From assembly GCF_019204005.1 (NCBI RefSeq), contig NZ_JAGSPA010000002.1:1-64000 (forward strand): a stretch of DNA of 64,000 nt, read 5' to 3'. Source of the DNA: Pacificimonas pallii (GTDB taxonomy: Bacteria > Pseudomonadota > Alphaproteobacteria > Sphingomonadales > Sphingomonadaceae). This document shows, piece by piece, positions 1 to 64,000 of this stretch. Each line of letters starts with the position of its first letter. The stretch's first letter is position 1. Position numbers and translations under genes: made by a program. A model generated the notes under the pieces. That model was given only the letters and a program-made list of their open reading frames with translations. It did not search any database and was not told the DNA's origin.

Positions 1-148
1 GCCTTTCCTGACGCCTTGAATCAACCGCTCCTGTACCACGCACGCCAGTTTATGAGTGATGGCTTAGGTTTTTCCCGGCATTTTCAACAATGGCGAGAAG
101 CGATATTGAGTAGATATCGTCAATCGAAACGGCTTCCCCATCATGCGC

Positions 149-173
149 GGAACCCGATCGTTTCAGCGACGTT
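149..173 (+). promoter_or_regulatory. EcfG-type (general stress response) promoter
   Basis: GGAAC at 149-153 is followed by exactly 16 bases and then CGTT at 170-173. This is the known consensus of the alphaproteobacterial ECF sigma factor EcfG (GGAAC-N16/17-CGTT). The -10 element lies about 48 bases before the ATG of the receiver gene, so the predicted transcript would have a leader of about 40 bases. The rest of 1-220 shows no gene that I can support. Confidence 0.75.
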
Positions 174-220
174 CATTATGTATCACTTCACTATGGATCA
201 CATAGACTTACGGATTGGAA

Positions 221-619
221 ATGCCTGCAAATATTCTTATCGTCGAAGACGAATATCTTATCGCGACGGAAATGTGCGATGTCGTTGAGGATCTGGGACA
301 TGAGTGCGCCGGGATCGCGGACGACACGCCCTCGGCAATCAGACTTGCCGCGACGAATGTGGATGTCGCCCTTGTCGACGTCAATTTGAGCGACGGTGTG
401 ACCGGACCCCTGATCGGCGAACGCCTTGCCAAGGAATTCGGTATCAAGGTGGTGTTCATCACCGCCAACCCCAGGCAGCTTGGGGGCGGTGTCGAAGGCA
501 CGCTGGGCGCTGTGAGCAAGCCGGTAGAGGTTGGGTTGCTGAGTGAACTTTTGGACTATGTCCTCAATCTGGAAGACGATGATCATCGACCGCCGCCGGA
601 AAAGCTGGAGCTTTTCTAG
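221..619 (+). CDS. Single-domain response regulator (receiver only)
   Basis: A 132-residue stand-alone CheY-like receiver with no output domain. The acidic pair is E9-D10, the phospho-acceptor is D53 in the stretch ALVDVNL, the switch threonine is T81 (FITAN) and the conserved lysine is K100 (SKPVE). I chose the ATG at 221; a TTG two codons earlier is possible. It is preceded by an EcfG-type promoter and ends 11 bases from the convergent HWE kinase gene, so the two probably form a phosphorelay pair. Single-domain receivers take part in general stress signalling in sphingomonads (for example SdrG), but this protein lacks the FAT GUY signature of that subfamily. Its phosphoryl donor and target are inference. 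Confidence 0.9.
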   Translation: MPANILIVEDEYLIATEMCDVVEDLGHECAGIADDTPSAIRLAATNVDVALVDVNLSDGVTGPLIGERLAKEFGIKVVFITANPRQLGGGVEGTLGAVSKPVEVGLLSELLDYVLNLEDDDHRPPPEKLELF

Positions 620-630
620 CGGTCTCAGGA

Positions 631-1764
631 TCAGTGGTCCGTCAGACGAGATGCCTGCACGGACATGTTCAATTCCAGCCCGGTCGCCGCCCATTGTCTG
701 TCGAATGACCCGCCCAATTGCTGGTTGATGGCCATGTCGATGAGTTTCGAGCCAAAGCCCGTGCGCATGGGGGCGCCGCCGAGCGCCGGGCCGCCTGTTT
801 CCTTCCAGCCAAGATCGACAAAGTCGCCGTTGCGGGCGATCGTAACGGCGACAAGTCCGTCATCGCGCCCCAGCGCGCCATGCTTCATGGAATTCGTCGC
901 CAACTCGTGAAAGACGAGCGCGACCGGTGTGGCCGCGCGGTCGCTGACCGCCATATCGTCGCCCGAGATCGACAGCCGCCCGTCAGTGAACGCGGGATAG
1001 GACGCGAAAATCTCCGACAGCAGTGTCTGAAGCGTGGGATCGCCAAATTCCGGCTGCGAATCCTCGCTGTGCGGCCGCACGAAATTATGCGCCCGCCCCA
1101 GCGCCGCGATGCGCCCGCGCAACTCCTCAGCCGGCTCCCGAAAGCTCTCATTCGACCGGGCGGTCATGCCGATCAGCCCGGAGATGATCGCGAAGATATT
1201 CTTGATGCGATGGCTGAGCTCCTGACTCAGGATCTCATTATGGCTCGCGATCCGCTTCGCCTCGTGAATGTCCGTACATGTGCCGATCCAGCGCTGGATC
1301 GTGTCATCCGGGCCGATAATGGGCAGCGCGCGTCCGAGCACCCAATGATATTCACCGGAGCGATGTCGCAGGCGATACTCCACCTCATAGGGTTCGCCCG
1401 TATCCAGACTGCGCTGCCAGCGTTTCCAGGCGATCGGCTGGTCATCCGGGTGGAACATATCCGCCCACGCCTCCCCGTCCGTCGACCCGAGCGGCGCGCC
1501 GGTAAATTCATACCAGCGGGCATTGTAATAATCGTGATCGCCATTCGGAAGCGTCGACCATACCATTTGCGGCATCGTGTCCGCGAGCGCATGAAACGCG
1601 TCGCCGCTAAGCTGCAGCGCGCCGCGCTCCCCTAGCGAAGGCGCTTTCCCGCGCTCGTCATCCTCGTCGGGAGATAGCCGGAAATTCAGGATTTCGTCAA
1701 AAAATGACACGGGCGTCTCCGAAGGAATTACAGCGCTTTTCTGTTGTCCAATGCTGAGTCGCAT
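631..1764 (-). CDS. PAS domain HWE-family sensor histidine kinase
   Basis: A 377-residue soluble sensor kinase with no membrane segment. A PAS domain spans about residues 55-170 and ends in the PAC-like stretch WIGTCTDIHEAKR. The phospho-accepting histidine is in LSHRIKN (about H185). The N box reads HELATNSMKHGA and is followed by the WKE tripeptide (about 320-322), which together are the marks of the HWE family, and then by GFGSKLID. The ATG at 1764 was preferred over an upstream TTG. HWE kinases commonly feed receiver-only proteins or PhyR in alphaproteobacteria. The convergent receiver gene is the obvious partner. Its signal is unknown; a PAS domain could bind a small ligand or cofactor. 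Confidence 0.92.
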   Translation of the reverse strand: MRLSIGQQKSAVIPSETPVSFFDEILNFRLSPDEDDERGKAPSLGERGALQLSGDAFHALADTMPQMVWSTLPNGDHDYYNARWYEFTGAPLGSTDGEAWADMFHPDDQPIAWKRWQRSLDTGEPYEVEYRLRHRSGEYHWVLGRALPIIGPDDTIQRWIGTCTDIHEAKRIASHNEILSQELSHRIKNIFAIISGLIGMTARSNESFREPAEELRGRIAALGRAHNFVRPHSEDSQPEFGDPTLQTLLSEIFASYPAFTDGRLSISGDDMAVSDRAATPVALVFHELATNSMKHGALGRDDGLVAVTIARNGDFVDLGWKETGGPALGGAPMRTGFGSKLIDMAINQQLGGSFDRQWAATGLELNMSVQASRLTDH

Positions 1765-1823
1765 TTTCAAACAGTCGCCCCCTTTACCGCCCCGCCCCCT
1801 TTGAAGTCTTTAACTTTTCCTGT

Positions 1824-1838
1824 AACCTATGTTAGGTT
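1824..1838. promoter_or_regulatory. Perfect inverted repeat in the kinase-rarA divergent region
   Basis: AACCTA-TGT-TAGGTT is a perfect 6-bp inverted repeat with a 3-base spacer. It lies in the 154-base gap between the start codons of the HWE kinase (minus) and rarA (plus). Its size and symmetry suit a dimeric DNA-binding protein. I do not recognise the regulator. Confidence 0.35.
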
Positions 1839-1918
1839 TGCGCGTTTCCGGGCCGCATGCGTTTCGCGAGCGGCAAAGCGGCTCCCCCCTTTCGATGTTT
1901 TGCTGCTAGGTCTGGCTG

Positions 1919-3244
1919 ATGAGCGATCTGTTTCAGGATGATGGCAATGTAGCCGTTTCGACAGGCGAGGCGGACGACCGGCCGCTGGCGGAGACGCTGC
2001 GTCCGCGCACGCTGGAAGAGGTCGTTGGACAGGAGCATCTGACAGCGCCGGAGGGTGCGATTGGCCGCATGGTCAGCGCGGGCCGGTTGTCGTCCATCGT
2101 CTTCTGGGGACCGCCGGGAACGGGAAAGACGACCATCGCGCGGTTGCTGGCGGATGCGGTCGGCCTGCGCTTTCACGCGATCAGCGCGGTGTTTTCCGGC
2201 GTCGCCGACCTGAAAAAGGCGTTCGCCGCGGCGAAGACGGCGGCGCGCGCCGGGCAGAAGACCCTGTTGTTCGTGGACGAGATCCACCGGTTCAACCGCG
2301 CGCAGCAGGACGGGTTCCTGCCCTATGTCGAGGACGGGACCGTGACACTGGTCGGAGCGACGACGGAAAATCCGAGCTTTGAACTGAATGCGGCGCTGCT
2401 GAGCCGGTGCCAGGTGCTGCTGCTGAACCGGCTTGATGAACGCGCGCTTGGCCTGTTGTTGGCCCGGGCGGAGACAAGCTATGACGCGGCGCTGCCGCTG
2501 ACGGATGCGGCGCGCATGGCGCTGGTGGGGAGCGCCGACGGAGACGGGCGGTTCCTGCTGAACCAGGTCGAAACACTGATGAACATGGCGGTCGAGACGC
2601 CGCTGGAACCGGCGGACCTGCGCGATCTGCTGCACCGGCGCGTCGCGATCTACGACAAGGACCGCGAAGGGCATTACAACCTGATCAGCGCGCTGCACAA
2701 GGCGATGCGCGGCAGCGACCCCGATGCGGCGCTATACTATCTGGCGCGCATGCTGGTCGCGGGCGAGGAGCCGCTCTATGTGCTGCGGCGTATTGTGCGT
2801 TTCGCCAGCGAGGATATCGGTCTGGCCGATCCACAGGCGCTGCTACAGGCGCTGGCTGCGAAGGAGGCGTATGACTTTCTGGGCTCGCCGGAGGGCGAAC
2901 TGGCGATCGTGCAGGCGTGTCTTTACTGTGCGACGGCACCCAAATCGAACGCGGCCTACAAGGCGCAGAAGGCGGCCTGGACATCGGCGAAGAATACCGG
3001 GTCCCTGATGCCGCCGATGAACATCGTCAACGCGCCGACGAAGCTGATGAAGGATATCGGCTACGGCAAGGGCTATGCCTATGACCATGACGCCGATGGC
3101 GGGTTTTCCGGCGCGAATTACTGGCCCGATGACATGCGGCCAGGGCAGTTCTACAAGCCGACGCAGCGCGGACTGGAGAAGCGGATTTCAGAGCGTCTGG
3201 CCTGGTGGGCGGAACGGCGTGCGGCAGGCGGCGGAAACGCCTGA
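1919..3244 (+). CDS. rarA: Replication-associated recombination protein A (AAA+ ATPase)
   Basis: A 441-residue AAA+ ATPase of the RarA/MgsA/WRNIP1 family, which acts at stalled replication forks. Walker A is GPPGTGKTT (about residues 62-70) and Walker B is FVDEIHRFN. These are followed by sensor 1 (GATTENPSFE) and the C-terminal tetramerisation region with MPPMNIVNAPTKLMK. Length is normal for the family. The gene stands alone; it diverges from the HWE kinase and converges with the next gene, with only 29 bases between stop codons. In bacteria the protein interacts with SSB, and an ssb gene lies far away in this window. Confidence 0.95.
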   Translation: MSDLFQDDGNVAVSTGEADDRPLAETLRPRTLEEVVGQEHLTAPEGAIGRMVSAGRLSSIVFWGPPGTGKTTIARLLADAVGLRFHAISAVFSGVADLKKAFAAAKTAARAGQKTLLFVDEIHRFNRAQQDGFLPYVEDGTVTLVGATTENPSFELNAALLSRCQVLLLNRLDERALGLLLARAETSYDAALPLTDAARMALVGSADGDGRFLLNQVETLMNMAVETPLEPADLRDLLHRRVAIYDKDREGHYNLISALHKAMRGSDPDAALYYLARMLVAGEEPLYVLRRIVRFASEDIGLADPQALLQALAAKEAYDFLGSPEGELAIVQACLYCATAPKSNAAYKAQKAAWTSAKNTGSLMPPMNIVNAPTKLMKDIGYGKGYAYDHDADGGFSGANYWPDDMRPGQFYKPTQRGLEKRISERLAWWAERRAAGGGNA

Positions 3245-3273
3245 CGGCGCGTCCGCCCGCCTATGATGTCCGG

Positions 3274-4518
3274 TTATTTCACGGCAAGGGGCGTCGCCGC
3301 GTCCGCGCCTGCCGTCGTGATGAGGTAATCATAGCCGATCATGAACGACCGGGGAATGGGGTCGAGGTCGGCAAGGCCTTTTTGCCCGAGTTGGGCGCGC
3401 GCAGGCGCCAGCGGAACGACCAGATAGCCTTCGTCCGGAACCGCACTGGCCGCGATCCCGAGCGTGCCGAGCATTTTTTCCGTATCGGCTGACGTGAACG
3501 GACCAGTTTTGAAAACCCCATCGGGGGACGGGCGCGTATTCGTCTTTTCGCCTGCGAGCGGAGAAATGAGAATGCGCAGCGTATCGAGGCCATTGGCAGC
3601 GGCGATCCCTTCCGTCAGGGATCCGAGGTCGAACGTGTGGAGGAACGTTGTTCCCAGCCCCAGATGGATCGCGCCGAATTTGAAGAGGGCGCGGGGGGCA
3701 TCCTCGATTTCGGCTGCGCGGCGATATTCGGAAAGAAACCGGTCGCGCATATAGGAAATGCGGGCCTGGTTGCTGCCGTAGATGTCGCCGCTGAAAATGG
3801 CCTGGTAGATGGCCATACTCTCCTGGAGCTCGCCGATGATGGTGAGCGCCCGTTCGGAACCGGCGAAATGTTCGCGCAGGACGGCAAGGGAATCCTGATC
3901 CGCGCTGGCCATGAAGACCGCCTGCTGCTGGCCGGTGTCAAAGGCGGTCGTTTCCGCAGCCAGGAGGGTTTCCACATGCGCGCGCGCCGCAGCCGTCGGC
4001 GCCAGGTCCGCGAGGGCTTCGAAATGAATGAGCGGCGAGCCGATGAATTCCTGATCCACCCCCCAGAGACGGACGCGCCCGTCATCATGCGGCGCGAGGA
4101 AGGGCAGGGCGAGTTCGGCATCCTCCTGAAAGTTGATGAAGGGAATCGCGAGCGGGCGTCCCTCGAGCGCGTCGGCGAAGGCATCGGTCCCTCCCGCCGC
4201 CAGGATATCGCGCGCCCAGTCAGCCGAGATGCCGCCAACCTCGATCACGTGATGATTCATGCCGTACGGCGCTGCGGCGGCGGCGATGGCGGCGGCGATC
4301 CGGGGCGGGTCGGCGAACCCGTGATCCTCGCCGATGAGAACGAACTGCGCGTCGGGAAGATGCGCGAGGATAACGTCCGCACCCGGACCGGATAATTGGC
4401 CATCCTGCAATTGCATCATATGAAACTCGGTCGGCGTGGTTTCCGGCGCTGCTTCCTGCGCTGCCGCGGGAAGGGCGGCGAGCAAGGCTGCCGTGGAGAA
4501 TGCGATTGTCCGTAGCAT
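3274..4518 (-). CDS. Secreted protein with a GEDH motif, ChaN/erythromycin-esterase-like
   Basis: A 414-residue protein with a clear Sec signal peptide (LLAALPAAAQEA, cleavage near residue 20), so periplasmic. The mature part begins with FVLIGEDHGFADPP followed by a helix and then HHVIEVGG. This resembles the first strand and motif of the ChaN, TIKI/TraB and erythromycin esterase group of metal-dependent hydrolases or haem-binding proteins. A later GVDQEF and a C-terminal stretch KFGAIHLGLG (histidine after a strand) would fit the same fold. A good ribosome-binding site (GAGGAG) precedes the ATG. The family call is tentative and the substrate is unknown. It is transcribed alone, divergent from the spondin-like gene. 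Confidence 0.55.
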   Translation of the reverse strand: MLRTIAFSTAALLAALPAAAQEAAPETTPTEFHMMQLQDGQLSGPGADVILAHLPDAQFVLIGEDHGFADPPRIAAAIAAAAAPYGMNHHVIEVGGISADWARDILAAGGTDAFADALEGRPLAIPFINFQEDAELALPFLAPHDDGRVRLWGVDQEFIGSPLIHFEALADLAPTAAARAHVETLLAAETTAFDTGQQQAVFMASADQDSLAVLREHFAGSERALTIIGELQESMAIYQAIFSGDIYGSNQARISYMRDRFLSEYRRAAEIEDAPRALFKFGAIHLGLGTTFLHTFDLGSLTEGIAAANGLDTLRILISPLAGEKTNTRPSPDGVFKTGPFTSADTEKMLGTLGIAASAVPDEGYLVVPLAPARAQLGQKGLADLDPIPRSFMIGYDYLITTAGADAATPLAVK

Positions 4519-4694
4519 AGGAAGTGCTCCTCTTCGTGAGTTTTAGTGAGGTATTGATGTACTACACTGAACCACTCGTCAAGGGCGGCGGATGTCATCG
4601 CAGGTCGGGGACGGTGCCGGTACCCTCCCACAGCCAGCGGCAGCGCGCGCCTGATCGCAAGGGATGAACGAGGATGGTGAACCGAATTGTAACC

Positions 4695-4718
4695 TTCTTT
4701 CGCGCGCACGCGAAAGAA
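4695..4718 (+). promoter_or_regulatory. Perfect 10-bp inverted repeat in the leader of the spondin-like gene
   Basis: TTCTTTCGCG and CGCGAAAGAA form a perfect 10-bp stem around a 4-base loop (CGCA), ending 35 bases before the ATG at 4754. No run of T follows, so it is not an ordinary terminator. It could be an operator or a leader RNA hairpin. The rest of the 235-base gap holds no gene that I can support. Confidence 0.45.
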
Positions 4719-4753
4719 CCGCATGGGGCATCCTCACATAAAAAGGGAATAGC

Positions 4754-5560
4754 ATGAGATTCAAGACACTCGCGACTGGCGCGATCGCCATCGCCGTTAC
4801 CGCGGCGCCAATGGCCGTCGCCGCGAAAACCGTCGCACTGACCGTGACCATCGAAAATATCGCACCTGAAAACACGGTGAGTTTCGCGCCGCTGCGCTTT
4901 GGTTTCGGAAATGGCACGTTCGATGCGTTCAACATCAACGAAGCTGCCGGTGCGGAAATCATCTCGATTGCCGAGGGTGGTTCGGGGTCCGCATGGCTGC
5001 CCGCATTTGCCGCGGCCGATCCGGGCGCCGTGATCGGCTCGTCCGCAGGGGCGCAGATTCCGGGCACGTCGCAGATTGTCGGCACATTCAATATCGACAC
5101 GGAGGCGAACCGCTTTTTCACGTTCGCCAATATGGTTGTCCCCTCGAACGATCTGTTTCTGGGCAATGATAACCCGATGGCGTTCAACCTGTTCGACGAT
5201 GATGGCAATCTGCAACTGTTCGACATCACGCAGACGGTCGCGGCGATCTGGGACGCGAATTCCGAAGTCGCGGACCCGGACAATGCCGCATTCATTCCGG
5301 GCGCGAACAATGACGCGCGGATCGCCGAGAACGGCCTGATCGCGTTCGCCTTTGATGAACTGAGCGTGTTCAATGGCCTGACGACGGCAGCGGGTTATGT
5401 CTTTGATGGTTCGAACCTGAGGCTGGACACGGATATTTTCCGCGTCACTTTTTCCGCGGTGGACGTAAACGAGGTGGCCGAGCCAGCGGCGATCCTGCCC
5501 TTTGCCAGCGGTCTGGCCCTGCTGGGATTTGCGGCGGTTCGCCGTCGCCGCCGCGCGTAG
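4754..5560 (+). CDS. Spondin-domain-like secreted protein with PEP-CTERM-type tail
   Basis: A 268-residue exported protein. The signal peptide is AIAIAVTAAPMAVAAK (cleavage near residue 24). The mature part starts VALTVTIENIAPEN...FAPLRFGF, followed by a short FDAFN motif, which matches bacterial spondin_N domain proteins. The C terminus has the sorting-signal layout: a short motif (VAEPAAI), a hydrophobic helix (SGLALLGFAAV) and a basic end (RRRRRA). This layout is recognised by exosortase in PEP-CTERM systems, though here it is a variant without a strict P-E-P. It is probably released to the surface or matrix. No exosortase gene is in the window. Confidence 0.75.
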   Translation: MRFKTLATGAIAIAVTAAPMAVAAKTVALTVTIENIAPENTVSFAPLRFGFGNGTFDAFNINEAAGAEIISIAEGGSGSAWLPAFAAADPGAVIGSSAGAQIPGTSQIVGTFNIDTEANRFFTFANMVVPSNDLFLGNDNPMAFNLFDDDGNLQLFDITQTVAAIWDANSEVADPDNAAFIPGANNDARIAENGLIAFAFDELSVFNGLTTAAGYVFDGSNLRLDTDIFRVTFSAVDVNEVAEPAAILPFASGLALLGFAAVRRRRRA

Positions 5561-5707
5561 CTGGTTTACGTCCCGCCGCGGCGCTTTGGGCATCGCGCGC
5601 GCCGGCTGGCGGCGCGTCATACCCGGCATGTTCAGCCGACATGAGCCCCTTCAATGACGATGCCCCTGTCATTTGCCGGGGCCGTGAAGGCTGGACGGAC
5701 GCATCTT

Positions 5708-5731
5708 CCTGCGGCACAGATTCGCCGCAGG
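5708..5731. terminator. Possible terminator hairpin after the spondin-like gene
   Basis: CCTGCGGC and GCCGCAGG form a perfect 8-bp stem with an 8-base loop in the 220-base gap after 5560. No T run follows, so intrinsic termination is uncertain. The gap otherwise shows no supportable gene. Confidence 0.35.
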
Positions 5732-5780
5732 GAGATGGTTTCCATGAAACGGCTGATGATCCAATTGCCGCCGCCGACCG

Positions 5781-6653
5781 ATGGCGGCGTTTGAGCGCTT
5801 CGCGGCGATCGACTGGTCGGGGGCGAAGGGCCGCAGGCACAAGGGCATCGCCATCGCCATCTGCGCGCCGGGCGACGCCGCGCCGGAACTGCTGCGGCCG
5901 GGACATATATGGTCGCGGACCGAGGTGCTGGACTGGCTGCGCGGGCTGGCCGCCGGGCCGGGGCGCACGCTGGCGGCGATGGATTTCAGCTTCGCCCCGC
6001 CGCTGCTGGAACGTGGGAGTTACCTGCCGGGGACGGACGCGCCCGCGCGCGCGCGGGATTTCTGGGCCTATGTCGACAATATCTGCGACGATGCCGATCT
6101 GGGCGCAGCCAGTTTCCTGCACGAGGCGCACCGCCCGCATTTCTACATGGGGGCCGCCGACGGCGTGAAGGCGGATTACATGTTCTACCGCGTGTGCGAA
6201 GCGGCGTTCAACGCGGCGGGCGGGGGCAAGGCCTCGACGATCTATGACGCGATTGGCGCCGGGCAGGTGGCAAAGGCGAGCTTTGCCGGCATGCGGCTGC
6301 TGCGGCGATTGGGGGACGCCGTGCCGGTGTGGCCGTTCGACTTCGCGGGCGATCCGGGCGCGGCGATGGACGGTGAGGCGAGCGTGGTGGCGGAGATGTA
6401 TAGCCGGGCGTTCATCCGCATGTCCGGCGTGTCGCGCGGGCTGAAACTGCGGGATGCGGCAACGCTGAACCGCGCGCTGGCAGGGCTGGGGTCCAAGGCG
6501 GCGGCGGACCGGATATATACCGATCACGAGACGGATGTGCTGGTGTCCGCGGCGGGGCTGAGGCGCATCGCGGATGACCGGCGGTACTGGGTGCCGGAAG
6601 GGCTGACGCGCGAGGTGGCGGAGACCGAGGGGTGGACGCTGGGGGTGCGGTAG
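5781..6653 (+). CDS. Hypothetical cytoplasmic protein (IDWSGAKG motif)
   Basis: A 290-residue protein without signal peptide or membrane segment. It begins RFAAIDWSGAKG and later has AAMDFSF. An acidic residue at the end of a first strand followed by a second DF-type strand suggests an RNase H-like fold, as in DUF429-like proteins, but I cannot assign the family with certainty. Coding character is strong: codon bias matches the neighbours and there is a long open frame with no gaps. It has its own start after a 220-base gap and is followed by a 124-base gap before crcB. Function unknown. Confidence 0.6.
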   Translation: MAAFERFAAIDWSGAKGRRHKGIAIAICAPGDAAPELLRPGHIWSRTEVLDWLRGLAAGPGRTLAAMDFSFAPPLLERGSYLPGTDAPARARDFWAYVDNICDDADLGAASFLHEAHRPHFYMGAADGVKADYMFYRVCEAAFNAAGGGKASTIYDAIGAGQVAKASFAGMRLLRRLGDAVPVWPFDFAGDPGAAMDGEASVVAEMYSRAFIRMSGVSRGLKLRDAATLNRALAGLGSKAAADRIYTDHETDVLVSAAGLRRIADDRRYWVPEGLTREVAETEGWTLGVR

Positions 6654-6777
6654 CGCGGCCTTCCGCAGGGGTGATTTATATTGTCAGGGGTAGGGTGCGG
6701 CTTCGGCTGGTGCGGCGGGGAGTTTGGGAGGCATACATGCCTTTCGCCCTCCCGCGCCCGGCGTTAAGAGCCTTTCG

Positions 6778-7173
6778 ATGTTACCCGTCCCGCTTTCGCA
6801 TCTTGGCCTGGTCGCGCTTGGCGGCGCCGTGGGTGCGGGCGGGCGGTTCCTGGCGGTGCATTGGGTAAGCGAGCTGTTCGCGCGCGGGCGGCTGCCATGG
6901 GGCACATTCGCGGTCAATGTCATCGGCAGCTTCCTGATCGGCGTCGTTATCATGGCGACCATCGATCATGCGGGGATGAGCAGGACACGGCTGCTGCTGG
7001 TGACCGGAATCCTGGGCGGTTTCACGACATTTTCCGCCTTCTCGTTCGAAATGAGCGAAATGCTGATCGACAAGCGCTACGGCGCGGCGCTGGGGTATAG
7101 TATGGGGTCGGTCGTCATATCCGTGCTTGCCACGCTGGCCGGGGCCTTGCTTACCAGGGAATTCATGCGATGA
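6778..7173 (+). CDS. crcB: Fluoride ion transporter CrcB/FluC
   Basis: A 131-residue inner-membrane protein with four predicted helices. Family marks are GGAVGAGGRF near the N terminus, the WGTFAVNVIGSFLIG stretch (about residues 40-54), and GGFTTFSAFSFE, which contains the pore phenylalanines. CrcB dimers export fluoride. I placed the start at the ATG 6778 because the 18 codons upstream would add a non-family extension. It heads a run of five genes linked by 4-nt overlaps. No fluoride riboswitch was recognisable upstream. Confidence 0.93.
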   Translation: MLPVPLSHLGLVALGGAVGAGGRFLAVHWVSELFARGRLPWGTFAVNVIGSFLIGVVIMATIDHAGMSRTRLLLVTGILGGFTTFSAFSFEMSEMLIDKRYGAALGYSMGSVVISVLATLAGALLTREFMR

Positions 7174-8288
7174 AACCGGCGATGGACGTCAGACAGTTTA
7201 CCATTCAGCCGGACGATGACGACATAAGGCTGGACCGCTGGTTCAAGCGGCACATGCCCGAAGCGTCATTCGGCACGGTATCCCGCTGGGCGCGAACGGG
7301 GCAACTGCGCGTCGACGGCAAGCGCGCCAAGCCGGGCGACCGCGTCGCGGCGGGGCAGGTCATTCGCGTACCGCCGCTGGAAGCATCGAAGGTCAGCCCC
7401 CTGGCGCAGAAGGGCGAGCGCAAGAGCCTGACCGAGGATCAGATCGAATTCGCGCAGAGCCTGGTCATTCACAAGAGCAAGCACGCCATCGTCATCAACA
7501 AGCCCGCCGGTCTGGCGACCCAGGGCGGAACGGGCATTCGCGAACATGTCGATGGCCTGCTGGACGCACTGAAGTTCGAGCGGGACGACCGGCCCAAGCT
7601 GGTGCACCGGCTGGACAAGGACACGTCGGGGGCGCTGCTATTGGCGCGGTCGGCGCGGGCGGCGGCGCATTTTTCGCGCGCCTTCGCCGGGCGGACGGCG
7701 CGCAAGCTGTACTGGGCGCTGACCATGGGCGTGCCGGAAATTCCCGATGGCCGTATCGAGCTGCCAATTGCGAAGCAGCCCGGCTTCAACGGGGAGAAGA
7801 TGTTCGTCGACCGGGAAAACGGCCTGCGCGCGGTGACGCGCTATCGCCGCATCGACCGCGCAGCGGGCCGGGCCGCGTGGCTGGAGCTGCAGCCGCTGAC
7901 CGGGCGGACGCATCAGCTGCGCGTGCACATGGACGCCATCGGCCATCCGATTGTGGGCGACGGGAAATATGGCGGCAAGGAAAGCTATTTGACCGGCGGG
8001 ATCTCGCGCAAACTGCACCTGCACGCGCGGCGCCTGCGGCTGGAGCTGCCGGACGGCGGCGGCATGCTGGACGTGAAGGCGGACCTGTCGGCGCATTTCC
8101 TGGCGAGCATGGAAAATCTGGGGTTCGATATCACCGCGGGTGATTTGCAGCTGGAGGAGGATGTCGACGATCCGGGCGCGAAGGCGCGGCTGAGAAAGCA
8201 CAAGTCACGCGATCTGCGGCGCGAGCACAGGGACGCGCGGCGCGAACGAAGGGGCGGCGGGAAACCAACGCGGCGGGGACGGCGATGA
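7170..8288 (+). CDS. rluC: RluC/RluD-family 23S rRNA pseudouridine synthase
   Basis: A 372-residue enzyme. An N-terminal S4 RNA-binding domain (about 15-80, RLDRWFKRHMPE...SRWARTGQLRVDG) is followed by the RsuA/RluA catalytic domain. The active-site motif is HRLDKDTSGALLLAR, where the aspartate after R-L is the catalytic residue, and a later GRTHQLRVH motif is typical. The C terminus ends in a long basic tail. The start overlaps the stop of crcB by 4 bases. Assignment to RluC rather than RluD rests on general similarity and context; the modified position is not certain. Confidence 0.88.
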   Translation: MKPAMDVRQFTIQPDDDDIRLDRWFKRHMPEASFGTVSRWARTGQLRVDGKRAKPGDRVAAGQVIRVPPLEASKVSPLAQKGERKSLTEDQIEFAQSLVIHKSKHAIVINKPAGLATQGGTGIREHVDGLLDALKFERDDRPKLVHRLDKDTSGALLLARSARAAAHFSRAFAGRTARKLYWALTMGVPEIPDGRIELPIAKQPGFNGEKMFVDRENGLRAVTRYRRIDRAAGRAAWLELQPLTGRTHQLRVHMDAIGHPIVGDGKYGGKESYLTGGISRKLHLHARRLRLELPDGGGMLDVKADLSAHFLASMENLGFDITAGDLQLEEDVDDPGAKARLRKHKSRDLRREHRDARRERRGGGKPTRRGRR

Positions 8289-8947
8289 CCGTTCGGCTGG
8301 CGATTTTCGACTGCGACGGGACGCTGCTGGACAGTCAGGCGAATATCGTTTCCGCGATGGATGCGTGCTTTCAGGAGAACGGCCTGACGCCGCCGCCGGC
8401 GAATGCCACGCGGCGGATCGTGGGCCTGTCGCTGCCGCAGGCCATGATGCAGCTGCTGCCCGATGCCGACGAGGATCTGCACCACCGGATGGCCGAGCGG
8501 TACAAGCTGGCATATCAGCGCATGAGGGCGGAGCAGCGATTGTCGGTCGAGCCGCTTTATCCCGGCACCCTGGAGACGCTGGACAGGCTGGAGGCGGCGG
8601 GGTGGCTGCTGGCGGTGGCGACGGGCAAGTCCGACCGCGGGCTGGACCATGCGCTTGGCGAGCATGGCATTCGGAACCGGTTCATCAGTCTGCAGACGGC
8701 GGACAGGCATCCATCGAAACCGCACCCCTCCATGATTCATCAGGCGCTGCGCGACGCTGGCGGTGAGGCGGCGCAGGCGGTGATGATCGGCGATACCGTC
8801 TTTGACGTGGAGATGGCGCGCAATGCCGATGTGCGGTCGCTGGGCGTGGCGTGGGGATATCACGCCCCTGAGGAATTGATGGAATATGGCGCCGAAATCG
8901 TGGCCGATGACTATACGGCGCTGGCGGACTATATCCTGACATCATGA
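8285..8947 (+). CDS. HAD-IA family hydrolase (phosphoglycolate phosphatase-like)
   Basis: A 220-residue soluble phosphatase. Motif I is FDCDGTLLDSQ (nucleophile D10 by position in the sequence), motif II is VATGKS, and motif III/IV is IGDTVFDVEMARNA. The cap domain sits between motifs I and II, as in subfamily IA. It overlaps rluC by 4 bases and the next gene by 4 bases, so it is translated as part of the operon. HAD hydrolases in this position next to rluC and ATP12 are common in alphaproteobacteria. The substrate cannot be read from sequence. Confidence 0.88.
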   Translation: MTVRLAIFDCDGTLLDSQANIVSAMDACFQENGLTPPPANATRRIVGLSLPQAMMQLLPDADEDLHHRMAERYKLAYQRMRAEQRLSVEPLYPGTLETLDRLEAAGWLLAVATGKSDRGLDHALGEHGIRNRFISLQTADRHPSKPHPSMIHQALRDAGGEAAQAVMIGDTVFDVEMARNADVRSLGVAWGYHAPEELMEYGAEIVADDYTALADYILTS

Positions 8948-9189
8948 CACAGGATGAAATCGAGGCCCGCGCAAAAGGGCGCTTTCTTCGCATGAGCATG
9001 ATCCGCATCGCCGGGATGGTTCTGGTGGTGCTGGGCATGCAGATCTGGACGAAGGGTGCGTTCGGATTTCAGGATGAATGGATCGGCAAGAGCCTGAGCG
9101 TCGTGGGCGTCGCCTGCATGCTGCTGGTGCCGTCCCTGCTCAGGAAACGCTGGCGCGAAACCGATGAGCGGGCACCGGATTCGCGATGA
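8944..9189 (+). CDS. Small two-helix membrane protein in the crcB-ATP12 operon
   Basis: An 81-residue protein with two hydrophobic segments (about 19-36, IRIAGMVLVVLGMQIW; and 47-64, SLSVVGVACMLLVPSLL) flanked by charged ends. It overlaps both neighbours by 4 bases, which argues strongly that it is a real translated gene. No domain recognised. Its position between the HAD hydrolase and the F1-ATPase assembly factor suggests, but does not prove, a role at the membrane connected with these genes. Confidence 0.75.
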   Translation: MTQDEIEARAKGRFLRMSMIRIAGMVLVVLGMQIWTKGAFGFQDEWIGKSLSVVGVACMLLVPSLLRKRWRETDERAPDSR

Positions 9190-9875
9190 AGCGATTTTAT
9201 AAGGCCGTTGCCGCCGTCGAGGATGATGGCGGGTACCGGATCGAGCTGGACGGGCGCGTGCTGAAGACGCCGAAGCGCAGCACGCTGCTGCTGCCGGGGC
9301 GGGCGATGGCGGACGCGATTGCGCGCGAATGGGATGTGCAGGGCGATATGATCGACCCCGTCTCTATGCCATTCACCGGGTTTGCCAACGCCGCCGTCGA
9401 TCATGTCGGCGCGGACCGAAGGGCGTTCGCGGCGGGTATCGCGGCTTATGGCGAAAGCGATCTGCTGTGCTATCGCGCCGGAAATCCGCAAGCCCTGACC
9501 GACCGGCAGGCGGCGGCGTGGGATCCGCTGCTCGACTGGGCGCGGACGCGGTACGATGTGTCGATGACGCTGGTCGAGGGGGTCATGCACGTGCCCCAGC
9601 CGGAACCGACACTGATCCGGCTGAGCGCGGCGCTGGACGCGTTCGATGATTTCGCGCTGGCGGCGGCGCAGCCGATCGTGACGATTTCCGGATCGCTGGT
9701 GGTGACGCTGGCCCTGCTGGAGCGTGAAGTCGATGTGGAGACCGCATGGGCCGCCGGGCAGCTGGATGAATTGTGGCAGGCCGAAACCTGGGGCGAGGAC
9801 GACGAAGCCGCGCGCGTGCGGGCGCATCATCATGAAAATTTCACAAAGGCGGCGGCGTTTCTGGAGCTGCGGTAG
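9186..9875 (+). CDS. ATP12-family F1-ATPase assembly chaperone
   Basis: A 229-residue protein of the ATP12 family, which binds the F1 alpha subunit during assembly in mitochondria and alphaproteobacteria. Recognised by the N-terminal stretch KRFYKAV followed by a short beta section ending ELDGRVLKTP, the REWDVQGDMIDP segment, and the central ESDLLCYRA motif followed by WDPLLDWA. Length fits the family. It is the last gene of a five-gene run with 4-nt overlaps. The 248 bases that follow carry a hairpin and a dispersed palindromic repeat. Confidence 0.92.
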   Translation: MKRFYKAVAAVEDDGGYRIELDGRVLKTPKRSTLLLPGRAMADAIAREWDVQGDMIDPVSMPFTGFANAAVDHVGADRRAFAAGIAAYGESDLLCYRAGNPQALTDRQAAAWDPLLDWARTRYDVSMTLVEGVMHVPQPEPTLIRLSAALDAFDDFALAAAQPIVTISGSLVVTLALLEREVDVETAWAAGQLDELWQAETWGEDDEAARVRAHHHENFTKAAAFLELR

Positions 9876-9911
9876 GTGGGGGACAGGCCCCTTCAAATGA
9901 TCCGTCTTTCT

Positions 9912-9935
9912 GGAGACGGCCGGCGCCCCGTCTCC
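9912..9935. terminator. Hairpin after the ATP12 operon
   Basis: GGAGACGG and CCGTCTCC form a perfect 8-bp stem around an 8-base GC-rich loop, 36 bases after the stop of the ATP12 gene. There is no T run, so it may be a 3' end stabiliser rather than an intrinsic terminator. Confidence 0.4.
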
Positions 9936-9955
9936 TGACTCCGCGCCCTGCTTCC

Positions 9956-9989
9956 CTCGCAAGAGATGGATACCGGCGTTCGCCGGTAT
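9956..9989. repeat. Dispersed palindromic repeat, copy 1
   Basis: This 34-bp unit differs at only two positions from the one at 46925-46958. It contains a hairpin ATACCGGC-GTTC-GCCGGTAT. Both copies are followed within about 60 bases by a CAATCC-GATCA stretch, so the shared element is longer than the palindrome. It resembles REP-type intergenic repeats of sphingomonads. The frame read from the minus strand here gives the REP-like peptide IPANAGIHLL. Confidence 0.75.
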
Positions 9990-10123
9990 GGCGTGTGTTG
10001 TTGGGCGCAGTCTTACAATCCCGATCACCCTTCGGCTGCGCTCAGGATGGTCGGAATCATAGTTTGGCATCATCCTGGAGGGAAATGGTGACACCCGGCG
10101 CGGAATTTCCTAAACCCTGATTC

Positions 10124-12145
10124 ATGAACAAAACCATGACCGCAGCCACCGCGCTGCTCGCCGCGGCCGTGATGGCCTTTCCCGCAATCGCGCGTCCGAT
10201 GACGCCGGAGGATCTGGCGGGGCTGAACCGCATGTCGGATGCGGCGGTGTCGCCCGATGGGAAGCTGCTGGTCTTTTCCATGCGCGAGACCGATTTCGAG
10301 GCGGATCGTGGACGCACGGACCTGTTCGCGCTCGACCTGACCACGGACGGCGCCGCGCCCGTCAGGTGGAATACCGACCCGGGCAGTGATGGCGGGCAGG
10401 TGTTTTCGCGCGATGGAACAATGCTGTACTGGCTGTCCTCCCGCAGCGGCGATGCGCAGGTCTGGCGCGCGGCGGTTGCGGGCGGTGAGCCGCAGCAGGT
10501 CACCGACGTCAAGGGCGGTATTGACGGGTTTCATCTCGCCCCCAGCGAAAATCAGCTGGCCTATTGGAAGGATGTCACCCCTGAGGCCGCTGAACTGCCG
10601 GGTGACGGCCGTGTCTATGACCGGCTGTTCGCACGGCACTGGGACACGTGGGACCAGGGCGGGAAGAACGAGCTGTTCACGATCGCGCTTGGCGCCAATG
10701 GTCTGCCGGTCGGAGACGCCGTCGCGATTTCCGCCGCGCTGGACGGCGATGTGCCGGGCAAACCCTTTGGCGGCGGCGATGACATTTCCTTCGCCCCCGA
10801 CGGCAAGACGATCTATTTCGCGCTGCGCGAAAAGGGCACGACAGAGGCGTGGTCCACCGACCTTGATATCTGGTCAGCGCCGACGGACGGCAGCGCGGCG
10901 CCGGTGAACCTGACGGACGGCGACGATGGAACGGACACGCATCCGGTCGTGTCGCCCGACGGGAAATATCTGGCCTATGCGTCGATGGCGCGTGCCGGAT
11001 ATGAAAGCGATCAGCTGGTTCTGAAAATCCGTGACCTGGAAACGGGCGCGGTGCGGGCGCTGACCGAGGACTGGAACCTGAGCGTCGACGGCATTTCCTG
11101 GATGCCCGGGTCAGATGGCCTGATCCTGACGGCCGCGGATGGCTGGAACACGCCGATTTTCCGCATTGGCATGTCGGGTGCGCCCGAGAAGATGACGGCG
11201 CTCGACGGCAATCACAGCGTGATCGCGATGACGGACGGAAATCTCGTCTATTCGCTGTCCTCGCTGACCGAACCGGGCGATGTGTACATGACCGGACCGA
11301 CGGTCAATCCGCACCGGCGGCTGACCGCGATCAACGCCGACAAGCTGAAGGATGTCGAACTGGGCGAAGTATCGCGCTTTTCCTTTGCGGGCGCGAATGA
11401 CGAGGAGGTGTTCGGCTATGTCGTGAAGCCTGCGGGCCTTGCCGATGGCGAGGAAGCGCCGACGGTGCTGTGGTCGCACGGCGGGCCGCAGGGACGCTGG
11501 TCGAACAGCTGGTCCTCGCGCTGGAATCCGCAGGCATGGGCGGGCGCGGGCTATGCCATCGTGACCGTCGATTTCCACGGATCGAGTGGCTATGGCCAGG
11601 ATTTCCAGGATTCCATCAATAATGACTGGGGCGGCAAGCCCTTGGTCGATCTGCAGAAGGGACTGGCCGCCGCGCGTGAGCAATATGCGTTCCTGAACGA
11701 CGAAAAAGCCTGTGCAGCGGGCGGGTCCTATGGCGGCTATATGATGAACTGGATCGCGGGTGAATGGCCGGACGGCATGGCCTGCCTGGTCAATCATGCG
11801 GGCCTTTTCGACATGCGCAGCTTCTATTATTCCACCGAGGAACTGTGGTTCCCGGAATGGGACTTTGGCGGGCCGTATTACGACCGCGTTGAAGCCTATG
11901 AAAAATGGAATCCAGCGACACGGGTGAAGAACTGGAAGACGCCGATGCTGGTGATCCAGGGCGTGAAGGATTACCGCGTTCCCTATACGCAGAGCCTGAT
12001 GGCCTATACCGCGGCGCAGCGGCAGGGCGTGGATAGCCGGCTGCTGGTGTTCGACGATGAGAATCACTGGATCCTGAAGCCGAACAACAGCCTGCAATGG
12101 CATAGGGAGGTGTTCCGCTGGCTGGATGAACATCTGGCGGAATAG
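10124..12145 (+). CDS. S9-family prolyl oligopeptidase (dipeptidyl/acylaminoacyl peptidase type)
   Basis: A 673-residue exported peptidase. The signal peptide is ALLAAAVMAFPAIA (cleavage near residue 22). A beta-propeller region with repeated SPDGK motifs covers about 30-400. The alpha/beta hydrolase domain has nucleophile S535 (GGSYGGYM), acid D616 (VKDYRVPY) and histidine H648 (DENHWI), a complete triad. The G-S-Y-G-G elbow is typical of S9C enzymes. It probably digests peptides in the periplasm. It stands alone, converging with moaE after a gap of 176 bases. Confidence 0.95.
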   Translation: MNKTMTAATALLAAAVMAFPAIARPMTPEDLAGLNRMSDAAVSPDGKLLVFSMRETDFEADRGRTDLFALDLTTDGAAPVRWNTDPGSDGGQVFSRDGTMLYWLSSRSGDAQVWRAAVAGGEPQQVTDVKGGIDGFHLAPSENQLAYWKDVTPEAAELPGDGRVYDRLFARHWDTWDQGGKNELFTIALGANGLPVGDAVAISAALDGDVPGKPFGGGDDISFAPDGKTIYFALREKGTTEAWSTDLDIWSAPTDGSAAPVNLTDGDDGTDTHPVVSPDGKYLAYASMARAGYESDQLVLKIRDLETGAVRALTEDWNLSVDGISWMPGSDGLILTAADGWNTPIFRIGMSGAPEKMTALDGNHSVIAMTDGNLVYSLSSLTEPGDVYMTGPTVNPHRRLTAINADKLKDVELGEVSRFSFAGANDEEVFGYVVKPAGLADGEEAPTVLWSHGGPQGRWSNSWSSRWNPQAWAGAGYAIVTVDFHGSSGYGQDFQDSINNDWGGKPLVDLQKGLAAAREQYAFLNDEKACAAGGSYGGYMMNWIAGEWPDGMACLVNHAGLFDMRSFYYSTEELWFPEWDFGGPYYDRVEAYEKWNPATRVKNWKTPMLVIQGVKDYRVPYTQSLMAYTAAQRQGVDSRLLVFDDENHWILKPNNSLQWHREVFRWLDEHLAE

Positions 12146-12199
12146 GCTCGGGCTTTTCTTCCTGCGGGAGTATTGCGCCGGGCTCGCACCCTCCCCTAG

Positions 12200-12223
12200 C
12201 CCCTCCCTGCAAGCAGGGAGGGG
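12200..12223. repeat. GC-rich palindrome between convergent genes
   Basis: CCCCTCCCTGC and GCAGGGAGGGG form a perfect 11-bp stem with a 2-base loop. Related pyrimidine-rich runs flank it (CCCTCCCC before, and a second imperfect stem near 12297-12318). It lies between the convergent S9 peptidase and moaE genes. It could be a dispersed intergenic repeat that also helps to end transcription. Confidence 0.5.
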
Positions 12224-12321
12224 AACCTAGTTGATATGATCTTTCCCAAAATTGCTCAGGATGATCGGGATTTGGTGCGTGCGGCGAGGACGTGTCCCTC
12301 CCCCGCGGGCGGTGGGAGGTT

Positions 12322-12753
12322 TCAGTTGTTCCATCGGCTCGCCGCATCATCGTCGCTGCCTTGCGCTTCGACCCAGCCGTTCGCGTCTTTTTTCCAGAAC
12401 GGGGCTTTGACCTTCAGCCAGTCCATCAGGAACTCCGCGGCCTGAAACGCGTCGGCGCGGTGGCGGCTGGCGGTGAGGACGAGGACGATGGGCGCGCCGA
12501 CCGGAAGCACGCCGTAGCGGTGGATGACGAGGCCGCCGGAAAGGCCCCAGCGGGTTTCGGCCTCGGCGGCGATGTTTGCGAGCATGCGTTCGGTCATGCC
12601 GGGATAATGTTCAAGGGTCAGCGTATCGCCCGCGTCGCCGCGTACGAGGCCGGTGAAGCTGACCACGGCGCCGATGTCGCCGCGCCCTGCCGTGAGGTTC
12701 GCCGTCTCCGCAGCGACGTCAAAGGGGGCGGACTGCACGCGGGTGTCGATCAT
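12322..12753 (-). CDS. moaE: Molybdopterin synthase catalytic subunit MoaE
   Basis: A 143-residue cytoplasmic subunit that, with MoaD, converts precursor Z to molybdopterin. Family features are GDIGAVVSFTGLVR near the N terminus, LTLEHYPGM, VLVLTASRHR and the active-site region LKVKAPFWKKD with its conserved lysines. It is the last gene of pgsA-moaD-moaE, starting 6 bases after the moaD stop. The rest of the molybdenum cofactor pathway is not in the window. Confidence 0.95.
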   Translation of the reverse strand: MIDTRVQSAPFDVAAETANLTAGRGDIGAVVSFTGLVRGDAGDTLTLEHYPGMTERMLANIAAEAETRWGLSGGLVIHRYGVLPVGAPIVLVLTASRHRADAFQAAEFLMDWLKVKAPFWKKDANGWVEAQGSDDDAASRWNN

Positions 12754-12759
12754 CCGGGG

Positions 12760-13017
12760 TCAGCCGCCGGTGACCGGCGGGAAGATACCAAGCTCCGCCC
12801 CGTCGCGAAGGCGTGCATCGACGCCGACGAACATCTGGTCGAGGGCGAAGCGCAGCCCTTCCGGCCGGGCGAAAGCGGCGGCGTAGGTGTCATTACCGTC
12901 GCCGAGAGCCTTGAGGACGTCCGCGACGGTCTTTACGTCGTCGCCGAACGTCCGGGTTTCCGCGCCCCTGCCAATGGTTTCGCGGACATTGGCGAAGTAC
13001 AGCAGCTCGATCTTCAC
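12760..13017 (-). CDS. moaD: Molybdopterin synthase sulfur carrier subunit MoaD
   Basis: An 85-residue ubiquitin-fold protein ending in the required Gly-Gly (VTGG), which is thiocarboxylated and donates sulfur to MoaE. The N terminus KIELLYFANVRE is typical. The start codon is GTG at 13017, overlapping the stop codon of pgsA by 4 bases (GTGA), so translation is probably coupled to pgsA. Confidence 0.93.
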   Translation of the reverse strand: MKIELLYFANVRETIGRGAETRTFGDDVKTVADVLKALGDGNDTYAAAFARPEGLRFALDQMFVGVDARLRDGAELGIFPPVTGG

Positions 13018-13580
13018 GACATGTGCTTGAGACCGGCGCGAAGATAGTCCCAGCCGGTGATGAGCGTAAGGCCGGCGGCGATCCAGAGGCTGACGACGCC
13101 GACCTCATAAGCGGGCAGTTCGGGCATTTTCTGCATCGCGAACCCATGCAGGATGAGCGCACCGAGGGAAACCATCTGAAACGTGGTCTTCCATTTGGCG
13201 AGTTTCGAGACAGGTACGCTGACCTGCACGCCGCCGAGGAATTCCCGCAGACCCGAGACGACGATTTCGCGCAGGAGGATGATCATCGCGGCGAGCGTGG
13301 TGATGCCGATGATGATGTCGTTCTCGATGAGCATGACGATCGCGGCGACCACCATGACCTTGTCCGCGATCGGATCGAGGAACTGGCCGAGTTTCGACAC
13401 GGTGCCCTGCGCGCGGGCGAGATAGCCATCGAGATAGTCCGTCGCCCCGGCGACCGAATAAAGGATGAACGCGGCGAGATAGCCGGGCCAGTTCGCCTGC
13501 CACATCACGAGGATGAGAACCGGCACCACGACGATGCGCGAAAGGGTCAGCAGATTTGGCAGGCTGTACATTGCGGGCAT
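13014..13580 (-). CDS. pgsA: CDP-diacylglycerol-glycerol-3-phosphate 3-phosphatidyltransferase
   Basis: A 188-residue inner-membrane enzyme that makes phosphatidylglycerophosphate. The CDP-alcohol phosphotransferase signature (DG-x2-AR-x8-G-x3-D-x3-D) is complete between about residues 50 and 75, beginning DYLDGYLARA. Four to six hydrophobic segments are visible. First gene of a three-gene unit with moaD and moaE; the nitroreductase gene diverges 46 bases away. Confidence 0.94.
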   Translation of the reverse strand: MPAMYSLPNLLTLSRIVVVPVLILVMWQANWPGYLAAFILYSVAGATDYLDGYLARAQGTVSKLGQFLDPIADKVMVVAAIVMLIENDIIIGITTLAAMIILLREIVVSGLREFLGGVQVSVPVSKLAKWKTTFQMVSLGALILHGFAMQKMPELPAYEVGVVSLWIAAGLTLITGWDYLRAGLKHMS

Positions 13581-13626
13581 ATCCTAGTCGAAGCGGGGGG
13601 ACGACTGCAATGTAAGGTAGAGCGCC

Positions 13627-14298
13627 ATGGATGTTAGTACCGCCCTCGACACGCGAACCTCGGTCAGGGCCTTTACGGATGAACCCGTCGATCTGGCTGT
13701 TCTGCGCGAAATTTTGACCAAGGCAGCGCGGTCGCCATCGGGCGGCAATCTGCAACCCTGGCGGATTTATGTGGTGGGCGGCGATGTGCTGGCGGATATC
13801 AAGGCACGCGCGGCTGACGTGCTGTCGAAAGACCCGCGCGGGGAAACGCCGCAATATGACATTTATCCCCGGAAGCTGGCCGAACCCTATAAGGCGCGGC
13901 GCTTTGAAGTGGGCGAGGACATGTATGCGCGGCTTGGCATTCCGCGCGAGGACAAGGCCGCAAGGCGGGCCTGGTTCGCGAATAATTTCAGGTTCTTCGG
14001 CGCGCCGGCGGCGCTGTTCTGTTTCGTGGAGCGGTATATGGGGCCGCCGCAATGGTCGGACCTTGGCATGTATTTGCAGAGCGTCATGCTGCTGCTGAAG
14101 GAGGCGGGCCTGGATAGCTGTCCGCAGGAATGCTGGGCCATGCTGCCCGAGACGGTGGCGGATGTTGTGGGCGCGCCGGACGGGCTGATGCTGTTTACCG
14201 GCATGGCGATCGGACATGCGGACAAGGATGCGCCGGTGAACGGGCTGCGGACGCGGCGGGCCGGGCTGGATGAGTTTGCGGAATTTCAGGGGATCTAG
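13627..14298 (+). CDS. Nitroreductase family FMN-dependent oxidoreductase
   Basis: A 223-residue flavoprotein. The N-terminal RTSVRAFTDEPVD and SPSGGNLQPWRIYVV segments form the FMN-binding region of the nitroreductase family, and the C-terminal stretch GMAIGHADKDAPVNGLRTRR is also typical. It probably reduces nitro or quinone compounds using NAD(P)H; the true substrate is unknown. Single gene, divergent from pgsA. The 117-base gap to the next gene holds an imperfect GTCAC/GTGAC hairpin near 14339-14367 and no gene. Confidence 0.9.
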   Translation: MDVSTALDTRTSVRAFTDEPVDLAVLREILTKAARSPSGGNLQPWRIYVVGGDVLADIKARAADVLSKDPRGETPQYDIYPRKLAEPYKARRFEVGEDMYARLGIPREDKAARRAWFANNFRFFGAPAALFCFVERYMGPPQWSDLGMYLQSVMLLLKEAGLDSCPQECWAMLPETVADVVGAPDGLMLFTGMAIGHADKDAPVNGLRTRRAGLDEFAEFQGI

Positions 14299-14415
14299 GC
14301 GGGCTTCTGAATTTTTTAGTGAAGACGGCCACCTGGTCACGTCACTCCGGCGAAAACCCGCGTGACGGAATAGGGCAGGATGATCCGGGTTCGGGGTGAT
14401 GCGGCGGCGCAGGCT

Positions 14416-16113
14416 TCAGGAAAACAGCGCTTTCAGATCATTTTTCAGGATTTTGCCATTGGCGTTCCGGGGCAGCATTTCGTCGTGGAAGATGATCCTG
14501 ACGGGGACCTTGAACGCGGCGAGGTGCGCGCGGACATGGGCTTTCAATTCGTCCTCGCCCGCGGTCTTGCCTTTCGTCAGCGCGACCACGGCACCCGGCT
14601 CCTCGCCCAGGGTCTTGTGGGGAATGCCGACAATGGCGGCGTCCATGACAGCGGGATGGTCGTAAAGGACGTTCTCGACTTCGCTGGAATAGATGTTCTC
14701 GCCGCCGCGGATGAGCATGTCCTTCGCGCGGTCGACGATGAAGAGAAATCCTTCCTCGTCAACGCGGGCAAGATCGCCGGTGCGGACCCAGCCATCGATG
14801 AAGGTCTCGCGATTGGCTTCGGGGCGTTCCCAATAACCTTCGACGACCTGCGGGCCCTTGGCCCAGAGTTCGCCGACCGTGCCGACGGGAAGGTCGTTGC
14901 CATCCGGATCGGTAATGCGGAGGTCCGCCACGGGCACGGGAGGCCCCGCGCTTTCGGGGCGGTGCAGATAATCCTCGCCGCTATGGCTGGTGACGGTTGC
15001 CGTGGTCTCGGTCATGCCCCAGCCGTTTCCGGGGGAGGAGCCGAAAACCTCGTGAATCCTGCGCACAAGTTCCGGCGCGGACGGCGCGCCGCCATAGGAG
15101 ACCGACTCCAGCGAGGAGAGGTCGTATTTCTCCCGGTCGGGATGTTCCAGCATCTGCCAGGCGATTGTCGGAACGCCGCCGGCGGCGTTCACCTTCTCCC
15201 GCTCGATCAGTTTGAAGGCCTCGACCGGGTCCCATTTGTGCATGAAGACCATGCTGTGTCCGGCGTCGAGGACACCCATCAGCATCGCGGACAGCGCGGT
15301 GGCGTGAAACATCGGAATCACGGTCAGAAGCACTTTGGGCGCGGGTTCGGGCAGCGGCTGCCCCGCGCGGATAAAGGCGCGTGCCGTGGCCCATTTCGAC
15401 GACAGGATGTTCGTGACCAGATTGCGATGCGAAATGATCGCGCCCTTGGGCTTTCCCGTCGTCCCGCTGGTGTACATGATCGCGGCGCGGGTCTCGGGCG
15501 TCAGCGCCATATCGGGCAGGCCGCGTTCGGGAAGGTTCGCATAGTCCGGCGGGCCGCCGATCATATCCTCCAGTGCGCGGACGGTACCGTCCGTGCGTTC
15601 GCCGCGGGCGAGAATGACCTGGGTCAGGCCCGGAATGGATTTGCGGTGCGGCGCGGTGCGCTGCCAGCGGTCGTCGTCGGCAATCAGAAAGGAAGACCCG
15701 CTATTTTTGAGCGCGAAGGCGAGCTCTTCACCCGTCCACCACGCGTTGACGGGGACGCTGATCGCGCCGATCGCGACGGTCGCGAAAAAGCAGACGCTCC
15801 ATTCGGGCAGATTACGCATGGCGAGCGCGACGCGGTCGCCGGGCCGCGCGCCCATATCCCGCAGCTCATGCGCGAGTGCGGCCACGGCGCGGAACCAGTT
15901 TTCATAGCTGAGCCGCTCATCGGCATAGATGTGCAGGAGCGCGTCGCCGTGCCCGGATGCGTGCACGGCGAGATCGGCGAGGTTCTGGTGCAGGTGTTTC
16001 CAGGTGCGGGTAGGGACGCCGTGAATGTCCACGACCTCCATCTCGAAAGGCTGGTTTTCGGCGCAGAGCATGGCTTCGATCTGGGGCAGGGTCGCTGCGG
16101 GAAATACGCCCAT
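14416..16113 (-). CDS. AMP-forming fatty acid/aryl-CoA ligase
   Basis: A 565-residue member of the ANL superfamily (class I adenylate-forming enzymes). The P-loop is YTSGTTGKPKGAI, followed by GWGMTET, the hinge region GWVRTGDLARVDEEG and the C-terminal catalytic lysine in NANGKILKNDLK. It activates a carboxylic acid as an acyl-AMP and then a CoA thioester; chain type is not clear. Its ATG comes 2 bases after the stop codon of a broken SDR gene, so the pair was probably an operon. It diverges from the TonB-dependent receptor. Confidence 0.92.
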   Translation of the reverse strand: MGVFPAATLPQIEAMLCAENQPFEMEVVDIHGVPTRTWKHLHQNLADLAVHASGHGDALLHIYADERLSYENWFRAVAALAHELRDMGARPGDRVALAMRNLPEWSVCFFATVAIGAISVPVNAWWTGEELAFALKNSGSSFLIADDDRWQRTAPHRKSIPGLTQVILARGERTDGTVRALEDMIGGPPDYANLPERGLPDMALTPETRAAIMYTSGTTGKPKGAIISHRNLVTNILSSKWATARAFIRAGQPLPEPAPKVLLTVIPMFHATALSAMLMGVLDAGHSMVFMHKWDPVEAFKLIEREKVNAAGGVPTIAWQMLEHPDREKYDLSSLESVSYGGAPSAPELVRRIHEVFGSSPGNGWGMTETTATVTSHSGEDYLHRPESAGPPVPVADLRITDPDGNDLPVGTVGELWAKGPQVVEGYWERPEANRETFIDGWVRTGDLARVDEEGFLFIVDRAKDMLIRGGENIYSSEVENVLYDHPAVMDAAIVGIPHKTLGEEPGAVVALTKGKTAGEDELKAHVRAHLAAFKVPVRIIFHDEMLPRNANGKILKNDLKALFS

Positions 16114-16115
16114 GA

Positions 16116-16232
16116 TCAGGCGGTCCCCGCCGCGGTGCCGCCGGGCGCGATCAATTCGGCAATGCCGCGCGAACCGCCGATCACCGGGACGGTCTTTCCG
16201 GCGACAGAAAACATATCTGAAAAATCGGTCAT
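16116..16232 (-). pseudogene. 5' remnant of a short-chain dehydrogenase (SDR) gene
   Basis: A 38-codon frame starting at the ATG 16232 and ending directly before the CoA ligase gene. Its middle reads VAGKTVPVIGGSRGIAELIA, which matches the N-terminal nucleotide-binding motif of RhlG-like SDRs (GKT-x-LVTGGSRGIG-x-x-IA). The last glycine of the TGxxxGxG motif is lost (GIA) and about 200 residues of catalytic domain are missing. An internal deletion most likely removed the remainder. It may still serve as a translated leader for the ligase. Confidence 0.7.
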
Positions 16233-16401
16233 CAGTGTCTCCGGAATGCGTTGCAGCAATGCCACACTATGACAGGGAAGTGTCCGCGGCCCCCCTCTGA
16301 AAAGTCCTATGCGGCCAGTTCCGGCAGTTGACGCCCGCCGACAATATAGTGAACGTCGAGAGGATGCGGCCGCAGAGCCGTTTGATCTGGGAAGGTTGTT
16401 T

Positions 16402-19400
16402 ATGAAATCCGCACTTCTAAGCCGTTGCGCCGGTTGCGCTATTTTCTCACTTACAACAGTTGGTGCCGCAACCGCGAGCTTTGCGCAGGTCGTGCCTGAC
16501 CAGGCCGGAGCCGAAGACGATACCGATCTGATCGTCGTCACCGGTTCCTTCATTCGCGGTACGCCCGAAGACGCCGCGCTGCCGGTGGACCTGTTCAGCT
16601 CGGAGGATCTGTCGAAAAGCGGTACGACCTCGCCGTTGGAATTCATCAAGGACCTGCCGTCCGTGGGTCCGGTGCTTGGCGACTCGAATCAATTTTCCAC
16701 CGCGGCACAGGGCTTTCAGGGCAATGGTTCGATCAACCTTCGCGCGCTGGGCCCGGAACGCACATTGGTGCTGTTCAACGGTCGGCGCACCGTTCAGGCC
16801 CCGGGCGACGGGTTTACCGACACGCAGCTTGTCCCGCTCTTCGCGCTCGACCGTATCGAGATTCTGAAAGACGGCGCGGCCGCCACTTATGGCTCCGACG
16901 CGATCGCGGGCGTGGCGAATTTCATCACCAAACGGGATTTCGACGGCCTGGAAATCACCGGCGATTACGAATTCATCGACGGGTCTGACGGCAACTGGAC
17001 AACGAGCGTGCTTGCCGGCGGCAATTTCGGCGATGCGAACCTTATGGTCGGCGTCGGCTGGCAGCACCGGTCGGAACTGGCGACGACGGAACGCGATTTC
17101 GTGCTGCGGCCCTATGAGGTCAATCCCACCGGGTTTTCGACGCTGGGCAATCCCGGCACCTATCTTGCGAAACTGGGGGATGTCTCCAACGGCGCGGGCG
17201 GCACAACACTTGGGCTGGCGCAGGATGGTTCGGCCCTTGGCACGTGCGAGGCGACGGGCGGCTTCCAGGGCTCGGCTTCGGGTCTGCCTGCCTGCCGGTT
17301 TACCTATGTCCCCTTCGACAATCTGATCGAGGAGGAGGATCGGTATCAGGCATATGCGCAGCTGGATGTCGATCTTAGCGACAGCCTCAACGTCTTCGTC
17401 AGCGGTCTCTATGCGCGAACCGATCTTGAAAGCCTGGCCTATTCACCGAGTTTCCCAACGACGCAGGGGCCCACCGGCTCGGGCAACACGCAGCGCTTTT
17501 TCATCCCCGATACCAATCCCGGATATGCGGCGTTCGTCGCGCAATCGGGTCTGACGGGCGGGCCAGGCGATCCCTTCACCGCAGGCACGCCGGCCAACGT
17601 GTTTGGCAGCTATGCGAGCGCCCTGTTCTTCCGCCCGATCGGTGCGGGCGGCAATCCGCGTGACCCGCGCGGGTCCGGTCGCGGGTCCGCCAAGAACGAG
17701 GCGTTCCGCTTCTCGACCGGTCTGGAAAAGGAATTTTCGGACACGCTGCGGGCGCAGTTATACGGCACCTGGTGGCGGTCAGAACGTGAAGCGTTCGCGC
17801 CCGGCATCGTCGGCTCGCGCCTGCAAAATGCCCTGGAAGGGTTTGGCGGCCCGGGCTGCGACCGGACAACCGGCACTGCCGGCCAGGGCGCCTGCCAGTT
17901 CTTCAATCCGTTCATCAACAATGCGGCGTCAAATCCCGCGCTGGGTCTGGTCAATCCGTCATTCGTTCCCGGCAATGAGAACGACCCCGACCTCGTTTCC
18001 TATCTGCAGGTGCCGAACGGCACGTTCCAGGTCGAGGAACAGGTGGTCGCCGACTTTATCCTGTCCGGTGAAACAGGACTTGATCTGGGCGGTGGTGCCG
18101 TGGCGTTCGCCGTCGGCGCGCAATATCGTCAGAGCGACTTTTCCACTCGGCCCCTGGTCGAGGAAAGCAACGCCCTTGTGAACCCCTGTTTCCAGGAGGG
18201 TGACAGAAGCTGTGTGGGGACGCCGACGGACGGCGTTGGTCCCTTCGTGTTCCTGGGGATTACCTCGCCGGTGACGCTGGAACAGAGCGTTTACGCGCTG
18301 TTTGCCGAGGTCAATGTTCCGATTGGTGAACGTATCGAGCTTTCCGGTGCCGTCCGCTTCGAGGATTATGGCGGCACGGTCGGCTCCACCCTCAATCCGA
18401 AGGCGTCATTCCGGATCGAGGCGACCGACTGGCTGACGCTGCGCGGTTCGGCCGGTACGACGTTCCGCGGTCCGCTGGCCAGTCAGGTTTCGCCGAACAA
18501 GGTCACGGTGCTTGCGGGCATCATCGCCGCGAACAACAACTTCAAGTCTCAGGACATCTTCGGAAATCCGAACGATCTGCAGCCGGAAACCGCATTCACC
18601 TACAATGTCGGCGCCATCATCGGCTATGAAGGCCTGACCTTCTCGGTCGATTATTGGAGCTATGATTTCGAGGACCGCATCACGACGACACCGGTACAGG
18701 CCATCGCCAGTGCCGTCGTGCCCGAACCCGGCGGCCTTGCCAATTGTTCCAGCCCCTTCGCCAATCTGATCACCTTTCAGGATGGCTGCGTTCAGGGTGT
18801 GACGACCGGCAGTTCCATCGCCCGGGTGCGCACCGACTGGGTCAACGGCCCGGGTGTCAAGACGAGCGGTCTCGATTTCGCGTTGAACTATGATCTGCCG
18901 ATTGGTGACCAACTGGTCCTGTCGCTTGGCGGCAATGCCTCCTTTGTCCTGGAATATGAGTTCGACGCATTCGAACTGCGCGGCGCCACTGTCGCCGAGG
19001 CCTATGACGCCGTCGGTTTCGCGAATTATAACAGGGACCCCGGAACGGTATCCGACTGGCGCGGCAATGCCTATGCGAATGTCAATTATGACATGCTGAA
19101 CCTTCGCTATGTGTTCAAATATATTGACGGCGTGGATGATAATCGCTGCGCCGATACCGGCCCATGCGTAACGACGCCCGAGGGTATCGAGACCGATTTC
19201 GGTCGCCGTGTCTCCAGTTTCACCCAGCATGATCTGCACGCCACGCTGGATCTGGAAGTCGCCGGTACGGATCTGCAATTGCAGGGGTCGATCGAGAATA
19301 TCTTCGACGAGGATCCCCCGGGCGCCCGCCTTGAACTGAGCTATGACCCATTCATCGGCAATCCCCTTGGACGTACATACCGGCTTGGCGCGAAGGTAAA

Positions 19401-19407
19401 CTTCTAG
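16402..19407 (+). CDS. TonB-dependent outer-membrane receptor
   Basis: A 1001-residue receptor. I placed the start at the ATG 16402 because a signal peptide follows (cleavage after ATASFA-Q) and GGAAGG-like bases precede it. DLIVVTGS is a TonB-box-like segment, followed by the plug domain (LRALGPERTLVLFNGRR and GAAATYGSDAIAGVANF). The barrel covers the remainder and ends GRTYRLGAKVNF with an aromatic final residue. The size, with long extracellular loops, resembles sphingomonad receptors for complex organic substrates rather than siderophores. It is followed 16 bases later by a GPH symporter, then an acyl-CoA dehydrogenase. Confidence 0.95.
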   Translation: MKSALLSRCAGCAIFSLTTVGAATASFAQVVPDQAGAEDDTDLIVVTGSFIRGTPEDAALPVDLFSSEDLSKSGTTSPLEFIKDLPSVGPVLGDSNQFSTAAQGFQGNGSINLRALGPERTLVLFNGRRTVQAPGDGFTDTQLVPLFALDRIEILKDGAAATYGSDAIAGVANFITKRDFDGLEITGDYEFIDGSDGNWTTSVLAGGNFGDANLMVGVGWQHRSELATTERDFVLRPYEVNPTGFSTLGNPGTYLAKLGDVSNGAGGTTLGLAQDGSALGTCEATGGFQGSASGLPACRFTYVPFDNLIEEEDRYQAYAQLDVDLSDSLNVFVSGLYARTDLESLAYSPSFPTTQGPTGSGNTQRFFIPDTNPGYAAFVAQSGLTGGPGDPFTAGTPANVFGSYASALFFRPIGAGGNPRDPRGSGRGSAKNEAFRFSTGLEKEFSDTLRAQLYGTWWRSEREAFAPGIVGSRLQNALEGFGGPGCDRTTGTAGQGACQFFNPFINNAASNPALGLVNPSFVPGNENDPDLVSYLQVPNGTFQVEEQVVADFILSGETGLDLGGGAVAFAVGAQYRQSDFSTRPLVEESNALVNPCFQEGDRSCVGTPTDGVGPFVFLGITSPVTLEQSVYALFAEVNVPIGERIELSGAVRFEDYGGTVGSTLNPKASFRIEATDWLTLRGSAGTTFRGPLASQVSPNKVTVLAGIIAANNNFKSQDIFGNPNDLQPETAFTYNVGAIIGYEGLTFSVDYWSYDFEDRITTTPVQAIASAVVPEPGGLANCSSPFANLITFQDGCVQGVTTGSSIARVRTDWVNGPGVKTSGLDFALNYDLPIGDQLVLSLGGNASFVLEYEFDAFELRGATVAEAYDAVGFANYNRDPGTVSDWRGNAYANVNYDMLNLRYVFKYIDGVDDNRCADTGPCVTTPEGIETDFGRRVSSFTQHDLHATLDLEVAGTDLQLQGSIENIFDEDPPGARLELSYDPFIGNPLGRTYRLGAKVNF

Positions 19408-19423
19408 CAGTGGCGCGCGGTTG

Positions 19424-20944
19424 ATGCGCGAACCTGCACATCTGGCTGGAGGGGCGCTGGACAGGGAAATCCTGTCCGGCGCCCCTTTGTCTTTGGAGAC
19501 CGGGCCGCGGGCGCGCGTCCCGCTTCGGACGAAGATCGCGTACGGGTTCGGCAGCGCCGCCTACGGCGTCAAGGACAATGGCTTCAAATATTTCCTGCTG
19601 CTATTCTACGCGCAGGTCATCGGTCTGGACGCGCGGCTGGTGTCCCTGGCGATCCTGATCGCGCTGATCGCCGACGCGTTTTCCGATCCCATCGTAGGAT
19701 ATTGGTCAGACAATTTCCGCTCGCGCTGGGGCAGGCGGCATCCGTTCATGTATGCCAGCGCCCTGCCGGTGGCCGTGAGCTATTATTTCCTGTGGGTACC
19801 GCCGCAGGGGATGAGCCAGACCGGGCTGTTCTGGTACGTCGTGATCCTGTCCATCGTGATCCGCACGCTCATCACCTTCAACGAGACCCCGGGCGCCGCG
19901 CTCGCGCCGGAACTTTCCGAGGATTATGACGAGCGCAATGCGCTCCTGTCGTGGCGCTATTATTTCGGCTGGACGGGCGGCAATGCGATTTCGGTCGCGG
20001 CGTTCACGCTGATCTTCCCGGCGTTCGTCACCCTGGCCATCACCAACGGCCAGTTCAACCGAGACGCCTACCAGACCTATGGCCTGATTTCCTCGATCCT
20101 GATCTTCATCGCCATCATGACCTCCGCGCTCGGGACGCACCGGTATATCGGCAAGCTGAAGGCACCGCCGCCGAAGCGCATGCTGACGATCCGGAAGATT
20201 TTCGCGGAGATTTTCGAAACCCTTGCCAGCCGGTCGTTCATGGCGCTGTTCATCGCCGCCCTGCTCGGGTTCATCGCCAGCGGTCTGGCCGCCGGTCTCG
20301 CCTTCTATTTCTCGACCTATTATTGGGGCTTCACATCGGCGCAGATCGGTATCCTGGCCCTGTGCGTGTTCATCTCGGCGATCATCGGCTCGGCGCTTGC
20401 GCCATTGATTGGCAGGATATGGGGCAAGAAGCGCGGCGCGATTGTCATCGGGCTGGTCGCCTTTACGGGCGCACCGCTGCCGATTTTCCTGCGCCTGATC
20501 GACGTGCTGCCCGCCAATGGCACGGATTTCATCTTTTATTTCATCGTGATCGCCAACACGATCGATGTCGGCCTGATCATTTGCTACCAGATTCTGGCGG
20601 CATCCATGATCGCCGATCTGGTGGAGGACGCGGAACTGAGGACAGGTCGCCGCTCCGAAGGGCTGTTCTTTGCGGCGAGCACCTTCATGCGCAAATGGGG
20701 CGAAGGGCTGGGCATCGTTGCCGCAGGCTTGGTCATTACCAGCGTGGGCCTGGCAACGGGTGCGGCGCAGGGCGACGTGTCCGATGAAACGCTATGGATG
20801 CTGGGCGCGGTCTATGTGCCGACCATCCTGACCCTGTGGCTTTCGATGATTGCGGTGATCAGCTTTTACGGGCTTACCCGTTCTGGCCATGAAGATAATC
20901 TGCGGCGTTTGAAAGAACGCCCCACCGAAGGACCAGCACAGTGA
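19424..20944 (+). CDS. MFS transporter of the GPH (glycoside-pentoside-hexuronide:cation) type
   Basis: A 506-residue inner-membrane protein with about 12 helices. It begins IAYGFGSAAYGVKDNGF and has the loop DAFSDPIVGYWSDNFRSRWGRRHPF, which are marks of the GPH/MFS_2 family, and a C-terminal half with EGLFFAASTFMRKWGEG. Such carriers use H+ or Na+ to import sugars or, in sphingomonads, other organic compounds. The ATG at 19424 follows the receptor stop by 16 bases, and the gene overlaps the acyl-CoA dehydrogenase by 4 bases, so the three form an operon. Confidence 0.92.
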   Translation: MREPAHLAGGALDREILSGAPLSLETGPRARVPLRTKIAYGFGSAAYGVKDNGFKYFLLLFYAQVIGLDARLVSLAILIALIADAFSDPIVGYWSDNFRSRWGRRHPFMYASALPVAVSYYFLWVPPQGMSQTGLFWYVVILSIVIRTLITFNETPGAALAPELSEDYDERNALLSWRYYFGWTGGNAISVAAFTLIFPAFVTLAITNGQFNRDAYQTYGLISSILIFIAIMTSALGTHRYIGKLKAPPPKRMLTIRKIFAEIFETLASRSFMALFIAALLGFIASGLAAGLAFYFSTYYWGFTSAQIGILALCVFISAIIGSALAPLIGRIWGKKRGAIVIGLVAFTGAPLPIFLRLIDVLPANGTDFIFYFIVIANTIDVGLIICYQILAASMIADLVEDAELRTGRRSEGLFFAASTFMRKWGEGLGIVAAGLVITSVGLATGAAQGDVSDETLWMLGAVYVPTILTLWLSMIAVISFYGLTRSGHEDNLRRLKERPTEGPAQ

Positions 20945-22230
20945 ACGATATGAGCAAACCCCCGGCCCGCAGCGGTTTCGGCCTCGATCCGCGCGACGAC
21001 CTCAACGATCTGCGGATGTCGGAAAAAGCGCTGCCGCTCCTGGAGAAGGTCAAGAGCTTCATCGCTGAAGTCGTCGAACCGATGAGCGAGGAATTCGAAA
21101 GACTGGGCGAGGGCCGGGCGGACCGCTGGAGCTATGCGCCCGGGCAGCTGGAAGCGCTGGAAGGCGCGAAGCAGGAAGCGCGGAAACGCGGGCTGTGGAA
21201 CTTCTTCCTGCCCGACGCGGATACCGGCGAGGGCCTGTCCAACCTCGATTATGCCTATATCGCGGTCGAGCTTGGCAAGAATGCCCTGGCGTCGGAAAGC
21301 ATGAACTGTTCCGCCCCCGATACCGGAAATATGGAGGTGCTGGAGCGCGTCGGCACCGAGGCGCAGAAGGAAAAATGGCTGAAGCCGCTGCTTGAAGGGG
21401 AAATCCGTTCCGCATTCGCGATGACGGAACCGCATCTGCCCTCGTCGGATGCGAAAAACGTTTCCATGTCGGCGAAGCTGGAAAATGGCGAGTGGGTCAT
21501 TAACGGCGAAAAATACTATATCTCCGGCGCTGGCGATCCGCGCTGCAAGATCATGATCACGATGGTGAAGACGTCGCCCGATGCGCCGTCGCACCTGCAG
21601 CAGTCGCAGATTCTGGTGCCGATGGATACGCCCGGTGTCGAGGTGCTGGGTCCCATGAACGTGTTCGGCAAGGACGACGCACCGCACGGTCACATGCATA
21701 TCAAGTTCGACAATGTGCGCGTGCCGGAGGAGAATATCCTGATGGGCGAAGGCAAGGGCTTCGAGATTTCGCAGCTGCGCCTCGGCCCGGGCCGCATCCA
21801 CCACTGCATGCGGGCGATCGGTCAGGCCGAAAAGGCCCTCGACCTGATGGTGAAGCGCGGCATGAGCCGCGAGGCCTTTGGCAAACCCATCGTCCAGCTA
21901 GGCAAGAACATGGAAGTCGTCAGCCGCGCGCGCATCGATATCGAGGCGATGCGCCTGATGGTGCTGAAGGCGGCGAAAGCCATGGACGTGCTCGGCAATC
22001 GCGAGGCGCGCGTGTGGATTTCCATGGCCAAGGCCATGGTGCCGGAGCGCGTGTGCGAGATTATCGACGAGGCGATCCAGATGCACGGCGCAACCGGTGT
22101 TTCGCAGTGGACCCCGCTGGCCGATATGTACACCGGCCAGCGCACGCTTCGTCTGGCGGATGGCCCCGATGAAGTGCACCACATGGTCGTCGGACGCGCC
22201 GAAGTGCGCAGTTACGGCAGCAATAGCTGA
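20941..22230 (+). CDS. Acyl-CoA dehydrogenase family protein
   Basis: A 429-residue FAD enzyme of the ACAD10/11-like branch. Recognised by the segment AFAMTEPHLPSSDAKN, the YYISGAGDPRCKIMI region, the RLGPGRIHHCMRAIGQAEKA helix and the C-terminal QMHGATGVSQWTPLADMYTGQR stretch. It oxidises an acyl-CoA to the enoyl-CoA; substrate unknown. The start is a GTG overlapping the GPH transporter stop by 4 bases (GTGA), so it is translationally coupled. A strong hairpin after the gene ends the operon. Confidence 0.92.
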   Translation: MNDMSKPPARSGFGLDPRDDLNDLRMSEKALPLLEKVKSFIAEVVEPMSEEFERLGEGRADRWSYAPGQLEALEGAKQEARKRGLWNFFLPDADTGEGLSNLDYAYIAVELGKNALASESMNCSAPDTGNMEVLERVGTEAQKEKWLKPLLEGEIRSAFAMTEPHLPSSDAKNVSMSAKLENGEWVINGEKYYISGAGDPRCKIMITMVKTSPDAPSHLQQSQILVPMDTPGVEVLGPMNVFGKDDAPHGHMHIKFDNVRVPEENILMGEGKGFEISQLRLGPGRIHHCMRAIGQAEKALDLMVKRGMSREAFGKPIVQLGKNMEVVSRARIDIEAMRLMVLKAAKAMDVLGNREARVWISMAKAMVPERVCEIIDEAIQMHGATGVSQWTPLADMYTGQRTLRLADGPDEVHHMVVGRAEVRSYGSNS

Positions 22231-22256
22231 ACCATCGGTCCCAATCTGGACCCCAC

Positions 22257-22285
22257 CCGGCCGGGCATGTGATGTGCCCGGCCGG
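22257..22285 (+). terminator. Terminator-like hairpin after the acyl-CoA dehydrogenase
   Basis: CCGGCCGGGCA pairs perfectly with TGCCCGGCCGG (11 bp, 7-base loop) and is followed by ATGATTTTG. It lies 26 bases after the stop codon and 19 bases before the MATE gene start, so the MATE gene would have to be read through or have its own promoter within the hairpin region. Confidence 0.65.
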
Positions 22286-22304
22286 ATGATTTTGAAAGCG
22301 GCGC

Positions 22305-23747
22305 ATGATGACAGATGAAGCCGCCCCAAATCGCTATGCGGGCGAGACCGTCAAGCTTGGCCCCGGAGGCGGAAGAGGCGGCCGCGACCTGATCGGCGGT
22401 CCGATCATGCGCACGCTGACCCTGTTTGCGATGCCGCTGCTGGTCACGAATATCCTGCACAGCTTCGCCGGCACCTGGAGCGCCGTCTGGGTGAGCCGCG
22501 TGCTTGGCCCCGAGGCGCTGATCGCCGTCGTCAATACCAACGTCTTCCTGTTCATGATGATGGGCGCGGTCATGGGCGTCGGAGCGGCGTCGGGCATCAC
22601 CATCGGGCAGGCGACGGGTATCGGCGACCGGCATATGGTGAAGCGCGTGGTCGGGACCGCGATCAGCTTCGTCATGATCGCCGGGACGGTCATGGCCGCG
22701 GCGGGCTGGGTGCTGGCCCCGTGGCTGCTCGACCTGATCGACATGCCGCAGGCGGCGCGCGCGGACGGCATCGTCTTTCTGCGCGTCACATGCCTCGCCA
22801 TGCCCGGGATCTTCACGTTCCTGTTCATGATGATGATGATCCGCGGGACGGGGGACGCGCGGATTCCGTTCATGTTTTCGCTGGTGTGGATCGGCGGGTC
22901 GTTCCTGCTGGTGCCATTATTGCTGAAAGGCGGCCTGGGCATCGCGCCGATGGGCATCGCGGGGGCAGCGGCGGCGAACGTGATTTCAGTGAACGTCGCG
23001 CTCGGCGCGCTGGTCGTTTATCTATATGTGACCGACAATATCATCGCGCTGCGCGCGCGGGATTTCCGCTTTTTCCGGATCGATCCGAAGCTGCTGCGGA
23101 CCCTCCTCTCAAAGGGGGCGCCGATGGGGGCGGAGATGATTATCGTGCAGGGCGCGTATTTCGTGCTGCTGTCCATGGTGAATGGTTACGGCGTGACGGT
23201 GGCGGCGGGCTATAGCGCCGCCGCGCAGCTGTGGACCTATGTCCAGATGCCGGCGATGGCGCTGGCAGCGTCGATATCGGCCATGGCGGCGCAGAATATC
23301 GGCGCGGGCCGGTGGGACCGCGTGTCGCGGATCGCCCTGCGCGGATCGCTGATCAGCATGACGGCGACCAGCGTGGTCGCGGCGGCGATCTATGCGCTGG
23401 GCGATTGGCCGTTGCTGCTGTTCCTGCCGGATGGCGGTGCGTCGTTGGAGGTCGCACGGGATATTAATTACATCGTCCTGTGGGGCTGGATCGTGCTGGC
23501 GGTGACAGCGGCGCTGTCCGCCGTCGTACGCGCCAATGCGGCGATGATCCCGCCGACCATCATCTTTGCCGTGACGATGTGGCTGCTGAGGATCCCGTTT
23601 GCGAAACTGCTGCAGCCGGTTATGGGCGAAACCGCGATCTGGTGGAGCTTCCCGCTCGGCACGATCAGTTCGGCGCTGCTGGCCTATGGCTATTATCGCT
23701 GGGGCAGGTGGCGCGAAAATGCGCTTCTGGTGGAGAAACCGGCCTAG
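22305..23747 (+). CDS. MATE family multidrug/cation antiporter
   Basis: A 480-residue inner-membrane protein with about 12 helices in two repeated halves (GPIMRTLTLFAMPLLVTNI starts the first; LSKGAPMGAEMIIVQGAYF the second). The NorM-type MATE family exports organic cations using H+ or Na+. A methionine-rich, charged N-terminal extension of about 40 residues precedes helix 1. The start may be at either of two adjacent ATGs (22305, 22308). It converges with the SulP gene, with 9 bases between stop codons. Confidence 0.9.
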   Translation: MMTDEAAPNRYAGETVKLGPGGGRGGRDLIGGPIMRTLTLFAMPLLVTNILHSFAGTWSAVWVSRVLGPEALIAVVNTNVFLFMMMGAVMGVGAASGITIGQATGIGDRHMVKRVVGTAISFVMIAGTVMAAAGWVLAPWLLDLIDMPQAARADGIVFLRVTCLAMPGIFTFLFMMMMIRGTGDARIPFMFSLVWIGGSFLLVPLLLKGGLGIAPMGIAGAAAANVISVNVALGALVVYLYVTDNIIALRARDFRFFRIDPKLLRTLLSKGAPMGAEMIIVQGAYFVLLSMVNGYGVTVAAGYSAAAQLWTYVQMPAMALAASISAMAAQNIGAGRWDRVSRIALRGSLISMTATSVVAAAIYALGDWPLLLFLPDGGASLEVARDINYIVLWGWIVLAVTAALSAVVRANAAMIPPTIIFAVTMWLLRIPFAKLLQPVMGETAIWWSFPLGTISSALLAYGYYRWGRWRENALLVEKPA

Positions 23748-23756
23748 GAACGGCGC

Positions 23757-25475
23757 CTAGCCCGCATCATCGCCGCACGCCTCCTGCATGCGGCGTACAC
23801 CCTCTGGCACGTCGGCGTAAATGGCGCAGCGCTCAAGCTCCAAATGACCCGTGAACGCCCGCTGAAGGGACTGGCGCACTTCGGCGAAACCGACGGTCAG
23901 GCGCTTCTCTTCCAGATTCTCGATAAGGCGTTCCAGCATCGCCATGCCGCTGGCGTCGATATCGTTCACGCCCTTCATATCGATGAGGAGGCACGACGCC
24001 TCCGGATGCCGCGAGAGCAGCGTCAGGAGCTGATCCTCGCAATGGCCGACATTTGCGAAATAGAGCGAACGGTCAAAGCGGATGGCAAGTACCGGCAGAG
24101 TATCGACCTCCACCTCGTTGCGGTCGACGGAGCGGAAGCGGCCGTCGCCCTGAACACGCTCGCCAAGGCGCGTGACGCGCGGCAGGCTGGAGAACCACAG
24201 GAACGCGGCGATGCCCGAAATCGCACCAACGCCAAGGCCCCATTGCACGCCAAGCCCAAGCGTTGCCGCAAAGGTGACGAAGATGACCATCCCCTCGGTG
24301 CGGCTGTGCCGCCATGTCGAGCGGATCTGCGCCGGCTTGATGAGGCCGAAAACGGCGCTGATCACGAGCGCCGCCAACGCTGTCTTTGGCAGGAGCGCGA
24401 GGGGCGCGGACAGGAACAGCACCACGAGAAGCACGATCAGGGCGCCGATGCCCGACGCGATCGGCGACCGCGCGCCGCTGTCGTAAACGAGTGCGGAGCG
24501 GCTGAAACTGACGCCGGGAGAATAGCCGCCCGAAAGCGCGGACGCGACATTGGCCGCGCCAATGGCAAGCGCCTCCTGACTGGTGTCGAGCGACTGGCGT
24601 CGGCGACCGGCAAGCGATTTTGCGACGGCCGTTCCCGGCACGAAGATGACCGCCGCGATGACGGCGCTGGAAGGGAGCAGGCCCAGCCACGCGGTCATGT
24701 CGAGCGGCGGCAGGCCGAACGGCGGCAGGCCCGAGGGGGGCTGTGTCACCTTCGGAATGTCGAGCGTCCAGATGGTGGCGGCCGCGGCGCAGATGACGAG
24801 CACGACGAACGGAATGGTCGAAACGAGCGTCCTGCGCCAGGGCGGCCTGACGCCGAGCTTCCACAGCAGGGGACGCCCGAAGCGGCTGCCGATGATGAGC
24901 GCCAGAAGCGCGCCGCCGCCCACGATGAGCGCCGTGACATCGGTCTGCGGGATCAGCGGCCAGAGGGTCGTCGCCGTCGCCATGATGGTGCCGCCGCGTT
25001 CGGCGTCGATGCCCAGAAGCGTCGGCAACTGGCTGGCCGCGATCAGAACGGCGGCGGCGGCGGTAAACCCAAGGAGCGCCGGGTCGCTGATGAAATTGAC
25101 GAGGCGGCCGAGGCGGAGCGCCCCTATGGCCAGAAGAATCGCGCCGGTTTCCACAGCGAGAATGGCAGCGGCCTCAGCCGGATCGAGCGACGAGCCCGCG
25201 ACCGCATCGGCAACGAGGAGCGAGGCGAGCGCGACCGGCCCCATGGAAACATAGGGACTGGTGCCGAGGCAGGCATAGATGAGCGGCGGCGCGATCGCGG
25301 TATAAAGACCAACCTCGGGAGGCAGGCCCGCAAGCGTTGCATAGGCCATGGCCTGCGGCACGAGGAGGACGGCCAGGATCAGGCCCGCGACGATATCGCT
25401 GGTCGCATCCCGGGCGGAATAATCGCCGAGCCAGCGCAGCGGCGGTACAAGGTCACGGAAACTCATCCGCGGCAT
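23757..25475 (-). CDS. SulP family anion transporter with C-terminal STAS domain
   Basis: A 572-residue protein. The N-terminal transport domain (about 10-410) has the family stretches DIVAGLILAVLLVPQAMAYA and GLPPEVGLYTAIAPPLIY. A STAS domain follows (about 460-560, with LLIDMKGVNDIDASGMAML), which regulates transport in SulP proteins. Sulfate or bicarbonate are the usual substrates. I chose ATG 25475 because only non-ATG codons lie upstream; ATG 25466 is also possible. It diverges from the lipoprotein gene at 25601. Confidence 0.92.
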   Translation of the reverse strand: MPRMSFRDLVPPLRWLGDYSARDATSDIVAGLILAVLLVPQAMAYATLAGLPPEVGLYTAIAPPLIYACLGTSPYVSMGPVALASLLVADAVAGSSLDPAEAAAILAVETGAILLAIGALRLGRLVNFISDPALLGFTAAAAVLIAASQLPTLLGIDAERGGTIMATATTLWPLIPQTDVTALIVGGGALLALIIGSRFGRPLLWKLGVRPPWRRTLVSTIPFVVLVICAAAATIWTLDIPKVTQPPSGLPPFGLPPLDMTAWLGLLPSSAVIAAVIFVPGTAVAKSLAGRRRQSLDTSQEALAIGAANVASALSGGYSPGVSFSRSALVYDSGARSPIASGIGALIVLLVVLFLSAPLALLPKTALAALVISAVFGLIKPAQIRSTWRHSRTEGMVIFVTFAATLGLGVQWGLGVGAISGIAAFLWFSSLPRVTRLGERVQGDGRFRSVDRNEVEVDTLPVLAIRFDRSLYFANVGHCEDQLLTLLSRHPEASCLLIDMKGVNDIDASGMAMLERLIENLEEKRLTVGFAEVRQSLQRAFTGHLELERCAIYADVPEGVRRMQEACGDDAG

Positions 25476-25600
25476 CCCGCGCGGAAAATGCGGTGAAGTC
25501 AAGAAATCATGCTATAAACCCGACATTTATTGTTGCCATGTCCCGGTTTTCCCCGGAAGAACGAGGGGCCGCCGACAGGCCCGCACAAGGGAGTTTATAT

Positions 25601-26389
25601 ATGCGTTCCGTCATTCTGCTGAGTTCCACCGCCGCCTTGCTTGCGGCCTGTGCCGTTACGCCCGCGCCTCCCCCCCCGCCGCCGCCGCCGGTCGTTGCCA
25701 AGGCCGACCTGGCGCCGCCGGATGCCTATTATTTCAATTATGCCCTGCCCGCGCGCGACGCGTCGGGAACGTTCGCGTCACCGAACATCAACCTGACGGA
25801 GCAGGAAGCGATCTTCCACCTGCGCTCCGCGCTGAATGTCGCCGCCCTGTCCTGCCGCAAGATGGAAGGCATGGACATGACGGATAATTACAACACCTAT
25901 ATCCGCAAATACCGCCTGACGTTGGCGAAGGCGAACCGGACGATAGACGCGCGTTATGCCCGCGAAGTCGATGGCGGCAAGCGTGCGCGCGATGCGCACA
26001 TGACGTCGCTATACAATCATTTCGCGCGGCCCGCGACGCTCGGGACCTTTTGCCCGATGGCGCTGAAACATCTGAATGCCGCGATTGCGCTGCCCGATAC
26101 GACGGCCGCGATCACGGATTACAGCCAGACGGCCGTCCGCGAGATCGAGGACGTGTTCCAGCAGCATTATGCGAGTATCGAGCAATATCAGATCGCGTAC
26201 CGGCAGGCGATGCGGGACAATGGCCAGACCCCGCCGCCCATGGCGACGGTGGCGCTGGAGGAGCAGGTCGGATCGCCGGGTGAAACGCTGTCGCCCGATG
26301 TCGCTGCCGCGATCGCGAAAGCTGCCGAGGAGGCCGACAGGGATGCCGCGGCGCCGATCGATCCCACGGACGTGCCGCAGCCGAACTAG
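25601..26389 (+). CDS. Hypothetical lipoprotein
   Basis: A 262-residue protein with a lipoprotein signal peptide; the lipobox is LLAAC, with the acylated cysteine at residue 17. A run of eight prolines follows, then a mostly helical mature domain with no recognised family. ATG 25601 is preferred over upstream in-frame codons because the lipobox then lies at normal distance and a purine-rich site precedes it. It is probably anchored in the inner leaflet of the outer membrane. A strong intrinsic terminator follows. Confidence 0.75.
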   Translation: MRSVILLSSTAALLAACAVTPAPPPPPPPPVVAKADLAPPDAYYFNYALPARDASGTFASPNINLTEQEAIFHLRSALNVAALSCRKMEGMDMTDNYNTYIRKYRLTLAKANRTIDARYAREVDGGKRARDAHMTSLYNHFARPATLGTFCPMALKHLNAAIALPDTTAAITDYSQTAVREIEDVFQQHYASIEQYQIAYRQAMRDNGQTPPPMATVALEEQVGSPGETLSPDVAAAIAKAAEEADRDAAAPIDPTDVPQPN

Positions 26390-26410
26390 ACTCCATTTTG
26401 AAGGTGCGAG

Positions 26411-26449
26411 AGCCGCACGCCCCTCCCCAGGAGGCGCGTGCGGCTTTTT
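26411..26449 (+). terminator. Intrinsic terminator after the lipoprotein gene
   Basis: AGCCGCACGC (26411-26420) pairs perfectly with GCGTGCGGCT (26436-26445), followed by a T run to 26449. It also lies just after the stop of the convergent DUF2855 gene, 8 bases away on the other strand. Confidence 0.85.
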
Positions 26450-26456
26450 CGTTTCG

Positions 26457-27554
26457 CTAAAGCGTGACGATGAGCGAGGTCGCGCCGGTGATGTCGCCCC
26501 TCGCCACCCGCTCATAGGCGTCGCGCGCATTGGCGATGCCGCCGATGGTTTCGACATCGGTGTGCGGTCCGGCGAAACCCACAAACTCGGCCCAGGCCGA
26601 TGCCATGGCGCTGCGGAGGCCACTGGCGCCGAGGCGGCGCTGCTCGCTTTCCATGACGGTCGGCGCGAAGAACATCTTGGCCTCAGGAGGCGGTGCCTCT
26701 TCGCCCGATTGTACATCGGTCCAGTGCGTCATGCCCACGGCCATCGAATAGCCGAGACGCGGGCCGAAACGCTCGTGAACGGCGTGGCGAAGCGCGCGAT
26801 TGCCGGCGAAATCGATATAGGCTGAGGCCTTGTCATCGGCGATCCGGTCAAGCTGATCATAGGCCAGAACGCGGTCATAAATGCCTAGCCCTTCGCAGAA
26901 TTCCACATTTTGCGGCGAGGTCAGCCCGATGCGTTCAGGAGGTGCCTCTTTTCGCGTGCCATAGCTCCAGGCTGCGCCGATCGCGGTCTTTGATGAGGCG
27001 CTGGAGAACATGACCTGCCTGGCGCCGTAGTCGCTGGCACCGAGCATCTGCTGCGCGATCAGCCAGCCTGTGGTGAAGAGCGGCCGGTAAAGCGCGGTCG
27101 TGTTTTCCCGGTCGCTGGAAGGCTGTTCGGCGGCGCGGTCATAGCGGTTATAGACCGGCGAAAGACCCTGGCGGTGTTCGCTGGAATCGGAAAAGCCGCG
27201 GGCGTCGACATCATCGACATCGACGATGAGTTTTTCACCCAGCGGCCAATAGCCGTAGACCCGCTCACCCTTGGTGACGCCGCTGGCCTTTGACGCGATG
27301 CACTCGCCATATCCCCAGACGGGCAGACCGCCATATCCGTCGGGCATGGGGAAAAAGCGCCAATAGCCCATCATGTCACCCGCGGCGGCATAGGTGACGT
27401 TATTCGCCGTGAGCGCGACGCGGTCGATTTTGAACAGGGCCTGTCCGCGCGCCAGTGCGGGCGCATCGCCGCCATCGCCGACGGTCGCGGACTTGATATC
27501 GGCGCGGTCGATCATCACCCGCTGGCCAAATACCCGTTGCATGGGCTCGTTCAT
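26457..27554 (-). CDS. DUF2855 family protein
   Basis: A 365-residue cytoplasmic protein. The N-terminal part has MGYWRFFPMPDGYGGLPVWG and GERVYGYWPLGEKLIV, which mark DUF2855. A Rossmann-like segment MFSSASSKTAIG follows, so it resembles medium-chain reductases without a zinc site. Function unknown. I set the start at ATG 27554 (MNEPMQRV), which has a GGGAGA site upstream; the frame runs 51 codons further without family similarity. Single gene. Confidence 0.78.
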   Translation of the reverse strand: MNEPMQRVFGQRVMIDRADIKSATVGDGGDAPALARGQALFKIDRVALTANNVTYAAAGDMMGYWRFFPMPDGYGGLPVWGYGECIASKASGVTKGERVYGYWPLGEKLIVDVDDVDARGFSDSSEHRQGLSPVYNRYDRAAEQPSSDRENTTALYRPLFTTGWLIAQQMLGASDYGARQVMFSSASSKTAIGAAWSYGTRKEAPPERIGLTSPQNVEFCEGLGIYDRVLAYDQLDRIADDKASAYIDFAGNRALRHAVHERFGPRLGYSMAVGMTHWTDVQSGEEAPPPEAKMFFAPTVMESEQRRLGASGLRSAMASAWAEFVGFAGPHTDVETIGGIANARDAYERVARGDITGATSLIVTL

Positions 27555-27696
27555 GTTCGCGTCTCCCGGCGGTTCGCTGCGTTGATTCCCTTTGACCATA
27601 GTCTGAAAACCTGCCGCAGGGGGAGGCATTTGTCGCCCCATGATTATGAAGCGGTCATTGGCGGCGCGCAGACCCGTTCGCCGCTGCACATATAAA

Positions 27697-27724
27697 AGCG
27701 CGCCCACCCGAAGATGGACGCGCC
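27697..27724 (-). terminator. Intrinsic terminator of the PEP-CTERM gene at 27777
   Basis: On the minus strand GGCGCGTCCA pairs, with two G-U wobbles, with TGGGCGCGCT, followed by TTTTATA. It lies 53 bases downstream of the PEP-CTERM stop codon. Confidence 0.65.
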
Positions 27725-27776
27725 TTCATGTGATTGCCGGCCGGGCGTCATGCCCGAACCGGGAACGCACAAACCG

Positions 27777-28562
27777 TTACGCTTTGCGGCGACGCGCGGC
27801 GCGCAGGCCCAGCAGGCCAAGGCCGAACAGCGCGAGCGCCGCAGGAGCGGGAACGGGGTCTGGATCGGGATCGACCTGATCCTCGATGAAGCCGATCAGA
27901 TTGCGGGTCAGGTTCTGTTCCGGTTCCGACGCCGTCGTCTGCATGAAGTTCACGTCGAAGATTGCGGTCAGCGCACCGTCGAGCGCGTTGGACAGGTCAC
28001 CAACGCCCCACGCCACGCCGGTACCCGCAGTGCCGTCGGCATTGCGGGTAATCCAGTCGCCGGATCCGACTCCGTTAACGCCGCCGGGCGCGCTGAAGCT
28101 GACGCTCGTAACGGGAGCGGGGCCGGTGAACGGTGCGATAACCGTCTGGGCGCTGGACGGAACGGTGAAGCCCAGAGCGCCGCCGCCGGCCGCAGCGATC
28201 AGCGACAGGACGCTGCTGTTACGTGCTGCAAAATTGCTGTTTTCGCCCATGACAAACATGCCGCCGCCATTTGCAAGATAATTCAGATACTGGGTTTCCT
28301 GCGCGCCGGTGATCGCGGTGGCGCTGCTGAAGCGGATGTCCCAGACCTGCGAAAAGCCGCTGAGATCGCCGGGAACCATGTCGAACAGCGTGACGGTGTT
28401 GCCCGCAGCCTCGTGCAGGGTCGTCAGCTGCGTCGTAATCGACGCCGTCGTGCCGGATTCGGATGTCTGCGATGCGCCGTTGATGATGGCAATCGGTGCC
28501 GCCATGGCCGTTGTCGCGAAGAGCGCAGCCGACGCTGCGATGGAGATGGTGATGAGTTTCAT
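27777..28562 (-). CDS. PEP-CTERM-type secreted protein with amidotransferase-like domain
   Basis: A 261-residue exported protein. The signal peptide ends at TAMAA-P (about residue 20). The mature part, with VWDIRF and LANGGGMFVMGEN, resembles a class I glutamine amidotransferase-like fold as found in other surface proteins; there is no clear catalytic cysteine. The tail reads VPAPAALALFGLGLLGL then RAARRRK, a V-P-A-P variant of the PEP-CTERM signal. I chose ATG 28562 because AGGAAGGGG precedes it. A sigma-54-like promoter lies 62 bases upstream. Confidence 0.8.
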   Translation of the reverse strand: MKLITISIAASAALFATTAMAAPIAIINGASQTSESGTTASITTQLTTLHEAAGNTVTLFDMVPGDLSGFSQVWDIRFSSATAITGAQETQYLNYLANGGGMFVMGENSNFAARNSSVLSLIAAAGGGALGFTVPSSAQTVIAPFTGPAPVTSVSFSAPGGVNGVGSGDWITRNADGTAGTGVAWGVGDLSNALDGALTAIFDVNFMQTTASEPEQNLTRNLIGFIEDQVDPDPDPVPAPAALALFGLGLLGLRAARRRKA

Positions 28563-28623
28563 GGACGTGCCCCTTCCTGGATCCAAACGTGTCTCATTCT
28601 ATGAGATCATCATCGGGTTCCCA

Positions 28624-28638
28624 GCAAGATCTGGGCCA
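28624..28638 (-). promoter_or_regulatory. Sigma-54-like -24/-12 promoter
   Basis: Read on the minus strand, TGGCCCA-GATC-TTGC matches the consensus TGGCACG-N4-TTGC at the invariant GG and GC and in spacing. It points at the PEP-CTERM gene starting at 28562. Confidence 0.6.
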
Positions 28639-28999
28639 GAAATAGGAAATTGTTTAAAAACAAATTATTGCAAATATTCCCTCTCCGTTATGGACACAAA
28701 AGTGTAAAGAATGCCGACACTTTTTCGTCTTTCGGAAGATGTGCGTTACGGAGCTTACCTGACAGGTAATAAAGATGCTGATGCCCAATAATATTGGCCA
28801 CGTGACGGGACTGTATATCCATCACGCCGCTAGTTGCACATGCTTCTCATTTCGCGCACGGGTTTCGTTCTGATTGTTTAGCGCCGGACAATCGAAAGAA
28901 GCATGATCGTGATTTTTGCGAAAACGCCGCCGCCAAGGAGGATGCGCGCTGCCAGACCCGAGGCCGGTTGCCGTCCTTCGCCAGTCTTCGCCTGACACA
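28639..28999. other. Gene-free, AT-richer intergenic stretch
   Basis: Between the PEP-CTERM promoter and a terminator-like hairpin there are about 360 bases with clearly lower GC than the surroundings, including A/T-rich tracts near 28646-28690. I found no open frame with coding character, no RNA gene and no clear repeat. It belongs to a lower-GC island that continues to about 30100. Confidence 0.5.
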
Positions 29000-29028
29000 G
29001 GAAGGGCCGGGTCATGCCCGGCCCTTCC
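29000..29028 (-). terminator. Hairpin downstream of a remnant gene tail
   Basis: GGAAGGGCCGGG and CCCGGCCCTTCC form a perfect 12-bp stem with a 5-base loop, starting 24 bases after the stop codon of the minus-strand remnant at 29052. It probably ended transcription of that lost gene. There is no long T run. Confidence 0.6.
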
Positions 29029-29051
29029 GACGATTTCAGATAGCGCCCCGG

Positions 29052-29198
29052 TCAGTCGGACGTTGCGGCGGCGCCCTTGGCGTAGAGGCCCTGTTCCTCA
29101 AGGCCCTTGATCACATCAACCTCAACCTTGGCATTATACTCAGCGACCGTTTTGGGAGCGACCTTGACAGGCCTCAGGTTGTCGTGAACATCGTACCG
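29052..29198 (-). pseudogene. C-terminal remnant of an unidentified gene
   Basis: A 48-codon open frame with no start codon, closed by a stop at 29052-29054. It contains VAPKTVAEYNAKVEVDVIKG and a helix-like GLEEQGLYAKG, with codon bias like the host genes, unlike the adjacent AT-richer gene. A terminator-like hairpin follows at the distance expected for a real 3' end. The 5' part appears to have been replaced by the gene that begins at 29219 on the other strand. I do not recognise the family. Confidence 0.5.
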
Positions 29199-29218
29199 CT
29201 ACCAAAAGGAGTTTTTTA

Positions 29219-30094
29219 ATGAAATTGTTCATTGGTTCGCTAGCAGTGCTATTATCGACCGGCGCGGTCGCTGAAACAATTACGAATGCGGACGTGGTGC
29301 AACTGGTTGACTTGAAGATCGGCGACGCTGCGATCGTGGCAAAGATTGAGGCGTCCGAGCCCGATTTTGCTCTGTCCACTGACGATATGATCGCATTGAA
29401 AAACGCGAACGTCTCCGGCGAGGTGATCGCTGCTATGCTGCGCGCCGACACGGAGGCCAGGCAACGGCCCGTCGAATTATCTGAAAGTTCTGCCGATCCG
29501 TTGGTTCCTCACCGCCAAGGCGTGTATTTACTCGCTGATTGGGAGGCGGAGCCGCGAATGATGCGGATTGACCCCATCACATCGAACCAGACGAAGACAG
29601 GCGGTCTGTTTGGTTATGCGCTGACAGCCGGAATTGCATCGTTAAGTGTCAAAGCGGTTATACCCGGAGAAAACTCGCAACATATCGCTCGGCAAGCCCA
29701 GCCCAAATTCTATTTCTACTTCGATCAGGCAGTTCCCAACGGGACAAGTCCGTCGCTCTGGACGAGCGCGTTTGGCGGATCGATTATTTCCCCCAATGAA
29801 TTTTCCTTGGTTCGACTGAAAGAGAAGAAGAAGCGTCGCGAAGCCCGGGTGGGGTCGGTGAACATTGCAGGCGCAAAATCTGGAGTGATGGACAAGGATC
29901 AGATTGCGTTTTCCACAGAGGAACTGAGCGCCGGAATATTTATGGTGACTCCGTCAATTCCATTAGAGCCAGGTGAATATGGCTTCGTTTTGTCAAGTTC
30001 TGCTGGCGGGGGAAGTGCCCTGACTGGACAGGGCGCGCAAACGTCGCGCGTCTTCGATTTTTCGATATCGGAGGGATCTTACGACCCGCAGTAA
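29219..30094 (+). CDS. Hypothetical secreted protein, lower GC than its surroundings
   Basis: A 291-residue exported protein with signal peptide (LLSTGAVAE, cleavage near residue 18). The N-terminal mature part, ITNADVVQLVDLKIGDAAIV and IALKNANVSGEVIAAML, is a short helical repeat seen at the start of many bacterial secreted proteins. The remainder looks beta-rich and is not recognised. An AAAGGAG site precedes the ATG. GC is visibly lower (near half) than in neighbouring genes, suggesting transfer. It sits beside a cut-off gene tail on the opposite strand. The 220 bases that follow it hold no supportable gene. Confidence 0.75.
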   Translation: MKLFIGSLAVLLSTGAVAETITNADVVQLVDLKIGDAAIVAKIEASEPDFALSTDDMIALKNANVSGEVIAAMLRADTEARQRPVELSESSADPLVPHRQGVYLLADWEAEPRMMRIDPITSNQTKTGGLFGYALTAGIASLSVKAVIPGENSQHIARQAQPKFYFYFDQAVPNGTSPSLWTSAFGGSIISPNEFSLVRLKEKKKRREARVGSVNIAGAKSGVMDKDQIAFSTEELSAGIFMVTPSIPLEPGEYGFVLSSSAGGGSALTGQGAQTSRVFDFSISEGSYDPQ

Positions 30095-30314
30095 ACCGGC
30101 CCTGAAACCATGAAATTACTTTCGTCTTTGACGTTATTTTGGGGCGCGCGTCACCGATAGGATATCCGTTCTAAGCATGTCGATGAACATGGCAGCGGCG
30201 CTACAAGCGCTATGGCGCGCCCTTTGACCGCGCTCAGGGTGGGCGGCGCGTTTAGGCGCTGTGTCTGCGGACGGGTAAGTTGGCGCGCGCCTTGCTGGTG
30301 TCCCGGGTGAGTGC

Positions 30315-32519
30315 CTAGATTCCCATTTTGCGCTTGCGGCTTTTGCCGTAGCGGTCCTTGCGGGTGCCGGGCAGGCCCTCGGTGGCGCGGCCTTTGGGGC
30401 GGGTGAGCTGGAGGTCGGCGGGGAGGCCGAGGTCGTCGGCTTCGAGCTGCCGGATTTCGTCGCGGATGCGCCCCGCTTCCTCAAATTCGAGGTCGGCGGC
30501 GGCCTTTTGCATCCTGTCCTCAAGCTCCTTGATATACGCCTTGAGGTTGTGACCGGGGCCGGGCGCGTCCGGTTTGCTTTCGCCGGGCATGCCGCGGTCC
30601 TTGCCACTGCGGTCGCTGCCCTTGTCGGCCATGGCGACGATGTCGCCAATGGCCTTGCTGATGGTGGCGGGCGTGATGCCGTGTTCCTCATTATACGCGA
30701 CCTGCTTTGCACGGCGGCGGTCTGTTTCGGTGAGGGCGCGTTCGATGCTGCCCGTGATTGTATCGGCGTAGAGGATCACGCGGCCATCGACGTTGCGCGC
30801 GGCGCGCCCGATCGTCTGGATGAGCGAGGTTTCGGAGCGCAGGAAGCCTTCCTTGTCCGCGTCGAGAATGGCGACGAGGCCGGTTTCGGGGATATCGAGG
30901 CCCTCGCGCAGGAGGTTGATACCGACGAGGACGTCATAGACGCCGAGGCGCAGGTCGCGGATCAGTTCTATGCGTTCCAGCGTTTCGACGTCGCTGTGCA
31001 TATAGCGGACCTTGATCCCCGCCTCGTGCAGGAATTCGGTGAGGTCTTCGGACATGCGCTTGGTGAGCGTGGTGACCAGACTGCGATAGCCCTTCGCCGT
31101 GGTCTCGCGCAGCTCGCCGATCAGATCGTCGACCTGGCTTTCCACCGGGCGGATCTCGACGGGCGGGTCGATGAGGCCGGTGGGGCGGATCACCTGTTCG
31201 GTGAAGACGCCGCTGGTCTGCTCCAGTTCCCATTTCCCCAGCGTGGCGGAAACGAAGGTCGTCTGCGGGCGCATGGCGTCCCATTCCTCGAATTTGAGGG
31301 GGCGGTTGTCGATGCAGCTGGGCAGGCGGAAGCCATATTCGGCAAGCGTCAGTTTGCGGCGGAAATCGCCCTTTGACATCGCGCCGATCTGCGGCACGGT
31401 CTGGTGGCTCTCGTCGATGAAGAGAAGCGCGTTTTCGGGCAGATATTCAAAGAGCGTGGGCGGCGGTTCGCCGGGCAGGCGGCCGGTGAGGAAGCGGGAG
31501 TAATTCTCGATCCCCGCGCAGCTGCCGGTGGCGGCGATCATTTCGAGATCGAAATTCGTGCGCTGTTCGAGGCGCTGCGCTTCCAGGAGCTTGCCCTCGG
31601 CCTCGAACTCCTTCAGGCGCTCGGCGAGTTCATGTTTGATGGCGCTGGTCGCCTGTTTCATGGTCGGGCCGGGCGTTACATAATGCGAGTTGGCGTAGAC
31701 CTTGATCGCGTCCATCCTGGCGCCGCGCTCGCCGGTCAGCGGGTCGAATTCCGCGATCTCCTCGATCTCGTCACCGAAGAAGCTGATGCGCCACGCCATG
31801 TCCTCCAGATGGGAGGGGTAGAGTTCCAGCGTGTCGCCGCGCACGCGGAAGCTGCCGCGCACGAAATTCGTATCGTTGCGCTTATATTGGAGAGCGACGA
31901 GCTTGCGCATGATTTCACGCAGGTCGGCCGTCTCGCCCTTCTTCAGCTTGCACGTCATTGCGGAATAGGTTTCCACCGACCCGATGCCGTAGATGCAGGA
32001 GACCGAGGCGACGATGATGACGTCATCGCGTTCGAGGAGCGAGCGGGTGGCGGAATGGCGCATCCGGTCGATGGCCTCGTTGATCGAGGATTCCTTCTCG
32101 ATATAGGTGTCGGAACGCGGGACGTAGGCTTCCGGCTGGTAATAATCGTAATAGCTGACGAAATATTCCACCGCGTTGTTCGGGAAGAAGGTCTTGAACT
32201 CGCCGTAGAGCTGCGCCGCGAGGATCTTGTTATGGGCGAGGACCAGCGTCGGGCGCTGCGTGCGCTGGATGGTCTGCGCCATGGTGTAGGTCTTGCCCGA
32301 GCCGGTGACGCCGAGAAGGACCTGGCTCCGTTCGCCCTCGTTCGCGCCCGCGACGAGTTCCTCGATGGCCGTGGGCTGATCGCCGGCGGGTTCATAATCG
32401 CTGATCAGCTCGAATTTGCGGCCGCCCTCCGCCTTTTCCGGGCGCTCGGGACGGTGCGGCGTGAACACCTGCTGGTCATTGGGGTCGGCTGTCGACGTTC
32501 GGATCGCGATTTCAGGCAT
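30315..32519 (-). CDS. uvrB: Excinuclease ABC subunit B
   Basis: A 734-residue nucleotide excision repair helicase. Walker A is [11 protein letters not shown], the damage-inserting beta-hairpin region is [21 protein letters not shown] in sequence but split over about residues 115-135, the DEAD-like box is FIDESHQT, and the C-terminal UVR domain reads [27 protein letters not shown] 32519 gives the usual length. The C terminus carries a 45-residue basic extension. No alphaproteobacterial SOS box (GTTC-N7-GTTC) was seen upstream. Confidence 0.97.
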
Positions 32520-32658
32520 GGGGTCAATATGGAGATGCCCGGGCGCGCGCGCCAGTGCGATCGACCCCTGGCGAAACTGTCGGTATTTTTTACATGTTAA
32601 CAAAGGTTAAGGTCGCATTAGGCATCCTTGCCCCTCTTTCGCGGCGATAATCCCGGTC

Positions 32659-32673
32659 TGGCACGGCGATTGA
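32659..32673 (+). promoter_or_regulatory. Sigma-54-like promoter, imperfect -12
   Basis: TGGCACG-GCGA-TTGA matches the -24 element perfectly and has the right spacing, but the invariant C of the -12 GC is A. It lies 44 bases before the PEP-CTERM gene start at 32717. Confidence 0.45.
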
Positions 32674-32716
32674 AAGGGAAGGGGCAACTCGCAATCGAAA
32701 TCAAAGGATGCCCCCC

Positions 32717-33376
32717 ATGAAGACGCTCTCCAAAGTTTCCGCCCTGTCCTTTGTCATCGCGGCTGGCCTGTCCTTTGGCGCCAATGCCGGGATTATCGCC
32801 ACGGGCGCACCAACGGGTGCCGTGACGCTTGGCAGCCCCGATGACATTCTGGGCGGCACATTTGTTGCCGACGCCGATACGCTCGAGTCGTTCTCGATCT
32901 GGGTTTCCGACAATAATGAACAGGGGACGACCGCGTCGTTTTACGGCGTTGTCGCTGAAGTCGACGGCGACGGCTTCCCGACCGCAAATCTGCTTTACAC
33001 CAGCGCCATTCAGGGCGGCGTGAAGGCCGAAACGGAATTCACCTTCTTCCCGGGGATCACGCTGACGGTGGGCCAGACCTATTTCATCGGCTTCGACCAG
33101 GGTTTCTATGCGCCGGACGTGAGCGCAACCGGCACCAGCGCCCTTGACCTGGGGACGGTCGCGGCGAGCGGCGACAATGTGGGCGGCATGGTCGTCGGCC
33201 GCTTCAACCGCTCGCCGAGCACGACGTTCGAGCGGTCGAACCGCGACATTGCCGGGACCATCGTGATGACGAATTCCGGCGCGTTGCAACAGGTCCCCGC
33301 ACCCGGCGCGCTCGCCTTGCTGGGTCTTGGCGTCTTGGGCATGGCCGCCGCCCGCCGCCGCCGGGCCGCCGCCTGA
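32717..33376 (+). CDS. PEP-CTERM-type secreted protein
   Basis: A 219-residue exported protein. The signal peptide ends GANA-G (about residue 22). The mature domain is predicted to be all-beta (GGTFVADADTLESFSIW, TFFPGITLTVGQTYFIGFD), like choice-of-anchor domains of other PEP-CTERM substrates. The tail is VPAPGALALLGLGVLG followed by AARRRRAAA. The start at 32717 is decided by AAAGGA at 32703-32708; an ATG at 32708 overlaps that site. Confidence 0.8.
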   Translation: MKTLSKVSALSFVIAAGLSFGANAGIIATGAPTGAVTLGSPDDILGGTFVADADTLESFSIWVSDNNEQGTTASFYGVVAEVDGDGFPTANLLYTSAIQGGVKAETEFTFFPGITLTVGQTYFIGFDQGFYAPDVSATGTSALDLGTVAASGDNVGGMVVGRFNRSPSTTFERSNRDIAGTIVMTNSGALQQVPAPGALALLGLGVLGMAAARRRRAAA

Positions 33377-33457
33377 GCACGATATACCGAAATGCCGTAA
33401 GGCATCGGGTGTGGGGCGCGTTGGCCCGAGTCCCACATCCGTCATTGTCGACACCGG

Positions 33458-33487
33458 AACCGGGATGCCGATTGGGGTGTCCCGGTT
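33458..33487 (+). terminator. Intrinsic terminator after the PEP-CTERM gene
   Basis: AACCGGGA and TCCCGGTT form an 8-bp stem, followed by TTGGTGTTT. A smaller hairpin (ATGCC-GTAA-GGCAT) lies upstream near 33391-33404. Confidence 0.55.
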
Positions 33488-33647
33488 TTGGTGTTTCCTT
33501 TCCAGATGCCCGCATTCCTGCGGCGACGGAGGCGTTGACTGCCGCTGTGGAAAAAATAGGGTGCATAGTGATTTTGATCACGGGTTGGCGCTGAACGATC
33601 CGTTATCGAGCCGCGCATGGCAGTGAATCACTTTTGGGAGAGACGTT

Positions 33648-34106
33648 TTGAAATTCGCGATTTACACGCTTCTGATTGCCGCAGCCGCGACCGGCGCCCA
33701 GGCCATCACACCGGGGAAATGGTCGACGACCGGCAAGACCGTCGATTTTCAGATGCAGATGCCGCCGGGTGTCCCCGCCAGCGTCGTGGACATGATCAAG
33801 AGCCGGATGGCGGGGCAGTCCTATTCCTCATCCCAGTGCATCACGCGCGACGACATCGACAAAGCGCCCGAGAAAATGTTCAGCGAGTCCAACGGGCAGT
33901 GCAAATATGACCGTTTTGACATGTCGGGCGGAAAACTCGACGCCGTGGCGAGCTGCAAGATGCAGGGGGTGCGCATGCGTATGGAAATGACGGGTACGCA
34001 TACAGACACGACATTCCAGACCCGTATGAAGATGACCGGCGATGGCGACATGGGGCCAATGACGATCATTTCCGAGGGTTCGGGGACGCGGACGGGCGAT
34101 TGCTAG
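33648..34106 (+). CDS. DUF3617 domain-containing exported protein
   Basis: A 152-residue protein with signal peptide (LIAAAATGAQA-I). The mature part ITPGKWSTTGKTVDFQMQMP, the two-cysteine pattern QCITRDD and QCKYDRF, and a methionine-rich end (GVRMRMEMTG) match DUF3617, a family common in sphingomonads and of unknown role. The start is a TTG at 33648 with GGGAGAG 6 bases upstream; no in-frame ATG gives a signal peptide. The next gene starts 8 bases after its stop. Confidence 0.82.
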   Translation: MKFAIYTLLIAAAATGAQAITPGKWSTTGKTVDFQMQMPPGVPASVVDMIKSRMAGQSYSSSQCITRDDIDKAPEKMFSESNGQCKYDRFDMSGGKLDAVASCKMQGVRMRMEMTGTHTDTTFQTRMKMTGDGDMGPMTIISEGSGTRTGDC

Positions 34107-34113
34107 TCCGCGC

Positions 34114-34521
34114 GTGACCGGCGAAACCGATCTCCGTACGCTGCTGCGGACGATGTCGGCGGTGCTGGCAGATGGGCTGTATGTTTTTGCCAGTGTCACC
34201 GCTGTCACCGCCAATGCCGTTCCCGCAGATATTTCCGTGCGGATGCGGCTTGAGGAAGCAGAAGGCGTTACGCTCATTCTGTTGAAGGATGATGCGAAGG
34301 CGGCCGGGCTGGCTTTTGAGTTTCCGTGCCGGATGATCACGCTGAACGTGCATTCTTCGCTGGCGGCGGTGGGCTTTCTGGCGCGGATCACCACGGCGCT
34401 GGCAAAAGCGGGCATAGGTGTGAACCCTGTGTCGGGCTTTCACCATGATCATCTGTTCGTGCCCGATGGGCGGGAACGGGATGCGATGGCGGTGCTGGCG
34501 CAGGTGAGTGCGGGCAAATAG
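34114..34521 (+). CDS. ACT domain-containing protein
   Basis: A 135-residue soluble protein. A first beta-rich half (LYVFASVTAV, VTLILL) is followed by FEFPCRMITLNVHSSLAAVGFLARI and GIGVNPVSGFHHDHLFVP, which match the ACT_7/DUF2241 type of small ACT proteins. These usually bind amino acids. Start codon GTG at 34114, 8 bases after the DUF3617 stop. It converges with the nuclease-like gene. Confidence 0.8.
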   Translation: MTGETDLRTLLRTMSAVLADGLYVFASVTAVTANAVPADISVRMRLEEAEGVTLILLKDDAKAAGLAFEFPCRMITLNVHSSLAAVGFLARITTALAKAGIGVNPVSGFHHDHLFVPDGRERDAMAVLAQVSAGK

Positions 34522-34539
34522 CCGCCGCCCTTGCCCCTC

Positions 34540-34992
34540 CTACCGCCGGTCGAACTTTTTCCATCTGAGGGCATGGCCGCCGTCGATCATGGCGGCGTTC
34601 AGTTCCAGGCCGTCCTCGCGCCAGCACCAGGCAACGACGCGGCCATAGCTGGTGCCGGTCTTTTCGCAGGTCAGGCGCTGGTGGAGCGCGAGTGCCCGCA
34701 GGGCGTCGCGGGCGGACGCGCCCGAAGCGTCCGGGCAGGGGTGGCCGGGCATGCAGGTCTCATCGAGTTCACGCGCAGCCACCGCCGCGAGGCGGATCTT
34801 CGTACCATCGGTGCAGTAGATGGGGCCGTCGCCGTCGTGGACGCCGGTGACCTGGCAGATGAACCGGTTTGGGGGCGCGGCGGCGGCGATATCGCCGAGA
34901 CACCTTTGCGGCAGGCCAAGCACGATCAGCGCGAAGGTAATGAGCGCGAGCGGCAAGGCCGTCCCGATCGCGAAAGCACGAGTGGTCATCAT
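34540..34992 (-). CDS. Thermonuclease (SNase)-like protein, possibly inactive
   Basis: A 150-residue protein with an N-terminal membrane or signal segment (LPLALITFALIVLGLP). The mature part aligns with staphylococcal nuclease: VHDGDGPIYC and KIRLAAVAARELDE. The canonical R-L-x-G-[IV]-D-x-P-E reads R-L-A-A-V-A-A-R-E, so the arginine and glutamate are kept but the calcium-binding aspartate is alanine. The later arginine may be in YGRVVAW. Four cysteines suggest disulfides. Catalysis may be lost or altered. Confidence 0.78.
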   Translation of the reverse strand: MMTTRAFAIGTALPLALITFALIVLGLPQRCLGDIAAAAPPNRFICQVTGVHDGDGPIYCTDGTKIRLAAVAARELDETCMPGHPCPDASGASARDALRALALHQRLTCEKTGTSYGRVVAWCWREDGLELNAAMIDGGHALRWKKFDRR

Positions 34993-35143
34993 TGGAATGT
35001 GATCACCGCTCGTCTAGGAAATCACCCATGTTTACATCCGATTTCGACCGATCCGCGCGGGCGGATACGCAATGCGGCACATGATTTCGTTTTGGGGAGG
35101 CGCGCGGGCACTGCGGAAGGCGCGGCACAGGGAAATCACCGAA

Positions 35144-35284
35144 ATGGACATGATCACGACGCAGGCCCTCGCCAGGCCGACCGCGGCGGCGTATGGCTGG
35201 TGCGTGACATGCGGTGACGAGATCGCCGAACAGCGCCTTTGCCTGGACCCTGCGATGACCCCCACTACCGGATGCGCCACATGA
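35144..35284 (+). CDS. Small DksA/TraR-like zinc-finger protein coupled to gltX
   Basis: A 46-residue frame (or up to 70 residues from an ATG at 35072). The core YGWCVTCGDEIAEQRL closely matches the first half of the DksA/TraR C4 zinc finger (YG-x-C-x2-CG-x-x-I-x-x-x-RL). Cysteines are at 20, 23, 33 and 44; the expected final C-x2-C is C44-A-T followed by a TGA stop exactly where the last cysteine would fall, and the spacing is three residues longer than usual. The stop overlaps the gltX ATG by 4 bases. It could be a real variant regulator or a degenerate one. Confidence 0.5.
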   Translation: MDMITTQALARPTAAAYGWCVTCGDEIAEQRLCLDPAMTPTTGCAT

Positions 35285-36615
35285 ACGAGATCGTGACCCG
35301 CTTTGCGCCGAGCCCCACGGGGCGGCTGCACGTCGGCAATATTCGTGCGGCGCTGATCAACTGGCTGTTCGCGCGGAATGGCGGGGGGCGGTTCCTGCTG
35401 CGGCTGGACGATACCGACGCGGAGCGCTCGCGCGCGGAATATGCCGATGCCATCGTCGACGATCTGGCATGGCTGGGACTGAGCCCGGACGGAACGGTGA
35501 AACAGTCCGAGCGCACCGCGCTGTATGACGCGTCGTTCCGGAAGCTGCGTGATGCCGGGCGGATCTATCCCGCCTATGAAACGGCGGACGAACTCGACCT
35601 GAAGCGCAAGGTACAGGCCGCGCGCGGCCTGCCGCCGGTCTATGACCGCGCGGCGCTGAAACTGTCCGACGCAGAGCGCGCGCGGCTGGAGGCGGAAGGG
35701 GTGAGGCCGCACTGGCGGTTCCGGCTGGACATGGACGGTCCGGTATCGTGGCACGATCTGGTGCGCGGCGAGGCGCATATCGATCCGGCATCGCTGAGCG
35801 ACCCGGTCGTGCGGCGCGCGGACGGCAGCTGGCTATACATGCTGCCGAGCGTCATCGACGATATTGATATGGGCGTAACGCATGTGGTGCGCGGCGAGGA
35901 TCATGTGACGAATTCCGGTGTGCAGCTCCAGATGTTCGCCGCGCTGGGCGCGAAGGCACCGGAATTTGCGCATGTCAGCCTGCTGACGGGCGCGGAGGGT
36001 GACAAGCTGTCGAAGCGGGCGGGCGCATTGGGGCTGGATGCGCTGCGCGAGATGGGTGTCGAGCCTGTCAGCATTGCGGCGCTGCTGGCGCGGATCGGGA
36101 CGTCGCAGCCGGTCGAGCCTGTCGCCGGTCTTTCCGAACTGGCGGCGGAATTTTCCTTCGCTCAGTTCGGGCGGGCCCCCGCGCGGTTCGATCCCGCGGA
36201 CCTGTTGCCGCTAAATGCGAAGATATTGCATGCGGCGGACCATGCGCGCGTCGCGGACCGCCTGCCGCCGGACATGGACGAGGCGGCGTGGCATGTGATC
36301 CGGCCGAACGTGCAGACTATCGGCGATGTCAAAGCGCTGTGGCAGATCGTGACAGGGCCGGTGGCAAGCACTGCCGCCGCCGAAGACGCGGCATATCTGG
36401 CGGAAGCCGCCTCCGCGCTGGCTGAACTGCCATGGGGCGACGATATCTGGCCGCGCTGGACGGCAGCGCTGAAGGCCGCGACCGGACGTAAGGGGCGGGC
36501 GCTGTTCCTGCCGCTGCGGCAGGCGCTGACGGGCGAGGATCATGGCCCGGAAATGGCGGGCCTGGTGCGGCTGATTGGGCGCGAAGAGGTGCTGGCGCGC
36601 CTTGAGGCGGCATGA
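35281..36615 (+). CDS. gltX: Glutamate-tRNA ligase
   Basis: A 444-residue class I aminoacyl-tRNA synthetase. The HIGH-type motif is in PSPTGRLHVGNIRAA and the KMSKS-type motif is DKLSKRAG, with the family segment VRGEDHVTNS between them. Many alphaproteobacteria carry two paralogues, one of which charges tRNA-Gln; which type this is cannot be told by eye. The ATG 35281 is chosen because the family N terminus NEIVTRFAPSPTG follows at once. It overlaps the small zinc-finger frame by 4 bases. Confidence 0.95.
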   Translation: MNEIVTRFAPSPTGRLHVGNIRAALINWLFARNGGGRFLLRLDDTDAERSRAEYADAIVDDLAWLGLSPDGTVKQSERTALYDASFRKLRDAGRIYPAYETADELDLKRKVQAARGLPPVYDRAALKLSDAERARLEAEGVRPHWRFRLDMDGPVSWHDLVRGEAHIDPASLSDPVVRRADGSWLYMLPSVIDDIDMGVTHVVRGEDHVTNSGVQLQMFAALGAKAPEFAHVSLLTGAEGDKLSKRAGALGLDALREMGVEPVSIAALLARIGTSQPVEPVAGLSELAAEFSFAQFGRAPARFDPADLLPLNAKILHAADHARVADRLPPDMDEAAWHVIRPNVQTIGDVKALWQIVTGPVASTAAAEDAAYLAEAASALAELPWGDDIWPRWTAALKAATGRKGRALFLPLRQALTGEDHGPEMAGLVRLIGREEVLARLEAA

Positions 36616-36732
36616 CGGCGCGGTGCCCGGACGGCGCGGCCACATCTGGCAGAGTACTGATCTTGAAGAGATAAATCCTGTCATGCTCCGCTGAAAAGAG
36701 CTGGACATGCGTGAGCGTTTCGACACCGTAAC

Positions 36733-36760
36733 TTGACAAATGGGAGTGATGTAATACCGT
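36733..36760 (+). promoter_or_regulatory. Possible sigma-70 promoter of the TonB gene
   Basis: A perfect -35 TTGACA (36733-36738) is followed after 16 bases by TACCGT. The start codon lies 46 bases downstream. ACCGTAAC occurs twice around it (36725-36732 and 36756-36763). The remaining 36616-36732 shows no gene. Confidence 0.4.
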
Positions 36761-36806
36761 AACAACACGCTCCGTGGGAGGATTGGAGTGCGAGGAGGAG
36801 GGTGAA

Positions 36807-37472
36807 ATGTCTTATATTGAAACAGGAAATCCAAGGCGCAGCCCGGCGGCCATTCTGGTCACCGGCGGCGCACATGTCGTGATCGGCTGGATGGCCCTGA
36901 CGCTGGCGGGCGTCGTACCGGGCCCGGTCACATCGCTGCCACCGATCGTCCTGAAGCCGAACATCGAGGAACCGAAGAAAACGCCGCCGCCGCCGGAGCC
37001 CGACGTGAATTATGTGGACGTCCCCCCTCAGCTGGCGCCGCCGGACATCGATGTGCAGGTTCCGCTGCAACCCGACGCTCCGCTGATTTTCGATCCGGAA
37101 ATCCCAGCCCTGCCCCGGCTGGAACCAGGACGCGGGGGTGAGGGGACGGTTGCGGTCGAGCCGCCTCCGCGCGAACCGGTGCTGACCAAAGGCCGCCTGA
37201 ACGAGCGATATGCGCGGGATTTCCAGCCGCCCTATCCGACGAGTGCAAAGCGGGCGGGTCATGAGGGCGTCGTCGCGGTGACTGTGCAGGTCGGCACGGA
37301 CGGGCGCGTCGCATCCGCCAGCATCGCGCAGTCCAGCGGACATCAGGCGCTGGACCGGGCCGCGCTGAAACAGGCGCGACAGCGCTGGCGCTTCGTACCG
37401 GCAACGCGCGACGGCGTGGCGATCGAAAGCACATTGACGATCTCCGTAAGGTTCGAGATCGAAAACGCGTAA
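36807..37472 (+). CDS. TonB family energy transducer
   Basis: A 221-residue inner-membrane protein. One N-terminal helix (about 14-36, AAILVTGGAHVVIGWMALTL) is followed by a proline-rich periplasmic spacer (KKTPPPPEPD, VPPQLAPPD) and the C-terminal TonB domain (YARDFQPPYPTSAKRAGHEG, VAVTVQVGTDGRV). It transfers proton-motive energy to outer-membrane receptors such as the one at 16402. ATG 36807 has GAGGAGGG upstream. No exbB or exbD is adjacent. Confidence 0.9.
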   Translation: MSYIETGNPRRSPAAILVTGGAHVVIGWMALTLAGVVPGPVTSLPPIVLKPNIEEPKKTPPPPEPDVNYVDVPPQLAPPDIDVQVPLQPDAPLIFDPEIPALPRLEPGRGGEGTVAVEPPPREPVLTKGRLNERYARDFQPPYPTSAKRAGHEGVVAVTVQVGTDGRVASASIAQSSGHQALDRAALKQARQRWRFVPATRDGVAIESTLTISVRFEIENA

Positions 37473-37495
37473 ATCCGCGCCCAGGATTGGCGGGC

Positions 37496-37654
37496 CTAGG
37501 TCTTGCGGCGATTTTGTATGAGTGTGGCGAGAATGGCGAGGATGATCCCGACGCCGAGGCCGGACAGGAAGCCGATGGACGGCTGACCCTGGAATATGCC
37601 GATCACCGCGCCGATGATCACGGCGAACGCCAAAAGAATTCCCGCTGCACTCAT
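37496..37654 (-). CDS. Small two-helix membrane protein
   Basis: A 52-residue frame, almost entirely hydrophobic: helix 1 ILLAFAVIIGAVIGIF, the loop QGQPSIG, helix 2 GLGVGIILAILATLI, then a basic tail QNRRKT. The glycine spacing in both helices and positive end fit a real small integral membrane protein. It converges with the TonB gene, 23 bases apart. Family not recognised. Confidence 0.6.
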   Translation of the reverse strand: MSAAGILLAFAVIIGAVIGIFQGQPSIGFLSGLGVGIILAILATLIQNRRKT

Positions 37655-37812
37655 ATGAATTCACCTGTCACAATTGTACCAAAACGGGACGCTGCGAGCA
37701 TATTTTCGAACCGCCGCCGCAACCACTGCACGGCTCGCCCCTGAGTGCGACATAATGGCATAGTCATTGCATGAAAGCCTGCAGGGCCAGGTTTCTGTAG
37801 TGGGGAGTAGCC

Positions 37813-38022
37813 ATGCACATCCAGTCGGTTAGCGATCGACACTCGTTCAACGAGGCCGCGATGTTGGTTGAACGGTTCGGCGATGAGGCTGTGCTGGAAG
37901 CGGCGACCATCGCCGATGCACATTTGAATGCCGGGGACACGCCGAACTTTGCGCGCTGGCGCCAGGTTGAGCAGGCGATTCTCATGCTTCAGCTGGTAGA
38001 CGTCGTCGGCGAGGTGCACTGA
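37813..38022 (+). CDS. Small hypothetical protein
   Basis: A 69-residue soluble helical protein beginning HIQSVSDRHSFNEAAMLVE. A GGGGAG site lies 6 bases before the ATG. It has balanced charge and no low-complexity sequence, which supports a real gene. Its last 41 bases overlap the end of the convergent TetR gene. No family recognised with confidence. Confidence 0.6.
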   Translation: MHIQSVSDRHSFNEAAMLVERFGDEAVLEAATIADAHLNAGDTPNFARWRQVEQAILMLQLVDVVGEVH

Positions 38023-38629
38023 CCTGCCGGGCGCCCATGCGCTCCAGCCGCAGGAGCGCGCCAAGTGTCATCGCGACCTGCGCCCGCACTTCGCCATCAT
38101 CAATGCCAAGTTCCGTTTCGATGGACTGCGCCAGCAGCGCATGTCCAAGCGCCGGTAGCATCACGGCGAGCGTGACCCGCGCGGAGTCGATCTTTCGGCG
38201 CCCCGGGACTTCGCCGGTCAGAACCTCGACAAGGTCAGCCACCGCCGCGTGAAACTGTGCCAGATCGGCAGGCTTTCCCGATAGCTGAACCCATGCGATC
38301 AGGCGTGTGGCCCCGCCGGGTCCGAAAGCATCGAACACTGTGTCGACGATTTCGCGCGGTGTGGTGCGCTTTTCGCGCAATTCCGCGGCAAGATGTTCGA
38401 CGATGCCGGTAAGCTCGCGGGTCATGGTGCCGATCAGCGCGCGGTGCAGGCCGCCCACCGATCCGAAATGATGCGTGATGTTGCCATGCGTCATCCCAAG
38501 CGCCCTTGCGACCGCCTTCAGCGTGACCGCCTGCGGGCCCTCTGCAATAAGAAGTTCACGCGCGGCCGCTATGGCATCGGCGCGCACGGCCTCGGGCGGG
38601 CGGCGGCTTTTACGAATCTTTATTGGCAT
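37982..38629 (-). CDS. TetR family transcriptional regulator
   Basis: A 215-residue regulator. The N-terminal helix-turn-helix covers about residues 12-60 (AIAAARELLIAEGPQAVTLKAVARALGMTHGNITHHFGS in sequence, with the recognition helix at THGNITHHF). The remainder is an all-helical ligand domain. Start at ATG 38629; a TTG three codons upstream is possible. It diverges from the thioesterase gene with only 19 bases between the two start codons, so it very likely controls that gene and itself. Its ligand may be an acyl-CoA, by context only. Confidence 0.9.
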   Translation of the reverse strand: MPIKIRKSRRPPEAVRADAIAAARELLIAEGPQAVTLKAVARALGMTHGNITHHFGSVGGLHRALIGTMTRELTGIVEHLAAELREKRTTPREIVDTVFDAFGPGGATRLIAWVQLSGKPADLAQFHAAVADLVEVLTGEVPGRRKIDSARVTLAVMLPALGHALLAQSIETELGIDDGEVRAQVAMTLGALLRLERMGARQVSAPRRRRLPAEA

Positions 38630-38648
38630 CGGTGACAATTAGTTTAAG

Positions 38649-39065
38649 ATGAGCGACATGACGGCAGCCAGAATCGATCATCCCCTCAACATCAGTTCTT
38701 CCCATATTGACCATATGGGGCACGTGAATAATGCCGTCTACCTGTCATGGGTTCAGGAAGCGGTCGTGTCGCACTGGGAAACCTTCGCGCCGGCGTCGGC
38801 GCAGGCGGCTTATCTGTGGGTCGCGCTGAAGCACGAAATCACCTATCGCAAGGCCGCCTTTCTGGAAGACAGCCTGGTCGCGAGTGTCGCGCTGGAGCGG
38901 GTGAAGGGCGTGCGCGCCTTTTACCGGACGATCATTCACCGCGGCGAAGAGGTGCTTGCCGAAGTTGACAGCATCTGGTGCTCCGTCGACGCGCAATCCC
39001 ACAGGCCCGTTCGCGTCGCGCGCGAAATCGTCGGCCGGTTTCTGGGCGGTGCGGACCCGAAATAG
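38649..39065 (+). CDS. Acyl-CoA thioesterase (hotdog fold, 4HBT type)
   Basis: A 138-residue hotdog protein. The family motif SHIDHMGHVNNAVYLSWVQEA contains the conserved aspartate and the HVNN turn of 4-hydroxybenzoyl-CoA thioesterase-like enzymes. These hydrolyse acyl-CoA or acyl-ACP thioesters as tetramers. Divergent from the TetR gene; the ATG at 38649 or the one at 38658 could be used. Confidence 0.9.
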   Translation: MSDMTAARIDHPLNISSSHIDHMGHVNNAVYLSWVQEAVVSHWETFAPASAQAAYLWVALKHEITYRKAAFLEDSLVASVALERVKGVRAFYRTIIHRGEEVLAEVDSIWCSVDAQSHRPVRVAREIVGRFLGGADPK

Positions 39066-39072
39066 CGGGCCG

Positions 39073-39378
39073 TTATACCGCGCGGGGCGCGTGTGCGGCC
39101 CGGGTCGCCGCATCATTTTCGACAACCACATTCGCGGCCATATCGATGTCATCCGACGCGGCATTAGGGCGGACGTCCCGCGCCGGGGCCGTTTCGCCGC
39201 GCAGATGCCGATAGAGGGCGAGGCCGCCCATCACGGCAAGGCCGCCAAAGGCAGCGCCGCGAAAGCGCCGTGAGGCGAGGCCAAGGCCGATCGCCGCACC
39301 CACCGGACCGCCCACGCGGGCCCCTACGGCGTCCGCCGCCTTCTTGCCAATTGCTGCCCCGATAAATCTGCCGATCAT
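39073..39378 (-). CDS. Hypothetical glycine/alanine-rich small protein
   Basis: A 101-residue protein. The first half (IGRFIGAAIGKKAADAVGARVGG...AFGGLAVMGGLALYRHL) is glycine-rich and amphipathic, like small membrane-associated stress proteins; the second half is polar. No family recognised. An EcfG-like promoter motif lies about 40-60 bases upstream, which would fit a stress role. It is the last gene after the ccm/YqaA run on the minus strand, 78 bases after YqaA. Confidence 0.55.
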   Translation of the reverse strand: MIGRFIGAAIGKKAADAVGARVGGPVGAAIGLGLASRRFRGAAFGGLAVMGGLALYRHLRGETAPARDVRPNAASDDIDMAANVVVENDAATRAAHAPRAV

Positions 39379-39416
39379 GACGTCCTGCTTTCGCTGATGT
39401 GAATCTCTGACCGAAC

Positions 39417-39442
39417 AACCGTCCGGGCTGCATTCCGGTTCC
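39417..39442 (-). promoter_or_regulatory. EcfG-like promoter candidate
   Basis: On the minus strand GGAAC (39442-39438) is followed after 16 bases by CGGTT, against the consensus CGTT. It is therefore one insertion or one mismatch away from ideal and points at the hypothetical gene at 39378. Confidence 0.35.
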
Positions 39443-39456
39443 TGCCGCCGGACCAG

Positions 39457-40041
39457 CTAAATGAGGTATTTTGCCGCGACGAAACCGCCGATGAATAAAA
39501 TGCCGATCAGCGTGGTGATGAGGCCGAAATGCCGGTCGAGCAATGCCTTCATCGGTTCGCCGAAATAGCGCAGCAGACCGGCCAGCAGGAAAAAGCGCAG
39601 ACCGCGCCCGATGACGCTGATCGCCAGCATGGTCCAGAGCGAGAAGCCTGTCGCGCCGCTGGCGATGGTGAAAATCTTGAAGGGGACGGGCGATACGGCG
39701 GCAAGAAAGACGATGCTGATGGCCTGGGAGTTGAATGTCTCGGCGAGAGAGGCGAACTGTTCTTCTGCGCCGTAGGTACTGAGCAGCCACGTGCCGACCG
39801 TATCGAACAGACTTGCACCAATGACCCAGCCAAGCGCGGCGCCGAGGACGGAGGTAATGGTCGTGATCGCGGCGAAGCGGAATGCCTTCAGCGGCCGTGC
39901 CAGCGCCATGGGGGCAAGAAGTACATCGGGCGGGATCGGGAAGAAGCTGGATTCCATGAACGAAATCAGGGCGAGCCATCGCTCCGCCAGCGGATGTGCC
40001 GCTTTTGCGAGTGTCCAGTGATATAGGCGTTTCAGCATCAT
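39457..40041 (-). CDS. YqaA family (DedA-like) membrane protein
   Basis: A 194-residue inner-membrane protein. The motif LISFMESSFFPIPPDVLLAPMA is the re-entrant signature of YqaA/SNARE-associated proteins, and FLAAVSPVPFKIFTIASGA is the second family motif (F/Y-R-P-P position). Related DedA proteins are lipid carriers; the substrate here is not known. It follows ccmB by 70 bases on the same strand. Confidence 0.87.
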   Translation of the reverse strand: MMLKRLYHWTLAKAAHPLAERWLALISFMESSFFPIPPDVLLAPMALARPLKAFRFAAITTITSVLGAALGWVIGASLFDTVGTWLLSTYGAEEQFASLAETFNSQAISIVFLAAVSPVPFKIFTIASGATGFSLWTMLAISVIGRGLRFFLLAGLLRYFGEPMKALLDRHFGLITTLIGILFIGGFVAAKYLI

Positions 40042-40111
40042 GTGCCCGCTACTGCGTTGCCGCGGCGGCGTCCACTGAACAGTTTCCTGACGATGCTTGC
40101 CGAATGAGCGT

Positions 40112-40708
40112 TCAGTCGGCGGCGCGCAGGGAGGCCGCGGCGGCAAATGGTGCGATCGCAACAAGCAGGAGAGCCGCCGCGGCGGTCAGTCTGAGCGACC
40201 CGCCGCTGCCGAAGATCAGCACAGGCAGGGCGAAGGGAAGCACCACGACGCCCGCGATTGCCGTGCCCGCCCGGCTGCCTGCGGTCAGCGCGGCGGCGAT
40301 GACGCCGAGCGCCGCGAGCGCCGAACTGCCGATGAGGAGAGCCGGGATCAGCGCGGCGTCGATGCCGAGGAGCGGGATCGAAAGCACAGCGGCGGCGACC
40401 AGGGCGGGCGCCAGACCGAGCCAATGCGAAATCATCCGGGCGAACATGATCAGTTCAAGCGAGAGGCCGGATATGCGCAGGCGGTCCATCGCACCGGTAT
40501 CGAGGTCTTCGGCGATCAGCGTGCCGATGGGCAGGAGGCTGGCCAACAGGGCGGCGATCCAGATCGTGCCGGGGCCGATGCGGGCAAGAATGGCCGCATC
40601 GGGGCCAACGGCAAAAGCGGTGAGACTGACGATAATCAGGAAAAACACGACCGGCAGCAACATTTCCGGCAGGCGCACGTGGCGGCGGATGAGACGCGCA
40701 AGTGTCAT
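40112..40708 (-). CDS. ccmB: Heme exporter protein CcmB
   Basis: A 198-residue membrane subunit with six helices (LPVVFFLIIVSLTAFAVG first). LAEDLDTGAMDRLRISGLSLE is the cytosolic family motif. With CcmA and other Ccm proteins it acts in cytochrome c maturation at the inner membrane. The ATG overlaps the stop of ccmA by 4 bases. The other ccm genes (C to H) are not in this window. Confidence 0.92.
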   Translation of the reverse strand: MTLARLIRRHVRLPEMLLPVVFFLIIVSLTAFAVGPDAAILARIGPGTIWIAALLASLLPIGTLIAEDLDTGAMDRLRISGLSLELIMFARMISHWLGLAPALVAAAVLSIPLLGIDAALIPALLIGSSALAALGVIAAALTAGSRAGTAIAGVVVLPFALPVLIFGSGGSLRLTAAAALLLVAIAPFAAAASLRAAD

Positions 40709-41274
40709 CCGCTGACCCCGGCCTGGCGGCTGAGGGTCAGCGTCCGGGCATCCGGCAGGTCGGTCTCTCCATGCGTGGCGGCGACGATGATACCGCCATG
40801 ATCGCGGTGGTTCTGGATCATGGCGGCGAGACGCGCGCGCCCCTCGCTGTCGAGCGCGGCGCCGGGTTCGTCCATCAGCCAGATGTCGGCATCTTCCTCG
40901 GCAAGCAGCCAGAGAGCGGCGCGGCGCTGCTGACCCTGCGAAAGAATGCCGATGGGCACGGAAAGCAGCGATGCGACGCCCATGGCGTCACCGCGCGGTG
41001 GCCGGCCGAGCCAGCCTGCGAATTCCTGCGCCAATGTCCGGCGCGGTGACAGGGCGTTCCGATGGCCGAGCCAGCCGAGGCGGCCATCGATCCTGACGTC
41101 GCCTGTGGTGGGGGTGAGCAGGCCCGCAAGCGTGCGCAGCAGGCTGGATTTTCCAGACCCGTTCGCTCCTGTCACGCGCAGGGCATCGCCGGCCTGAAGG
41201 GCCAGATCGAGATTTTCGAACAGCGAAACGGTACCGCGCGTCAGGGACAGGTGACGGACGACCAGGGAGGACAT
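40705..41274 (-). CDS. ccmA: Heme ABC exporter ATP-binding protein CcmA
   Basis: A 189-residue ABC ATPase. Walker A is GANGSGKSS, the signature motif is LSQGQQRRAAL and Walker B is IWLMDEPGAALD; the switch histidine is in AATHGE. Shorter than many ABC subunits, as usual for CcmA. The ATG 41274 gives the family N terminus; it comes 10 bases after the stop of the FKBP gene. Confidence 0.93.
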   Translation of the reverse strand: MSSLVVRHLSLTRGTVSLFENLDLALQAGDALRVTGANGSGKSSLLRTLAGLLTPTTGDVRIDGRLGWLGHRNALSPRRTLAQEFAGWLGRPPRGDAMGVASLLSVPIGILSQGQQRRAALWLLAEEDADIWLMDEPGAALDSEGRARLAAMIQNHRDHGGIIVAATHGETDLPDARTLTLSRQAGVSG

Positions 41275-41284
41275 CCGCAGCGCG

Positions 41285-41833
41285 CTACTGGCCTTCCGGA
41301 GCCGCTCCGGAGATATCGGCACTGGCCGGCGGCGGACCGCCAGCGACAGATCCGGGTGCCACCGCGAGCAGTTCGACCTCGAAAATCAGGTCCGAGCCCG
41401 GCGGGATCGCATCGCCCGCACCGCGCTGGCCGTAGCCAAGTTCGGACGGGATCAGAAACCGGTATTTGGAACCGGGCGTCATCAACTGCAGACCCTCGGT
41501 CCAGCCCGGGATCACCTGACCCACGCCAAAGACGGCGGGTTCGCCGCGCACATAGCTTGAATCGAAGACCGTACCGTCATCGAGCGTGCCTTCGTAATGC
41601 ACCAGGACGGTATCGTTCGGGCCCGGAGCGGTCGCCCCTTCCTCACCCTTGCGCAGCACCTGATATTGCAGGCCGCTTGCCGTCGTCTCAAGAGCGAGAT
41701 GGCGCGTGCCGACGCATGAAAACAGGCCCATCGCCACGGCGGCGAGGACGAGGAGGCCGAGCCAGAAGCCGACGCCCTGCTGGCGCACCTGCTTCCGGGG
41801 CATCGGGTCGGCGATGGTCGAACGCTTGGCCAT
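41285..41833 (-). CDS. FKBP-type peptidyl-prolyl cis-trans isomerase, membrane-anchored
   Basis: A 182-residue protein. One N-terminal hydrophobic segment (about 22-40, VGFWLGLLVLAAVAMGLFSC) would anchor it or serve as an uncleaved signal. The FKBP domain follows, with VLVHYEGTLDDGTVFDSSY, the family VIPGWTEGLQLM and the end PPGSDLIFEVELL. A cysteine lies in the anchor. It precedes ccmA by 10 bases and follows rpsU by 61 bases. Confidence 0.92.
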   Translation of the reverse strand: MAKRSTIADPMPRKQVRQQGVGFWLGLLVLAAVAMGLFSCVGTRHLALETTASGLQYQVLRKGEEGATAPGPNDTVLVHYEGTLDDGTVFDSSYVRGEPAVFGVGQVIPGWTEGLQLMTPGSKYRFLIPSELGYGQRGAGDAIPPGSDLIFEVELLAVAPGSVAGGPPPASADISGAAPEGQ

Positions 41834-41894
41834 CAATCTGCTCTTTCGTCAAATGTCCGAACGGATAGCTTCCCCGAACAGACGTGAACAGTGT

Positions 41895-42101
41895 TCAGCG
41901 AACGCCGTCGCGCTCTTCGCGCTTCCGCTCCAGCTTACGGGCGCGGCGGATGGCGGCGGCATGTTCGCGCGCCCGCTTTTCCGAAGGCTTTTCGTAATGA
42001 CGACGCAGCTTCATCTCGCGGTACACACCCTCACGCTGAAGTTTCTTCTTTAGCGCACGTAGTGCCTGATCGACATTGTTATCGCGAACGATGATCTGCA
42101 T
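41895..42101 (-). CDS. rpsU: 30S ribosomal protein S21
   Basis: A 68-residue basic ribosomal protein. It begins [20 protein letters not shown] and continues with [17 protein letters not shown], both fully typical for S21, with a strongly basic C-terminal helix. It diverges from the COQ9 gene, with 167 bases between start codons, in which I see no other gene. Confidence 0.97.
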
Positions 42102-42268
42102 GTGGGTTCGTCACTCCAATAATTATAAATGGTTGGCACAATAGCGCACCGAGCCGGTGAGTGTTCCCACCAGCAAAACAGGCGGCCCCTTACCAATGGC
42201 GTCAGGCGCGCGCAAGGCGCTAAGCGAGTCGGAGCGCGCGAAACGTCGCGCGGGGTTGCGAACCGGCC

Positions 42269-43012
42269 ATGACACGTTGCATCATGGATCCCATGTCGAA
42301 ATCGAAAAACGCCGGGCCAGACTCCGCAGATCCAACAGCGCATCCCGCGGGGGAATATGCGCCTGCCGAAATGACGCTGGACGAACTGCGGCCCGTGCTG
42401 GTGCGCGATATGCTGCCCGATGTCGCGTTTGACGGCTGGGGCTGGGAAGCGGCGGAGGCCGCGGCCGAACGACTCGATGTGCCGGCCGAGCGCGTGAAAC
42501 TGCTGTTCCCCGCGGGCCCGATCGACATGATCGTCGCGTGGCTGCGGATCGCAGATGAGGATATGCTGGCCGCGCTGTCTGCCGAGGGCGTTTCCGACAT
42601 GAAGATACGCGACAGGATTCGCCGCGCCGTCGAAATTCGGCTGGAGCAGGCGGAACCCAATAAGGAGGCGGTGCGCGAAGCCTCGAAAATCCTCGCCTAT
42701 CCGCGGCATGCCATGACGTCGGTCAGAAGCCTGTGGACAACGGTCGACGCGATGTGGCGGATCGCCGGTGATACGGCAACCGATTATAATTATTACACGA
42801 AGCGCGGGATCCTGTCGGGGGTTTATTCGTCCACGCTGCTCTATTGGCTACAGGATGACAGCGAGGATTTCGCCGATACGCGCGCGTTCCTGTCGCGGCG
42901 CATCGACAATGTGATGCAGTTTGAAAAGGGCAAGGCGGAGCTGCTGCGGGCGAAGCGGCGTCTGCCGAGCATCAGCCGCTTTTTCGGACGCCTGCGCTAC
43001 CCGGGCGTGTGA
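42269..43012 (+). CDS. COQ9 family ubiquinone biosynthesis protein
   Basis: A 247-residue protein (239 if the ATG at 42293 is used). The helical TetR-like fold of COQ9 is seen in FDGWGWEAAEAAAERLDV, LFPAGPIDMIVAWL and the C-terminal DYNYYTKRGILSGVYSSTLLYWL, which is the lipid-binding family motif. COQ9 presents ubiquinone precursors to COQ7-type hydroxylases at the membrane. Found in alphaproteobacteria and mitochondria. Single gene. Confidence 0.92.
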   Translation: MTRCIMDPMSKSKNAGPDSADPTAHPAGEYAPAEMTLDELRPVLVRDMLPDVAFDGWGWEAAEAAAERLDVPAERVKLLFPAGPIDMIVAWLRIADEDMLAALSAEGVSDMKIRDRIRRAVEIRLEQAEPNKEAVREASKILAYPRHAMTSVRSLWTTVDAMWRIAGDTATDYNYYTKRGILSGVYSSTLLYWLQDDSEDFADTRAFLSRRIDNVMQFEKGKAELLRAKRRLPSISRFFGRLRYPGV

Positions 43013-43089
43013 ATCCCGCGCGCGCAGGCACGGCCCGCCGCCGCCATATGTACGCGCAGTCCACGGGGCTATAGCCAATGCCGACCAAT

Positions 43090-43110
43090 GGTGATAATCA
43101 ATCGCAATAG
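43090..43110. promoter_or_regulatory. Fur-box-like site upstream of feoAB
   Basis: GGTGATAATCAATCGCAATAG, 30 bases before the feoA start, has GATAATCA and a partly symmetric AT-rich second half, like degenerate Fur boxes. Iron repression of feoAB is common, but alphaproteobacteria also use Irr or RirA, and I cannot tell which regulator binds. Confidence 0.4.
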
Positions 43111-43139
43111 CGAAACTTTTGCGAGTGTAGATGGCCCCC

Positions 43140-43388
43140 ATGCGAATCGATCAGCTGACCCCCGGCACCGTCGCGCACATCGTTGCGATCGATCTTGACG
43201 AACTGGGGGAGCGCCGTCTGCGCGAACACGGTCTGGACGAAGGCGTGGAAGTCGAATTGCTGCACCGCGCCGCCTTTGGCGCCGACCCGCTGGCGGTCCG
43301 CGTGGGCAATGCCTGTGTGGCGATGCGCCGCTCCCAGGCGGCCGGCGTGACGGTCAGGGTGGCCCAGCGCCTAGAGGCCGCTGAATGA
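43140..43388 (+). CDS. feoA: Ferrous iron transport protein FeoA
   Basis: An 82-residue SH3-like protein that regulates FeoB. RIDQLTPGTVAHIVAID and ERRLREHGLDEGVEVELLHRA are typical. The ATG 43140 is preferred to one three codons upstream because it gives the family N terminus. It overlaps feoB by 4 bases. Confidence 0.93.
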   Translation: MRIDQLTPGTVAHIVAIDLDELGERRLREHGLDEGVEVELLHRAAFGADPLAVRVGNACVAMRRSQAAGVTVRVAQRLEAAE

Positions 43389-45268
43389 GCGAGGTCATGA
43401 CAGCGCCCGTCGTGGCGCTGGTCGGTAATCCCAACGCGGGAAAGACGAGCCTGTTCAACGCGCTGACCGGCGCGCGGCAGAAGGTCGCGAACTATCCGGG
43501 TGTTACTGTCGAGCGGAAGGCGGGCACGTTGACGCTGCCGGACGGATCGCGCGCCGAGCTGATTGACCTGCCCGGTGCCCATAGTCTGGAGCCCCGTTCG
43601 CCCGACGAGGAAGTAACGCGCGACGTGCTGGTCGGGGCCTATGCGCACGAGCGGGTACCGGACGCGATCATCGCCGTGGTGGACGCCACGAACCTGGCGA
43701 GCCAGTTGCGCTTCGTGCTGGAGCTGAAGGCCCTGGGGCGGCCCATGGTCGTCGCGCTCAACATGATGGATCTGGCCGAACGCGACGGATTTTTCATCGA
43801 CTATGAAGCGCTGGCGCGCGAACTGGCACTGCCCGTCATCCCGACGGTCGCCGTCAGGCGGCGTGGTCTGGAGGCGGTGATCGCCGCGGCGCGCGATGCG
43901 CTGAACGCCGCGGAGATTTCGGCGATTCGGTCGGCCGACGCGCCCGCCATGCTGGTCGAAGCCATTGGCGACATGCGCGGCCATCAGCGGCAGGCGCGGG
44001 ATATCGCCGCGAAGGTCGTCAGCGGCGGCGACGCGAACCAGATGACGCGGCAGATCGACAGGCTGGTTCTGCATCCCGTCTCCGGACCGGTCCTGCTGGC
44101 GGTGATCCTGTTCCTGATGTTTCAGGCCGTGTTCGCATGGGCGACACCCTTTGCGGACGCGATCGAGGGCGCGATTGGCTGGGCACAGGGCATCGTCATG
44201 ACGTCGCTGCCGGCGGGGCCGGTGCGCGGGTTCCTGACCGAAGGTCTGCTGGGCGGTGTCGGCGCGGTGATTGTCTTCCTGCCGCAGATTGTCATCCTGT
44301 TCGCGTTCATTCTGGTGCTGGAGCAGTCCGGATATATGACGCGCGCGGCCTTCCTGATGGACAGGCTGATGGCGGGTGTCGGGCTGTCGGGGCGGGCGTT
44401 CATTCCCCTATTGTCGAGCTTTGCGTGCGCGATCCCCGGCATCATGGCGACGCGCAGCATTGCCGATCCGAAGGACAGGCTGACGACGATCCTGATCGCG
44501 CCGCTCATGACCTGTTCCGCGCGGCTGCCCGTCTATGCGGTCATCATCGCGGCGTTCATTCCCGACAGGACCGTCGGCGGCCTTGCCAATATGCAGGGGC
44601 TGGTGCTGTTCGGGCTCTATGCCTTTGGGGTGGTCGGCGCGCTGGCGGCGGCGTGGGTGCTGCGCCTGACAGTGACGAAAGGCGCGGGCGGCGGTTTCCT
44701 GATGGAGATGCCGAAATATCAGCTGCCCGCGATCCGCGACCTGGCCATCGGCATCTGGCAACGCGCATGGGCGTTCCTGCGCCGCGCGGGTACGATCATC
44801 CTGGTATCGACGATGGTCCTGTGGGTCTTCGCCAGTTACCCAAAGGCGCCCGACGGCGTGTCGCAGGTGGACTACAGTATCGCCGGGCGTATCGGGGCCG
44901 GATTGGAAGTCGTGTTTGCGCCGATCGGTTTCAACAAGGAAATCAGTATCGCACTGGTGCCGGGCATGGCGGCCCGCGAAGTCGCGGTCGCGGCGCTGGG
45001 GACGGTGTACGCCATCGATGCCGACGATGAAGAATTGCTGGAGGTGGAACTGGCGGACCGGTTGCGCGGGGCATGGCCCCTGCCGACCGCGCTGGCGTTT
45101 CTGGCATGGTTCGTGTTCGCGCCGCAGTGCATTTCCACCTTCGCGGTGACGCGGCGCGAGACCAATGGCTGGCGGTGGCCGATCTTCATGTTTTCCTATT
45201 TGTTCGTCATGGCCTATCTTGGCGCCGGGGCGACCTACTGGATTTCGAAGTGGGCGCTGGGCGGCTGA
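43385..45268 (+). CDS. feoB: Ferrous iron transporter FeoB
   Basis: A 627-residue inner-membrane protein. The N-terminal G domain has G1 GNPNAGKTS, G3 DLPGAHSL and G4 NMMDL. The membrane part holds two Gate motifs (SGRAFIPLLSSFACAIPGIMATR is the first) and about 8-10 helices. It is shorter than E. coli FeoB because the spacer region is compact. Imports Fe(II) under low oxygen. No feoC is present. Confidence 0.95.
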   Translation: MSEVMTAPVVALVGNPNAGKTSLFNALTGARQKVANYPGVTVERKAGTLTLPDGSRAELIDLPGAHSLEPRSPDEEVTRDVLVGAYAHERVPDAIIAVVDATNLASQLRFVLELKALGRPMVVALNMMDLAERDGFFIDYEALARELALPVIPTVAVRRRGLEAVIAAARDALNAAEISAIRSADAPAMLVEAIGDMRGHQRQARDIAAKVVSGGDANQMTRQIDRLVLHPVSGPVLLAVILFLMFQAVFAWATPFADAIEGAIGWAQGIVMTSLPAGPVRGFLTEGLLGGVGAVIVFLPQIVILFAFILVLEQSGYMTRAAFLMDRLMAGVGLSGRAFIPLLSSFACAIPGIMATRSIADPKDRLTTILIAPLMTCSARLPVYAVIIAAFIPDRTVGGLANMQGLVLFGLYAFGVVGALAAAWVLRLTVTKGAGGGFLMEMPKYQLPAIRDLAIGIWQRAWAFLRRAGTIILVSTMVLWVFASYPKAPDGVSQVDYSIAGRIGAGLEVVFAPIGFNKEISIALVPGMAAREVAVAALGTVYAIDADDEELLEVELADRLRGAWPLPTALAFLAWFVFAPQCISTFAVTRRETNGWRWPIFMFSYLFVMAYLGAGATYWISKWALGG

Positions 45269-45400
45269 GGATGGACCGCCGCCGACAGGCGGCCGGGAAC
45301 CGGCTGTCAGGGATGCGCTGGGGATAAGTCGGAAAGCACCCTCGACCTTACCGCGTGCCTATGCTGAATGACGCCCGAGAGATTCGAAACGGAGTGGAAT

Positions 45401-45901
45401 ATGGCAGGCAGCGTCAACAAGGTTATTCTGGTCGGCAATCTGGGGGCGGAACCGGAATTCCGGTCATTCTCCAATGGCGGGGAGGTGTGCAACCTGTCGG
45501 TCGCGACCTCGGAGACCTGGCGCGACAAGCAGTCGGGCGAACGCCGCGAAAAGACCGAATGGCACCGCGTTGCCATCTTCAACGAGAATCTGGTCGGCGT
45601 CGCCAAACAATATCTGAAAAAAGGCGACAAGGTCTATCTGGAAGGCGCGCTGCAAACGCGCAAATGGCAGGACCAGAACGGCCAGGATAAATATACGACA
45701 GAGGTCGTGCTGCAGCGCTTCAACGGCACGCTGGTGATGCTGGGCGGCCGCAATGATAGCGCAGGCGGCAGTGGTGGTTATGGCGGCGGCCAGAGCAGTG
45801 GCGGCGGTTATGGTGGCGGCTCGGGCGGTGCGTCAGGCGGCTCGGGCGGCGGGCAACGTCCGTCCTATGACCAGGATCTGGACGACGACGTTCCGTTCTA
45901 G
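45401..45901 (+). CDS. ssb: Single-stranded DNA-binding protein
   Basis: A 166-residue protein. The OB fold covers about residues 1-110 ([49 protein letters not shown]). A glycine-rich linker (GGYGGG-type repeats) follows and the acidic tip is DLDDDVPF, which binds partner proteins. ATG 45401 is the family start. The gene stands alone after feoB. Confidence 0.97.
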
Positions 45902-45935
45902 CGCCATTCTCTTTCCGCGGCGGTCCCTGCCGGAA

Positions 45936-45961
45936 GCGGGCTGGTTTCCCCGGAAGCCCGC
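45936..45961 (+). terminator. Possible terminator hairpin after ssb
   Basis: GCGGGCT and AGCCCGC form a 7-bp stem with a 12-base loop, 35 bases after the ssb stop. There is no T run. Confidence 0.35.
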
Positions 45962-46177
45962 AAGGCAGGAGCAGCGCATGGCTATTCGGCAATTGCAAAG
46001 AGGGACTGTGACGCGCCGCTGTGTTCGCAGTCCTTTCCTGCTTGCGTTGAAGATGAATTAACTATTCTTTGACCACATGGGCGGTTATACGGGAGTCGTT
46101 TGTCAGGCGGTACGTTCGACCTGTTGCCCAGCTGCAACAAAAGCGTTCAGAATGGCCGCAATGTGCGGGGGTTTTGC

Positions 46178-46960
46178 ATGCGTCTTGATACTTTGGCTGC
46201 ATTTATCGGATTGTCATTTGCCGCGACGGGCAGCCAGGCGGGTATATTGTACAGTTTTACCAAGGCGCCCCCCGAGGCTGAATTTGTCGGCGCCTATGGC
46301 GAGGAGATCAGCTATTGGCATACGAGCTATGATACCGATGGCCTGCTGTCGCTGGATGTCGCGTTCGCGGGCAATGATGTGAGCGATGACGGCTTCTGGG
46401 TCGTCCTGAACAATGGCGGTAACCCGAATGGCGTCGCGCGTTCACTGGCGGTGCTGTACGGTGACGTCCGCAATTCGCTGGTGCAGGCCTATCTTTACGA
46501 GGGTGACGAGCGGGACCGCAGCTGGGACGATCCCGGCAATCTGCTGCAATCCTTCGAAGGCGCGCTGACGCTGAACGGGCCGAGCGGATATAGTTTCACG
46601 CTGGATGTCGCCGATCTGAACAGCCGCGCGGACTTTGGCGCGAACTGGCGCGGCGCGCAGTTCCGCGAGCAGCTGGGGATCTGGTTCCACCCCTATATGA
46701 CCGCCGAATTCACCTATGGCCTGTCTGGCGCCATCGAGAGCGTCAATCAGTTTGAGGACGGCTATTACGACACCGCCGCCGAGAATACGCAGTTCGAACA
46801 GCCGGGCGAAGTGCCCGCGCCCGCCGCGCTCGGCCTTCTCGGACTGGGTCTTGCCGGGCTGGGAGCGGTGCGTGGACGGCGGCGCCAGGGGGCCGGTTCG
46901 CGTTTGAATCTGGGTTTTCGGTTTCTCGCAAGAGACGGATACCGGCTTTCGCCGGTATAA
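46178..46960 (+). CDS. PEP-CTERM-type secreted protein with a repeat-encoded C-terminal extension
   Basis: A 260-residue exported protein. The signal peptide ends at TGSQA-G (about residue 22). The mature beta-rich domain contains DGFWVVLNNGGNP. The sorting tail VPAPAALGLLGLGLAGLGAV then RGRRR would normally end the protein, but the frame runs on for about 23 residues and stops inside the dispersed 34-bp repeat, ending DGYRLSPV. The processed protein would lose this end if an exosortase acts. ATG 46178 is chosen for the signal peptide. No sigma-54 site was visible upstream. Confidence 0.75.
   Translation: MRLDTLAAFIGLSFAATGSQAGILYSFTKAPPEAEFVGAYGEEISYWHTSYDTDGLLSLDVAFAGNDVSDDGFWVVLNNGGNPNGVARSLAVLYGDVRNSLVQAYLYEGDERDRSWDDPGNLLQSFEGALTLNGPSGYSFTLDVADLNSRADFGANWRGAQFREQLGIWFHPYMTAEFTYGLSGAIESVNQFEDGYYDTAAENTQFEQPGEVPAPAALGLLGLGLAGLGAVRGRRRQGAGSRLNLGFRFLARDGYRLSPV
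46925..46958. repeat. Dispersed palindromic repeat, copy 2
   Basis: This 34-bp unit matches 9956-9989 except at two positions. The hairpin is ATACCGGC-TTTC-GCCGGTAT. It overlaps the last codons of the PEP-CTERM gene, whose stop codon lies just past the repeat. A CAATCC-GATCA stretch follows within about 40 bases, as in copy 1. Confidence 0.75.
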
Positions 46961-47099
46961 CGGAAATGGCGGGGTGCAATCCCCCACAATCCGATCATCC
47001 TGAGCGCAGTTGAAAGACGCGCCCAGGCTGCCGCAAAACGATCGTGCGTCCCTCGACTTTGCCCGGGATGATGGCATTCAAGGTCTTGCGTGTTGCTGC

Positions 47100-47639
47100 T
47101 CAGTCCCCGGGCTTCAGTGCCGCGAAGGGGGAGGCGGCCTCCTTGGCGGCTTGCGCTTCTGCCGCGGCTTCCTCTTCGCTGAGCAGGTGCAGACGGGCGG
47201 CGGCGATCACGTCGTCACCGGCGCGCGGGAACGGATCGAGCGCGAGGGCGAAGCTGGCCGCGATAATTTCGCCAAGGTCAATGCGGCCATCCTCGATATG
47301 GACGATGTCGAGATCGGCGCTGGCGAGCTCGATCTCTTCGTCGGGCGTGTGCGCGGCATCTTCCTTCACGGCGAGAATGTCGATGGTTTCCGCGATATGC
47401 TGCGCGACGTCCTCAGCCGAGATCGAGCAGCTGGCGACGGCATCGCCCGTCATGCTGCCGGAAATGCGAATGCCCCTGCCTTCGCCGGCAATGGCCAGTT
47501 TCGCGGTCAAGGCGGTGATCGCGACAAGACCGAAGCGCCGCGCAAGGGCAGCGCACTCCTCCTCCTTCGCGTTCAGCGTGCGGGTAACACCGCCGCCGAT
47601 TTCGTCGAGTCTGATGGGACGGGAGAATTCGGGGATCAT
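47100..47639 (-). CDS. DUF177 (YceD) family protein
   Basis: A 179-residue soluble protein. The N terminus PEFSRPIRLDEIG, the middle ISGSMTGDAVASCSISAEDV with the single conserved cysteine, and the acidic end match DUF177/YceD, a family linked to 23S rRNA maturation. It often precedes rpmF, but rpmF is not adjacent here. ATG 47639 overlaps the stop of the CBP3-type gene by 4 bases, which decides this start. Confidence 0.85.
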   Translation of the reverse strand: MIPEFSRPIRLDEIGGGVTRTLNAKEEECAALARRFGLVAITALTAKLAIAGEGRGIRISGSMTGDAVASCSISAEDVAQHIAETIDILAVKEDAAHTPDEEIELASADLDIVHIEDGRIDLGEIIAASFALALDPFPRAGDDVIAAARLHLLSEEEAAAEAQAAKEAASPFAALKPGD

Positions 47640-48145
47640 GGCAGCAGATCTGCGTCGGGAATTTCGTTCAGGCGCCCGAGTTCCGCGATAGCCGCAGCGG
47701 CGGCCCACCGGCCCGCCTCGGGCGGGCCCTCCTCGCGAAACAGGTTGCGGCCGAGGGCGCGTGCCCACGCGTCATCGGTATCACCCGCAAAAGCTGCCGT
47801 CCGGTACGCACCGAGACGGCCCCCAAATGCCGACATGGTGCGGCCGACATGTTTGCCGATGACCATGTCACCGACGCCGATCTGACGCAGCGACATGTCC
47901 ATATCCTCCACAAAGAGTTCGTGCAGCGCCACGATCAGTTCCCGTGACGCATCGCTGTCGATCCGCTCCAGCCGGATGGTCAGCAGGGACAGCATCAGCA
48001 CCATCATGTCGAATCGGCCATCGACCGTGTCGGGAACCTGACCGGCAATATACCAGCGTTCTTCGCGGGCGCGGCCGCGCACGCCGTCATACAGCGTTTT
48101 CGCCTTCGCGCCGACCCGAGTCGGTTTTTTCCGCCAGAATGCCAT
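47636..48145 (-). CDS. Ubiquinol-cytochrome c chaperone (CBP3) family protein
   Basis: A 169-residue protein of the Ubiq_cyt_C_chap family, known in mitochondria as Cbp3, which helps cytochrome b assembly in complex III. Recognised by the stretch LYDGVRGRAREERWYIAGQVPDT and FVEDMDMSLRQIGVGDMVIGKHV. ATG 48145 (MAFWRKKP) is chosen; the frame extends 27 codons upstream without similarity and would overlap bamE. It is coupled to DUF177 by a 4-base overlap. Confidence 0.88.
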   Translation of the reverse strand: MAFWRKKPTRVGAKAKTLYDGVRGRAREERWYIAGQVPDTVDGRFDMMVLMLSLLTIRLERIDSDASRELIVALHELFVEDMDMSLRQIGVGDMVIGKHVGRTMSAFGGRLGAYRTAAFAGDTDDAWARALGRNLFREEGPPEAGRWAAAAAIAELGRLNEIPDADLLP

Positions 48146-48216
48146 GCAAATATCGCCGTCCTTCGGGGGAGCGGCAGGGATTGCCGCGTACGTGAAGACA
48201 TCATATTGAGGCGGAC

Positions 48217-48690
48217 ATGAAAACACGCAAGACCACGATCGCCATCCTGAGCATTTCCCTCGCGTCGCTTATGTTCACGAGCGGCTGTACCCGCCTGCGC
48301 GCGCAGCAGGGATATGTCGGCGATGAAGAACTGATCACCGCCATCGCGCCGGGGGTGGATAACCGCGAATCGGTGGAACGCACGCTGGGCCGCCCGACAT
48401 TCGTGTCACAGTGGGACGACGGTATCTGGTATTATGTGGCACGCAGGACCAAGCAGCTTGCGTTCCTGGAATCGAAGCCGTCCGCACAGGAAGTCATGGT
48501 CGTGCGGTTCGACACGGCCGGTAATGTCACCACCGTCGACCGCCGCAAGGGGCTGGAGCAGGTCGCAAGCTTTGAACCGACCGGCGACAAGACGCCGGTA
48601 TTCGGCCGCGATACATCGCTGTTCGAAGATATTTTCGGCAATATCGGCCGCGTGTCGAGCGTGCCAGGCGCGGGCGGGCCGCCGCGCTAG
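48217..48690 (+). CDS. bamE: Outer membrane assembly lipoprotein BamE
   Basis: A 157-residue lipoprotein of the SmpA/OmlA family, part of the BAM complex. The lipobox is FTSGC (cysteine near residue 24). The mature part has IAPGVDNRESVERTLGRPTFVSQWDD and WYYVARRTKQLAFLESKP, the BamE core. Longer than E. coli BamE at the C terminus. Divergent from the CBP3 gene, with 71 bases between starts. Confidence 0.92.
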   Translation: MKTRKTTIAILSISLASLMFTSGCTRLRAQQGYVGDEELITAIAPGVDNRESVERTLGRPTFVSQWDDGIWYYVARRTKQLAFLESKPSAQEVMVVRFDTAGNVTTVDRRKGLEQVASFEPTGDKTPVFGRDTSLFEDIFGNIGRVSSVPGAGGPPR

Positions 48691-48806
48691 AACCTGTTTT
48701 CAGAGCCTGAAGGCTTTGTGCGACTTGTTCGGGTGAAAGGGTTCCGGCGGCGGAACTGGCGCGTTCGCCGGGTAGCTATCCTTATTTGCTCGGCAAAAGC
48801 GCGGGC

Positions 48807-50966
48807 TCAGAGCCGCTCCTCAAGGTTTTCGAGCGCGCGCTCCATTTCCTCGATTTCACGTTCGCTGGTGCCCTCGGCGCGGCGAATGGCCTCTTCGATG
48901 CGGCGCTGCACGCCTTCACCGTCGAATTCGCCGTTCGAGGCGCGGCGGCCGAGGCGTTCGAGGGCTTCGGGATTGCCGGCCATCAGGTCACCAAGGTCGC
49001 CGTCGATCATGCCGATGAGATCGCCAATGTCCATGTCGTCCAGCTGCCGCTCTCTTGCCTCGGCCTCGCGTTCTTCCCGGACCCGGCGATTTTCGGCGCG
49101 GCGCGCATGGCCCGCACGCACGGCGGCACTGTTCGCTTCCATGAAAGCCTTCCAGATGTCGGCCGGAACGTTGGAGCCGGTGACGCCGTTCATGGGGCTG
49201 TTATCGTCATTGCCGACCCACACACCGACGACGAGGTCTTCGACGAAGCCGATGAACAGCGCATCGCGATAATCGGATGTCGTGCCGGTCTTGCCAAATG
49301 CGGGAACAGGTAGCCCGGCGGCGCGCCCCGTTCCGGCATTGACGACGCCGTTCAGGAGCGTGAGCATATTGCGGCGCTGCGGAATGCCCTGTGCGCCGCG
49401 CATCGCGCCGCCAAGGCGGTCCTGCCAGCCGAGATCGGTCTTCTCCACGCCATAGGCCGTGACGGGACGCACACCGGCGGCATAGGCGGCATAAGCGGCG
49501 GTCAGTTCCAGAAGCGTGGTTTCCGACGTACCAAGCGCGATCGTCAAATCGTCGACAAGCGCGCTTTCCACGCCCAGTGCGCGCGCCGAATTGCGCACGG
49601 CCCCGGCCCCGACCTGCTCGGTCAGGCGCGCGGCGACGACATTGCTGGATTTCGCGAACGCCCGGGCCAGGGTGATCTCGCCCGCATATTCGCCGTCATA
49701 ATTATTCGGGCTCCAGTCGCCCAGCGTCACGGGGCTGTCATCGACGAGCGTTTGCGGGGACATGCCGGAGCGCAGGGCCGCGTCATAGACGAACAGCTTG
49801 AAGGCGCTGCCCGACTGGCGCCTGGCCTGGACGGCGCGGTTGAAGCTGGATTTCGCATAATCGACACCGCCCACCATGGCGACGACACGGCCATCGGGGC
49901 GCATGGCGATGAGCGCGCCCTGCGTCGCGGACGAGCGGGCGAGGCGGCGCGTGAGGATGCGTTCCGCGCTCTTTTGCATGGCGGAATCGAGTGTGGTGCG
50001 CACACGGGTCTCGCCATACGCCTGTCCAACCCGATTGGCGGCGTCGGGATAAACCCAGTCAGCGAAATAGGAGCCGGATGGCAGCCCGCTGCGGCCCGGT
50101 TTCATCTGCGCGCGGCGGGCATTGTTCCACTCCGCCTCGGTGATGAGGCCCTGCTCCTTCATCGCGGCGATGACGAGTTTTCCCCGTGCGCGGGCACCCT
50201 TGTAATTGCTGGTGGGGGCAAGACGGGACGGGGCCTTCATCAGCCCGGCGAGCATGGCGGCCTCGCCAAGCGTCAGCTCCTCCGGCGCCTTCGAGAAATA
50301 CTGCCGGGCGGCGGCGCGGATGCCATAGGCTCCGTCGCCATAATAGACGCTGGAGACATAGCGCGAGAGGATTTCATCCTTGGACAGCCACGCCTCCATC
50401 CAAAGCGCGATCAGCGCCTCCTGCGCCTTGCGCTTCATGGAGCGGTCGGCGGACAGGAAGCTGGTCTTGGCGAGCTGCTGCGTGATGGTGGAGCCGCCCT
50501 GGACAACGCCGCCCGCCTGGGCATTGGCGAACATCGCCCGGGCAATCCCGCGCGGGTCAATGCCCATATGATCGTAAAAGCGCCTGTCCTCGATGGCGAT
50601 AAAGGCCTCGCCGACATGTTCGGGAAGCGCCGTGATGTCCACGGGCTCGCCCTTGTACATGCCGCGCCGCGCGATGGGCGTACCATCCGACGCCTCGATC
50701 ACGATGGCGGGCTGTTCGAGCGGCTCCAGCGATTTTCCGAGCGGTGCGGTCCATGCCAGCCAGCCGACCAGAAGAATGAAAATAAGAAGGAAAACCGCCA
50801 GCACCCGCACCAGCCGCTTCGGCCATTTGCGCGGCGGCAGTTCGGGCGCTGCCAGTGGCGGCGGCGCCTGGAAATAGGGATCGCCGTAACCCGCGGGTGG
50901 CGGCGCAATATCCGGACCCGCTGCAGGCGCGGTCTCTTTCCGCCATTTACGGGAGAAGAATGTCAT
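48807..50966 (-). CDS. Class A penicillin-binding protein (PBP1-type)
   Basis: A 719-residue bifunctional peptidoglycan synthase. A cytosolic N-terminal part (about 50 residues) and one membrane helix (RVLAVFLLIFILLVGWLAW) are followed by the GT51 transglycosylase, with EDRRFYDHMGIDPRGIARA and GGSTITQQLAKTSF. The transpeptidase has SAFK (nucleophile), SSN and KTGT. The C terminus carries a long charged helix rich in arginine and glutamate (about 610-719), which may mediate contacts. It converges with bamE. Confidence 0.94.
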   Translation of the reverse strand: MTFFSRKWRKETAPAAGPDIAPPPAGYGDPYFQAPPPLAAPELPPRKWPKRLVRVLAVFLLIFILLVGWLAWTAPLGKSLEPLEQPAIVIEASDGTPIARRGMYKGEPVDITALPEHVGEAFIAIEDRRFYDHMGIDPRGIARAMFANAQAGGVVQGGSTITQQLAKTSFLSADRSMKRKAQEALIALWMEAWLSKDEILSRYVSSVYYGDGAYGIRAAARQYFSKAPEELTLGEAAMLAGLMKAPSRLAPTSNYKGARARGKLVIAAMKEQGLITEAEWNNARRAQMKPGRSGLPSGSYFADWVYPDAANRVGQAYGETRVRTTLDSAMQKSAERILTRRLARSSATQGALIAMRPDGRVVAMVGGVDYAKSSFNRAVQARRQSGSAFKLFVYDAALRSGMSPQTLVDDSPVTLGDWSPNNYDGEYAGEITLARAFAKSSNVVAARLTEQVGAGAVRNSARALGVESALVDDLTIALGTSETTLLELTAAYAAYAAGVRPVTAYGVEKTDLGWQDRLGGAMRGAQGIPQRRNMLTLLNGVVNAGTGRAAGLPVPAFGKTGTTSDYRDALFIGFVEDLVVGVWVGNDDNSPMNGVTGSNVPADIWKAFMEANSAAVRAGHARRAENRRVREEREAEARERQLDDMDIGDLIGMIDGDLGDLMAGNPEALERLGRRASNGEFDGEGVQRRIEEAIRRAEGTSEREIEEMERALENLEERL

Positions 50967-51040
50967 GCTGTCTTATTTGCGCAATACAGTTGGGAAGCGC
51001 AAGTATTTTGCACCAGGTGCGATGTCGGGTCGATGAACAG

Positions 51041-51078
51041 AAAAAGCGGCCCCTGTCCGAAAACAGGAGCCGCTTTTC
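51041..51078 (-). terminator. Intrinsic terminator, probably bidirectional
   Basis: On the minus strand AAAAGCGGC-CCTGT type arms form a stem of about 14 bp with one mismatch and a T run. It ends the hppA transcript 19 bases after its stop. Confidence 0.8.
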
Positions 51079-51096
51079 ATCGCCCTTTTTCCCGTC

Positions 51097-53259
<2,163 letters not shown>

Positions 53260-53377
53260 GTCAGTAAATTCCCCAGATCCCTTTTGTGTTTGCGAAAGGC
53301 AAACGCGCCCCGCGCAATTGCGCCTCTTGCTAGCTTGCCAGACTTTTGCGTCAAGAGGACGCGTGTTTGGCGGGCGT

Positions 53378-54409
53378 TCAGCGAGCGCCTGTTGAGGGCG
53401 CGTCGTGCGTGAAACCGAGCCGGCCGGGTGCCAGCGGCTCCCCGGTCATGCCGAGCACCCGAATTCCGCGCCCGGCGGACAGGCCGCCAATGCGCGTGAC
53501 GGGCGTGCGCGCCGCGCCTGCCAGGGCGACGACGGCGGATGTCGCGGCCGGCGGAACCGCGAAAAGAAGCTCATAATCGTCGCCGGAGGTGGCGGCGGTC
53601 AGGCGGCCGTCAGGGCCGGAATCCGCTTCGCCAAGACGGAGGCCCGCCTGTTTCGACAGCGGGATGAGCGCGAGGTCGATTTCAGCGGCGACACCGCTGG
53701 CGCGGGCGAGGCGGTCGGCATCGATCAGCAGGCCGTCGCTGACGTCCATCGCCGCACGTGCCCCCGCCGCGAAAAGGCCCTGTCCAAGTGCGAGGCGCGG
53801 CATGGGCAGCCGGTGGCGACGCTCAAGAAACCTGTCGGCGGGGGCCTCGCCCCTGAGGGCGGCGAGGCCAAGGCCCGCATCGCCGATCGTGCCGGAAACA
53901 TAAAGGTCATCGCCGGCCTGTGCGCCGATGCGCGTCAGCGCCCGGCCGCGCTCAACATGACCGATGGCGGTGCAGCCAAGGACGGTGGCCCCGGCTCGCA
54001 CGGTGTCGCCGCCAAACAGCGCCGTGTCATATTCCGACAGGACGCGCGCCAGACCGGCGGCGAAGCGCTCCAGCCACGCGCCGTCTTCCCGGTCGAGGGT
54101 CAGTCCGATGAGGATGCCGGAAGGCACCGCGCCCATGGCGGCCAGATCCGAGAGGTTGGTGGCAACGAGCTTCCACGCGATATCGCTGGGGTCGGCGCCG
54201 GGAAGATAATGCACGCCGCGCGCAATGGTATCGTGCGTCAGAACGAGTTCGCGGCCCAGCGGCGGCTGCCAGATGGCGGCATCGTCGCGAAGGCCGCGCG
54301 CCGCCGGATGACTGGCGATTTCGCGAAGCCGGTCGATAATCTCGGACTCGGCGGGCACTTGGGATTTGGTCACGACACCGGATGGCTTCAGGGGCGGCGC
54401 TGCGCCCAT
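53378..54409 (-). CDS. thiL: Thiamine-monophosphate kinase
   Basis: A 343-residue kinase forming thiamine diphosphate. Marks are [10 protein letters not shown], the metal-binding region [17 protein letters not shown] and GGDTVRAG, and the later [14 protein letters not shown]. The start overlaps the stop of nusB by one base (TGATG), and the two are clearly co-transcribed. No TPP riboswitch was seen. Confidence 0.93.
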
Positions 54410-54873
54410 CAGCCGCGCAGGGTCTTGGCAATCGTGTCCAGAACGCCATTGGCGAAACCGGGTTCGGGGCTCTCGTAAAATGCCTTTGCGACATCGACAT
54501 ATTCGCTGATGATCGCGCCCTTTGGCGTGCGCTTGCGTTCGGCGAGTTCGTAGGTGCCGCAGCGCAGAATCTGGAGCATGGGCCGGTCAAGGCGCTCGAT
54601 CGTCCAGCCCGCCGCCAGTGCGGCCTGGATCACCTGGTCATATTCCGCTGCGTTGAGCGCGACGCCGGATACGATTTCATCGAACAGGTCGACATCGGCG
54701 TCGGCCAGCGCGTCACCCTCGATTTCCCGTCCGAGGCGATGTTCGTGAAATTCACGCAGCAGATCGGGCACAGGCGCGCCGGACATGTCGCGCTGATACA
54801 GGGCCTGTACGGCGGCAAGCCGCGCGGCGGGGCGAGACGGGCGAGGGGGAGGGGTCAGATCGGTGGCTGGCAT
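54409..54873 (-). CDS. nusB: Transcription antitermination factor NusB
   Basis: A 154-residue helical protein that joins NusE in rRNA antitermination. Recognised by AARLAAVQALYQRDMSG, LDRPMLQILRCGTYEL and PKGAIISEYVDVAKAFY. The first 15 residues are a proline-rich extension. First gene of the nusB-thiL unit; the usual ribE-ribH-nusB order is not present, since the rib genes lie 7 kb away. Confidence 0.94.
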   Translation of the reverse strand: MPATDLTPPPRPSRPAARLAAVQALYQRDMSGAPVPDLLREFHEHRLGREIEGDALADADVDLFDEIVSGVALNAAEYDQVIQAALAAGWTIERLDRPMLQILRCGTYELAERKRTPKGAIISEYVDVAKAFYESPEPGFANGVLDTIAKTLRG

Positions 54874-55024
54874 GGCACGTCATGTAGGCACATGAGAAGC
54901 GGAACCCAAGCCGGGTTTTCCAATCACCGATCAAAAAGATGCCGGCCCCGAAAACTGTCGGATTTCTTTACAGTCCGAAACGACCATGCGCGGCCGAATG
55001 CGGTAAATCAACGATTTGGTTAAT

Positions 55025-55039
55025 TGGCGCGGAATTTGC
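55025..55039 (+). promoter_or_regulatory. Sigma-54-like -24/-12 promoter
   Basis: TGGCGCG-GAAT-TTGC matches TGGCACG-N4-TTGC with one mismatch and exact spacing, with the invariant GG and GC present. It lies 59 bases before the PEP-CTERM start at 55098. The gap from nusB (54874) to here holds no gene. Confidence 0.7.
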
Positions 55040-55097
55040 TTCCCCTCCAGCGTTAGCGTTCATGTCCTCACATTCCCTTTCCTCCCGGAGTCATACC

Positions 55098-55793
55098 ATG
55101 AAGTGTTCCTTTCTGATTACCGCCGCCGTCACGGCGACGCTTGCCACGGCGGCATCGGCCTTTCCTGTTTTCTGGACGGACTGGCAGCGGAGCAGCGGTA
55201 CCAACGCGCAGTCGAACACGGCGTTTGGCGAAATCAACACCGGCACGGACACGATCGGTGTCAATTATTCGGGCGCGATCTCGTTCTTTCAGGACGGCGT
55301 GAACGGGAATACCACCAACTATTGGACCGAGCCGAACGCAGGCGACCGTCCCTATACAGGCGGCCCGATCGACAATGCCCCTCCCGGAGCGGAAATGATC
55401 GCGCTGAATGTTGCCGGGACGAAGACGCTGACATTCAGTCAGGCGGTCACCGACGTCTATTTCGGCCTGGTCAGCTGGAACGGGAATAGCGGCTCGTTCA
55501 GCGAGCAGATCGATCTGGTCAGCGAAGGCACCGGCTATTGGGGCGGCGGCAACTGGACACTCAATGGCAGCGGCAACGGCTTTGTTGCCTCCGGCGAGCT
55601 TCATGGTGTGCTGCGGATCACCGGCAATTTCACGAGTGTCAGCTTCACGGACGTCGCCAATGAGTTCTGGCACGGCTTCACCGTCGGGGTTGCGGGTGTG
55701 GCGGATCCTGACCCCGTGCCCGCACCTGGTGCGCTTGGCCTTCTGGGCCTTGGGGCGCTTGCCCTTGGCCTGCGTCGTCGCAGCGCGCGCTAG
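55098..55793 (+). CDS. PEP-CTERM-type secreted protein
   Basis: A 231-residue exported protein. The signal peptide ends TAASA-F (about residue 21). The mature domain is beta-rich with aromatic and asparagine residues (NYWTEPNAGDRPYTGG; TDVYFGLVSWNGNSGSF), like DUF and choice-of-anchor domains of surface proteins. The tail reads VPAPGALGLLGLGALALGL, then RRRSAR. The ATG 55098 has CGGAG 8 bases before it. A strong terminator follows. Confidence 0.82.
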   Translation: MKCSFLITAAVTATLATAASAFPVFWTDWQRSSGTNAQSNTAFGEINTGTDTIGVNYSGAISFFQDGVNGNTTNYWTEPNAGDRPYTGGPIDNAPPGAEMIALNVAGTKTLTFSQAVTDVYFGLVSWNGNSGSFSEQIDLVSEGTGYWGGGNWTLNGSGNGFVASGELHGVLRITGNFTSVSFTDVANEFWHGFTVGVAGVADPDPVPAPGALGLLGLGALALGLRRRSAR

Positions 55794-55806
55794 GCAGCCG
55801 GACATG

Positions 55807-55846
55807 ACAGGCGTAGGGTAGCGAGGAGCGGCCCTACGCCTGTTTT
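55807..55846. terminator. Terminator overlapping the convergent MFS stop codon
   Basis: ACAGGCGTAGGG and CCCTACGCCTGT form a perfect 12-bp stem with a 13-base loop and TTTT on the plus side. The right arm covers the stop codon and last codons of the MFS gene at 55834. Confidence 0.85.
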
Positions 55847-57048
55847 CGCGCCTGTCTTTCGACCAGCCTCCTCGACGCCCATGCAAGGACGAGGATGGCC
55901 AGCACGCACCAGCCGCTCATCGCCAGCATCTGCCGGGGGAGCGGCATGCCCGCGTCAATGAGCCAGCCGGTCAGGCCGGGGCCGAGCGCGGTGGAAAATA
56001 CCATGGCGGCCATGATGAGTGCCCGGACACTGCCGAGATGTTTCGTGCCGTAGACCTCTGGCCAGAGCGCGCCAAGGAGCGTCGAGGTAAACCCGTAGCT
56101 GATCCCCATCAGGACCATGAAGAGATAGATGCCCCAGATCGGCGTCAGAAGCCCGACCGCGGCGCTGGCGATGGCCAGCGGCATCAGGAAGAAGGGCAGT
56201 AGGCGGATGGCGCTGAAGCGGTCGATCAGCTGTCCGCAGACGAGCGCGAAGCCGACCGTCGTGGCCGCCATCAGCGGAAAGGCGGCGGCGAAGGCGAGTG
56301 GGTCGTAACCCCTGAGCTGCACCAGATAATCCTGATGGAAGAACACCGTCGTCCCGATGAATGGCGGCGCAAGCACGCCAATGAGGAGCGCGTAGAATAA
56401 CGGATCGCGAATGACCTCGGCGCGGGTCCAGTCCCGCGCCGTACTGATGGGAGCCTCGGCTTCCCCCTCGGGCCGGCGTTCGGCGCTGAGCAGTTTCGTG
56501 ATAATGGGCCACGCAAATATAAGGAGAAGCGCCGCGGCGCCGATCCAGACCGCCTGCCAGCCTAAGGCTGCGGCGATAATGGCGGCGGTGATGGGAAAAA
56601 CCATCTCGCCCGCCTGAAAACCGGGTACGACCAGCGATGTCGCCCGGCCGCGCGCGGCCGCAAACCAGCGGCCGATTTCGGTGAGGGCGATGTGGCTCAT
56701 CATGCCCTGGCCGAAGAGGCGCAGCAGGTAGAGCGCGATCAGCAGCAGCGCGACATGCGGGGACCATGCGAGCAGCAGACACGCCGCGGCGAGGATCGGA
56801 ATGACGAACCGCGCCACCTGCCATCCCGGCATGATATCGAGCGCGCGCCCCAGGAGCGGCAGCGTCGCCGCGCTGCCCAGGGTGGCGACCATGTAAAGCA
56901 GTCCGAACTCACCATCCGTCAGATCAAATTTCGCACGCAGCTCTGCGCCTGACAGACCGATAAAGAAGGTCTGGCCAAAGGACGAAAAAAGCGTGAGCAG
57001 AAACCCGGCACCCAGCCAGCGGGCATTTGCACGGATGAAGGCAAGCAT
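55834..57048 (-). CDS. MFS transporter
   Basis: A 404-residue permease with 12 predicted helices. Family features are SGAELRAKFDLTDGEFGLLY in the first helix pair, GRALDIMPGWQ, and a charged middle loop (AERRPEGEAEAPI). It resembles the oxalate/formate antiporter-like (OFA/MCT) group, but the substrate cannot be named. It converges with the PEP-CTERM gene, and its stop codon lies in a terminator arm. Confidence 0.85.
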   Translation of the reverse strand: MLAFIRANARWLGAGFLLTLFSSFGQTFFIGLSGAELRAKFDLTDGEFGLLYMVATLGSAATLPLLGRALDIMPGWQVARFVIPILAAACLLLAWSPHVALLLIALYLLRLFGQGMMSHIALTEIGRWFAAARGRATSLVVPGFQAGEMVFPITAAIIAAALGWQAVWIGAAALLLIFAWPIITKLLSAERRPEGEAEAPISTARDWTRAEVIRDPLFYALLIGVLAPPFIGTTVFFHQDYLVQLRGYDPLAFAAAFPLMAATTVGFALVCGQLIDRFSAIRLLPFFLMPLAIASAAVGLLTPIWGIYLFMVLMGISYGFTSTLLGALWPEVYGTKHLGSVRALIMAAMVFSTALGPGLTGWLIDAGMPLPRQMLAMSGWCVLAILVLAWASRRLVERQARKQA

Positions 57049-57174
57049 ATCGTCCGTTACGCGGGCGGCGGGGCGGTGGCAATGTGCGTTCCCAGACCTT
57101 TTTCCGATGGCGGGATTGCGCCGCTGACAGCCTATCCGTTTGCACGCCCGGCGGCGTAGCCATAGGTCGTCGGC

Positions 57175-57660
57175 ATGCTATTTCCGCTGATCCTTGCCGC
57201 GGCCTGGTGCCTGACCCTGCTGGCCGGCGGGGCGCTGCTGACGAGCATTGGGGGATGGTATCGCGGCCTGCGCAAGCCGAGCTGGCAGCCGCCCGACTGG
57301 CTGTTCGGTCCGGCCTGGACAATCATTCTGGGGCTTGCGGCGTGGGCGTTTGTTCTCAGCTGGGACGGCGCCGCCCGAGATGGCGAGACGTCATCCCTGA
57401 TCGCGCTTTATCTTGTGAACGCGGCGTTTCATTTTCTGTGGTCACCATTGTTTTTCACGGTGAAACGACCGGATTGGGCACTGGTCGAAGTGCTGTTCCT
57501 GTGGCTATCGGTGCTCTCGCTTTGCGTATTTCTGCGCGACTGGTCGATCATCGCGAGCTGGATGGCCGTGCCCTACCTTGCATGGGTCAGCTTCGCCGCC
57601 CTGCTCAACTGGAAAATCGTCCGGTTGAACGGCCCCTTCGTACATGAAACGCCCGGTTGA
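57175..57660 (+). CDS. TspO/MBR family protein
   Basis: A 161-residue protein with five helices. RKPSWQPPDWLFGPAWTIIL is the family signature, with W and P positions that bind porphyrins, followed by WSPLFFTVKRPDWALVEV. In alphaproteobacteria TspO modulates tetrapyrrole-linked gene control. Divergent from the MFS gene with 126 bases between. The 197 bases after it contain no gene that I can support. Confidence 0.9.
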   Translation: MLFPLILAAAWCLTLLAGGALLTSIGGWYRGLRKPSWQPPDWLFGPAWTIILGLAAWAFVLSWDGAARDGETSSLIALYLVNAAFHFLWSPLFFTVKRPDWALVEVLFLWLSVLSLCVFLRDWSIIASWMAVPYLAWVSFAALLNWKIVRLNGPFVHETPG

Positions 57661-57857
57661 GATAATCCGCCGGGTGCAAGGCACGCTCCTCCGGCACCGC
57701 GGCGATCGTCAAATCGATCATGACGCCAGATCCGTATCGCCCTTGCACGGGTCAAAGGACAGCGCAGCCAAGTGACATGCCCCTGACCGTTGGAAGTATC
57801 CGCTGTATGGATTATGCTTCGCGTAACATGCGGATTTTTGGACGTTGAGGAGACGCG

Positions 57858-58841
57858 ATGCCTTTAGATGAGGAAGCAGCGGTCGATCAGCTGATCGCCA
57901 ACGACCCTGGCAACGTGGCCGCCCTGATCAAGAAAGGAGACCTTCGCACAAGCGCAGGAGATGAGAAGATCGCGAACTCCTTCTACCGGAAGGCGCTTAA
58001 AGTCGCATCAGGCGGGCCGGTATCAAGTGAATTGAAGAGCGAACTTTTGCGGGTGCAGGCGGCTTGTCGGCGCTCGTCGGGGCGGTTCGAGGAATATCTC
58101 GCAGACTCGCTGCGGCAGGCAGGCTTTGGTGATGGACAACGTCCTCCGCGATTTCAGGAATCCATCGAAATACTCTTGGGGCAGCGCCCGGCGGTTTCCT
58201 CGCTACAAAATCCGCGAACCTATTTTTACCCCGGGCTGCCACAACGACGTTATTATGAGCGACATGAATTTCCATGGGCCGCCGAACTTGAACAAAAGGC
58301 GGATATAATCCGGGACGAGCTTCTGCCATCGGTCAAGGATGAGAGGCTGTTTAGGCCCTATCTGTATAGCGATCCTTCCCGCCCGCCCAAGCATGGGATG
58401 GTCGACAATCCTGACTGGAGCAGTCTGACGTTATGGGAAACGGGCGTGCCCGTTCCGGAGACGATCTCGCAATTCCCGAAAACGATCGAGGTGGTTCAAA
58501 AGGCCGACCTGCTACGCATGCCCAAACGAGCGCCCCAGATCATGTTTTCCAAGCTCGCGGCTGGTGCGCGTATCGAACCGCATGTCGGCCTTCTGAACTG
58601 CCGACTGGTTTGCCATCTTCCGCTGATCGTGCCTGACGGTTGCATGTTTCGGGTTGGCGGTGAAGATCGTCAATGGCGAGAAGGGCAACTTCTCGTCTTT
58701 GACGATTCCATCGTGCATGAGGCGTCGAACAACAGTCATCAGGATCGGATCGTCCTGATTTTTGAAATCTGGCGACCGGAGCTCGATGCCGATGAGCGTG
58801 CGGCCGTGACCGCGCTGTTCCATGCCGTCGACACATATTAA
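57858..58841 (+). CDS. Aspartyl/asparaginyl beta-hydroxylase domain protein
   Basis: A 327-residue protein. An N-terminal TPR-like pair of helices (NDPGNVAALIKKGDLRTSAGD) is followed by a cupin Fe(II)/2-oxoglutarate dioxygenase of the Asp_Arg_Hydrox family: GARIEPHVGLLNCRLVCHLPL gives the first iron-binding histidine, RVGGEDRQWREGQLLVFDDS the sheet, and DDSIVHEASNN the second histidine. GAGGAGA precedes the ATG. GC appears a little lower than the neighbours. The target peptide or metabolite is unknown; roles in peptide or lipid hydroxylation are known in the family. Confidence 0.9.
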   Translation: MPLDEEAAVDQLIANDPGNVAALIKKGDLRTSAGDEKIANSFYRKALKVASGGPVSSELKSELLRVQAACRRSSGRFEEYLADSLRQAGFGDGQRPPRFQESIEILLGQRPAVSSLQNPRTYFYPGLPQRRYYERHEFPWAAELEQKADIIRDELLPSVKDERLFRPYLYSDPSRPPKHGMVDNPDWSSLTLWETGVPVPETISQFPKTIEVVQKADLLRMPKRAPQIMFSKLAAGARIEPHVGLLNCRLVCHLPLIVPDGCMFRVGGEDRQWREGQLLVFDDSIVHEASNNSHQDRIVLIFEIWRPELDADERAAVTALFHAVDTY

Positions 58842-58939
58842 TGTGTTCGTGGCCCCGCCGTGCCATTTTTGAAGCCAATTCTGCAAGCGGAATAATCTGT
58901 TACCGTCTCTTCAGGAGCCCGATAATTCGCGGGCGGGAA

Positions 58940-58953
58940 TTGCGCTGGGTCAA
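58940..58953. promoter_or_regulatory. FNR/CRP-type site upstream of the Usp gene
   Basis: TTGCG-CTGG-GTCAA has the 5-4-5 layout of FNR-type boxes (TTGAT-N4-ATCAA), with changes seen in alphaproteobacterial FnrL sites. It lies 98 bases before the universal stress protein start. Confidence 0.4.
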
Positions 58954-59050
58954 GGTGACGCCTGGCCGACGGCGTTAGGGATGCCCTTGTGGCAGTGACC
59001 GCGCAACCGCCGCCGAGACCGTCACCACCGCGTTCCAAAGGAGATGTCCG

Positions 59051-59866
59051 ATGAAAAACATCCTGCTGCACATGAATGACGATCGTGGACTGTCCGCACG
59101 CATGGAGGCAGCGCTCGCGCTTGCGCGTTACCTCGATGCGAAAATGTCCTGCCTGCATACGGCGACCAATCCTGAAGTCGCGCTGGATATCTATACCGGC
59201 GGCATGTTCGCGGTACCGTTGGCGACCGTTCGGCAGAGCGCAGAGGCGGAGTGGAAGACCTTTCGCGACAAATGGGCGGAGAAACTGTCGAAGGAAGACG
59301 TCGTCTGGTCGTGGGACCGTAGCGGCGATGTCCCCGCATCGGGGCTGGCCGAGGCGAGCATCCTGACCGACGTGACGGTCGTCAGCCTGATCAGTGACAG
59401 CCTTTCGGAGCAGACGTCGTCCGGTTTCGTCGCGACGGTCCTCACCAAGGCCGCGGGACCCGTCCTGGCGGTGCCGGAGGCGCTCGACCGGTTCGATCCG
59501 TCGGGTCCGGTGATGATCGCGTGGAACGGCTCGGCGGAGTCCGGCAAGGCGCTGCGCGCATCCCTTCCCTTATTGGAACGCGCCGCGTCCGTCCGCCTGC
59601 TTGCGATCGGGCGGCCGCAATCCGACCGGCTGAGCGGCAGCGACGCGGCAAATTACCTTGGCGATTACGGCATCAAGGCGGAAGTGGTCGAGCGCCCGGA
59701 GACGGGCGAGATCGGCACGCAGATCCTGGCGGCGGCGCGGGAATATGAAGCGTCCCTGCTGGTCATGGGCGGCTATGGCCGGTCACGGCTGGCGGAGACG
59801 CTGCTGGGCGGGGCGACGCGCACGATATTGCGCGACGCCCATTTGCCGGTGCTGTTCAATCACTAG
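59051..59866 (+). CDS. Universal stress protein, tandem UspA domains
   Basis: A 271-residue cytosolic protein. Two Usp domains are present: about 1-140 (ILLHMNDDRGLSARMEAALALA...) and 150-271, ending with LLVMGGYGRSRLAETLLGGATR, which is the ATP-binding G-x2-G-x9-G motif. The first domain lacks that motif. AAAGGAG precedes the ATG. An FNR-like site upstream suggests oxygen control. It converges with the beta-lactamase-like gene, 9 bases apart. Confidence 0.92.
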   Translation: MKNILLHMNDDRGLSARMEAALALARYLDAKMSCLHTATNPEVALDIYTGGMFAVPLATVRQSAEAEWKTFRDKWAEKLSKEDVVWSWDRSGDVPASGLAEASILTDVTVVSLISDSLSEQTSSGFVATVLTKAAGPVLAVPEALDRFDPSGPVMIAWNGSAESGKALRASLPLLERAASVRLLAIGRPQSDRLSGSDAANYLGDYGIKAEVVERPETGEIGTQILAAAREYEASLLVMGGYGRSRLAETLLGGATRTILRDAHLPVLFNH

Positions 59867-59875
59867 AGCGGGCGG

Positions 59876-61390
59876 TCATTCCGGAGCCGCGTCCTTGGGT
59901 CTAAGGTCGCCGATTGGCCGGTGGAAGGCGGGCGCGTCGCTATTGGCGCGAAACAGCGTGACACCCGTGACGGCACCCTGGGCGTCGCGCGTGAACCGCA
60001 GCCTGTTGGGATAATCGGCGATGACGAAGACGTCGTCTCCGACATAGCTCATTTCGCTACGGTCGCGCCCGATGAACTGGGTGAAGAATTCGGATGCGAT
60101 CCACAGCTTCCCCTCGTCCTGCAGGATCTGATAATCAAGATCGAGATTATAAAGCAGCCCGCGATACGATCCCAGAATGGCGGTTCGCAGGTCGGCACCG
60201 AGCGGACGAGGCTGAACCTTGTTCCGGTCGGCCCAGCCCATGGAGACGATGACCTCGCGGCGCAGTGTCGCGAAGATCGGTGCCCTGTTCGGCTGATCGC
60301 CATTCGCCAGCATCACCATGCCATAGCCGCCGTCCATGGCGCCAAGCACATCACCGCCCGTTCCGGTGTTGGACCCGTCGTGACGAAACCAGTCGGTGCC
60401 GCCAAAACCGAACCCGCGGAAAAACGGCATGCTCATGCCGCCGACATATTCCAGCGAGAAAATGTCCGTGAGCGCGCGAGCGGCGGCGGGCGTGATGATG
60501 CTGGTTTCCTCCCCCTTGAGCGCGCGCTGCATGGCGATCGTCCACATGGCCAGATCGGCCGGGGTCGACCACATGCCCGACGCCGATATCTGCGGCGTGA
60601 TCGGCAGTCCCGTGCGGATCACCTGACGGTCCTTGTCGTGGACGAGGGCGGCATCATCCGGGAATCCCGGTGAACCCGGCTGCACCATGGTCGTATGATT
60701 CATACCCAGGGGAGCGAAAATATATGTCGCGGCAAGGTCGGACAGGGCAATGCCAAGATGGTCTTCGAGCGCGCGCTGCACGATGACATAGCCGCCGCCA
60801 CTATATTTCCAGCTGCTGCCCGGTGCGAACAGGAATTCGATCGGCTTGTCATATCGCGGAAGGCGCCCTTCGAGGCTGTCGATCAGCGTTGGAATGGAAT
60901 CGCCCTCATAGAAATCCGCAAAGCCGTGCTGCGACGTTCCGGCCGTATGGGTCAGCAGCTGCCGCCAGGTAACTTGGCGCGCGCCGGGCAGGTCACTTTC
61001 GGGAAGTTGCCAGCTTTTCAAATAATTCGCGATGGGGGCATCGAGATCGATTTTCCCCTCGTCGGCAAGCATGAGACAAAGCAAAGCGGTGACCGGCTTC
61101 GATATCGAGGCGGTGGAGAATGCCGTGGTTTCAAGTACGGGCGCATTGGTCGCGGCCGACTTCACGCCGAAACTGCGAATATCGACGATACGGTAATCAT
61201 CGAATACCGCGAGACTGAGACCTGCCAGATCGCGCTCGGACATTTCCGCCAGGATGGTCGCCGAAAGGGCGTCGAGCCGAGGTTCGTGCGCAGCGATTGG
61301 CTGTGGAGCGGGCAGCTGGCTTCCCTGCAACGGCGCACAGGCGCTCGCCATCAAGCCGAGGGTGATTGCAAAGAGCGGGAGTTTCGGCAT
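59876..61390 (-). CDS. Beta-lactamase-class-C-like serine hydrolase lipoprotein
   Basis: A 504-residue protein with a lipoprotein signal (lipobox ASAC near residue 17). The beta-lactamase/transpeptidase-like domain (about 40-390) has SISK (S-x-x-K nucleophile motif) in TTAFSTASISKPV and YSGGG for the tyrosine motif. An extra C-terminal domain of about 110 residues (from about 390) has a beta layout typical of serine hydrolase esterases. Substrate unknown: esterase or D-aminopeptidase rather than antibiotic resistance. ATG 61390 was chosen for the signal peptide. Confidence 0.85.
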   Translation of the reverse strand: MPKLPLFAITLGLMASACAPLQGSQLPAPQPIAAHEPRLDALSATILAEMSERDLAGLSLAVFDDYRIVDIRSFGVKSAATNAPVLETTAFSTASISKPVTALLCLMLADEGKIDLDAPIANYLKSWQLPESDLPGARQVTWRQLLTHTAGTSQHGFADFYEGDSIPTLIDSLEGRLPRYDKPIEFLFAPGSSWKYSGGGYVIVQRALEDHLGIALSDLAATYIFAPLGMNHTTMVQPGSPGFPDDAALVHDKDRQVIRTGLPITPQISASGMWSTPADLAMWTIAMQRALKGEETSIITPAAARALTDIFSLEYVGGMSMPFFRGFGFGGTDWFRHDGSNTGTGGDVLGAMDGGYGMVMLANGDQPNRAPIFATLRREVIVSMGWADRNKVQPRPLGADLRTAILGSYRGLLYNLDLDYQILQDEGKLWIASEFFTQFIGRDRSEMSYVGDDVFVIADYPNRLRFTRDAQGAVTGVTLFRANSDAPAFHRPIGDLRPKDAAPE

Positions 61391-61540
61391 GATCGTAGCT
61401 TTCCATGAAATCGATGCGCGTGCACATCTTGGTGTATTGCTTTGGTAACACACTTGGCAATGAAGTCAAACGGAGTTGGCTGGCGGAATGTTCGCCGCCG
61501 TCACTGATGTTTTCGTCAGCGCGAAGCGCCGGTTCCGGCC

Positions 61541-61963
61541 CTAGCCGCAAAAGCGCGACCGCAGTTCCATGAGCGCCAGCGCAGCCCTGGCCGCTTCGCC
61601 GCCCTTGTCCTTTTCGCCGCGTTCGGCGCGGATGCGGGCCTGTTCGGAGTTTTCGACCGTCAGGATGCCATTGCCGATGGCGAGGCCGTCGAGGGTGAGG
61701 GCCATGATGGCGCGGGCGCTTTCTCCCGCGACGATTTCAAAGTGCCAGGTCTCGCCGCGGATGACCGTGCCGAGCGCGACATAGGCGTCATATCCGCCGC
61801 TCTGGTCGGCAAGGGCAATGGCGGCGGGGATTTCGAGCGCGCCGGGGACGGTAATGGTCTCGTGCGTGTGACCGGCCGCCTCCACAGCGTGACGCGCGCC
61901 GTCGAGGAGGTGGTCGGCGAACCCCTCGTAAAACCGGGCTTCCACCAGCAGGACATGTGCCAT
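61541..61963 (-). CDS. ribH: 6,7-dimethyl-8-ribityllumazine synthase
   Basis: A 140-residue enzyme. Family features are [30 protein letters not shown] (with the catalytic histidine in this stretch) and [15 protein letters not shown]. It is the last of ribD-ribE-ribH; the start overlaps the ribE stop by one base (TGATG). Confidence 0.95.
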
Positions 61964-62571
61964 CACTTCGTCTCCATCAGCTGTTTCATGCGGCCGAGAT
62001 ACCGGGCCATCGTGTCGATTTCGATGTTCACTTCGTCGCCCGTCCCTGCCGCGCCCCATGTGGTTTGCGCGGCGCTGTGCGGAATCAGGTTGAAGCTGAA
62101 GCGCACGCCATCGGCAACATCCTCGACCCTGTTCACGGTCAGCGACGTGCCGTCGAGACAGACCGAGCCCTTCGGTGCGATATAGGCGGCGATGTCGGCG
62201 GGGCCGGCGATCCAGATCTCGTGACTGTCACCGACAGGCGTCATCGAATGGATCGTGCCGACGGCGTCGACATGACCGGTGACGATATGCCCGCCAAGCT
62301 CGTCCCCCAGTTTCAGCGCACGTTCGAGATTAAGGCGTGCGCCCTGCCGCCAGCGCGCGGCGGCGGTCCTCGACAGGCTTTCATCCGAAATATCGACGGC
62401 GAAGCGGCTGGCCTGTTTTGCGACGACGGTCATGCAGGCGCCGGAACAGGCGATGGAGGCACCGATGTCGATACTGTCCAGATCATAGGCCGTATCGATC
62501 CAAAGGCGCAGGTCGCCGCGCTGTTCCGTACTGCTGATCGTGCCGATGTCGGTGATGATGCCGGTAAACAT
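61963..62571 (-). CDS. ribE: Riboflavin synthase alpha subunit
   Basis: A 202-residue enzyme with two lumazine-binding repeats: the first begins FTGIITDIG, the second [22 protein letters not shown]. The C-terminal end [13 protein letters not shown] is typical. ATG 62571 starts at the family M-F-T-G-I. It follows ribD by 49 bases. Symbol ribE follows E. coli usage (ribC in some). Confidence 0.95.
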
Positions 62572-62620
62572 GACGGGGTCCCGCTGCTGTGAAGTCTGCT
62601 GCTCTGGAGGTGCGCACTTG

Positions 62621-63625
62621 TCAGATGCGGGCGTAAATTTCCAGCGTATCCGCGCCGAGGCGGCGTGTGGTTCGCAAAGCCCAGCGGCCATGTGCGGCGG
62701 ACAGGTCGGCAAGCCCGATGTCGCCAATGCCGGGCGCGCGGTCGCCGATCAGGATGGGCGCGCGGTAGATGAGAAGGCGGTCGACAAGATCGTCGCGTAT
62801 GAGCGAACCGGCAAGGCCCGCGCCGCCCTCGACAAGGATATCATTGTATGGCTGGCCGAACAGGTCCTGTGCGCTGCGCAGCAGGAGCGGGTCGCGTGCG
62901 GAGATTTTCGCCGTCACCGGAATCTCCCCGAGCGTGGCGGAAATGATGGCGGGGCGCGGGCTGCGGTGCTGAAGCCCCGCAATGCGCACGTCGAGCGCCG
63001 GATCGTCGGCCTCCAATGTGCCGCGCCCGACAAGGATAAGGTCGGATTCCGCGCGGATCAGATGCGCGTGTGTTCGTGCGGCGGGGCCCGTGATCCACTG
63101 GCTCTCACCGCTGGCGAGCGCCGCGCGGCCGTCGATGGACACGGCAAGTTTCAGCGTGATGCGTGGCCGCCCCTCACGCTGGCGAACGAGAAAGCCGGCA
63201 TGTTCGCGGGCGGCGAGTTCGGCGCATAGGCCCTCGACGACCTCGATCCCGGCGGCGCGCAGGCGGGCGAACCCCTTTCCCGCGGTGCGTGGGTCGGGGT
63301 CTTTCAGCGCGGCGATCACGCGCGCGGGCTTTGCCGCGATCAGGAGGTCGGCGCAGGCGGGTCCGCGGCGACTGTCATGCGCGCAGGGTTCCAGCGTAAC
63401 GTAGATGTCGGCACCCCCGGCACGAGATCCGGCGGCGTCGAGGGCAACGGCCTCCGCATGAGGGCGGCCGCCATGCTGGGTCCAGCCGGTGCCCACGGTA
63501 ACGCCGTTCCTAACGATCAGGCAGCCCACGGCGGGATTGGGACTGGTGAGGCCGCGGGCCCGGGCGGCCATGGCGATCGCCGCCCGCATCCGGCGCGGGT
63601 CGGGCAGCGGGCGCGCCGTGCTCAT
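62621..63625 (-). CDS. ribD: Bifunctional diaminohydroxyphosphoribosylaminopyrimidine deaminase / reductase
   Basis: A 334-residue enzyme. The N-terminal zinc deaminase has HAEAVAL and PCAHDSRRGPAC. The C-terminal reductase has KLAVSIDGRAAL, QWITGPAAR and LVGRGTLEADDP. ATG 63625 is 10 bases after the stop of the gene at the window edge. First of the rib genes; no FMN riboswitch is visible upstream, where coding sequence lies directly adjacent. Confidence 0.96.
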   Translation of the reverse strand: MSTARPLPDPRRMRAAIAMAARARGLTSPNPAVGCLIVRNGVTVGTGWTQHGGRPHAEAVALDAAGSRAGGADIYVTLEPCAHDSRRGPACADLLIAAKPARVIAALKDPDPRTAGKGFARLRAAGIEVVEGLCAELAAREHAGFLVRQREGRPRITLKLAVSIDGRAALASGESQWITGPAARTHAHLIRAESDLILVGRGTLEADDPALDVRIAGLQHRSPRPAIISATLGEIPVTAKISARDPLLLRSAQDLFGQPYNDILVEGGAGLAGSLIRDDLVDRLLIYRAPILIGDRAPGIGDIGLADLSAAHGRWALRTTRRLGADTLEIYARI

Positions 63626-63635
63626 ACGGGAATGC

Positions 63636-64000
63636 TCATTCGGGCGGCGTTGTTTCGGGCGGTTTGTCAGCGGCGGCTGACGCGCCGGCAGGGTCCGCCC
63701 CTGTCTCTGCGGGGGCTGCCGATATGCCGGCCATCGCTTCGTCGGCGAGACGCGCGGCAAGGGCCTCTGTGTCTTCGCGCATGCGGCGCTCACCGGCCTG
63801 GACGGCGGCGGCGTCCTCGGCAGTGCGCGTGGCATCCCAGTTCTGGAAATAGACGATTTCCGGCTCTGGCTTCCAATAGCCGTAAATATGTTCGACGAAG
63901 AATAGCGACGCGATGCTGCCGACGGCAGTCAATGCGATGCCAGCGCCAATCCACTGCCGGAGTTCGATGGCGGCAATGGCGTTTCGAAGTGAAGAGAGCA
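63636..64000 (-). CDS. Partial hypothetical membrane protein (cut by window edge)
   Basis: The visible 121 codons are open to the end of the window, so the start is outside. A predicted helix near WIGAGIALTAVGSIASLFF is followed by EHIYGYWKPEPEIVYFQNW, then a helical charged stretch and an alanine/proline-rich acidic C terminus. No ATG lies in the visible part; a TTG at 63932 could give a 98-residue form. It ends 10 bases before ribD and may be co-transcribed. Family unknown. Confidence 0.6.
   Translation of the reverse strand, partial: LSSLRNAIAAIELRQWIGAGIALTAVGSIASLFFVEHIYGYWKPEPEIVYFQNWDATRTAEDAAAVQAGERRMREDTEALAARLADEAMAGISAAPAETGADPAGASAAADKPPETTPPE

Follow-up and report, generated by a model that had tools for sequence, protein, structure and literature searches.

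Helically phased pairs of a 17-bp box and a sigma-54-type site precede most PEP-CTERM genes of Pacificimonas pallii and the gene of a small membrane protein

The window, which is the whole stretch of 64 kb of Pacificimonas pallii DNA analyzed here, carries five PEP-CTERM genes above the TIGR02595 cut-off, and a putative sigma-54 promoter was found at three of them (Table 1). Reading and scoring of the sequence confirmed the letters and coordinates that the preliminary description had given for all three sites. The site at 55025–55039 (plus strand), ranked there as the best match, reads TGGCGCG-GAAT-TTGC, having one mismatch to TGGCACGN4TTGC and both GG and GC, whereas the site at 28624–28638 (minus strand) reads TGGCCCA-GATC-TTGC, having two mismatches, and that at 32659–32673 (plus strand) reads TGGCACG-GCGA-TTGA, having a perfect −24 half and GA at −12. 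We rejected the idea that the three sites are equally good, as the one at 32659 lacks GC at −12 and passes only if this is allowed, despite lying at the favored spacing described below. Thus, the claim that three of the five genes share the promoter held with regard to the paired elements present at all three and was weakened by the change of GC to GA at 32659. The ATG at 55098 is located 58 nt past the end of the 55025–55039 site, and the encoded protein scored 20.3 bits with Pfam PF07589, slightly below the cut-off of 20.7.

Table 1. Positions of the paired elements and of the genes considered
Feature	Position	Strand	Remark
Activator box, Haft motif 1, presumed PrsR site TGTCGGATTTCTTTACA	54956..54972	+	Upstream of 55025 site
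Putative sigma-54 −24/−12 promoter TGGCGCGGAATTTGC	55025..55039	+	Spacer 52 from box
PEP-CTERM protein, 231 aa	55098..55793	+	TIGR02595 22.5 bits, cut-off 16
Putative activator box TGTCGGCATTCTTTACA	28703..28719	−	Upstream of 28624 site
Putative sigma-54 promoter TGGCCCAGATCTTGC	28624..28638	−	Spacer 64 from box
PEP-CTERM protein, 261 aa	27777..28562	−	TIGR02595; PF07589 above cut-off
Putative activator box TGTCGGTATTTTTTACA	32578..32594	+	Upstream of 32659 site
Sigma-54-like site TGGCACGGCGATTGA	32659..32673	+	Spacer 64; −12 GC changed to GA
PEP-CTERM protein, 219 aa	32717..33376	+	TIGR02595; PF07589 above cut-off
PEP-CTERM gene without pair, non-member	4754..5560	+	TIGR02595
PEP-CTERM gene without pair, non-member	46178..46960	+	Start uncertain (gene caller: 46247)
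Unnamed small membrane protein gene, own box and putative sigma-54 promoter	G000:C5:546898-547232 (L078, L159)		Relatives L151-L186

The promoter type had been described as rare, which did not hold for the motif by itself: a count on both strands of the 64 kb, with GG and GC fixed, gave 3 sites at ≤1 mismatch and 22 at ≤2 mismatches. Sigma-54-like sites are therefore common, and a site alone proves nothing. The element that had been overlooked is a near-identical 17-bp box (TGTCGGN5TTTACA-like) upstream of all three sites, ending 52, 64, and 64 bp before those at 55025, 28624, and 32659, respectively, and it is this partner box, not the motif alone, that lifts the sites above chance. A pair scan of the whole window with GG and GC fixed (both strands, spacer 35–95, ≤2 mismatches in the box and ≤3 in the site) returned only the pairs at 55025 and 28624, and a scan of the window with GG and GC free (≤1 mismatch in the box and ≤2 in the site) returned those at 55025, 28624, and 32659 and no others. 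No pairs came from the fixed scan of eleven further 20-kb stretches of the genome. When the site was inverted as a control, the same loose limits yielded 3 pairs over the window and the eleven stretches (284 kb), so that the loose scan is not noise-free.

To compare PEP-CTERM genes with others, a TIGR02595 search of the genome was used, which returned 39 places at E ≤10, including 36 above the cut-off (5 in the window), with a callable start at 34 (one with its frame broken further on) and with 2 fragments. The background consisted of 224 other genes from the window and the eleven 20-kb stretches (248 genes called, minus 5 PEP-CTERM genes and 19 near an edge); the stretches were chosen by round coordinates, not randomly, and gene starts were those of a simple in-house caller or signal-peptide-like starts. 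When the hit-rate comparison proposed in the preliminary description was run, the rates were far from equal: within 250 nt upstream, a sigma-54 site with ≤2 mismatches was present at 21/34 PEP-CTERM genes and 11/224 others (Fisher p 1.8e-14), and the box and site as a pair at 21/34 and 0/224 (p 2.5e-22), where the Fisher values, like the Rayleigh values for spacers, assume independent genes and genomes, which related sequences are not. At ≤1 mismatch, the site was present at 13/34 PEP-CTERM genes versus 1/224 others; the exact box was so at 18/34 versus 0/224, and the box with ≤2 mismatches at 22/34 versus 8/224. Restricting the background to the 98 genes having ≥100 nt of intergenic space likewise gave no pair. 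As the first consensus of the box was derived from the three promoters of the window, the counts are also given minus the five window genes, leaving 19 of 29 PEP-CTERM genes with the pair (by subtraction).

The pair was absent by this rule from 13 of the 34 genes. Two of these, at 33293 (the weak site of the window) and C1:278086 (with a degenerate box), were found on individual inspection to be paired, both at a spacer of 64, bringing the total to 23/34 post hoc. A regulon of all PEP-CTERM genes was rejected, as 11/34 were without a pair after both rescues. The idea of a scattered regulon of PEP-CTERM genes is nevertheless supported by the distribution of the pair, and the proposed control of surface or biofilm proteins, judged from the nature of the PEP-CTERM family and from published work, may be its function.

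The box core TGTCGN6TTTACA occurred exactly 26 times in the 3.02-Mb genome, compared with no occurrence of the reversed pattern. Eighteen were located before called PEP-CTERM genes, one was a second copy before one of those genes, one was before a PEP-CTERM–like gene absent from the TIGR02595 list, one was inside an open reading frame, and five were before other things, including the gene of an 88-aa protein; 29 boxes were tabulated. Several individual loci are described here as observations in their own right. One PEP-CTERM gene has two copies of the box upstream, at G000:C4:731527 and 731268 (L076, L075), separated by 259 bp. A PEP-CTERM–like protein (VPAPAGSLFLLGGIAFLAAGRR) that is not in the TIGR02595 list is encoded behind a box and site at G000:C4:402995 (L072), and the pair is still there at a PEP-CTERM gene with a broken frame at G000:C4:407219 (L033). 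Apparent PEP-CTERM fragments are present at C5:230614 and C5:665453. Also behind a box and site are a protein of 172 aa that by eye has an RRR-type signal, at G000:C4:687296 (L074/L098), next to which come a 54-aa PqqD-like frame, which scored below cut-off, and the gene of an HprK-related kinase A (TIGR04352, above cut-off), and a 90-aa protein with a signal-like start at G000:C6:204040 (L080/L100), for which no family was found. At G000:C1:541395 (L062/L097), the box before the gene of an NYN-domain protein (PF01936) is accompanied by a perfect sigma-54 site. At G000:C1:54456 (L058), a box and sigma-54 site are followed, without a gene, by a predicted 84-nt transcript having a strong hairpin and TTTT, among neighbors that look phage-like by eye. 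No Rfam match was found there (the single match in the locus lay at another place and was below threshold), and among 12 relatives only a 24-base piece was found, in one. This locus may be a relic promoter or a small RNA.

The distance between box and site proved to be ordered. The spacers cluster near 43, 52, 63, 74, and 84 bp, recurring roughly every 10.5 bp. In this genome, they were 52–55, 62–65, and 84 at the 21 genes found by the rule, and 42, 52, 53, 64, 65, and 75 at six other box sites. We extended the analysis to 398 genomes of the phylum by two gap-pattern searches covering spacers of 35–96, which gave 46 and 22 matches (17 and 2 of them in this genome), compared with 6 and 4 for reversed controls; the matches outside this genome were spread over 18 and 17 genomes, respectively. 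From the 29 outside matches of the first search, 18 were fetched and read, and 12 of these were before a gene with a PEP-CTERM–like end (by eye), 4 before the small membrane protein gene described below, and 2 unclear. The mean resultant length at 10.5 bp was 0.86 for the rule-based genes of this genome (n = 21), 0.55 for other genomes with coding and non-coding matches alike kept (n = 48), 0.49 for other genomes minus the 60–65 peak (n = 35), 0.83 for relatives of the 55098 gene (n = 14), and 0.68 for all spacers together (n = 91), with a single representative counted for each of two near-identical couples, one of Sedimenticola loci and one of the G260/G370 matches. When periods of 8 to 14 bp were scanned, the best fit was at 10.2–10.9 bp. 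Off-phase spacers were also present (68, 88, and four at 66). This phasing, observed both here and in other genomes of the phylum, suggests that the activator site stays on one face of the helix. Phase dependence is known among other sigma-54 activators. For PEP-CTERM promoters, no report of phasing was found in the literature searched, mostly as records other than full texts, and section 7 of Haft et al (2006; PMC1569441) and its passages on helix, spacer, and phase make no mention of spacer periodicity. The helical phasing of the spacer would thus seem to be a new addition.

The 55098 gene has an unusual distribution. For its protein, none of the three genomes of the same genus that were examined gave a match, and 2 of the remaining 36 relatives did (E ≤1e-8); its relatives were found in Sedimenticola, Accumulibacter, Nitrosomonas, Elioraea, sphingomonads, Desulfobulbaceae, and others. 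This absence from genus-mates, together with the scatter across bacterial groups, suggests that the gene probably moves between lineages. A putative pair (≤3 mismatches each in box and site, which are loose limits) was present at 15 of 30 loci of the family and was not found at the other 15, including all six Nitrosomonas loci, the upstream DNA being short at some. This split would fit the transfer of gene and promoter together into PrsR-bearing hosts.

The 88-aa protein behind one of the exact boxes is not a PEP-CTERM protein, and searching by DNA pattern alone showed the same protein to follow the pair in four further genomes. The five proteins aligned (alignment A1) are 77–91 aa in length, and no fitting Pfam or NCBIfam family was found. 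Two hydrophobic stretches are present in each of the two members tested, with the first being only moderate, so that a two-helix topology is a prediction. In many of 14 listed loci, the gene follows an astB-like gene and faces an mscL-like gene (by eye). Among 59 genomes of the family, the gene was present in 36 and PrsR above cut-off in 46, and the box before the gene tracks PrsR: a pair with ≤3 mismatches each in box and site preceded the gene in 28 of 31 PrsR-positive genomes compared with 1 of 5 PrsR-negative ones (Fisher p 0.003). The A1 proteins from G000, G004, and G126 had been found through their box; minus these three seed genomes, the pair was present at 25 of 28 PrsR-positive loci (p 0.004). 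Under strict limits (≤1 mismatch in the box and ≤2 in the site), the values were 20/31 and 0/5. The lone PrsR-negative pair has 3 mismatches in the box and 3 in the site, and among the PrsR-negative genomes, G012 has a completeness of only 89%. The spacers were 42–45 in every PrsR-positive pair. Co-occurrence of the gene itself with PrsR was weak (31 carriers with and 5 without PrsR; 15 non-carriers with and 8 without; p 0.06). The small membrane protein appears to be controlled by the PrsR switch as well, and the presence of this promoter at its gene would likewise seem to be new.

The genome encodes one RpoN and one exosortase. EpsB_2 (529 bits), PrsK (593), PrsR (about 685–686), and PrsT (529) are encoded in tandem in L084, all scoring above their NCBIfam cut-offs, that for PrsR being 502.6 and its next-best match in the genome 352 bits. 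Autoregulation of prsKRT or the exosortase was rejected as a candidate: the only pair in the 20-kb L084 (L084:19001-19086) is inside a called gene and far from the operon, and no pair was found in the 3.75-kb exosortase locus L190 by the loose-limit scan that was used for both.

Several other explanations of the sites can be weighed against this evidence. In a GC-rich genome, TGGC...TTGC might arise by accident and three of five genes be mere luck, as could be expected from the 22 motif-only sites (≤2 mismatches) in 64 kb and the 11 of 224 other genes with one upstream; but the site at 21/34 versus 11/224 genes, the pair at 21/34 versus 0/224, and the phased spacers argue otherwise, and a chance origin, to which we assign a next to negligible probability, was rejected on the gene-set comparison and the pair scans. 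The box includes TTTACA, which would make a fair −35 hexamer, and a sigma-70 promoter overlapping the box could accordingly be imagined, with the −24/−12 match being incidental. As the −24/−12 letters recur at a phased distance downstream of the box in this and other genomes, we regard this as very unlikely, although slightly less so than chance.

A box and site that are both real might also be operated by an NtrC-type protein other than PrsR, since further NtrC-like activators are present in the genome (the best at 352 bits versus 685 for PrsR), one of which might recognize the box. The presence of the small-protein pair in 28/31 PrsR-positive versus 1/5 PrsR-negative genomes points instead to PrsR, as do the published phylogenetic profile of the motif, which fits PrsR, PrsK, and PrsT (PMC1569441), and the DAP-chip enrichment obtained with the Desulfovibrio vulgaris regulator DVUA0057, for which that report describes no validated binding motif (PMC3333781). 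We thus consider another activator improbable, if the least so of the three alternatives, and retain PrsR as the likely regulator.

The text of Haft et al (2006; PMC1569441) describes a 17-nt motif 1 ending in TTTACA, followed by a spacer (mean 62.8 nt, SD 10.6, range 32–92) and a sigma-54 site, the pair being located before 99 of 167 proteobacterial PEP-CTERM genes, and PrsK, PrsR, and PrsT were named there by a phylogenetic profile matching the motif. Compared with this description, TGTCGGATTTCTTTACA is likewise 17 nt long and ends in TTTACA, the spacer of 52 nt at 55025 is within the published range, GG and GC are both present there, and the distance of 58 nt to the start codon is within the published 23–221 nt, whereas GC is replaced by GA at 32659; motif 2 is 17 nt in the publication and 15 nt here, so that a shift of a base or two at its ends is possible. 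The other elements also agree: the downstream gene at 55098 is a PEP-CTERM gene (TIGR02595), the two motifs precede 21/34 PEP-CTERM genes of this genome, PrsK, PrsR, and PrsT are all present in L084, and repeated copies of motif 1 are found in the Haft et al (2006) set and here. The pair fits motifs 1 and 2, PrsKRT is present, and this type of regulon has been known since 2006. A difference from that study is that one target here other than a PEP-CTERM protein, the small membrane protein, is conserved across the family. A related case is pepA of Aquincola tertiaricarbonis, a PEP-CTERM gene with a predicted upstream enhancer sequence, the transcription start of which was mapped at a −24/−12 promoter dependent on RpoN1 (PMC9850573). 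That case concerns one gene of another bacterium and was established by experiment, whereas the present one concerns a genome-wide set known from sequence alone.

Taken together, it is very probable that 55025–55039 is the −24/−12 element of a two-part, enhancer-dependent promoter operated by PrsK and PrsR. NtrC-family sigma-54 promoters in general comprise a −24/−12 element, an upstream activator site, and an AAA+ activator; the present promoters differ in having a family-specific box and a short, in-phase linker. In the mechanism proposed, the kinase PrsK would respond to a signal and phosphorylate PrsR, an NtrC-type activator, which would bind the 17-bp box with its center about 85–100 bp upstream of the presumed start. 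PrsR would then bend or loop the short intervening DNA, allowing its AAA+ domains to reach the sigma-54 RNA polymerase at −24/−12, and ATP hydrolysis would open the promoter. With a linker of only about 4–8 helical turns, box and promoter would have to share a helix face, and spacers in steps of about 10.5 bp are what a shared face would produce. The promoter would be common to most, not all, PEP-CTERM genes and to a few others, including the conserved small membrane protein, and expression of all these genes may thereby be coordinated.

These findings, obtained with an appropriate control, support the sigma-54 regulon of exported surface proteins first spotted from sequence alone. We also find it reasonably probable that a helical-phase rule of about 4–8 whole turns applies to PrsR promoters here and in other genomes of the phylum and that PrsK and PrsR have, in this family, a conserved target other than a PEP-CTERM protein, namely an undescribed small membrane protein, the box of which is retained in most PrsR-bearing relatives and is lacking or degraded in those devoid of PrsR; this protein would be an unrecognized component of the PEP-CTERM/exosortase system. 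The spacing rule should help in locating PrsR targets and is indicative of activation across a short, stiff DNA linker. The stimulus of PrsK was called obscure by Haft et al (2006; PMC1569441), and the small membrane protein is a candidate for a missing part of this system.
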